The position numbers were made by a program, and so were the translations under genes. This document shows positions 1 to 64,000 of a DNA stretch of 64,000 nucleotides, one piece after another. Below the pieces are notes generated by a model that was given only the letters and a program-made list of their open reading frames with translations, made no database searches and was not told the DNA's origin. Within the stretch, counting starts at the first letter, position 1. Every line of letters begins with the position of its first letter. The stretch comes from Liolophura sinensis (taxonomy: Eukaryota; Mollusca; Polyplacophora; Chitonida; Chitonidae). The DNA lies in assembly GCF_032854445.1 (NCBI RefSeq), contig NC_088302.1:48266046-48330045 (forward strand), written 5' to 3'.

Positions 1-572
1 AGTGGTAAAGAGCCTGTTAGTGAACCATAAGTTAGTTGTTTGTGTCTATTTATTTTCTGTTTTGTTTTTGCTTTAATGAAATATGGATGCTTGGTTCAGT
101 CTGTTGTAGGTACATGTATTTTTATGCAGGTAAATATTCTGCTAACGATATTAGAATAACACTATTTTCTTCTTAGCTATCGTATGCAAGAGGTTCTTCT
201 TGATTTAAATTGATTATCTCAGTTACTGAAGCTTGTTTGTGTGGAAGTGCTATATGGAAGTATACTGCTGAGAAGAGGGTAACAAAGCCCATGTATACAA
301 TGCTGTACAAGCACAAGTTTTGAAGTTGCAGTAAACATTTCAGTTTCATCCAGTAATCACACATAAAAAAAACACTAGCTCATGAATTAAAAGAATGTCA
401 AGTCTGTTTTCTTAAATGAGGTAATTGGCTGAATGCAGATAGTTTTGTTTCTAAGTTTTTAATTCAAACCATAGTGCCACAGCAGTTCTTGCATGTATTC
501 AATTATTGGAACGCAAATTTTAAACTTATATTCAACTAAAAGTATTAATTTTCTTTGAAGTTCACATTTTAG

Positions 573-650
573 GTTGTGGCCCAAATCCTCATTGTTCATA
601 TATCAAAGGCTGTTATAACTGTATGCATAATGTAACATGGAGAATTACAA
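573..650 (+). CDS. Possible internal exon of an unrecognised plus-strand gene
   Basis: A good acceptor (pyrimidine-rich, ending CACATTTTAG) and donor (ACAA|GTAAGTTTG) flank 78 nt. Only one frame is open; it is phase 1 on both sides and reads CGPNPHCSYIKGCYNC followed by an N-glycosylation-like NVT. I do not recognise the protein. The next candidate exon, at 1297, has compatible phase. Confidence 0.3.
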
Positions 651-1296
651 GTAAGTTTGCCTCATTCCATGCTGGTAGAGTGTAAATAATATATTTCACT
701 TTGTGTTAATCTTTGAAACCTGTGAGATGTACTTTTGTGAGTGGATATTCACATGGCTGCACACATGGCTCAGTCATTGTCAGATTATATTTGACATGCT
801 AATGCAAGTTCAAATTTATCCAAGCATAAGTTTATTGTTATTACATATTTTCAGAGTAAGATGCAAGCATGCAACAGGGATATTTTTCATCAAATTTAGT
901 GCACATAATTGTCACTGTGAAATTGATATAAATCATAGCACTTATTTAGAGCATTCAATACAATATGAGTACACCTGCACTGACTGATAACAACCAGGTT
1001 AAATAGTGAAAAGTTATTTCTGCATGGAAACTGAAACTATTACAGTTGTAAATCTCCAGTATGTTAACGTTAACTACATTCCTCTATACACATGTGTACA
1101 AAGGGAGAATTGTTTTTATAAAATTGCTATAAGATGTTTTTAAAATGTAGATGGCTGATAAATATGCATAAGATATTTACAAGTTTGGTTGAATAAGGAT
1201 TTTCTAGCGTAGTGAATCACTAGATAAATGTTTCTTCTTTGTCTAACAGAGATAACTTTGCTTTCTCCTTGATTTCATTTTGGTATTTATTTACAG

Positions 1297-1344
1297 AAAG
1301 CAGAACACATTTTCACAACAATTTGGATAAGACATTTGCTGATG
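1297..1344 (+). CDS. Possible second exon of the same unrecognised gene
   Basis: A 48-nt segment between TTATTTACAG and GATG|GTATGC. It is phase 1 at both ends, so it joins the exon at 573-650 in frame and encodes SRTHFHNNLDKTFAD. It is hydrophilic and not recognised. A matching terminal exon could be 2703-2734 (FSVKPMSL, then stop). All three may still be chance. Confidence 0.25.
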
Positions 1345-2702
1345 GTATGCCTGTTATATATAACACATATATGACTTGAACAAAACTTTGATCTCAGATG
1401 GTGTCATTTTCATGGAATTGACAACTCATTTCCAAAATCATAAGTATTGTGTGGTATGGTGTAATACCAGGATTCAGAAAAATTATTCCTTTGCATCACT
1501 AAGCAAACCTTAAGAAGCTGCTGTACATTGAATAAACTGTGTGTACAAGTGTCACAAACAGTTGGATGCAACATTGTTTTATATATGACATACTTACATG
1601 AGTAGACACATGAGCTCCTACATGTATATTGTTTTTTTTTAAAGAATGATGTAGACCACCAAATTAAATGTAGTTAAGGTGTTATAGTCAGTGCTTTAAA
1701 AAAATTGCAGTCGTCAGTGAAGTCACATAAAATCTTTCTAAGAAGTGTTTTGTGTAACAAAATCATTTTAAGAAGTTGATTTACATTTCACATGATTTGG
1801 AAGATAGTTGTCTAACAAAACAGTTGGTATATGTCACATACCATGTCAAGCTGTTAAATGGCATCTAATGCTCACTCATTTTGACTCGTCTTTGAGTATT
1901 AAACCATTGTCTATTTACTTCCTCTCTTCATGTATATGAGTTGAGTTTTGGTAAGTGCCAAGCCTTCATGAAACATGTACTGTTTTTTGTGCCATATCAA
2001 CTAACAAAAATGTATGTTTCTCATTATTGTAAAGAAAAAGAAGTTTAATACCATTTTCTTAGCATCACCATGTTCGCTCAATAGTGTGTAGAAAGGTTTT
2101 AAACCTTAGAATACCACCATGAGCACAACAGTGTGAAATACATAGTTAGGACTATGATAAATATATGGACTGGGGAGAAATGTTTCTTCCACGAACATCT
2201 GAGAATGACACCATTCCATTTGTATCAGTATTGAAGCAGTCCCTGTTGATAGGTTTGTTTTTTTGTTGGTTTATGTGTCAAGTGTTAAAACTCACTGTTA
2301 CCTATACAAATCAATTCACATCATCATGTTACAAGTAAGTGCTGAAAATTTCAGGTAGTCTTCCAGTCTTAAAGTAGATGTATACTTTTTTTTTCAAATT
2401 TTTTATTTTTCTGCTGTCAGGAAACCTGTTTAATTCAGTCATTGAGATTTACTTTATTATTGTTGTGATCTGTGGTTTGCTTTTTTTTTTTTTTTTTTTT
2501 TCGTTTAAAGAATAAAGAAAATAACAGAAGTTTGATTTCTTTTAGTAGGTATGCTGGTAATATTGTTCTGTTTCTGCTTGATTGTTTTGGCAACATGCTT
2601 ATGTTAGCTATGTTAAGGTTTCACATGTACATTGTTTGTTTTTCTTAGATATTATTTGATACTTATTAGTTAATGTTACTGTGATTTCATTTTGTTATCA
2701 AG

Positions 2703-2734
2703 GAGAATTCAGCGTCAAGCCTATGTCCCTTTGA
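2703..2734 (+). CDS. Possible terminal exon of the unrecognised left-end gene
   Basis: After a T-rich tract ending TTATCAAG, phase 1 reads GEFSVKPMSL and then TGA. Another frame over the same bases stays open to 2775 (RQAYVPLTSDQ and onward), so the frame is uncertain. What follows to about 5200 is AT-rich with an AATAAA at about 5187, compatible with a long 3' untranslated region. Confidence 0.2.
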
Positions 2735-3138
2735 CATCTGACCAGACCAAACCGCATGTGGACAGAAATACATGAAATACTTGTATCAGTCTTTATGCTC
2801 AGTGGATCAGTTTTGCAGCTTGTGTCACATTGGTGAATCTACTGGACCTGTGTTATGCCTTAAGAGTCGAAAAAAGTATACCAGCTCAAAATTCTCAGAA
2901 CGTTAAATGCTCAGTAATTAAGTTAACTCATAGAAGCCGCTCCTAAAAGACCCTAAGCGGTGTCCAGTCCCAATGTATGACAGAGTCAAAAACAACTCTA
3001 AAGATCGGTTTTGAACTAGTCTCAGCTAAATGTACGTGAACTGTACAGTTGAAATTTGTGAGATGATCTGGCTGGTAAATTACGTTTTGTTGCAGCTGTT
3101 CTGTGCTCAACAGGTGTGGCATGGGTTTTTATTCTCTG

Positions 3139-3470
3139 TGACTAGATCACGGAGGCATTAGACCCTGTGACTGGACCATTGAGGCTTTAGGCTCTATGTG
3201 ACTGGACCATTGAGGCTTTAGGCTCTATATGACTGGACCATTGAGGCTTTAGGCTCTATGTGACCAGATCACTGAGGCTTTAGGCTCTTTGTGACCAGAT
3301 CACTGAGGCTTTAGGCTCTTTGTGACCAGATCACTGAGGCTTTAGGCTCTTTGTGACCAGATCATTGAGGCTTTCGGCTCTGTGTGACTGGATCATTGAG
3401 GCTTTCGGCTCTGTGTGATAATAGGTTTTAGGTCCAGTGTGACAGTCACTGAAGATTTATGCTCTGTGAC
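3139..3470 (+). repeat. 31-bp minisatellite
   Basis: About ten tandem copies of a unit containing GACTGGACCATTGAGGCTTT with a 31-bp period (GAGGCTTTAGGCTC recurs at 3181, 3212, 3243, 3274 and on). Later copies carry GACCAGATCACTG in place of GACTGGACCATTG. The ends are degenerate. Confidence 0.9.
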
Positions 3471-5582
3471 GGAAGCCTACACAGGCACGAAAGATGAAAC
3501 CTTCTCACGACACCAAAATGTCTTATTGATCTCTTACATTATAACTTTGTGCTTTTAGGAGAAAAGCCAGATTGTTATGATTGTTAATGTGCTTTTCATG
3601 TTTGTTTTGCTAAATGTGATCTTTAAGCCATGTAATGATTGCAAAGTTAACAGTTTAGTTGGAGAATGTGAATACATTTTAGTCCATTGATTTAGTATGT
3701 GTGTATGAACAAATATTTTTTTGAGAATATTTTTATTGAATATAGAACCTGTATATATGTGATTGTGCCATATGAAGAAAGAAATTTCACTCTGTAGATG
3801 AACAGATAGATTATGTCTGATCCCATTGCATTGTTTTTCCCGTTTCATATCGGAGAAGCCACCTTAAATAGCTAGCTATGTGTCACAGAGGTTAAGGTGT
3901 CTACATCATTTTTATCGGGATCAACAAATTTGTAATTTTTATGACAAGTCGTACAGTAGTAAATATTTTTTTCAAACTGCTGTCCGAAGTGGAATGCTCA
4001 AAGACAACATGGGTAGTACAAAAACAAGTTGTTTGGTGTTATTTGAAGTTTGGCCTATAGTAACACGAGCAGTAATGATGCATATGCCATTGTCATCCTT
4101 GCTCGAGAACAGAATTAAGGCTACACGTCGTACTATAGCACTGCTTGTTTAAACAACTGCTTATGACATTTCTTGTTCTTCATAACAGACCTATATTGTG
4201 CCCGTAGTTGTCAGTCTGTTTGTGAAGTGTTAAGAGATTTGGCAAAAGTTTGTTCATATTGAAGTTGTATAAACATTCTATTGACCACTAGCTCAAAGGA
4301 TGTGAAAGCTGTTTAAATATGTGAAAATGACCGATGTGTACTGGCCTATGTGTTGTAATTAATTGTGGTCACATGTGGTGTTATCATTTTCACTTATGTA
4401 CACGTAGCTTACTTGTTCATATTTCTGTTAATAGCTTCACATGTAAAATAACAAAAAGAAAAATCCCTTTTGATATCTGTGCCTGATTTAGCAAGACTCA
4501 AAGTCGGGTAGAATTTTAGTAGAAGTGTAGCATTGAGTGTTTCTCGAAAAATACTTTGCTTAGGCAGAAACGCTTTTTGTGAAACAAGGTTTTGGTATTT
4601 TTATTCACTGCATAGGGTGACTGTCATTGTCATAAGAAAGAAATATTAGAAACTTCTGTTTAAAAATTGAACAGTGTGTTTAGTGCTCAGTGTGCTTGAT
4701 GGAAGAGTATTTGCCCTTGCCTATCAAGAGTGTTGTAATTTGACATTAATGTAATGGGTGATCATTAGCATAAGTCATTTCCCATCACCACTAGAGACGT
4801 CTGCTGGTCAAGGGAAACAACTCATGCTATAATAATGTGGAAACCGTGGTATTGTGAATTAATTATGATCTCTGTAAAGTCGTGTGTTTTTAAATCTAGA
4901 ATGTTGTTCTTTCATTTGTACATGTATGGCTTTGTGCTTGTTAAGGTGAAGGCAGAAAATGTTGAATTGTTTGTGGTTATTATTGATTCTGAATGCGCAC
5001 AGAAAGTTGTTAGATTGATGAAGTATTTAAGTGTTTGTTATATTGAGACTGGACTGATTTCTGTTAAGGTTTTATGTATAATTTTTTTTATATTTTTCTA
5101 AGGTGTCAAGAGCATCAATACTCAAGTAGCCCTACAGTGTTTACTGATCTACAAAAAAAAAAGAAAAAAGAGGACTGTAATTTTAGCAATAAATCAGATC
5201 AGTGTTTACTGACAATGTGTCCGATTGTTTCCTGTTAAAACTAAATTTCTGCTTTATGCAGAAGATGATGTTATACATCACCTTGGTTCAGAATTTCATT
5301 TTTTTTTTTGCACTCATTGAAATGCTTCATGGAAGTTCTATCAATGAAACAGTTTAGTGGTTTCCATTTGTGTTTTGGCAGACAGAGTTTCCTCTCATCA
5401 ATCTTACTTCTCTCGTGCCTGTATTTGTAAAATTCTGTCGATTACAGGAGCCTCACTGGCTAAGTTGTCTCTAGTTTGGCAGTCGTCCATTGTTTCCCGG
5501 GGTTTAACTCTCCGTTTCATCATTACTATCACAACATTATACTATTGATCAATATCAGTCTCTCTCCATGCCTTAAGTGTAG

Positions 5583-5745
5583 GCAACAAGCAGGTGTCAA
5601 CATATCTTCCACCATGGAGAGAGAAAAAGAGCGGTGGAAATCTGTCCTGCAACAAGGAAGCACACTGCATGTGAGGACTCCTCAGTCGTCATATGACTGA
5701 AAAGTTGTTAAGTACGATGTTAACCCCAAAGCACTCACTCACTCT
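5583..5745 (+). mobile_element. 3' part of second SINE family (CACTC/CATTC-tailed)
   Basis: Shares CATATGACTGAAAAGTTGTTAAG and the tail around TTAACCCCAAAGCACTCACTC with the longer copies at 31630, 37355 and 27845. Confidence 0.55.
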
Positions 5746-5984
5746 ACCATGGAGAAAATCACTCATGGTTCCACCTCATGAGACCTTATTCTAAGATGCA
5801 ACTTCCCACCATGACAGAATCTTGGTTGGTCACAAAGAACCCCCCTCCACCCCCAAAAAACTCTTTAAAGGACACTGGACTCTTGTGTGTGGATTGGGCT
5901 AATTTTCACACTTGGCCTGAGGGCTTTCATACTCAATGTAACTAGAGAGTGTCACGATTTTTCTCCCGGTAGCTTTCAAGATAT

Positions 5985-6140
5985 TCTGTAATTCTTCAAC
6001 CTTTTCGCATGTCTGCAAGATGTTTGTTCAAGCATGTTCTGATGGCATTATTCTGTGTAGAGTGATAAAATTATACTTTTTGTGAAGCCCTGAAAATGGC
6101 TAATTCCACAAATGTAGTCCTCCAAGATCAAATCATAAGT
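5985..6140 (+). repeat. Unclassified interspersed repeat, copy 1
   Basis: About 150 bp shared with 10040-10235 and 20665-20815: TTCGCATGTCTGCAAGATGT, CATTATTCTGTGTAGA and TTTTGTGAAGCCCTGAAA occur in the same order. No coding capacity or terminal repeats were seen. Confidence 0.7.
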
Positions 6141-6562
6141 GTGCATAAATTGCTATGAAAGGTTCGCTTTCATTTGTGAAAAAGAATTAGGGCCACAAAT
6201 CAGACCCAAGGAATAGTGATTGCTTACTAAATCAACAATCTTAAACAAAAACTGGTGTATCGACAAAGCCAGATATAGCTGAATATAATATTTATTAACA
6301 ATGCAATTCATCATATCAACAACTATAATAATGTACATCAAACTGTTTTACCTCTCACACTGACACTGTCCACATTCAGTACATCAGTAATGATTACACA
6401 TAATGATAATCTGTATTCAGTCAACTCTGTCACAAATTATCCATGCCTAATCATACGTAACTCATTTCAATAAGCAAGCATTTCTCCGCTCATCAACTCT
6501 TTCCATAAGCAGAAAAGCTACTTGTACACCAGAAAACTCTGTTCGGGCTGAACCAAAATCAC

Positions 6563-6695
6563 TCCAGAGATTTATTTGATTGATTGGTGTTTTACACCAC
6601 ATTCAGGAATATTTCGTGGTGGCCAACATCAGAATGGGAGAGCAGCGACACAGTGGTGTGTCTCCTGGGCCATTGTGCTGTGCTACAACAGTAAC
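6563..6695 (-). mobile_element. tRNA-derived SINE, minus orientation, rearranged copy
   Basis: Begins TTTATTTGATTGATTGGTGT, the reverse of the common tail, continues through CAGGAATATTTCG, and ends near CTCCTGGGCCATTGTGCTG. The central body is missing. Confidence 0.6.
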
Positions 6696-8379
6696 CTCTG
6701 GGCTGGCCAAAAATAATTTGCTGACAAGATCACCTGGACACTGTCCACGGTAACTACCAGAAAGTTGATAACTTTAATATGTTAAAGTAAGAAGGTAGAT
6801 ATGCATTGCAACCAGCTGATGATTGGATATCCTGTCAATCAGTTTTAAAATTATATCTGTAAAATATATTTCATTTGCAAGGTACATCCATTTCCATATC
6901 CTGAAAAGGAAGATGTTTATATGAACAAACTGTCATAGCGCATGCAGCTTTCTTTTAATTACTTTGCCTCATAACACTGCAATGCAATATGCTACAGAAG
7001 TGTAAAACATCATCTGTTAGGACAGACAGTATTTTAAATGCAGTTATTTATGAATACTGTTTAATTGCCTCCATTGTAAATGGGCATTTTCTCAATTTAC
7101 ATTTCACACAATACAAACATCCAAACTTTATCAACCTCACATTTCCCATCCTTACCTCTACAAACACAACGAAAGTAAAACTGAAAACTGATCAATCACA
7201 CCCAAACATTAAAATGATCAGTTCACACTGAATTCCTTACATGCAACTTTTCAGTGACCCTATCTGTATTGTACTACGCCTGACACATGCATGTACCATG
7301 ACTTGTGCAGTATCTTTCATGCCATTTGAACAACTGAGCAACGGTATGAACAACCACTGCCTTCTCATGCTATAAGTACTACTACAGTACCAATCCAATT
7401 CCATGTTAGAATAAAACAGGGCCCTGTAATAATACTCAAGACTTTTTGCTTTGTCTTACATGCCACCAAAGATACTTGGTTTAATCTGGGATCAATACAA
7501 CTGTTATATTAGTCCTAAGTTTCATGAGATTGCAAAAAGGTTCACGGAAACTCAATGTTGGAGGAGGCAAAGTGACCAAAAGAACCCACCAGGTAGTACA
7601 TGTACATTCTATATACATCAACGCATACCTGTAATGAATTCTACTTCATTACACACCATTTATCACATTAGGTTCATTTGGAAGATCTCATTCTCCAACA
7701 TCTTTCACAGGAATTTCACAGGCTGTAATAATGTAATAACTGTTACTCTCTTCACTTGTCTCACACATTAAGACATGACTTCATTCACATCTGACAATTA
7801 AAACCATTTTTTGCCATTACTTCTGTTCACAAAGCTATCAAAATGTCATCTGACATGTTTTCTGGTACATCGGTCATGTCATATATCTGTTACACAAGCA
7901 CCAGGTTTAATTCAACATTTATATACGTATTATATATCAACATATGTATGAGAAGTCGTGACAAATATTTACAGAAGAAATAAGTATTATCTGGAAATAA
8001 AAAGGACATATTGTCGGCTTTACAAAAGAACATGTACATGGCCTCAAGAACCACTGGCAGCATTTACAGTAATGGATCATAAACCAGTTTACATTAGATG
8101 TTTGTCTTATCTAGGCTACACACACACTAATAAAAAATAGCCTGACACCAAAAGTCCATGGTGTATATCAGGCAATATATTCAAATTACAGAATCAAAAG
8201 GAGGTGACTACAGTAGAAATTGACAAATTGCTGTACATATAGGTATTGTTTCAGCCATATTTCTGTGGTCAAACACTGAAAAATTGAGTTTGCAAGATAT
8301 TGTCTTCCAGCATCAGTTGAAACGGATCCTGTCATTCACACATGAAAAAAGGAAATATTCCCTGTGCAACACACATGCA

Positions 8380-8394
8380 GAGAGAGAGAGCGAG

Positions 8395-8432
<38 letters not shown>
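8380..8432. repeat. (GA)n microsatellite
   Basis: About 50 bp of AG dinucleotides with two interruptions (GAGCGAGAGCG). The run of RERERE-type frames across it is an artefact of the repeat. Confidence 0.95.
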
Positions 8433-8436
<4 letters not shown>

Positions 8437-9209
8437 ATATACCTGATGCTGAAACAAACACTTCTATAATCATGAAAAATACCCAGTCAGTATATCATAC
8501 AGAATTTTAACAGATCTCTTTAAACACATGGCAAATCTGGTATATAAACACAAGAATTCATGCACGTATAACTCTAGGTTCTAGATCTGACATAATTTCA
8601 GCGGAAGTCTTTCCTTGGTAACTTGATGACATGCTTCTTAACCTCCAGACAAGCAGCAGTCCATTTGAAGGCGTGGTAACACTGAGAGTACAGTACACCT
8701 GTAATTATTTACTATAGTAATATTTTTTATGTTTTGTCCTCACGACCACAGGCCAAATAAGCCAATGGGGAACTTGTGACACTCCTTCCCACCTGTATCA
8801 AGGCAGTCCAAAGCTGTGAACTCATTTGTTCTTTCCTCTATAACGCCACAATTATCTATGCATATGTGCTCATGAAACATGCATGAAGTGCGTACACACT
8901 GCAATGTCACAAAGAAAATGATATGATGTACTGTCATCTGGACCTTCTCTGTAACTCGTCCTCAAGTCTATGATTGATACTGAACAATGACACAACACTG
9001 AGATAACACACATACACACACAACATCGTTTTATGCCTGGTTTCCAGGTAATTATGTTATCGTTAGGCATCTGCCGTATGGATCTGTATCTACAAATGTT
9101 AGATTGCGCCATCAATAAAGAACTGATACACTTACTGTGAAATGTGATCCACATCTATTTACTGGACACTGAATCCACTCATAGTGGATCACTCGTTAAC
9201 CTTCTTACA

Positions 9210-9852
9210 TTTATAGTATTTGTAAAGCAAAGTATATATCTATATATATATATATATATATATACATGGTTGGCTTTCTGATATTGAAAATGCCCACCAT
9301 TAGTACAGGAAATCAAGCAGGAATTTGATATTGCCAGTTTCATTTCTAAAAATAAAACCTAATATTTAAAGCCAAGGTAATTTTCCTGAGATAAATCTAT
9401 CTAGTTCCAAATGTGGGTGAACTTAAGATTTTGTAGCTGTTAGGGCCAAAGCACATATTGTTTGATGTAAATCAGATCATAGAGGCTTTCTGATCGTAGC
9501 AACGTCAGATTGTGCACCTGGGAGAACAAAGGCCTTCATAAGACAAAGCTGCTGGTACTGTATGAACAGAATTCATTTTGAGTACTGTGTACCTATGAGC
9601 AAATGGGGTGTGTCTCAAGATCACTACTATCTACTACATTGTGTTACCTATGTTACTGTGTTTGAATGTTCACATATCTAATTTTCTATGTTCTTCCAAG
9701 GTACAAGTATGAAAAGTTACCACACAAAGACAGCAGATTTAAATTTTTCACCCTCACTTCCATCCTTCAAGTTAGCTGGAGAAACACACAGCTAGCACAG
9801 GAATGGTCAAGTCACCATAGCTACTTCATCACTTCTCATCCTAATTTAACAG
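9210..9852 (-). other. IPO11: Probable start of the IPO11 3' untranslated region
   Basis: Sequence downstream of the IPO11 stop codon. No AATAAA was seen on the minus strand in this stretch; the first candidate is the variant TATAAA at about 9215-9210. The true end of the transcript is unknown. Confidence 0.3.
9236..9264. repeat. (TA)n microsatellite
   Basis: TATATCTATATATATATATA, a short alternating AT run. Confidence 0.9.
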
Positions 9853-12800
9853 TCACTTCATGAAATCCTGAAGCTGAGTGACCACTTCTGCATCTGTGTT
9901 GTCCATCAGTTGGCTAAAGGCAGTCTGACCGACCATCTGACAGCAGCTGGACAGCTGTGAAATGATGTATTGACGAAGATCCACAGTGTGGACAGGGTCC
10001 TGGAGGGAGAGCTGAGGGGAAAACAACATAAGTTTTACTGTAATTGTTAACATTTTCGCATGTTTGTAAGGTGTTTATTAGAGCAACATTATTCTGTGTA
10101 CACTGATTAAATCATACTTTTTGTGAAGCCCTGAAACTGGCCAATTCAACCAACCAATGTAGTGTTGTCTCCAAAATTAAGAGTCCATGAACTACACTGA
10201 AAGTTGTTTTTTCAAATGTGAAAAGATTGAGGAATTAGGGTATGTTCATTTTTAGGAACAATTTTTAGCTAGAACAAAATTAATTTTTTTTGTCATCTGA
10301 TTCTTTCAAAAATTGAATAAATCACCACAATTTCAATTCTGTAAAGAAAAATCATACAAATTTTATACATAAAATGGTGATGTATAAAGAAGGGAGATAA
10401 CTAACCAGTCTTTTCCTCTTGTCATGTTCTGTGTCTGTCTCCTCTTCACCCAGAAATTCTTCAGAATTTTGAAGCACCAGACAGCTGTATTGAGAAAACA
10501 CACCCACACTCTGACTAAAAACTGGCTAAGTTAGTCCAGATCAAACATCAGGCATACTGTTGGTACCTTTAGCCAAGGGTAAACATACATATCAGGTGCA
10601 AGAAAAGGTTAACAGAGATCTGTTTGAAATCTGAGCGCTACCGAAGACAGCACATATATTGAATGTACAGTTTAGAAATCTGTACCAAAGAGTCAAGAGA
10701 CAGAAAGTGGAAAACAACATTTTACAGGGAATTGACCAGAAAGTTTAAAACCTGTGAAAAAATATTATTTTCACACACACATATATGTAAATGTCTGTGT
10801 ATAATAGCGAGTCCTCAGTTTGTTAGGGTGCTAGCACAGCATGATGACCCAGCAGTCTCTCACCAATGCGGTCACTGTGAGTTCAAGTCCAGCTCATGCT
10901 GGCTTCCTCTCCAGCCTTACGTGGGAAGGTCTGGCAACAACCTGCAGATGGTCGTGGATTTCCTCCGGGCTCTGTCTGGTTTCCACCCATCATAATGCTG
11001 GTTGCGTCGTATTAGTGAAATATTCTTGAGTACGGTGTAAAACACCAATCAAATAAATAAATAAATAAATAATAATGAGTCAATCCTGAAAACCAGGTAC
11101 CAAACCCCGTTTGAGCAATCTACTTCTGTTGAGAGCTTAAAAAGGGCAAATTTGCTGATTTAAAGGTCTTGGGTACAGACCAGGAATTGAAACTGTCGGC
11201 CATGGTCACAAAGGGGTAAGCCCAAACTTACTCTACGTGTTGAGCAGAATCCGAGTCTGACCGCAGGACGTCATTTAGCACCTCCACACACACATTGATA
11301 ATGCCAGAGAACCGCTCCAGTACAGTGCTGACAATTGACATGACAACAACAACAGAGCTATAATAAAGTCATGACAAGGCATAACACACAGTTTTCTCTT
11401 CAGGATAAACATGTCATAATTCTGGCAAATTACATTAGAATTATACCAAAACATCCAAAAAAAAAAACAACCATGTACATTAAAATCCAATGGACGGAGC
11501 ACTTTTCTCTGTACAATCATCTTTAGCAAAAACACTGAGGTTCAAGATGATTTGTCTGTAAAATCTACATGTACACTCTACATAGACCTCATACTTCCTT
11601 AAAATATCTTCCTTTTCATTTGTTTTTGTGAAAAGAAACACAAACCTTTTCTTTTCACCTGATAATCCTGCATTGTTAAGAAAAAGTTATGTGTCCCAAC
11701 ATCCAACATTAATCTCAGTGGCCATCACCTCAGTATTAAAGGAATGTCAACCTGTAGTTCCAAAATCTCAACTCTGAGCACATTTAAAACCACACTCCCA
11801 GGCCATATCTAGAGCCATTTCAGTCAAAAAAAAAAACAAAACAAAACAAGTACACTGAACAATAATTACTGATAACAAGTGAAGTTTTCACATAACTTCT
11901 GCTTTAAAATCTGTTTCGTTTACAGATTTTAAAGCTCTCATTAGGAAACGTTTGGATTTTATAAAATTTCTTCATGTATAGTCACAATGTCACCATTAAA
12001 GTTTAGGATCAGAACCTCCGATCATACATGATGAGTGCCATGGCTTACCTGAAGTTCAGTGTTAACAAGGAAGCCAGAGCAAGGGCAGACAACTTCCTTC
12101 TCTCTGGTTGTGCAATGTAGTCTATCTTCTCAAACCAGACATCTAACAAGCAACCAAACAGTTCCTGGCTCTGAAGAGATGAACAGGTCTATTATTAAGT
12201 CTCACAGTAATGTAAGTGTACATAAAATGAAAAGTAAGTTATGACGTGTGATCATTAACGGAGTTAAATTCTTTATATCTGAGCTTCAGGGCAGGTTCAA
12301 TGTTGCTGTGACAGCGACAAGATTTTTTTTTAAACTCAGCTGAGGTAAGTTTTGGCTTTGGAGCTGGTATTACTTTTATTGCTATGATGTCTATAAAGCA
12401 TAATAATATTGTATAGGTGATGCAGCCCGACTGAATTGTCAGTCTGAAGATACCAGAGATAAGTCATCTCTCCCAATTATAAACTTATAATGCCAGTATA
12501 CCCGTAAATTTGTCCTTTCCTTAAATGCTAAGCATCAAACCAAGAAACACAACTTCAGAACCTTTGGAGTGAAATAACTAAGGAAATAAGCTGGGTCTTC
12601 TTTACATCAGTTGTTGCAGACGTTCTGGCCACAAGATATGTACATCTACAGGAATGTGTATGTCGAAACAATTCCTAGTAATACACTACCTCTGTCCTTC
12701 TATGACTAACACACTTACATCTTTTCCAAACTCTGAAGCCACTTGGTTGAGAAATGACCACATAAATTCCTGGTTTTGAAGAAGGATTCTGGCCAGCATA

Positions 12801-15800
12801 GAAAAATACATGGCTATCACAGTGCCATGCTCCTGCAACACAGATGTAATAGTGCAGTCAGATTCTCATGACAGCATGTTACTCCCGAGGATGTACATAT
12901 ACATAAGACATATTCTTAAACATGTATTTCTGAGGTATAACCACACACAATGCTGTATTACTCTCAAACACTTTTGATGTTATTCCAGTAAAATTGTCTT
13001 ACTTGATCTCATGTCTGTGTCAGTCCAACATCACACAAGAAATATGTTCATGTCATATCCAGCCAGTTGTACAGAAACCACCAAAGATTTTGTATGTGAA
13101 GACACCTCCAGTTAGAAATCACTAAATGATTTACTTTCAAATTCATTTCGAACAAAGGCGTCAGTTCTCTGTTGTAAATATTCAATATTTCGCTCGGAAC
13201 TGCAGTAGCTATTTAGGTACAACTTGTATTATCATTCAAACAAGCCATTTCCCCAAGCAGTCAATGCAACTCACCTCCCTCTCCAGTATGGCCTTGATCA
13301 TAGCTGGCAGCATAGGACGGAAGACTTGAGGGCCCTCTATAGGGAATGTCCTCAGCACCAACTCTACAACCTGAACATAACACATAAACAAAAATTTCAA
13401 ACAACATGCAGATAACACAATAAATTATCAGGCACCGGAAAACTTTACTTGCATAACATGCTTGCTCAAATTGTTTTGCTTGTTATTTTTGAGAATGGGA
13501 CAACCTCAGACTTGCTTAGTTTGTTTTGTTTTTTGATTTTTTTTGAGACTGGGTCGACCTTATACAGTTTATATAATGGATATAAATTGCCTTTTGAAGG
13601 GTAACTAACCTCAGGCACAACATCTGATGGACTTCTCCCTGTATTAAACAAGCCCAAATTTGCAACAGCTGTGACATCTGGCAAAAGCTAAGTCGTCTTG
13701 CACTCAGGTTGTTAAGCTGTTATGTGAATGGACCACGTTAACAGATAGAACATCAAAGAGACAGAATGCCTTTAATAAAGCCTTCAGTTTTCACACAGGC
13801 TGACAGTGTTAACTATTGCCGTGTTTGTTATTGGGTGGCCTTCACAGCCCAGGCTATTGGGTGGCCTTCACAGCCCAGGCCCCGGGATCACACAGCCATC
13901 TTAGGCTTAAGTCTTAAATTTCAATCTATAAATCTGGTATCTTTCTTTGTGTTATTTTAGTTGAAAATTGTTGTCACAATCTGAAAACTTTCCCAGAATT
14001 TATGTCACCCAGCAATATTTTGACCTTGTTACATAAGAAATACCGTGGCTCAGTAGGTTAGCGCGCTAGCACAGCGTAATGACCTAGCAGTCTCTCACCT
14101 ATGCGGTCGCTGTGAGTTCAAGTCCAGCTCATGCTGGCTTCCTCTCCGGCTGTACGTGGGAAGGTCTGCCAGCAACCTGCGGATGGTCGTGGGTTTCCCC
14201 CGGGCTTGGCCCGGTTTCCTCCCACCATAATGCTGGCCGCCGTCATATAAGTGAAATATTCTTGAGTACGGTGTAAAACACCAATCAAATAAATAAATAC
14301 TTAAGAAATAAGAATTCTAAAGTAATCTGAAATTTTGACTTCAATCTAAGACCGCTTCATGATCCCCGAGTCTGGTCGTAAAGTGCAACTCTCTCGGAGA
14401 ATCTGCCCGGATTCCTCCCACCATAATGCTGCCCATCGTCATATAAGTGACATACTCTGGAGTACAGCATTGAACAAAAACCAAAGAAATAAACAAACAT
14501 AACAAAACTTGCAGACTTGCCTTGAGGATAATAACAAGGGCCTCAGTTCTGACATCAGTCATCAAACTACACAATGACGTCACCAAGCTGGAGGCGTATT
14601 TCTGAAAAAAAATAAAATAATGACAATATTGAACCATTATTAACACATCCCAGTCCTCTAAAGACATCAGTATTCTGCGTCAGTTATTTCTCATTACGTG
14701 CACATACATTTCTACACTGCCCATGTTCAGCGTAATTTATATGTCACACACAAGATGACTTCAAAGCAAAACAATGCCAACAAAACAGTTAACAAAAACA
14801 AAAGCTAAAAGAGAAAAAAAAAGCAAACAATATACAAAAGGCTGACTGAGAACATTCCCTCAGCTGACAACTTTTGGATTTTGTAAGCACACAATTTCAG
14901 TCTTAATGTCCTGAAGAGAGTTTGTCATCGTACAGAGACTTCTGCTAATCAGTACATTTAGATGTCAAGTATGCCTACAAAATCCACAGAACAAAACATG
15001 AAGGCATCTGGGTAATAACTTCAGGTGACTCGCTTGCACTGATGTCTATGTACACTGAATATCTACCTCCATCAGTTCTTTTGGCCCCAACAGTAAATAG
15101 GCTTCTATAATTCTCAAGGAAACTCGTAAATTCTCTGATCCAAGTTCTGAAACAGGCAACAAAAAAATCTCAGAAATTTCGACACTTGCTGATTTAAATT
15201 ATATCATTCATGTCATTCTACTGAAGATTAAATTCTAAGATAGACTCTCAAAAAAAAAGGAAAGCATTAAATTTAAGAGAAAGAAATTTGATCGAGGAAC
15301 TATGTTAAAAGTGTCTCTGGGATCAAGAGTTCCTGAATGGGCTAAAAAGGAATTTCACAGTTCTCGTTTCAAGTTTATTAAGGGAATTGTGAAGAAAGCT
15401 CACCATTTCATGTTACATTTAGTTACCTTAATGACTTGTGTTACACATTTTAATTTATGTATTTAAAACATGTACACATATCCTCAACAATTCTACAGTA
15501 TCAATAAATATCAGTAAGCCTGTTTCCTTAGTAGTAATCCAAAACAGAAAATAAAATACTCATAACCTGGCCTGTGTTGAGTACCAGTCAAGCTACTTGA
15601 ATCCACATATACAAGCATATTAAACCGTTTAATATGTATTTATTAGATTGGGGTTTCAGTCTGTCTGTGAAAACAATGCGTTAGGCAAATGAGCTAGCCA
15701 GGTGCTGGATTACAGTTTAAACATTACAGCCTGCATTACAACATGAATAACTCAACAACTGTTATTCTCCTCAAACTTCCAGACCATGGTATAAATTCTG

Positions 15801-18800
15801 TTTTATTTTGACAGCAAGGTTCACAAAGGTATCCTGACCTATGCTCGTGATTTCAAGTCCTTAAAATGCAAGAGGCATAAAAGACAACGTTGTAGCTCTG
15901 AAAACGACTAAATCAGAGCCTATCCAATAATGATCCTGACACTCTGCCTGTTTGCCCCTCCAACTACCAATTAGCATAAGTGTACGACATAGAAATATGC
16001 AATGTGGAACACTAACACAACTTGGTAGAAAAAGGGGAAAACATGTGAAAGAAGCGAACTTTTCCCAAAAGCCTCTGATTAAATATAACTTTGATATGTG
16101 AAAAAGTGAAGGTTATAAAAGTCCTGACCTTCAAGGCGTACAGAAAAGTGTAGTAAGCCTTACCCAGGAGAGCTGGCATGTTTCTGAAGAGGGAGATGAG
16201 ACCTTCAGTAATGACGGGGGAATTATGCAGGGTGACATGCCACAGCTCTAACCCATCCTCCATCAGGTAAATGTGAGGGTCCTGGGTCAAGTCGGTACTC
16301 ATCTGGATCACAGGCAGCAAAAAGTGGAACATACTGGCACAAGTGGTCCCTAAACCCTGTAACATGGTGGAAACAATGAGAACAACACAGCTACGAAAAG
16401 TGGAACAAACTGGCACAAGTGGTCCTCAAACCCTGCAACAATGTGGCAACAATGACAACAACACAGCTACAAAAAGTGGAACACACTGGCACAAGTGGTC
16501 CCCAAACCCTGTAACATGGTGGAAACAATGAGAACAACACAGCTACAAAAAGTGAAACATATTGGCACAATTGGTCCCCAAACCCTGTCACATGGTGGAA
16601 ACAATGAGAACAACACAGTTACAAAAGGTGGAACATAGTGGAACATACTGGCGCCAGTGGTCTCCAAGCCCTGCAACAAGGTGGCCACAATGACAACAAA
16701 CTCAATAAATCTATTTATTCATACATACTGAAGATTCATACAATGGCAGTTTTACGGGTGTAGGAAACCGGTGGCCAGGGTAAACATCCAACATCTGTGA
16801 AGTTCCTGACAAACTTTTACCCACATCAGTGGAAGACAAGCGCTCATTAAAGTAATGTTAGAATGTACACTAGTCAACCAAAACACCACAAACAACAAAA
16901 GCAGGGAAATCCACAAATACCCTGTAACAGGGCCACGCGTCTGTTCTACGAAGCAGTTGCAACATACAATGAAAAGATATGTCTCCATAGTAAATGTGTT
17001 TGAGGTAGCATTATGACCGCTTTGTAGAACAGGACCCTGCTGTGAACCCAAAGCCTGTGATTTCTCAACAAACAAGCTAGCACCTTTAACCACCCAACTG
17101 CAGCCCTCTTCCCTCTCATAAACATAAAGTGGAACGCACTGAAAACCAACCACTGCAACACTTTGGCTATGATTACAAAAAGACATCATTTACAGTTGAG
17201 GCATACTGGTAAAATGTTCCATAAACCCTTTAAAGAGATGCTACCGATTATAACCTTTTGGTAATAAACTGATTATTTATACATATACTCAATATCAAAT
17301 GTATTACCTGGACAAGGTGGATAAGTGTGGTGAGAATGGCACACCTAAGCATGTTGTGTTCTGATGCATCTTGCCAGAGGATGGGAAGGTACTGGACCAG
17401 GGAGGAAGCATGGGGTCGAATCTGTACCCCCACTCGCTCTATCACAAAGGATATCACATGTAAGATATGCATCTGCCAACACAGAATCAAATCATGCACC
17501 AAATATTAAAAACAATGGCAAAAACAAAGTTCCATGTAGGTGTAGACAATAAAGTCAAGAAAAGATTCCTTGAGTCTGCATGCATGGGATCAGTTACAGC
17601 TTGTAAATAATGGGAGATAGAATGTCACTCACTTTGTCTTGACTGATTATTTAACCATGTTTTCATTGTATCTTATTACAGCTTCTCTGAGTTTAAGTTT
17701 ATTTCAAATTTTCATCATGGGCAGTGTATGTTGTTGTTACCCATTTGTACAACAAGCGTACATAAAGTAATACAGTTTTATTGTTAAGTAGATATTCCAC
17801 CCTGTTACTCACATGTACAACACGTGTGCATAAAGTAATACAGTTTTATTGTTAAGTAGATATTCCACCCTGTTACTCACATGTAGAACACGTGTACATA
17901 AAGTAAAATAGTTTTATTGTTAAGTAGATATTCCACCCTGTTACCCTCATGTACAACACATGTACATAAATTAAGAGTTTTATTGTTAAGTAGATATTCC
18001 ACCCTGTTACTCACATGTACAACACGTGTACATAAAATAATGTAGTTTTATTGTTAAGTAGATATTCCATCCTGTTACCCACTTGTACAACATGTGTACA
18101 TAAAGTAATATAGTTTTATTGTCAAGTAGATATTCCACCCTGTTACCCACTTGTACAACACGTGTACGTAAAGTAATACAGTTTTATTGTAAAGTAGATA
18201 TTCTACCCTGTTACCCACTTGTACAACACGTGTACATAAAGTAATACAGTTTTATTGTCAAGTAGATATTCCACCCTGTTGCCCACTTGTACAACACATG
18301 TACATAAAGTAATACAGTTTTATTGTAAAGTAGATATTCCACGCTGTTACTCACATGTACAACACATGTACATAAAGTAATACAGTTTTATTGTCAAGTA
18401 GATATTCACCCTGTTACCCATGTGTACAACATGTGTACATAAAGTAATACAGTTTTATTGTCAAGTAGATATTCACCCTGTTACCCACTTGTACAACACG
18501 TGTACATAAAGTAATACAGTTTTATTGTCAAGTAGATATTCACCCTGTTACCCACTTGTACAACACGTGTACACAAAGTAATACAGTTTTATTGTCAAGT
18601 AGATATTCACCCCGTTACCCACGTGTACAACATGTGTACATAAAGTAATACAGTTTTATTGTCAAGTAGATATTCACCCTGTTACCCACTTGTACAACAC
18701 GTGTACATAAAGTAATAGTTTTATTGTCAAGTAGATATTCACCCTGTTACCCACTTGTACAACACGTGTACATAAAGTAATACAGTTTTATTGTTAAGTA

Positions 18801-21800
18801 GATATTCCACCCTGTTACCCACTTGTACAACACGTGTGCATAAAGTAATACAGTTTTATTGTCAAGTAGATATTCCACCCTGTTACCCACTTGTACAACA
18901 CGTGTACGTAAAGTAATGTAGATTTATTGTTAAGTAGATATTCCACCCTGTTACCCACATGTACAACACGTGTATATAAAGTAATGTAGATTTATTGTTA
19001 AGTAGATATTCCACCCTGTTACCCACATGTACAACACGTGTACATTAAGTAATGTAGATTTATTGTTAAGTAGATATTCCACCCTGTTACTCACATGTAC
19101 AACACGTGTATATAAAGTAATACAGTTTTATTGTCAAGTAGATATTCCACCCTGTTACCCACATGTACAACACGTGTACATTAAGTAATGTAGATTTATT
19201 GTTAAGTAGATATTCCACCCTGTTACTCACATGTACAACAGGTGTACATAAAGTAATACAGATTTATTGTAAAATAGATATTCCACCCTGTTACCCACTT
19301 GTACAACACGTGTACATAAAGTAATATAGTTTTATTGTTAAGAATTATTCAAGAATTCTTTATTTTATCTGTCATTCGAGCATACCTTACTATCACATTC
19401 ATTGACATCTTTCAATAGCTGGAACAGAAGGCCAAAAGCTGTATCCAGGTACTGCAGAAGAAATAAATTATTTTCTGGATTAACAAGGCAATCTGTTGTG
19501 ATTTAAGTTTGTGCAACACGTAATCAGGAAGTTAACATGGTTAAGATTAAATACATATTCATATGAGAAATTAATAGCTGCCTTTTGAAAACAGTTTACA
19601 ACCATCCACCACATACAACAATAATTTCAGGAACTATGCATATAGGAAGCTTTCAGTAATCCTTTAAGCCAAGCATATTAAATATCACAGAGATGCATAC
19701 TCCTTTAAATAAGAAATATAATATTCCCAAGATAAATAACAAGGCTTAAATACTCACAGGAAGAAACTGTTCTGTCTTGAACTCAAAATCATCCACAGGT
19801 GAAAGCAGTTAAGGATTTGGAACAAAACAGTATTGTCTTGGCACAAATTTCTGCCAATACATTTATCGGGCCTCTGGATCACAAAGTGATCTTAGGTTTA
19901 AGTCAAAATTTCAAATTACTTTAAAATTGTTATTTCTGATCTAACAAGGTCAAAATATTGCTTGGTAATGTAAGTATTGGGTAAGTTATTGTACAACAAA
20001 TTTCAGCTAAAATAATGGAAAGGAGCATACCAAATTTAATGATTAAAATTTTGACTTCAGTCTAAGATTGCTTCATGCTCCTGGGCCTGATCTCTTAACC
20101 TTTCCACAAAGATGAAATCGCCATCAGACAAAATGCATTTTAGGTTCTGAAAAACACTTACATTTTTGCCTGAAATTACACATGGGGTTAATTTGCATTA
20201 TTTTTTGGAATGGAGATTCACTGATAATATTATCTTCACCCCATGAAATTTTAAAGGATTACAGCTTAAAGACTACCAGTAAACTGTGTAGCAGTTTTCT
20301 TTACCTCACTATACAGACCATAACTTATCAATCACATCAGAGATATTACATAATACTTCATTTCAGTAGCCAATTAAACACAAGGATATCAGTCTTCAGA
20401 GTAGTAGCTGCTTCTATGCGAACCACCAAATCCTCATCATGGTTCAAGAGGGGCAGGATGGCCTCGTAGAGAGCGGGGCGTAGACTGACTGCCATCTTAA
20501 CTCCCACCCACTGTCCTGCTACCCAGATCACACGCCGGCGGATAATACGATAGCTGAGGAGAAAAATACATCCTATTTGAAGGCCTCTTCACACTACATG
20601 TAACCATACGTTATCAATCTTATTTTGTTTACATGGTGCATATTAAGACATATTTTAAAACATGTACTGTAATTCATAAACCTTTTTGCATGTTTTCAAG
20701 ATGTTTATTCAAGCATACTCTGAGGGCATTATTCTACATAGACTGAAACAATTACACTTTTTTTTCAAGCCCTGAAATTGGTGAACCCAGCTGATGTTGT
20801 TTTGTCTCAAAATATCAAAACAAAAAGCTGCACAAATCGCACAGTTATTTGCCCTTTCAGACGCGAAAACCTGGTCTTGCCTTTTTACTTACAAACATGT
20901 TGGAAAACAAGAATTAACATTAACCCTTTTCGCAACCTTGCAATCAGGTATAAAACATAAAGTCTATATGTATATATAAAACAAAAACTTGACAATTACA
21001 ACCCCACAATTTCAGAGTGTCTAAAATAAAAGATCCCCCTCGTCATACTTGGGATGCTTGATCTTGAGTTCTTGGACTAAATGTGTTGAGAACCAGTTGT
21101 TAAAATCCACCTCATCATATAGATCAAATGATGCAAGACCAACAGCATTGTACACTGAAAGACACAGAGCAAAATCCTACTAAATTGTTAATGCATGTAC
21201 TAGAAAGAAGAACAGCAAAGAGGACGTTTCTTGAGCACCTGAACCGCTACAAGGATTGGTCAAAACTGCGCCAAAATTAATTTTTTTTCCACTGTAATGC
21301 TACAATTCTTGTGTTCTATTTAAGCGTCTTATGCACATATATTTATCAACAAGTGTGACATAACAGGAAAAAGCAAAAAGAGTACACAGCTATAAACAAA
21401 AAATAGCTTCTGTTCTGCATAAATCTGTCACTTGTAGACTGAAAACCTTAAAAATTTTAAACAACCAGCCATGTTTGCCTTTTCAATGCTTTGCCGTCTT
21501 CTCTAGACCGGAGGCTTGTCGTCGTGCTTATAGCTTCTTCACAGATAAAAATTATCCATTATACAGGACAAATGAAAAATCCACATCGTGGACAATAGTT
21601 CGCTCCTCACCAGGTTCATACACACAAAGGTTAGAAATGCCGAACATGACTGTCTATCCAAAGTTTGTTGGATCGGAGACTATATATGGCTGACATGACC
21701 ATAACAGAAGCCAATTTTAGTCCAACAAAAGTGTGATCCAATTGACTAAGAATTGTAAATTGACAAAATATTAGGCAACATACCCGGCACTTTGGGCAGG

Positions 21801-24800
21801 AACCTCTGTCAGACAGACGTTAGCATACAATGTCTAATTCTTTAGGGTCCGTTGATACTGAATTTAATACTCATGTACTGCACTGAAGCATACAAAAATT
21901 ACATTTAATTCTGCTAATAAAAGCCATCAGGAAGACTATTCAAATCAGGATAAGCTGACTGATGTAAGCCAATGTTTTGTACCTGCTTCCTTCCTCAGCA
22001 TGGCTGCCATGTCGTCAGGGTCACATGGTCCCTGTAAGCCATTCACTATCTCCAGCAGCACAGGGGTTAACGTCTGACGGAACTCTTTGAACAGCGACAA
22101 GAACAGCACCTCTGTACACGGCTGAAAAAAATGAAGGTGACCAATGCATTTCACAGCAGCAAATAAATACTTCAAGTACAACTGGGACATCTAATGGGCC
22201 CTACATGCACAAACACAGTGACATAAAATAAACAGAAAAATCTTATGACATTATATCAAATCAAATCAAAACAAACTTTGTAAGTTAGTTAGAAGTAACA
22301 GCAACAGTGATAAAAGCAGACAACAGAAATATAGATGTAAAAGAAAAGATAACACTAGGCCAAATGTATACATGCATCAATCAAGTATCCCACAAGAAGT
22401 TTAAAAAGCGTAACTTTCTCCTTGTGAGACATAGCACAAATGATTTATCACTTTTGAAAGTAAGCCAAATTGCACATACTGAGGTAAACGAAAGCGGGGA
22501 CATCAGGCATGAGTTGTAACTATGACCAGAGGAAACATCTGTTTCCACTTAGGTCACTCAAACCCTGCATTGCCTTTTAACCATATGGTCTTGGGGTATG
22601 AGGGTTACAACATTGTGTTTCCGGTTGCTCTGATTCCCAATTTGTTGATTTGAGCTACCAAGCACATTAAAAAACTTAGATTTGGTAGCAAGGCTACCAG
22701 AGAGCTTTTTTTTTTACCACAAAGAATGATTGTCACTTTTGAGACTTACCCTGAGGGAAAATCTAAAACTGTCTCCACCTTCATCGAGAGCTGTAAAAAT
22801 CAGTATAATTTCACAATAATACATGAATATATTGTTGATTTACACCATTTTCTTCCATTAGGTTTTTGTTTTGTTTCTGAATAATCCTTAACGTTGTATT
22901 CCAACATCAATCCCCCATCAAGATACATTTCAAATGATTATTTCTTAAACTTTCCTAAAAGTTCCTAAGATATCTTCACTTTTACAACGAACAAATGCTA
23001 GCAGGAATAATACAAGAAGTTACATTTTTTAGGATGCATAATATTACCAGTCTTTGTTAGCAAAGTTACCATAATCTTCAGGATCCGCATCCCATGTCAT
23101 CAGGTCATCTGTCTTCAACAGAAAGTAGTTTGAGACGAGCTGTCGACAGATTTCTGTCAGGACGCCAGGCGTGAAGAACTGCATCTTGATTTTGTAAGCC
23201 TCAAGAGTAACCGGGTCCGCAGTATCTGGGTGAATATATATTTATTTATTTGATTGGCGTTTCACTCTGCGCTCAAAAATTTTTTCCCCCAAAAAAACAG
23301 TGATCAGGTGAATGGGTAGAGTAAGCTGGAGTAAACCAATGACCTTCACCAGGTACCTGACTAACCGCTGGACTCAAAGCCCCAACCCAAAAAGTGAGAG
23401 GCAGATTTGAACACGCAACCTGACTGGTCAATGGCCTGACAGTGAAATATGGACAAATACAGTATACAAGTTAATTCACCTTTACATGTATTTATTTCAT
23501 TCATGTTCACAGCTGAGTGATATGCTCTAGAATAAATCCCTGAATTGTGTGAGACAGCAAGTCAATAAGATTACATGTGATAAATAAAACTATAACATCA
23601 AAGTTTTATTTCCTGTACTCTGTTCAAAATGTCAAAAGATACATTTTCAGGTGGAGCACAACTTTGTGCATTAGAATTTGACAATATCACATTATTCAAT
23701 TTCAGAGCTACGAAGCTTTCCTCATGAACAGTCATCCCAAAGAGAGACTAACCTTCAATGTTCTTAGCTGGTCTATACTCTTCACAATGAACAATGCCTT
23801 TCATCAAGTTGAACGAGTTTACAATAAATCGTTCAAATAAAATTCCTGAAAAAGAAAAAATATTTTATACAATCTGAAACAACCCCCCAAAAATATATAC
23901 ATACTCTGTAATAAAATTATTGAATTTCTTGAAGATGGACAGCTTCGTATGAACTAATTTGTCCAAAACATCCATATTTTAGTCACTACACATATGCAGC
24001 AGTTGGATTTAAAAGTTGCAGTGAAATCAGTGTTCAAGAATTAGTGACCTTTCCACAATGGTTTGAGTGGATGGTTGTGGATTAGCCCAGGCACTGTTAA
24101 CTTTCTTCCCAGCATAATGCTAGGTGCATAGATGAAATCGTCTTCTGTACAGTGTACAAACTTCAATCAAATAAATAAATAAAGAACAGCTTGGCCAGAG
24201 AATCTCAAACCAACAACAAAAAAATCAACAAAAATCTATTTACGTGTAGTTCTTACCTTGTCCAACATCGGTGAAGGTGTATGCAACCACAAAATCGAGA
24301 GTTGGCCTGATGTACTGAACATACGAAGCTGGATGGGACTCTAACATGTCAAGGAGCTGACAACACAGAGAAATATTTAGCAGTTAAGACAGGATATGCC
24401 TCAAGAGTTGTCAACCTCAAACCTGTACGGATTCAAGACTTCAACATACCGAGAATTATGAAGAGGAAAAACCTGTCTGTGACATTCGGACTTAAACTCG
24501 TAAGCTACTCTGCATATTTTCAGTAAATAAATTAGAATTGTTCCATAGTGTTAAAGTCTGCTAAACCAAATTAAAATTATAGGTGCATCAATACATGTAC
24601 CTACCACTTTGGTCATCAACAATGTCAGTTTCTCTACTTTCTCAACCATCTGGTGATTCCCCCACAAACTTCTTCCTATTTAAAGAGAAAAAAAACAAAC
24701 AAATGTTTTGATTTTATCCAACAATGTTTCAAGTCATTCTGAAAAAAAAAAATAAAAAAATAAAAAAACTCACATTTTCCTTTATAGTTATATTTCCTTG

Positions 24801-27800
24801 TCACTTCACCATATATCACTTAGATATACGGTTAACATGTTACTAAATATCTCTATCAAAACAAGCTTGTCATCACTTTCGATCAAGTAAACCTGCACAA
24901 AGTATATGCTAATCAACAGACACATGTTAGAATGAAAGTAAATGTCAACCACATACTGCACTCCAGAGTGGGTTTAACTTTCTCAAACACCATGGTCAGG
25001 AACGTGTTGATCAAGGGGTTCTTCTGGGGATCCCGAAATCCAAATGCAGCCTGTTTCCTGAGGACTACCAAGAGTACATATACACATCATAAAGGAGTCA
25101 ACCGTCTACAGCAAGAATGTATTTATCTGACTGGTGTTTTATGTCGTACTCAAGAATATTTCACCTATGCAACGGCGACCAGCATTATGGTGGGAGGAAA
25201 CCGAGCAGAACCCGGCGGGAAACCCACGACCACCCGCATTTTGTTACCAGACCTTCCCACGTACAGCAGGAGAGGAAGCCAGCATGAGCTCGACTTGAAC
25301 TCACAGCGACCGCATTGGTGAGAGGCTCCTGGGCCATTGAGCTGTGCTGAGGTGCTCGCCACGGAGGTCCCCTACAGAAAGAACTCATCAGGTTATTAGT
25401 CACAGAAAACAGCTGACCAATGGTGTATCTCTGTAAAATGTACTCTTAAAATATCTAAATACACTACAAACTGTATAGTCTACCACAAAGATTAAAATGA
25501 AATTTAGATCATTACAATTCAATCAAATGTACAAACAGTTGAACAAAATTGGTGATGCATATTTTTATATTTCATCCCCTTGTTATGATACTATCTGTTG
25601 TGAAAAGCAGAAAATATTATTATTTTACAAGCATGTGATTATTCAGAATTTATTTAACCAGAGCTTAACCCATATTCAAGGGTAATTAAACTAATTTCTA
25701 ACAAAACAGACTGTATGCGGACACCACACAAAAGTAAAAAAAATTAAATTTTTGCAGTCGTGACAAAAGCTATGAAGTTATCAAAACCCACAATACTGCT
25801 CACCTCTCAAACTAAGAGTAGCTCTATCCACTGCGGCTAGCATCTGTTCATCATGCTGAGACGCCAACTGGAGAAACTCAGAGAGGTGCTTATTCCATAG
25901 GTCCAGAATAAAACCAAAGATATCCAGAGTCAGCTTAACATAGAAAAAATAGATATTTTTAAATGAAAAACAAGCCACTCAAGATTTAATGAATTCGGAT
26001 CTATAACGAATGAATAAGACTGTGAAATTACACAGGTCCTCCCAGCAAACCCTTCTCAGTACCTCAAGATTTTCCTTCTTTTGTAGGTTTTCTTTCACGT
26101 GCTTGTGGTTGGACTTTCTGTCTCAAGCTTATGTTATTACTACAGGTATGTTTTTCTCAAGTAAAATCTGTGCCAAGTAAAATCTGTGCCTTCAATGAGA
26201 GGTGTATATTTCACTAGTACATTTAACTGTATATAGACAAAATTAAAACTGCTCTACGTGACAACACACTGAGATAAAGCATTGCAAACAAGAAAGTATA
26301 TAGCAAACTAGATTGTTCTAAAGTGAAAAACAAATGACTATGTAAACAAATGAAGTTAACATCAAACACTGTATGTACCTCTTCAAAGACCTTTCTATCG
26401 GAAGACAGCCTCTTAGATGCCAGGGTTTTGGTCACATGATGCAGAACTAGCAGCGCCCTCTGTTGCAGTAAATCCTCTGGACAGCGCACCCCTTGAAGAA
26501 GCGTGGGAATCAAGAGAGGCCAGTTGCGTGGACAGTCCAGACGGGCCACTTTACCTATGAGCACAGCTAACTGTGTGGCAATCTGCTCAAACACATCAAA
26601 GACTGACATTTTAATTGTGTACCTGAAATGTAAACATCAAAAGACTGACGAGCCAGGTGAAAAAAAAAAATACATTACGCTGTTGAATGTGTCAAATATC
26701 AGTTAAATGCAAAAATACTGGAAACTTGCATTAATTGCACATGAAAAATCACATGCTTCTAGGGTCAAACAATAATACCATGTCTAAATAGCTTCCCCAA
26801 AAAAGCTTCCAGTGATCATTAGAAGTCTCCAAATTGGGCAAAATGTGCAATTAAGTCATGGGTGAAATTTTACATGTAGGTCTTTTAGAGTAAAAGAGGT
26901 AATTTCTAGTTTGTTTACTTCTTTACATTTACTTTTCTACATGAAACTGACCTGAGGAACTGGCTCATTAAATCTGTAAATCAATCTTTTCCTGATTTCT
27001 TCCTTCTCACCCTCAGGGATAGCACTGTAATTCGAGAAACAAACCAGGAATGGAACATCTTGACAGAGAGTATTCTGCATATGGCTCACTCGGATCATCA
27101 ATTGCAAGTAAAACGCTCCACGTCAGAAATATTAACTTCTATTTATTTAGGTGCATTGTTTTGCCTGTATTGTGTGCATTTCCTCGTCTTTACAGGTCTC
27201 ATTTATCAGGTTAAATGCGAAAATCTTTTTCATAAAATGAAACAGTTGCCTTTTAAAATTAAAATTACTGAGATTAATTTGATTTAATTATTTTACTGGT
27301 GTTGTACCATCACATTCATGCGTCAGGAATATTTCACTTATCCCTTGGTGCTTAGGTTTATGAGTAGAAAAAACCAGAGCACCCAGAGTGAACAACTAAC
27401 TTCTGCTAGGTACCTCACCTTCAGCAGCAATAGCTGAAATCGATCTTGCAATCTCTCTGGTCAAGTTACAGCCAATTAATTGACATCAGTTTGCAGGTAG
27501 ATGATGATTTTGATCATACACCTAGCAATATTTATGTACACAACCATGTGCTTACTTAGGCGCCGATTTCCTCCAGTATCTGTCCACACCATTCTTGAAA
27601 TACAGCACTGCCAGCCATCTGACATTGGAATCTAAGCTATGGTTTAGAAAAATGGTCTGTGAGAAGAAAAATAAAACTTTAAAATTAACGAAAAATGTAG
27701 AAATACCATAACACTACCAATAATTAAAACAAGGTTTTAAATTACTAACAAGGAGTAATATAGGTTATCCACTACAGACTTTTCGCTTACAAGAGATTTA

Positions 27801-29043
27801 CTGTCTGCCATATTGACAGCATGGGACTGCGCACATTCCTTGTCCAAGGCTGGGTGTCGGGAGCAGTAGATCCAGGGTCAATCGTGGGTTGAGTCACACC
27901 TAAGACCTTAAAAGAGGAAGTTGTAACTTCCTTGCTTGGCATTCAGCATGAAGGGGATAGTGCAATGACTGGTTGACCCGTATCAGTATAATGGTTCGGG
28001 TGGGGCAGCTTACTTGCTTTCGGTAAGTTGTCTCAGTGAAGCAGCACTTGATAAAAGAGTGGTGGAAATCCATCATGCAACAAGAAGGCACATTACATGC
28101 ACTCTAAGGATTCCTTCGTCGTCACATGACTTAAAAATTGTTAAGTACAAAGCTAAACCCCTAGCACTCACTCACTCCACAGCTGGGGGTAAATCTGTGC
28201 CTTGTGTGTCCTAGGGATTGAAAGGCAAACACTTTGACCACTGCTCTCAGGACATAACAGAGTAGTTCACTTTTAATTTAATCTCCAAACATGCATGCCC
28301 ATACTAATTAAACTTTAAAGCAAATGTTGTATAAAAGCAAGAACATGCATGCTGTATACTGCAATAAATCCTTTGTCCACCTTTTTCAAGAAGTTTACAA
28401 ATCTGAGCACTACAAAATCAATAAATCTATCACTGAGGTATTTTCTGTTCAGATCAAACTCTGTCCAATAAGCCATGACGGTATTTCAGAAGTCTCCAAA
28501 ATTTGGAGGTTTAGACAAGACAAGGTGGGGACTCTCACCAACTAATGTGGCTATAGGGCAAGGTTTCACAGTAGTTACTAAACTGAATATATATCTTGCA
28601 TAGTCATGTATGTCAGCTCAATCACACTGTTAGCAGCTCCTCTAAATCACGTCTTTTAGCTACGTTAGCTAACGAGAGCCCCCACTTGTAAGAGTTCTTA
28701 AATGCAAACACTAACACAAAGTATTCATAGTAGTACTGACTGGATATTGTAAAGTATAGCCGGCTGACACCAGGCTCATTTAAGTCAGACAAAAGAGGTT
28801 GGACTTGAATGAATGGAGTTATGGACAAAGTGACTTATCACCTGGTCTGCTAAACTTTACTTATGTCTAAATGATGTTACATAACTACATGTGGCGTCAT
28901 TTGTAACCTACAGACAATGCCATATGGAATCCTGGTTTTGTCTGCCAGTCCTCTAGCTGCTGCTCTGCTGGTTTTAGCACTGTGGAGTCCTGGCTGCAGG
29001 CTCTTGTCAAAGTATCCAGCACAATCGCTTCAGATGAATCCAT
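9853..29043 (-). CDS. IPO11: Importin-11 (nuclear import receptor), 26 coding exons
   Basis: Karyopherin-beta family receptor that, in vertebrates, imports cargo such as ubiquitin-conjugating enzymes in a RanGTP-dependent way. Exons, 5' to 3' on the minus strand: 29043-28912, 27656-27556, 27024-26952, 26582-26379, 25933-25804, 25064-24957, 24675-24605, 24356-24257, 23845-23753, 23225-23070, 22790-22750, 22121-21983, 21154-21049, 20553-20390, 19798-19758, 19451-19386, 17472-17308, 16356-16164, 15146-15067, 14601-14521, 13370-13275, 12832-12719, 12170-12049, 11327-11232, 10484-10406, 10011-9853. All phases join, giving 2910 nt (969 aa plus TGA), close to the vertebrate length of about 975. The importin-beta N-terminal repeat is in exon 1 (VLKPAEQQLEDW), and recognisable family blocks include KVARLDCPRNWP, PCTEVLF, LTPVLLEIVNGLQGP, RCAILTTLIHLVQ, LMEDGLELW and DPVHTVDLRQ. 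The start is the only in-frame ATG before the conserved block. Intron 14 is AT-AC and intron 20 is GC-AG. Individual boundaries were placed by eye. Confidence 0.95.
10040..10235 (+). repeat. Unclassified interspersed repeat, copy 2, in IPO11 intron 25
   Basis: Same order of blocks as at 5985: TTTTCGCATGTTTGTAAGGT, ATTATTCTGTGTACACTGAT and TTTTTGTGAAGCCCTGAAAC. Confidence 0.7.
10809..11074 (+). mobile_element. Full-length tRNA-derived SINE in IPO11 intron 24
   Basis: The tRNA-like head includes the B-box-like GAGTTCAAGTCC. The body has GGCTTCCTCTCC, CACCATAATGCTGG-type and AAATATTCTTGAGTACGG, and the tail is CCAATCAAATAAATAAATAA. It lies antisense to IPO11. Confidence 0.85.
13879..14371. mobile_element. 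TIR element (MITE-like) interrupted by a SINE, IPO11 intron 20
   Basis: The left end GGGATCACACAGCCATCTTA, then GGCTTAAGTC, is the inverse of the right end (GACTTCAATCTAAGACCGCT, then TCATGATCCCC). A second copy without insertion lies at 19869-20095. The SINE at 14039-14299 sits inside this copy and so is the younger insertion. Confidence 0.7.
14039..14299 (+). mobile_element. Full-length tRNA-derived SINE nested in a TIR element
   Basis: A-box-like TGGCTCAGTAGG, B-box-like GAGTTCAAGTCC, conserved core ending GAGTACGGTGTAAAACACC, and an (AAAT)n tail. Confidence 0.88.
14372..14505 (+). mobile_element. 3' fragment of the same SINE family
   Basis: Contains CCTCCCACCATAATGCTG, ATATAAGTGACATACTCTGG and AAAGAAATAAACAAA, a diverged copy of the SINE 3' half. 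Confidence 0.65.
16320..16700 (-). repeat. IPO11: 76-bp tandem repeat overlapping IPO11 exon 18
   Basis: About five copies with a 75-76-bp period (AAAGTGGAAC recurs at about 16321, 16397, 16473, 16549 and 16624). The unit is made of the first about 35 nt of exon 18, its acceptor, and adjacent intron. Four further copies therefore lie upstream in the intron, each with a TTACAG, TTGCAG or GTGACAG followed by GG. Confidence 0.88.
17739..19345. repeat. 68-bp minisatellite, about 24 copies, filling IPO11 intron 16
   Basis: The unit contains TTGTACAACACGTGTACATA, AAGTAATACAGTTTTATTGT and AAGTAGATATTCCACCCTGT, with a period of 66-68 bp. It takes up over four fifths of the intron between exons 16 and 17, starting about 40 nt inside the exon 16 donor. 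Most copies hold the hexamer CACGTG within the imperfect palindrome GTACAACACGTGTAC. Confidence 0.95.
19799..20389 (-). other. IPO11: U12-type AT-AC intron (IPO11 intron 14)
   Basis: No GT-AG pair can join exon 14 to the conserved VDDFEF block, because no AG lies near the needed acceptor. On the minus strand the intron begins ATATCCTTG, the minor-spliceosome AT-AC donor consensus. It has the branch-site motif TCCTTAAC about 10 nt before the end and terminates in TTTCAC. Joining G (20390) to CT (19798-19797) gives TLKTAVDDFEF, which aligns residue for residue with vertebrate importin-11 (TLKLTVDDFEF). Confidence 0.9.
19869..20095. mobile_element. Uninterrupted copy of the TIR element, in IPO11 intron 14
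   Basis: Left end TGGATCACAAAGTGATCTTA, then GGTTTAAGTC; right end TTTTGACTTCAGTCTAAGAT, then TGCTTCATGCTCC. It matches both ends of 13879-14371 and lies wholly within the AT-AC intron. No ORF. Confidence 0.65.
20665..20815 (+). repeat. Unclassified interspersed repeat, copy 3, in IPO11 intron 13
   Basis: TTTTTGCATGTTTTCAAGAT, TTCAAGCATACTCTGAGGGC and CAAGCCCTGAAATTGGTGAA in the order seen at 5985 and 10040. Confidence 0.7.
23235..23450 (-). mobile_element. SINE with a different body, minus orientation, IPO11 intron 9
   Basis: Starts TATTTATTTATTTGATTGGC, the reversed common tail, but the body reads CAGGTACCTGACTAACCGCT. The far end GATTTGAACACGCAACC reads as a B box on the minus strand. 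A related body is at 27275-27490. Confidence 0.55.
24040..24183 (+). mobile_element. Degenerate SINE 3' half, IPO11 intron 8
   Basis: GATGGTTGTGGATTAGCCCA, CCCAGCATAATGCTAGG and TTCAATCAAATAAATAAATA match the common SINE with many changes. Confidence 0.6.
25116..25372 (-). mobile_element. Full-length SINE, minus orientation, IPO11 intron 5
   Basis: Reverse of the common family: CAAGAATATTTCACCTATGC, CAGCATTATGGTGGGAGGAA, GACCTTCCCACGTACAGCAG, GACTTGAACTCACAGCGACC and CTCCTGGGCCATTGAGCTGT. It shares the IPO11 transcription direction. Confidence 0.88.
27275..27490 (-). mobile_element. Degenerate SINE, minus orientation, IPO11 intron 2
   Basis: TTATTTTACTGGTGTTGTAC, GTCAGGAATATTTCACTTAT and TAGGTACCTCACCTTCAGCA resemble the variant at 23235. 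Confidence 0.45.
27845..28185 (+). mobile_element. Second SINE family, long degenerate copy, IPO11 intron 1
   Basis: Contains AGATCCAGGGTCAATCGTGG (B-box-like), GCTTGGCATTCAGCATGAAG, CACATGACTTAAAAATTGTT and the tail CTAGCACTCACTCACTC, in the order of the copy at 37355. Confidence 0.55.
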
Positions 29044-29149
29044 TTTTCTGACCTGATTATCTTGTGACTTAGTAGCAAATATCAATTGTTTATCTGTCAG
29101 TGTCTTGATATTATCACAAGACACAAGGTTTTTTCACATCACATTTTTC

Positions 29150-29620
29150 ATAAAATGCAAGGGTCGATATCATAAAATTGCCCTCGACACTGCCAACGTG
29201 CATTGTCAAGTGTCATCTGCAAAGCTCTACGAAGTCGTAATCACCCTCTCGGAAACCGATCATTCAATGATGTCGGCAAAACCGGGGCAATGCGGTTGTT
29301 TACAAGTTGAAGTGAGCTGATAAGTCCCACTTATGAAGTGTATGAAGTATCAACTTGCAATGCGACTGGGTGAAAAATTTTTGTTTCAGACAAAACAATT
29401 CGCAACCCATTCTACGGTACGGGTTGTCAGCGTGAAGACGGCGGTTTTAACAATATCAAACCCTTCGGAACGCAACTCCATGCCCTTCCCCGCAACGAAC
29501 ACACGCCAGACAGCTGTTTCCGGTGACACATCGCAGGCGCGATATAGAAAACAACTTCCGGCACATTTGCCATCGTGGACTAAAATGATGTGGTTTGACA
29601 CCTAGAAAACATGTGAAATT
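29150..29620. promoter_or_regulatory. Candidate bidirectional promoter between IPO11 and SLC30A5
   Basis: CpG-richer, less AT-biased DNA directly upstream of the IPO11 ATG (29043) and on the SLC30A5 side of the divergent pair. It contains the ETS-type motif ACTTCCGG at about 29554 and a further TTTCCGG at about 29518; such motifs are common in housekeeping promoters. Open frames run on both strands here, as expected by chance in CpG-rich DNA. No TATA box was noted. Promoter function is inferred from position and composition. Confidence 0.45.
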
Positions 29621-31629
29621 ATTGTGCTATCGAACGGAAAGTGATGTAAGATAGTTTCTAAAATTACAGAATTCTTGCGAGGTATAACTTTTGGGCAATT
29701 TTGTTATTGTGATAATTTTTTGACACTTAAAGTTTTCCATAAACAACCGGTAGGTCTACTCACTTGCATTTGACGACTACCGGTACTACATGTAAATGTT
29801 TGTAGCCTATGTAGTGTTACTTAATATCATTTAATCCTTGTGTATTAAAATACACAGTTCTGCAGTAGTTGAAATACAACCGATGTAGATGGAAATTAAC
29901 AAAGTTTACCGAGTGATTTGATCGAGTGATGCATGACTTTTATATTTGTTCTGGCGCTCGCATACTCATGGCTAGGCACCATTCACCCTGGTAGGATGTT
30001 TTGTAAAGTATCGGGGAAATATTTGATTACTATCTCCACTCCCACACCTACCGTGATTCCGTCTACCTGATTGACCTAATCATGTTGACGTCTGTTGAGA
30101 ATCTGACAACATGTAAAAATATATCACAACATTATTTAGGTTCCAATCTGTAGAACTGCTCAGCACGTAAAGGTGGACAACAGTGTTGTTTTGAAAGCTA
30201 ATTGTTGAGTGAAGTAAAAGTATGAAGGGCCAGATGCTTTTGAAATGACAAGAAATTGACACTGTGACTGTGAGGGTTTTTTTTCACCACCTAAACATCA
30301 ACCACTGATGCACATGCACCACGAGCAAAAACAATAGCTACATGTGTCTGACATTTGTGAGCAGGGCACAGAAGCGAGGTATGGAATTACCACTTGTATA
30401 CACCACGGAATTAGATAAAAATTGTCCGGAAGACCACGAAGCCGCCAACAAATGTAATTCACTTGTCTTTTGCCGATTAGACATAAAGTTTTTCTTGTAT
30501 TTTAATTTTACTGAATATGTCGGTGGAAGGCTCTGTTCCCATATACATATTTTACTATGGACAGCTTCTCGGCTGTGAACTATACCTCACCTTATGTTAA
30601 AAGTTCACAGCCAAATTTCTTGGCTACCCCAACCCGGGCCTGTTCAGTTACTCCATTAAAATGTTTTAAGTTCATAGACCGCCAGACTGATAAAATCCTG
30701 AGCTGTCGATCATCCCAAAGGTAAATATCCATCCATATTTCAGCAAGTTCAACTTTGCCACTAGCTTGAACTTCACAAAGATGGCTGCCCATCACACACA
30801 ACATCTGGGTTCCTGGGGTACACATGCCCACCATTTGCATTTGCGGGGTCCAGGAACAATACAGGATAACCACTGTACTCAGAATACAACAGACAAAAGA
30901 CAGTGACAATGGGAACCCCATTATCAATATTTAACTCACTCAGCTATAACAAGTAACTTTTGACATATAGATTACAAATTATATGACTGTTGCTAGTCCA
31001 AATTATTTGACTAGAACTTACATTAAATGATAAGGGTTAGATCATTATCAACAGTTAGATCATTATCAACAGTTTAGAGCTGTTGTATATATAGTGTCTT
31101 AGTGTATGTGATAAAAACACCTTGTTAACTTCTTTACTGACAACAGTGTACTGCGGCATGTAAAAATTGATGCTACCTGTTCTTCTTGTGTCTATTTACA
31201 GCATCTTCTGATGAAGATTATTCATCCTGTGGATGTGGTCAGCAGCATAAATTCAGTTATGAAATGGGCTGATTATGCAAATTCATGAAAGCAGAGAATG
31301 CAGGGAATAGAATTAGTGGTCTGAACTTTTATCAGAAGTGCCAGTACAACAAGAACAATGCATGACGATTTTGGATCCAACATATTGCCATCAAGGGCTA
31401 TATACCCTTCTTCAAGGTAATGAAGGTTAAAAGTTAGCTAACTGAGAGTGGCTTCATGATCTGATGATCTCTATCCAAAAGTTGTGCACTCTGTAATAAA
31501 TCCTATTACTTAATCACTATAGATTGGGACTTCTATAGAGCACCCAGTTTTCTTAGGCAGCCTCTGGACAGTTGACTAATTTGATACTCTGTCCCATGGC
31601 CTCCTTACCTCCCTTTAGACATGGACTGC

Positions 31630-31905
31630 TTGTGTGGCCTAATGGTTACCATAAGAGTGTCTGTCTCAGGATCAAACTCCGGGCACATACCAAATTCTGA
31701 AAAGTTAGAGCAGGAAACAGGACTGGTTGGCCTTTTGTCAGTATGATGTGTCTTGTGTCTTCAACATGATACTTTAGTGGCGTCAGCACTTTGATGGCAT
31801 GGACTTGCCCAGCCACAAGAAGACACAATATATGTACACACACTTATGACTCCTCGTCTTCATATGACTGAAAAATTTTTAAGTCCAAAAGCATGCATAC
31901 AATTT
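31630..31905 (+). mobile_element. Second SINE family, copy in the IPO11-SLC30A5 interval
   Basis: tRNA-like head with A-box-like TGGCCTAATGGT and B-box-like AGGATCAAACTCCG. The body has AACAGGACTGGTTGGCC and CCACAAGAAGACACA, and the end is TCATATGACTGAAAAATTTT. Confidence 0.7.
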
Positions 31906-32408
31906 CATCCATACATATTTTTGGAAATGGTACTGCTGCTCCTGCAAGTATGCAAAGTAAGTGCAGTTCTTTGTTACAGACTAAATTGATTTATTAAAAA
32001 CCAGGTATGACATGCACAGGTATTGCAGATTTACAGGTTATGTCAGGTGTATTAATTATGAAAATGCTGCTTGAAGGTAAGTCATTATTTCTCAACTGTT
32101 AATTTGTTAAATTGCATTACATGATGATGTAGGTGTTGGCACAGTTGACCCATAAGCTCGTTACCAACAGGTTACAAGTTCAAATCCACCTTCTATCTGT
32201 GTTATTAACACATATTTTAGGTAGTTAATGAAAGGCAGTGATTTGGACCTTGTTTGGACACAAAGTTGTCAAACAGCCAAATTTTTGTTTGAACCAATGT
32301 CTTTGTACACTCTAGCTACAACAGATACATGGGTACATATGTATATGGCTGCAAATCATTGCAAGGGTGTGAATGTGTGCAGAATTTTGTCTTATCTTTT
32401 GATTTCAG

Positions 32409-46124
<13,716 letters not shown>

Positions 46125-46640
46125 AGACTTTATGCACCTAGTTAAGAATTTTCATCATTTGTACTGTGAGCTTGTATAATATTTTTGATTCATGTATTTA
46201 TGTTCATCATAATGTGATTCAGACAAAATTCAGAGAAATTTGTGGATTGTCCACAAGTCGGAGGCAATCCTGCATACTAATTTAGCTTAATAGTAATATA
46301 ATGTAATAGGACATACAATGGATTGGTCTTGGCTTGTCATTTCTTCATATTTCTTCAGTCTTATCCATTCATGTCCTGTTTGTGTAAATCAACATAATTA
46401 TTACGCAAGTGAAAAATCTCCAAGGTTTTCCTCACTGTTTGCCTGTTCTTCTGCATAGCCCATTTTATGTTTTCATTCATATTCGCTGTAGCATTTTGGA
46501 GTTAAGCACTTTATCATGTGTTTGTGATATTTGAACAGCTGGCCTGGTCAATAATATACTCATAGATGAATCAGTAACTTCCAGGACACTTAACAGGAGA
46601 TGAGATTAGACATAGCAGACAAAATAAAGTTATGGTACGT
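46125..46640 (+). other. SLC30A5: SLC30A5 3' untranslated region with poly(A) signal
   Basis: AT-rich sequence after the TGA at 46122-46124. The first canonical AATAAA on the plus strand is at 46623-46628, giving a UTR of about 500 nt. The cleavage site was not determined. Confidence 0.6.
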
Positions 46641-49080
46641 GTGTGTGACACATTTCATTTTCAGTCTCGCTCCATTATGGTTTGCATTTTAAATCTAAGC
46701 CTAGATTTTAAAGAGCCACGTCAGCCAAGATTCTTCTGTTGATGAATGGAAGAAGAAAGGTACCCTGTCAAGCACAACATGCGTTCGTTCATAAACCATG
46801 TGCCAATTTTCTCAGATCTTCAAATTATCCTACTGATACCGAGTGCTTACAGAAACAAAAATTTCGGCCATTTCCGTACAAATTCCTTGAGTGATGTCAT
46901 TTTCCTGGAGCGACGTTATTTTTCCTGAAGTGACGTAATCTGCAGCGTCTTCAATCACACAAAAGCTCATTCACAGATGACCTGGTCATTTGAGCAGAAG
47001 ACTTCAGCTGGAGTTTTGTGAAGTCATAGTAGCGTCAAATGGAGTAATATGATGTCACACCAGGAATTAATACCGAAATGGCCGAACATCTTGTTTTTTG
47101 CACAAAATTGTACTACATGACCTTTGAATTGCCCAAGAAGCTTAACATATCTCATGTGGTAACTGTTTGTTCATACTATGTACCTATGTAGCATACTAGC
47201 AATTATAGCCTGAAAAGTGTGTGCACTGGAATGACTCTTCAAAGGTTCTGAGCCTCCAAAATGTGCATTATAAGTTGTTCAGGTCAGATGGCAATTCCTT
47301 CATGAACCCATATGAATTCATGGCTAACGAGGTTCTGACCACCCATCGTGTTTTTTTACCCACTGCTGTCATTTATTACTGGCCTTCACATCTAGTAAGA
47401 TTCTCTATGTGAGTGTTATTAATGTGCAGTAACAAACTGCTGAAATTTGTCAAATTTAGCTACCCACTTATCATATTATGTGAACAAAACATTTTTTAGA
47501 ATGAATTATCTTATGCTTCAATCATCATGAATCTGATGAAGAGAACTGTTGTACATGTATGTAGCTTACCCATCTTGGCCCTAGACTACTAATCCTTGAA
47601 AAAGCTATAATGATGATTTTTGCAGAACATTGCTTAGTCAATTTTTGCTAATAGTTTAGAATGCGACGAATAATTATCTTTCACAAAATGTCTATTACTG
47701 TTCAAAATCGGTGATAGTGTTTGTAAAAGTCATAAAGTAGGTTGAGTTATAACGTTTTCAAACATTAGAATCATTTTGACTCTACAAATAGTACAGGTAC
47801 TAGTCTGATATTTAATGAAGGACAATAGTTTGAGCTGCTCTTGGTTAATACACTGACTTATTTGACTGGCAAATATGGATTTTTTTCCTAAAACCTTTGG
47901 TATAGTCTTTTTAACTGTTGTAGCTGGCTGTTCGATCCGTCTGACTGTTTGATTGAGTTACATGTATTTAGGTATTTAAGGGCTTATAAAGCCAAGAAAT
48001 ACTCTGGACAGGATGATATGAAGTGTTCATAGCCAGATGTATTAATTCTGACACATGTTATAATATTACCTTGTGAACATTATTGTAAACTAGCGTATAA
48101 AGCCTATCTGTACATGTACGATTTTTACATAAAAATCTGTGTAACCAGGATTTGCATGCTGTGATAAGCCGTGTTTAAAAATGAATCTCACTGTAGTTCT
48201 AATGGGTGGCGGTTTAAATGACAGGTATATATCTTAGATGTTACCTTGTAGCTGTTTTCATGTAACGAACATGTGTGTAAATACATACATATGCTATTGA
48301 AGACAAGTAGGATATAGTCTGTACAAGTATATGTCGCCGCGTGGCACAGCTGTTAATTTTCACTTTCGTTAATTAGATAAACTTGCCCCCGGACTGTGAT
48401 TTCTTCAACCATAATGCACACCCACTAGTCAAATATTCTGGAGTACAACGTAAAACACAAGTTAATTAAATAAGTACGCAAATGGTTTCTCAGTTGCACT
48501 GTGACATTTGATGAAAGAATATAATATACGGACAAATTGTAGTCGTCATATAATCGGTGAAGTGTATCGGAACTAATAATTAAATGAGGGTTTTAAAATG
48601 AGCCCTCAACCAGATTCACGTCCCTGTCCTGTAAAACATCTCCATGCCATTCTGGGCTTCCTCGGAAGCTTGCTCCAGGTCAGTGCAATACTCCACACTG
48701 TTCTGTAGAAAAGTGATGTAAAACAGTATCTACACTGGGGCATGTGTTCATTGTTGTTTCGATATAAACACATATACTTTTTAACAATATAGGTGAAGCC
48801 GGTACGTATGTGTAATACTTATGGCTATATGTATTCAGACTTTTCCATATCCATCAAATGGACAAGCTGTGTCACAGATGGTGAAGAATACTTGTAATGC
48901 AGCATGTAAGTTATGTAGATATTGGCATGCTATGATGAATTGTGTGAAAGGTGATTGTTTAGCAAATATACATAAGCATATATAACGATGAACAGCGTTT
49001 TTTGTTGCTTGACAGTAGGTATACGGATATTTCCACGTGTTCAGAATCCCCGGTCGTTTAGTTAGAAAAAAACGTAGGCA
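46641..49080. other. Intergenic sequence without recognisable genes
   Basis: AT-rich DNA between the SLC30A5 poly(A) signal and the 49-bp minisatellite. Only a degenerate SINE-like fragment (about 48335-48478, with AAATATTCTGGAGTACAACG and a decayed tail) was seen. The small open frames here lack splice or homology support. Confidence 0.5.
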
Positions 49081-49084
49081 TTCA

Positions 49085-49720
49085 TATTTTTCTAGTATAT
49101 CTTGATCGCATAGCCACAAAGGACCTAGGGTATGTATAGTTTTCTGTATGAAGGTCACATAGCAACAAAGGGTTTTGGGTGTGGATAGTTTTCTGTATGA
49201 AGGTCACATAGCAACAAAAGACCTTGGGTAAGGATAATTTTCTGTACGAAGATCACAAAGGAGCTTGGGTATGGATAGTGTCTTAATGAAGGTCACAAAG
49301 CCACCAAGGACTTGGGAATGGATAGTTTTCTGTATGAAGGTCACAAAGCCACAAACGACTTGGAAAGTTTTCTATGAAGGCCACATAGCCACAGAGGGCC
49401 TTGGGTATGCATAGTTTTCTATGTGAAGGTTGCATAGCCACAGAAGGCAGTGGGTTCCTGTGCCAGGGTCATTTTGCCAGAAATGACAATATGAATTTTT
49501 TTTTTCCGTGTCAAGATCGATTTGCCAGATGGGCAGAAGGTATTGATATTTTCCCGTGTCAAGGTCGTTTTGCCTGAAAGGACAGTGGATACTGACATTT
49601 TCCTGCGCCAAGGTCTTTTTACCAGAAAGGACAGTAGATATTGGTATTTTCCCGTGTCAAGGTCGTTTTGCCACAAAGGTCGATAAAAGGGGTTGATATT
49701 TTCTCGTTAGCTTAGCTGAA
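49085..49720. repeat. 49-bp degenerate minisatellite
   Basis: A first block repeats TATGAAGGTCACATAGCAAC and a second repeats CAAGGTCGTTTTGCC, both with a spacing near 49 bp. This suggests one old array of about a dozen copies that diverged into two sub-blocks. The DTGKYQYL-type frames on the minus strand are a by-product. Confidence 0.8.
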
Positions 49721-51155
49721 AGGAACTGTTGATGCTCATATTGCTGTTTTTTTTTTAAATTTTTATTCATTATTTTTATTGTTTGGCTTTTTTGGTGGCT
49801 TAACTTGAAAGGTCTATGGATATTGATTGTTTCCATTCTGCAGTCCGCATGGCATACTGGAAATGGATCCACGATATGGCATGCAGTATTCGAGTCTAGA
49901 TCTCATGCATGGTTTTTGAGCTACTTGGAAATTAGTGTAACAGGAGGGTTAATTTTTCCAAGCTGTCGTCCGTTTCCACCAAATCGGATCGTCGTAAAGA
50001 AAGAGTTTAGTTTATTCTGGTCATTGTATCAACCCAAAATGGTATGGCTGCATTTCATTCTTATTCGATCTGATATCAGAACGGACAAAGCGTTTTGTGA
50101 TCGCAGCTATCCTGCACACAAGACTGGAATACCCGTCTGGACAAATAGTCGCTTCTCGGGCTCGAAGTTTTATAGTCGTGACCAACTGCTTACATCCAAT
50201 TGTCTGTGTATGCCGAGTGTAAGGCACAGCTCAACTCAACTGAGTGTACAACTGGTTGGTCTCGTCGCTGATGACCATACCACTTTATACTGATCCGGCA
50301 TACACCCAAATTAACATCTGGAATACAACTCCAGTGGAATCGTGTCGTTATTTGGCATACAAGAGCACTTATAAAACCACGCAACAGTGGTCTGGTTGAG
50401 TTCAGTTGGGTCAAGCTACCGTATGTGCCGAGCCTAAGACTTCTCTCAAAAACTCAAACACAGCTATAATTTAAATTTAAATCGCACCTTGTTCTCTTAT
50501 CTGAGTGGACAATGGCTCTTTAAGCACTTGTAATTTATGATTTAAAGGCAAAGAATACAATAAAATAAAGTATTTATCAGATAAAAGACCATTAAACACT
50601 GTCCAGGAAGATACAGTAGTTTGATTTATTGTTGTAGAATTTTTCTAACCGACTAAAATGCATTTAAAACATTGGATTGTATGGTGGTCTGTTGGGACCC
50701 TGAGGGCACCAGTGACGTCACAGCAATATTTTGGCTTGGAATAGTTCGTTTGGGTCCATTGGTTGAAGATGCATTTTGAATGATGATGTGTAGCAATTTA
50801 TGTGTGTCAAAAGGGTAAAGTGACATCACTGATCAGAAAAGTGTTCAGAAAAGGCCACTGTCGAATCCAAAATTTTAAATGCATTTACTAGGTCGAAAAA
50901 TATTCCAAGAAATACATCAAACTATTTTCCCGGACAATATTTAATGGCCTTTCATTTGACATGTACTTCATGTCAGTGTGTTCTTTGCCTTTAAATCTTA
51001 CGTTGCTTAATAATTATAAGCCCAGATCTTCTGATTACGCCTTTACGATGTCTACGTGATGTTTCATAAATATCTACTCTGTTCCTTTTGAACTGATACT
51101 GCTGAGTCTTTTTCAAGAAACATTTTCCATTTGCGCTGAAGCACTTTTTACACAG

Positions 51156-51609
51156 TATTTTGTTGAACATTTTGCTGAGCAATTCCGTGAGACTAAATCG
51201 ACTAAATCATTTTTACCGGAGCCATCAAGAGCTGGATCCAAACTCGTTGCCTATTCGAATGTTTAAGGAAACAATCTGTTTACCAAGACCAACACAAATT
51301 AACAAACACACTTTCACAACATCTCGAAGATTTCATAAAAAGAGTGTAAGCAATAAGGTAGAGGAAACTCCTGATCTGTTACAGAAATCACACAGCGTGC
51401 TACAAAGTCTAGGTAAATGATTACAGCGTGTTTCACCTCCATTTCCAGATGACCGTTGGGTTAGGGCAACCGTATGCATGGCACTACACACATTAGGGCA
51501 TTTCACACTGTCCTGTAAAACCAACTCTTCTAGCAGGAACTGTGATAAATGTCCAAGAAATTGTCCTGAGTTTATCCATATATCAAAGGTTATATCCACT
51601 GAAAAATGA
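51156..51609 (+). other. Unexplained open region with one in-frame TGA
   Basis: After a pyrimidine-rich stretch ending CACAG, one frame runs about 150 codons, broken only by TGA at 51418-51420. Upstream part: RLNRLNHFYRSHQELDPN and FTTSRRFHKKSV. Downstream part: PDDRWVRATVCMALHTLG and SCKTNSSSRNCDKCPRNC. The stop lies inside a 36-nt stretch bounded by G|GTAAAT and TTTCCAG that would keep frame if removed, but 36 nt is very short for an intron. No family was recognised, and it may be chance or a relic. Confidence 0.25.
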
Positions 51610-52329
51610 AATCTGGTTCTTTCCGCCAGTTTGTTACAGTTGTGTCAGAATTCGAAAAAACTGGTTGTGCCAAATGAAAAAAATTCTCTGTGCGTCCAAT
51701 ATATTGGACAATATACATGTACCATTATTCCTGTTTAAAAATGTTGCCACTGGCAAACCAATATCTGAAAACTATTATGCTAACAAATGTCCTATATATC
51801 AAAGAATACGACAAGCTTCAAGACTCTACTGTACATGAAATACATGGGTTTCTTACTATACTATAAAACTCAACTCAAGAACGATATACATACCATATAT
51901 AAAGACATGACTGGTGTATAAATATTTCAAACGGATCTCTCGTTAGGGTTATAGGCGATGGTCAATATTTCCAAATAGAAAATATCCCACATCAAAGAAT
52001 ACTGGGGGGTATAACAAATGCATTATGGCAGTGAAATTATGGCAGTGACTTTCTCCTAAAAAATCGTACAGCTAACCTTGTCGCAATCGTGGACCGTTTC
52101 TTAAAGGGCATACAGAACCGTTGCTGATCTGATTGGCTGGCCTAAGAGATAGACTAGACTAGATAGATTGACTATGCCAAGGCTAAGCTGAATATTAGAT
52201 ATGTCACCTTTATTCAGGCATGACCAAAACTAGTGAATTTAACCCGGAAAATCCTATCTCCGCTATAAGCCAATCAGCATCGATTACGTATCCCTTTAAC
52301 ACTCCAACATCAATATCGATTACATGATG

Positions 52330-52492
52330 GCTTCCTCTACGGTCGTTTATGGGGCGGTTTGCCAACAACTTATGAATGGTTGTGGGTTTCCTTCGGGCTC
52401 CGTCTGAATTCCTGCCAACATAATGTTGGCCGCCATCGTGTTAGTAAAATATTCTTCACTACGGCATTAAGCATCAAAGAAATAAATAAATC
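52330..52492 (+). mobile_element. 5'-truncated SINE between SLC30A5 and ADAMTSL5
   Basis: ATGGCTTCCTCTACGGTCGT, GAATGGTTGTGGGTTTCC, CATAATGTTGGCCGCCATCG and CATCAAAGAAATAAATAAAT. Confidence 0.75.
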
Positions 52493-52949
52493 AATATCAA
52501 CTGTGTCTTTCAACACTGACCATCTGGCGTAAGACTCTTATTGCCTTTTTGGGCTCATAATTTTTGCAGTATCAAGGTTTAGCACCTCTTGTTGGAATAA
52601 CGGAATCTCGGTTCACTTGACTTGGTTGAGTTAAGGTCTTCCGTCACAAAACAGCATTAATTCTGTGCAGGTATATGTTTGTCAAACTACTACAGGATGG
52701 CAGAACGATGTCACAACGACCTTTTAACTTCTTTGTACATCCATGTACTTTGTCGGACTCATATTTCCTACCCACTCACTCCAGAAGCTACACAAACACT
52801 CATTCAACACGCTCGTGAGTCCCACCAAAGTCTCATACTTCCTAAATATACATGTACATGTACGAACCCGACCACGTGAGTCACACTGAAAAAATACTGT
52901 TGCACATCAGGGCAAAAAATCGTTCAACCGTTTTCAACAGACGTTCCTG

Positions 52950-53272
52950 TCATGGGTTCTTCCATTTTCTTTTCTGGCATTTCTTCTTCTTGCGAAAATA
53001 TTCCAGTTTGTTGTCGATTTTCTGGTTGTAGTTCCTTACGTAACTTTTGTAGTCTATGGTAAGACGCAGTTGTCTTTCCTTGACAATGCTTGTCCGTCCC
53101 ATGATAACATATTCCTTGCCTATCTTCAGCTTAGGGCAGCGGCATTTGTATGGCACCCATACGTACTCCCTGGATAGTAGTGGGATATCGTTCTTGTACG
53201 ACTTAATGATGCGGACGTCATAACGGGTCTCGTTCTTAGTGTGGTAATAGTCCGTCACTTGTACACGACTTA
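52950..53272 (-). other. ADAMTSL5: Terminal exon with NTR (C345C-like) module
   Basis: Encodes 106 residues plus TGA. It begins VSRVQVTDYYHTKNETRYDV and includes REYVWVPYKCRCPKL and KEYVIMG, matching the netrin-like module of ADAMTSL5. The C-terminus is strongly basic (RKKKKCQKRKWKNP), plausibly heparin-binding. The preceding exon (53891-53829) supplies the first cysteines (FCKPC and FCSSAF). Confidence 0.85.
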
Positions 53273-56200
53273 CTGCAAACGCAGAAAAATGCACCGAAGT
53301 AAAATACAGCAGTTAAGATACGAAGTACAGCTTGCGATCATGAAATGTAATGGCAATAACTGTAAAAAGCAAACACAAGCAAACATATTAACTCGTCACA
53401 GCGCTAAGAATATCAAGGATATATCTAGGGCTCAATCGTTTAAAGCGTTGATTTTTTAGATTAGGCGACGACGGCCACTGGCCAATGCGGTCGCACGCTC
53501 GAAATCAGCTCTCGCAAGTGAGTGTGGTGTTAATGTCAGGAGGTTAGCAATATATTTTACGAATAGACGGTTTGCTTCGCGCCACCTACATAGCCGTAAC
53601 CTCCGTTGCATCAGTGGAAACTTTTTGAGTAGGGTGAAACCCAAATCACATAAATAAATAGAATAAATTAATGATTATCGCTTAACAGTACATCGCCAAT
53701 ATTTCATCTTTACTGTGGAGATGTAAAAAAATAGAATTGCCAATGTATGTTGAACAGTAGTGTAACCATTTATACCGTACCATGCACCTCACGTTTAATT
53801 ACACCTGTATTGTTTACTTATTACTTACCGAAGGCACTAGAGCAGAACTGTTTATTCCTGTCATGTGGTCTGTGACAAGGCTTACAAAATGCTGGAAAAG
53901 AAGACCTCAATAAGTGGTACAAAAAAGAAATTTACAGTAGTAAGCCTGCAACATGCACTGTTGGAAATTTTCAGTAGATCTCTGGGATAAACGTTTGATT
54001 GTCCTATACATTTTATGTACTTTTCCAGCACATAAAGATTTATAAAATGTAATACATGTACATGTATATCAATTGATGCATATAAATATGCCGTAGTCTT
54101 ACCTGGTTTTTCTTTGGCTTTCTTTCTCTCTTCCTTGGCCTTCAGTTTTTGCAAAAGTTTCGCCTCCCTGGCTTCCTTTCTCTTCTGTTTGTCTGTCTTA
54201 ACTTTTCTTTTCTTCTCAATTTTGGATCCCGCATCTTGAAAGCTCTTAACAGTGTTGCTATCTGACAGCGCATGTCCATTTATTCCTGCAAAACTGCGAA
54301 GCTGGTTTTTGATTGGCGCAGACTTTGTTGCTCTGACGATCGGTTCTTCCGGTACATAATTCTTGTGCCCTGGCGTCCCGCGCCGCAAATCTGTTGTATA
54401 ATACGTGTATTTCACAGTTTCATTTTCCCCTTTGTACTTTATCTGAAAGTCAAAATTAAAATTGATAACATATGAGAATTCAGAGGTTACAATAGGGGCA
54501 ACTTTTACACCATAGTCTCATTATCAATAAACTGCAGTATTAACGTTACTTTAAAAAAAGCCTTGGATACTTGTAAATGACTCCCAAACATATGGTTAAA
54601 CTATTAGGGGACAGTATGCTTGTTAGATACATTTTAAACGGTTGTAGTGGGTGTGGAAACGACTCACAGTGGGTTAGTGATAAACTAAAAGTTTTGAATT
54701 CTTTGAAGAATTCGTTTTGAAATCTGATAATAAAATCTTAAGACCTCCGTAAGCCGTGGAATCAACATTGATAACATTTATATTAGATTATTACCGTTTT
54801 CCACATTTATGCTATGTCTAAATTCCAATACGAATTTATTTCCAGTGCTCACCAGTAAGAATATAGGATCTGAAGTTGGCCCTGTAATATGGATAACCTC
54901 TCCCTGGTTGTCAAGGTGACGAGAATACGTCAGCTCCGAGCCAGCGGCCTCTGCTCTAAGAAATTTGTCAGCCACACTGTTCCCATTCAACAAGAAAGTA
55001 CCCTTAGAGTCCAAAAGAGCTGAAAAAACAAAAATCCAGTCAGAAAAATGCGAGGAAAAGTGACGCGCAGGTTAGAGTAATTTCATCATCGTCAGCCGAA
55101 TCAGCTTTCTCCAATTTTTGTAATGAATTAGTCTCTGTTCGTATCGTCACGAAATGCTGAGTTTGAGGGAAAACGTTGGCACGTAAATCGAAGAGACACG
55201 CATGGAATGTCCAGAGCAGACGGTCTAGCCGTTTGTGATTTAAAGAAGAGAAAGGTTAATCTAGGTGTTGATTCCTTCGAGAAATAGTATGACCCAGGTG
55301 TTCAACATTACGACACCAAGATAGAAGAACTGGCTGAGATGAAGATTGCATCTTACCATAACAGAGCACAGCAAGGAACTCTCCAATCTTCTTACAACAA
55401 ATGAAAGTCAAAATTCCCCCAACCTTATGTAACGGAGGTGTTATGTATTACATAAACAGTAGGGGAATTTGATACTGACCTACGTAATTTCGGCTGGTTT
55501 CTCTGATCTCGATGTTGGTGGACTCTGCGGGTATCTGGCCTATATAGTAATAACCCAGAAAATCTGGTGGCAAAGATATAAATGCATAGCTTAATAACAG
55601 ACTAATGCTTGTAAACGGCATTGTACAATGTTTTGGCCGATAGGACTAATTTTTTTATTTAACCATAATAAACTGATCGAATTAATTTTCAATCTAACTG
55701 TGACATTGCATGCTCTGAGCGTATGACACTGCAGGCATATACGTGTATAGGCCTGCATATGCGAAATGTAATTTTTTGTTTATAAATGAAAGTTGCACAA
55801 TTTGCAACCGCTTTCTGATCGTTTGGTCGGGTATTGAGGCACGCATAGCCTACTATAAAGATGTGTTGCTCCAACCATCAAACACACATCGTCGCGCGGC
55901 ATGTTGGCATAAATTGCTAAAAAAAATGCCATATTTCTAAGAGTATTTATAAATATCGTTTATTTCCAAGGTGACTACTTACGCAATCAACATTTAGGAA
56001 CAACTTGAACTATCATAGGGAACAAGAATGCTAGCAAATTGTTGTCTTTCCAAGCTATAGCCCTTTTACAACATTGTTAAGTGATTAAAAAAAGTTGCCG
56101 TCATAATAGTTGGTAATCACTAAAATATTATTTGTTCATTGGACTTGTAGTTTGAAAAACCTGTTTCTTCTAAATATATGATTTATATGATTACTGGTCG

Positions 56201-59200
56201 GCATCTGCAGGGATAAAAGGCCAATCCCTATTTGCTGGTTGCGGAGAGTTGCTCTTACAAATGATAATGCTGACCATGATGGTAGATTTACTGTTATGGG
56301 CTCAAAAGATGCTCCCAACCACTGTGTCTCAGCGGACATCATATTTAATCTACCATATAGACAGAAGCGCTAATTAAACATCATACTTCTTAGTTGAATT
56401 GAAAACCATGAAGCGGCATTTGATCGTCGACAAAAATGTGCCTGAGGCCTGAGTTATCAACAACTCGTTTCCGTGATGCCGTTGTTGTTGTTTTCATAGC
56501 AAATACTTTTGAGTTAGGGATCCACTAAAAAACAAACACTTACATACATACTAGGCCAAGGACGGAAAATTTAAAAAATACTAGGCTATGAAAACACCAT
56601 GTGTGATGCACATGTTTCCACAATCTATTAGAACAGCGTTAAAACCAACTCATTAAAATGGGTTGTAAGGCAAAAGATTGAGGTTACCTTCCGGAGACAT
56701 CTGTTCTGTCTTCCTACAGAATACCGCAAGAACTGTCTAATAATACCTCTGATCTAGAAAAAGTCCTTCCTCATAGAATTTCATAGTGTAAAAATGCACA
56801 AGCCTATATGCACACGTGGTACCAGAAATAAACCTACCATACGGGCAACTTCATGTATTCCTTAATGCGTCATGTTGGGACTACATGTATGTAATGACAT
56901 GCAAATTCTACACACTGAGAGGCCCCACGTTACAGGAAGAAAACAACTGCCATGATGCAATAATTAACGGTGTATTAACACGTGGTATTTTTAACACAGC
57001 TGACGGTACAGTGTACGCCATAATGTGGTTAAAGCTGCTAATTTTTTAACATTATTTTAATCTTATTCCACATGTACCAAACAATCGTCTTAAAACCGTT
57101 GACACTATGGTTCATATATGTTTTGGTGTTCCGCTTCATGACTGAATCCAATTTCGCGTAACCCGCGGCTAAAGGGTGTATTATATTCATCTTGTTGAAC
57201 TGGACCACCACGTTGAAAGTATGAACCGTTGCAATCAAAGCGCAACTGAGATACATGTTTTATAATCCACAACTTATATTCTTGTATGGTGCACGATTTT
57301 AGCACTGATTTCACTCCTTCACCTAGAACATACCTTGCGTCTTTCAAACATTATTGAAAACTGCTGATCGCTTCTCTTTGCATGATTCCGGTTTAACGTC
57401 ATACTTAATATAATTTCTAAGTTCTTTAGTAGTTCGTGTTATACGTCGTTTTGGGAAATTGACCTTGCGATTTTGACCTGGACCGTTCTTTATGGTTGAC
57501 GGCTGGTTTACGAATGTCTGTTTCCACGCATAGACTCTACATGTTTTAATCATGGGCGTTAACACGTACAAAAAAAGAATCGAAGATAAAAATGAATAGT
57601 TCAAAGGCCATCGAGATTTGAAGGTTTATGCTTTTTCGTGCCGTAAGTAGAACGTCATGGTATTCTTCGTGTACGCCCTCAATTTAACTCTTTCATAGTG
57701 TAACAACTTACCAGACTGTCGAGATTTCAGAGGCAATACGGACTTCCTGACATGTGCACAGGAGCTGTTGTTTCCTCCACAAACTCGGCAGTTGTCAAAT
57801 GTCAAGCCGGATCCCAGTTTGTTGTCACAGCCCACAGTCTGTCCAAATCATAAAAGTGATACATTAAGAATAAAACACACTGCAAATGTTAACATGCCAT
57901 CAGTCTAAAAATGACACAATATGTTAAATGCTGTACAGTATGAGTGCCAAAATCTTAACCCGTTATGCTTTGTATAATGATTGTTTGGTGGTTGTAATAT
58001 AACATGATGTTAGATTATCAGATTTTTAATAATGGTTAACACGTTAAAAAGTCTTAACCTACCGTTATAAATGTCAGAATTTAAACTTAGTAAAGTTATA
58101 TATCATTTTAGATATAAGACAGCAAATCTCGACGCACTGAGAAAGATATTTTAAAGAATAGCCGTCAAATTAGAAAAAAAGCATATAGATTCCTGCTATT
58201 GTCATATTTCAAAACTGCCATCAGTGCGTATGTGATTATTTATATATATTCTATATAAGTTAACCTCATGACTTACGATAAAGAATGAGCTCTGGAAACC
58301 CAAGAACCCAAGATATTATATACTCTTCATTATATCAACAAGTGTAACCTGTGCGGATTAGGTGGTACCATATCCCGCAGGGAATATTTCTTGCCAGAAG
58401 TAATTACTCTGCAATTGCCACTTTGTGAACAGACTGGTTACGTAATACCCATTCATTGCACAGGAACATTGCTCAATTCGGCTTGGACCCCAGTCACCAC
58501 TGAACCGGAAACGCCAACAAGCGCCACATCTAATAAATACTGGGTTTATTTTATCCGATGAAATAAAGCTATCTCTCTCTATAGAAAGTTGTATACACTG
58601 ACAGAGAAGTTTGGGTCAACAGACTAAAAAATCTGAGTTCTACAACTGATCTAATTCGACTCAAAAAACCGATTCATGACCTGATCAGCTGAGTCATGAA
58701 CGACTCTTGCGAGTTTTCCGACTAACCAAGCGAGTCACAACCAGATGAGTTCCATGACCCCGATCATATGACTCGGTTTTTCTGAGTCTAATTAACTTAA
58801 TTGTAAAACTAAAATTTTTAAGTCAGTTGATCCAAACTTTTCTCTCGGTGTAGCTACGAATATTCTTTCACGTGACTTACTCGACAATTTCCACCAGCAC
58901 ATACTGATCTGTGGTCATCGGAACAGGGTGTTCCGTCTCTGGCATAACCGAAACTCTGTTTAAGCGTATATCCCTCCGCTTTACAAGTCAGGTCACAAGG
59001 ATTGTCGGCTTAAAAAAGTAAAACAGCGACTTACTAACATCGATCTGTGTAAACCAGATTTATTTATTTATTTATTTGATTGATGTTTTGCGCCTTACTC
59101 AAGAATATTTCACTTATACGACGGCAGCCAGCATTATGTTTGGAGGAAACCACTTGTGTTCCACCTATATGGTGTTAATGAATATCTACACGTCACACGT

Positions 59201-60917
59201 GAAGAAGTTTGTCAGCAGCTTGTCAAAGGTCGTTGGATGGTTTCCTCCATTCATAAAACTTACCGCCATCGTACACGTGAAACCTTCTTGGGTATGGCGT
59301 TAAACAACAATCAAATTAATCAAATCTAACGAGGATTTCATGTGTCTCAAAAGTCTCAGACAGACTGTGACAACAGTTCGTTCGGCAATTTCAAATTGAA
59401 AACTTCAATCGGCTAACTGCTAACGGGGAGACGGGAGTTTATGGAAAATAAGCGAAATATCGTCCAATTTGCTTGCCATTAATATGAAAACCGAACCAAG
59501 TAACCGAAGACCTTTATATCACTTTCGATGGTAAGAAGAAAATGGATGTACACTGTGTAAAAACTTGAACCACTATTAAGATAAACTATTGAATTCGTAC
59601 CGCTTACGATGGGCTTCCAAATATAGGATGTCCCCAGCAGGAAATGACGACCGTTGTTAAGCGAACACTGGTACGCTCTGAAATCGACGTCTCGAGGAGA
59701 ACAGTCCTGCAAAAAGAGCAATGCATTCCACCATAGATCAATTTCTTCTTCAAACTTATTCACGTGGAAAAACTGCACATTATCCTGACCAGTCACAAAC
59801 TGCACTATGTTGGATGTAGGTGAATTTTAATATTGATTACAAAATTACCAGTTCTCATTCTGGTCGAGTAATCGAATGGTTTCTGCTGAAATGTCACTTG
59901 TATTGGCCGCTGAGGTTGAAGGTCTGAACCTACGCATATCATTGCCTGGCACAAAAATCACTGTAACTCACTTTTGAAGTAACTCACCTGTTCCGAATAT
60001 AGCTCACCTGTCTGGGACACAACTCATCTCTCTTGGACATAACTTACCAGTCATGATCATAGTTTACAATTTTGGATATTAATAAGCTACTTCGAACACT
60101 GGTGATTTTTTTTTGACATAACAAACAGTAATGGACATCATCCATCTGTCATTGTCACAACTCACCTGTGTTGAACAGTTTACTTATCTTGAACACAAAC
60201 TAATCTGTCATCGACCCAACTAAAGTCTTTACTTTTCGTCTTCGACTTAGCTTTCATGAGTCATACAAGGTTATAACCTTTCGTGAATACGACTCACCTG
60301 AGTTGAATACAGGTGATAACCTTTCCTGAATATAACTCACCTGAGCCGATTAAAGGTGATAGCCTTTCCTGAATATGATTCACCTGAGCGGAATACTGGT
60401 GATAACCTTTCCTGAATATGACTCACCTGAACCAAATACAACTATATCCTTTCCTAAATATGACTCACCTGAGCCGAATACAGCAGATAACCTTTCCCCT
60501 AAAATGATTCACCTGAGCCGAATACAGGTGATAGCATTTGCTAAACATGAACTACCTGATTGAAAGTCAGTCTTTTCAGGAAAAATCTGTACTGGATACA
60601 GCTTATCTGTCCCGGACAAACATATGGCTCATCCCCGATCCGTACGTAACCCACCTGTATGTGAGATGTTACAAGGACAAGTGTACAGAACTCACCTTAT
60701 CGGTACACAGCCTGTACTCCAGACTCCGCCCCTTGCAGTATGTGAGCACCGTGTGGAGGTACTTCTCCCCTGTCCACAGCAGACAGTCACGTGATCGCCT
60801 ACTGACCCCCTGACCACATGTCCGCGAACAGTCAGACCACCATGACCAGGCGGACCACACAGTAATGTGGTCACGTGGTCGGTACGAACGTCCCGTCTGA
60901 CTGAAAACCGGAAGTGC
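52950..60917 (-). CDS. ADAMTSL5: ADAMTS-like protein with C-terminal netrin module (ADAMTSL5-like), 5' end missing
   Basis: Secreted matrix glycoprotein without a protease domain. Exons on the minus strand: 60917-60696, 59706-59601, 59008-58881, 57838-57712, 55563-55480, 55019-54853, 54442-54103, 53891-53829, 53272-52950. Phases agree (1560 nt, 519 codons plus TGA). Order of modules: one thrombospondin type-1 repeat (WSWWSDCSRTCG, with C-mannosylation and O-fucosylation sites); ADAMTS cysteine-rich part (CDLTCKAEGY, DGTPC); the GCDNKLGSGL and CRVCGGNNSSC block; spacer (ETSRNYV, LLNGNSV, TGPTSDP); a Lys/Glu-rich linker; and an NTR module with paired cysteines and REYVWVP. One TSR plus NTR is the ADAMTSL5 layout. 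Exon 55019 has an alternative downstream donor at 54795, but it breaks the frame. The signal-peptide exon lies upstream of 60917 and was not recognised. Confidence 0.88.
53456..53665 (+). mobile_element. Strongly degenerate SINE, ADAMTSL5 last intron
   Basis: CCAATGCGGTCGCACGCTCG near one end and ACTTTTTGAGTAGGGTGAAA with a short AAAT tail at the other match the SINE ends. The middle does not. Confidence 0.4.
57105..57604 (-). pseudogene. Unrecognised coding-like segment with a frameshift, in ADAMTSL5 intron 4
   Basis: Two overlapping minus-strand frames cover 500 nt. The first begins with a hydrophobic stretch (SFLSSILFLYVLTPMIK) and ends CKEKRSAVFNNV. The second picks up at once with KDARYVLGEGVKSVLKSC and ends GFSHEAEHQNIYEP before TAG. 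Composition and lack of stops look protein-like, and a one-base shift would join them. No good splice sites were found and no family was recognised. It could be a retrocopy, a transposon piece, or an exon of a nested gene. Confidence 0.3.
59058..59325. mobile_element. Two partial SINEs in opposite orientation, ADAMTSL5 intron 2
   Basis: 59058-59152 is a minus-oriented 3' half (TTTATTTGATTGATGTTTTG, CAAGAATATTTCACTTATAC, GCCAGCATTATGTTTGGAGG). 59200-59325 is a plus-oriented 3' half (AGAAGTTTGTCAGCAGCTTG, TTGGGTATGGCGTTAAACAA). Together they form a loose inverted repeat. Confidence 0.7.
59975..60560 (-). repeat. 43-bp minisatellite carrying a splice-donor-like motif
   Basis: From about 60285 to 60550, six or seven units of about 43 bp contain ACTCACCTGAGCCGAATACA and GATAACCTTTCCTGAATAT. 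A more degenerate stretch with ACTCACCTG precedes it. On the minus strand, the direction of ADAMTSL5, ACTCACCTG reads CAGGTGAGT, the consensus 5' splice site. The array lies in the intron directly after the TSR exon donor at 60695. Confidence 0.85.
60696..60917 (-). other. ADAMTSL5: Thrombospondin type-1 repeat exon of the ADAMTSL gene
   Basis: A single 222-nt, phase 0-0 exon bounded by a TTTGCAG acceptor and an AAG|GTGAGT donor. It encodes WSAWSWWSDCSRTCGQGV and SLEYRLCTDK, the start and end of a group-2 TSR. WSWWSDC fits the tryptophan C-mannosylation signature and CSRTCG the O-fucose consensus. Confidence 0.9.
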
Positions 60918-61584
60918 CTGCAAATAGGTTATGTAAATTTAAATCTTCATTTGCTTCACTAACATTTTGTCAAATATGATCGACATGGTGTGCCATTTAA
61001 AGTGCTTCCTCAGTGACAAAACATCGTATCGATAACACAGGACGCGACAACCTGCCATATCCCAAGTGGACTGACACCGTAGCCGGGTTAGCTGAACCAT
61101 TTAAATTGGCCCCACTTTCACCCATCATTTTTCTATTACCTTTTTGTAAGTGGCATTAATTGTGCGGGTTAGAATGGCAAGTCACATACCTAAAGCGGCA
61201 CGAGTTATGGAAAAGTTACAATGGTCTTTATTCTGAGCTTTAAGTTTTCAATATAACTCTTCTCGAGGTTGATTACAACTATTTATAGCTGTGCTTAGGC
61301 CTACGCGTGATGTTACGTGTTGATGTTGTGTACATTGAATTAAGTGCCATCGAGACTTATTGATAAGACAGAGAATTAAGGAGAACTATCAAAAAGGAAA
61401 TCCGCCAATCTAGGTTCTAGTGGTCGTTTTACCGCTTTAAAGACAACAAATAAATAAATCCTGATTTGAAGGTCCAGTAATTTTCTAGAACAATGAAAGG
61501 AAAAAGGCTTTATGAATCATAATAACAGCAGATCTATCTTTTTTCTTTTTAATCGTTGTCAAAAAATTTAGTTTGACGTGAGAA

Positions 61585-61775
61585 AGACAAAGTCTCACAG
61601 GCGTGACTCGGATATATCCTCTGCGGGCTTTAGCAACCTCTTCGCTGGAGGTAAGACGAACTTCACCGCCACTGCCCCTGAAAGTAGTCCCTTCGGAGCA
61701 GGTGCCAGGGAGATACCCGATATTGAGTAACCTCCGCTGTGCGGCAGAGGGCAGAGGACTATGTGTAACAGTGTG
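61585..61775. other. GC-richer segment of unknown nature
   Basis: An island of higher GC in AT-rich DNA, upstream of the ADAMTSL5 TSR exon. Long overlapping open frames exist on both strands (for example LLKPAEDISESRL on minus and LPLKVVPSEQVPGRYPI on plus), which usually reflects composition. It could be a structured RNA gene, an untranslated first exon or promoter, or a repeat fragment. I could not match it to a known spliceosomal, 5S or SRP RNA. Confidence 0.3.
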
Positions 61776-62334
61776 GGGTTTATTACCGCGGGATAAATGA
61801 ATCCACAGGGTCTGTTTACCCAGCAGATGGTGACATTTGGTTTTAGAGTCGCACAAACGGAAATAAACTGGTATTTGGCAGAGGTCTTCTTGCCTTTCAT
61901 CTAGGGACTCATTACTTCGGGCGGAGAACGCCTGTTTACCGCAATCAGGTTCTGCTTACACGAGCGCAATGCAGCTGCTACGAAATTTCTCTTTCCTAGG
62001 AAATAGAAATTAATTCAGCGGCTGAATTGAAGCAGTCAGCAGCATTTATTAGCTTGCCGGGTATACAGGGAATTTTACAGACGTATGGCACGAGAAAAAA
62101 AAACAAGTCTACATCAGATAATTTTAAATTTTAGCGCAGATATAATAAATGTTCCTTGTAAAAAAAACTGTTTATTCGTGTCCATGGTAACCATGGAAGT
62201 TTTTCACAAAACACACTTTTACAGTTTCATATGAAGTATGTGCATGTACGGGCATTTACTTTAGTGTTGTTGTTGTGTGAAAAGTATTGCACAGCAATCC
62301 TACAGCTGAATTCTATACAGACGTCAGTAAGACA

Positions 62335-62545
62335 ACATCTCTGCCTTGGACCGCCTCGAAGTCGGGAGTCCCGGGATCAAGCCTGGGTCACGCCAAAGAC
62401 TGAATGGTATACTTATTGCTGCCTTGCTTGGTGGTCATCACTGAGAGGTCAGAGCAAGGAAACAGGACTGATTGGCTCTGTGTCAGTATAATACAATATA
62501 ACTGTACGACGTTAAACGCCAAGCATTCATTCATTCATTCATTCT
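62335..62545 (+). mobile_element. Second SINE family, CATT-tailed copy
   Basis: Head CCGCCTCGAAGTCGGGAGTC with B-box-like GGGATCAAGCC; body CACTGAGAGGTCAGAGCAAG and AACAGGACTGATTGGC; tail TTAAACGCCAAGCATTCATT, then (CATT)n. Confidence 0.75.
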
Positions 62546-62557
62546 GCCATTTCACCG

Positions 62558-62701
62558 GTTGCCGACTTAGGAAGTTATTTTGTCCACGGGATATGAAATT
62601 TTTAATTAGAACTGGTATGTTTTCAATAAGAAAATGATAACGTTCTGTTCTAATTAAAAATTTCATATCCCGTGGACTAATAACTTCCTAAGTCGGCAAA
62701 C
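62558..62701. repeat. Long inverted repeat (hairpin, arms about 55 bp)
   Basis: The left arm (62558-62613, GCCGACTTAGGAAGTTATTT onward to AATTAGAAC) is mirrored by the right arm (62647-62701, GTTCTAATTAAAAATTTCAT onward to CCTAAGTCGGC). The inner 31 bp are perfectly complementary, with one small indel further out. The loop is about 33 nt. Confidence 0.93.
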
Positions 62702-62895
62702 GCTAACCTCTGCCACAACTAAGTGTACGAATTGTTTAAAAAAATCGTATCTCGTTCCTAGAAATTCCACCACCACCCAAGCAAAAATATGTACATCCTT
62801 TCCTCTAAATCCGCCCATAACTTTTCTCATAAAGTTGTGCGGACACAAACAGGCAGGCAAAAATCATTCGGCAAAAACCTTGGCGGAGGTAATTA
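62702..62895. mobile_element. Possible small TIR element beside the hairpin
   Basis: AACCTCTGCCA at about 62706 is nearly the inverse of TTGGCGGAGGTA at about 62880. About 190 bp lies between, with no convincing gene. Confidence 0.35.
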
Positions 62896-64000
62896 GGAAA
62901 GAGTTAAACTGTTTAGTAAACTGACGATTTTGAAGACACTGAAAACAAATATTAAGGCCACTATAAGTTATCTGAAATACTGGTTAACACACCGACTGTG
63001 AACAGAGAAACAGAATAAAAAGAGAAAAAAAAACACCGTCGACTTTTTCCCAGGTCTTGGTAGAAATAAAGCGGCACATACTGACTTAAACATGTGTGCG
63101 TTTATTTGACATCTGTTTCTCTGATTTCTTTTTCCATCAAGTTTCTATATCTCGTTTTATGGCGCTTGTTAACATGAACAGATGGCGCAGAAGAGTGGGT
63201 ACTTGCAAATTCTAATTCGACAAAGTGCTTCAGTGGGAATAAAAACATACAGAATCTGGTCCCACCACACAGTGACAGGTGTCTATAGCGGGTGAATGCT
63301 AACAGCACTGGCTTGTATGGGAACAAACCAGCAGAAATTTTTCACCGTACAAACCTCAAGACATCCGGTTTTATCTCACAAATTTGGATGACACACAGCC
63401 ATTATTTGTTTATTCTTCAGGGGCGGGTTGACGTAACCGACAAAATAAGATGCTTGTCTTACAATCGCTGTGCCACACGAGGTGTTGATTCAAACCCGGC
63501 GTCGGACATGACTGAATCCTTGAGATTAGATAGATAATTAAGCTTACTTGAGATAACTGAATATACACTGCTTTTAGGACATGTGTGCCCTGATTTGACA
63601 TCTGGTAGAGCTATAGTAGAGTCGTTTAGGTGGTCCAATACATGAACGTCATTCGAGATCACATATTTTTCACCAAAGCCACCTCTATGTGTACGTCACA
63701 TGCAACGTACACAATCTTCGTGATGTTAGCTTATATATTCGGTGGTTTCTTTGGAGTAGCCTACTTCGGTTTTGTATGGCATCTCGCCTTATACCATTTG
63801 TTATATCTTGTGATTTCAATCAACGCCACAGGTTATTACTACAAAAAGTAGTGTGGCAAGGTTATTCCATTAAACACCCTCACTCTAAGTTTCTTAAGTT
63901 TTACAACAAGTATAATTCTCTTGTTAATTAATACGGAATCTCTGGTACTCTGTGTTCAGTTCAGCTTAACCAGGGGCTACGGGTAGTATATTCATATATA
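62896..64000. other. Right end of the window, no recognised gene
   Basis: Mixed AT-rich sequence. The first, signal-peptide exon of the ADAMTSL5-like gene should lie here, at 60918-62896, or beyond the window, but no ATG-plus-hydrophobic segment with a phase-0 donor stood out. A plus-strand frame at 63630-63851 is hydrophobic (VMLAYIFGGFFGVAYFGF) without other support. Confidence 0.4.

Follow-up and report, generated by a model that had tools for sequence, protein, structure and literature searches.

Intron 14 of the importin-11 gene (IPO11) is most probably a functional U12-type AT-AC intron with the junction 20389..19799, a reading to which we assign a probability of roughly 95%. The intron occupies 19799..20389 (591 nt, phase 1) on the minus strand of the window, by which we mean the whole 64-kb stretch of DNA that was analyzed, and we infer from its sequence that it is actually spliced at these sites and by the minor spliceosome. 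It separates exon 14 (164 nt, 20390..20553, minus strand) from exon 15 (41 nt, 19758..19798, minus strand), which encodes AVDDFEFKTEQFLP when the split codon is included. Read on the minus strand, the intron begins with ATATCCTTG and ends with TCCTTAACTGCTTTCAC, and its borders are ...ACTCTGAAGACTG/ATATCCTTGTGT...AAATCCTTAACTGCTTTCAC/CTGTGGATGATTTTGAG, such that the exon 14 end ...GCTACTACTCTGAAGACTG abuts the intron start ATATCCTTGTGT on one side and AAATCCTTAACTGCTTTCAC abuts the exon 15 start CTGTGGATGATTTTGAG on the other. Left unspliced, the region contains stops in all three frames; joining exons 14 and 15 gives the frame ...VVRIEAATTLKTAVDDFEFKTEQFLP, with the peptide TLKTAVDDFEF across the junction. 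The sequence-only reading that preceded this analysis had named a donor, a branch motif at the right distance and a terminal AC, and each of these was confirmed to the base: the donor ATATCCTTG lies at 20381..20389, the branch motif TCCTTAAC at 19808..19815 with the branch A at 19809 (-11), and the AC acceptor at 19799..19800, all on the minus strand. The nearest AG 5' of exon 15 is at -40, compared with -11 for the branch A, and use of the terminal AC yields the conserved reading frame, as evidenced by both the enumeration of splice pairs and the alignment to yeast KAP120 described below.

The host gene, which the sequence-only reading had taken to be importin-11, was identified as such by domain content and by structural homology. 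Its whole coding region spans 9853..29043 on the minus strand and comprises 26 exons encoding 969 aa, with a TGA stop at 9855-9853; exons were chosen on the basis of open frames, splice sites and, in part, human IPO11. Pfam matches were obtained to TPR_IPO11 (2.1e-94), the IPO11-specific C-terminal repeats, and to IBN_N (2.8e-19), the importin-beta N-terminal domain. Yeast KAP120 (PDB 6fvb), a relative of importin-11, aligned with residues 19-968 of the 969 (E 6.6e-81), and the next best chain reached only E 3.2e-9 over residues 20-202. At the junction KAP120 reads TVRTMVDDWNF against TLKTAVDDFEF here, with no gap; the predicted intron 14 junction is supported by this alignment independently of the human protein. 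Among the 25 introns of the model, 23 are GT-AG, one is GC-AG and one, intron 14, is AT-AC. The GC-AG intron is intron 20 (AAG/GCAAGT; window 13371-14520, minus strand). A 19-nt microexon was also seen in IPO11 at 22768-22750 (minus strand), and the polypyrimidine tract preceding it is weak (3/15 pyrimidines).

Both splicing signals of intron 14 conform to those expected of the minor class, whose AT-AC form is rare. Its donor agreed with ATATCCTT at 8/8 positions (+1..+8), and its branch motif agreed with TCCTTAAC at 8/8 positions and within 10-15 nt of the 3' junction. In the donor comparison across the gene, intron 14 matched RTATCCTT at 8/8 positions, whereas the other 24 of the 25 IPO11 introns matched at 3 to 6 of 8. 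The position following the donor 8-mer is less typical, in that T is common at +9 in minor-intron donors and intron 14 has G, which would count against the U12-type reading. Published U12 signals consist of the same donor, ATATCCTT, and the same branch motif, TCCTTAAC, placed 10-15 nt from the junction, and intron 14 resembles the U12-type AT-AC introns described in those reports (PMC2426677, PMC2831892) in donor, branch motif, spacing and terminal dinucleotides, differing from them in its host gene, IPO11, and in the dispersed repeat that it carries. It is, in this respect, an ordinary instance of the known U12-type AT-AC class and a clean example of it.

To be read by a minor spliceosome these signals call for the corresponding small nuclear RNAs, and the search for U11, U12 and U6atac genes that the sequence-only reading had proposed recovered all three above the Rfam cut-offs, together with U4atac. 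In the 609-Mb genome from which the window comes, and among the best candidates, which were those scored, the matches above cut-off numbered 4/5 for U12 (3 strong), 2/2 for U11, 2/2 for U6atac and 1/1 for U4atac; an Rfam scan of the window itself at gathering scores returned 0 matches. The U12 snRNA-like sequences include a cluster of four matches at C1:65318678-65336263, two strong and two weak (one of the weak ones below cut-off), and a further strong copy lies outside this cluster, on C12. For all four U12 loci examined, TCCTTAAC could pair with U12 at 7/7 positions, leaving the A bulged. U6atac from both loci could form 6/7 pairs with donor positions +2..+8, and U11 from both loci five pairs with +4..+8, one of them G-U, the U11 pairing ending at +8. 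Protein components were also represented, with four exon matches above cut-off to Pfam CCDC84 (CENATAC) and two to PDCD7, the second of which passed only jointly with its neighbor.

The donor motif by itself is not rare in the window, since the 8-mer ATATCCTT was found 4 times in the 64 kb against 2.7 expected. What is improbable is its occurrence, with the branch motif, at a junction that the reading frame has already fixed. When the letters of the window are modeled as a first-order Markov chain, the donor 8-mer has a chance of 2e-5 at the frame-fixed junction, and TCCTTAAC, placing its A anywhere from -10 to -15, a chance of 1e-4; the joint chance for both U12 signals at the frame-forced junction is ~2e-9, a figure that holds to an order of magnitude only. 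The same signals bear on whether intron 14, with its AT-AC ends, might instead be processed by the major (U2) spliceosome. Counting against such a reading are the fit of the intron 14 donor to the U12 consensus at every one of its eight positions, the exact TCCTTAAC with its A at -11, and the fact that the donors of major AT-AC introns look like ATAAGT. Major AT-AC introns do exist, human SYCP2 and TAF2 being examples given in PMC8280824, and we regard major-spliceosome processing of intron 14 as very improbable.

Splice pairs were enumerated across exon 14, the intron and exon 15, with donors taken from 20453 on and introns of at least 40 nt. An open frame was left by 9/808 GT-AG, 7/377 GC-AG, 11/1317 AT-AG and 16/1073 AT-AC pairs, and among these open-frame pairs both TLK and VDDFEF were retained by 0 GT-AG, 0 GC-AG, 0 AT-AG and 4 AT-AC pairs. 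Three of the four flank-keeping AT-AC pairs add residues, and in two of these three the acceptor would be the AC within the branch motif; 20389..19799 alone aligns ungapped to KAP120. The earlier claims that the AT-AC splice restores the conserved TLKxxVDDFEF sequence exactly and in phase, and that no GT-AG splice does so, were thus both borne out, the former by TLKTAVDDFEF standing ungapped against KAP120 and the latter by none of the 808 GT-AG pairs keeping both flanks. GT-AG, GC-AG and AT-AG junctions were rejected because conserved residues are lost in every open-frame pair.

A major intron of the GT-AG or GC-AG type with another junction, used alone or nested in a twintron-like arrangement, would nevertheless have in its favor that GT-AG is the commonest type, that open frames exist for both types in the numbers just given, and that three of the GT-AG pairs, all using donor 20381, keep TLKT. 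The sequence-only reading had itself named a frame-keeping GT-AG splice as grounds for abandoning its junction; such splices were found, in that nine GT-AG pairs stay open, but none restores the conserved sequence and each loses at least 6 residues. More broadly, all 16 open-frame GT-AG and GC-AG pairs lose between 6 and 23 reference residues and none keeps VDDFEF; KAP120 has VDDWNF at this place, and the presence of both U12 signals at forced sites is improbable by chance. We therefore give an alternative major-class junction only a very slim chance of being the true one. The mildest of the GT-AG pairs is 20381..19782 (minus strand), which changes TLKT-AVDDFE-FKTEQ to TLKT-DIL-FKTEQ, a loss of six residues (AVDDFE) and a gain of three; this pair, which would splice from the GT found at +9 in the U12 donor to an AG within exon 15, is a weak-looking, twintron-like in-frame alternative. 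Because a GT stands at +9 and the pair leaves an open frame, a low-level U2 alternative splice may occur at 20381..19782. That the gene is decayed or misassembled and the intron unused, as the old repeat within intron 14 might suggest, is scarcely credible given a 969-aa frame open over 26 exons with a nearly end-to-end KAP120 match and an own-genome search that found no other IPO11 locus, its three matches all being exons of this one.

In the favored account of intron 14 as a U12-type AT-AC intron, U11 and then U6atac would recognize ATATCCTT at the donor, U12 would pair with TCCTTAAC and leave the branch adenosine bulged 11 nt 5' of the exon, and the minor spliceosome would join ...GACTG to CTGTGG... 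in phase 1. The same own-genome search yielded no IPO11 retrocopy showing the spliced form.

The sequence-only reading had also proposed that the intron had taken up a terminal-inverted-repeat element, and this element proved to be real and to belong to a dispersed family of at least 40 copies with inverted-repeat ends. The copy in intron 14 is MITE-like, ~223 bp long, and lies at 19867..20089 on the minus strand, its boundaries being judged by eye in the alignment. With the intron as query, the 40 matches scored of 1917 candidates comprised the window copy and 39 dispersed copies, the latter ~190-240 nt long at 81-88% identity; 22 further matches were shorter, none exceeding 90 nt. Of the copies, twelve could be aligned over their whole length. 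Against a consensus built from the other 11, the window copy diverges by 10% and the 11 themselves, which contributed to it, by 8-13%. The two ends of the consensus are inverted repeats that agree at 44/45 positions, and within the window copy the two arms show 77% complementarity over 39 nt. Short length, many copies and terminal inverted repeats, features typical of a MITE, were all found, and no target-site duplication was evident by eye in the 12 copies.

This insertion lies clear of the intron 14 donor and branch site, and its arms pair, as judged by eye, within the predicted fold of the intron. RNA structure as a cause of the shape of the intron was rejected, since the intron as a whole is not unusually stable (z -1.21), with 9/100 shuffles at least as stable. 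We read the MITE-like insertion as a passenger in intron 14, where it would ride between the donor and the branch site. Other repeats were observed within and around the gene. A 68-bp tandem repeat in ~24 copies (17735-19342) occupies most of IPO11 intron 16, and a dispersed repeat whose reading frames yield similar peptides occurs at window positions 10663-11029, 14057-14316, 25165-25371 and 32784-32964; the latter repeat is also present in the IPO5 region.

IPO5, located in the same genome via PF18829 and examined over the surrounding 20 kb, proved to contain another AT-AC intron bearing U12 signals. This intron, at C12:18157965-18158607, has the borders TTCCACGATG/ATATCCTTTTG...GACCTTAACCTTTGTCAC/ATGTACGG, with the donor ATATCCTTTT and the 3' end GACCTTAACCTTTGTCAC. 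Both flanks were kept by 0/1577 GT-AG, 0/630 GC-AG, 0/2255 AT-AG and 4/1106 AT-AC pairs, and the junction was picked from the four AT-AC pairs on the basis of U12 signals and ungapped alignment. The joined exons encode KFYFHDDVRISAAES and align ungapped with importin-5 (6xte; E 4.7e-42); the first 23 residues of the query used in this comparison were in the wrong frame, and the aligned part starts at residue 17 and continues to its end. With the IPO5 and IPO11 cases, AT-AC introns bearing U12 signals number at least two in this genome, and the two found both belong to importins. A shared, paralogous intron position was rejected because, as judged by eye, the intron of IPO5 falls directly ahead of VRISAAES and that of IPO11 lies 11 residues past the start of VRIEAATTLKT.

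In humans, IPO5 intron 21 is a minor AT-AC intron, according to PMC8280824; intron 14 is of the same subtype and its host gene likewise belongs to the importin-beta superfamily, but it differs from the human intron in gene and in place within the protein. The different sequence contexts of the IPO5 and IPO11 AT-AC introns agree with PMC9120149, which describes 187 LECA introns, none of them shared among eleven nuclear-transport paralogues. No publication pairing IPO11 with minor splicing was found in a search that covered main texts, and supplements or the U12DB, IAOD and MIDB databases could well list it. The terms importin, IPO and RanBP are absent from the main texts of PMC2426677, PMC2831892, PMC6717393 and PMC7367187, 'importin' appears once, in a reference, in PMC3564746, and the literature on RANBP11 and introns contained nothing on minor introns in titles and the opening lines of abstracts. 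According to PMC10639083, minor introns are comparatively abundant in molluscs, and AT-AC introns make up ~26% of the minor introns of humans.

A gene finder limited to GT-AG and GC-AG introns would be expected to mis-join IPO11 at the 41-nt exon 15. The position of intron 14 may be shared across animals, as the sequence-only reading had suggested. We consider it unlikely that intron 14 is lineage-specific, that is, absent or U2-type in the IPO11 of other animals and acquired by gain or by U2-to-U12 conversion; if it were, then with the separate IPO5 AT-AC intron two importins would come under joint A-type (CENATAC) minor-spliceosome control. Intron 14 offers a clean case for tracing the conservation of minor introns in nuclear-transport genes.
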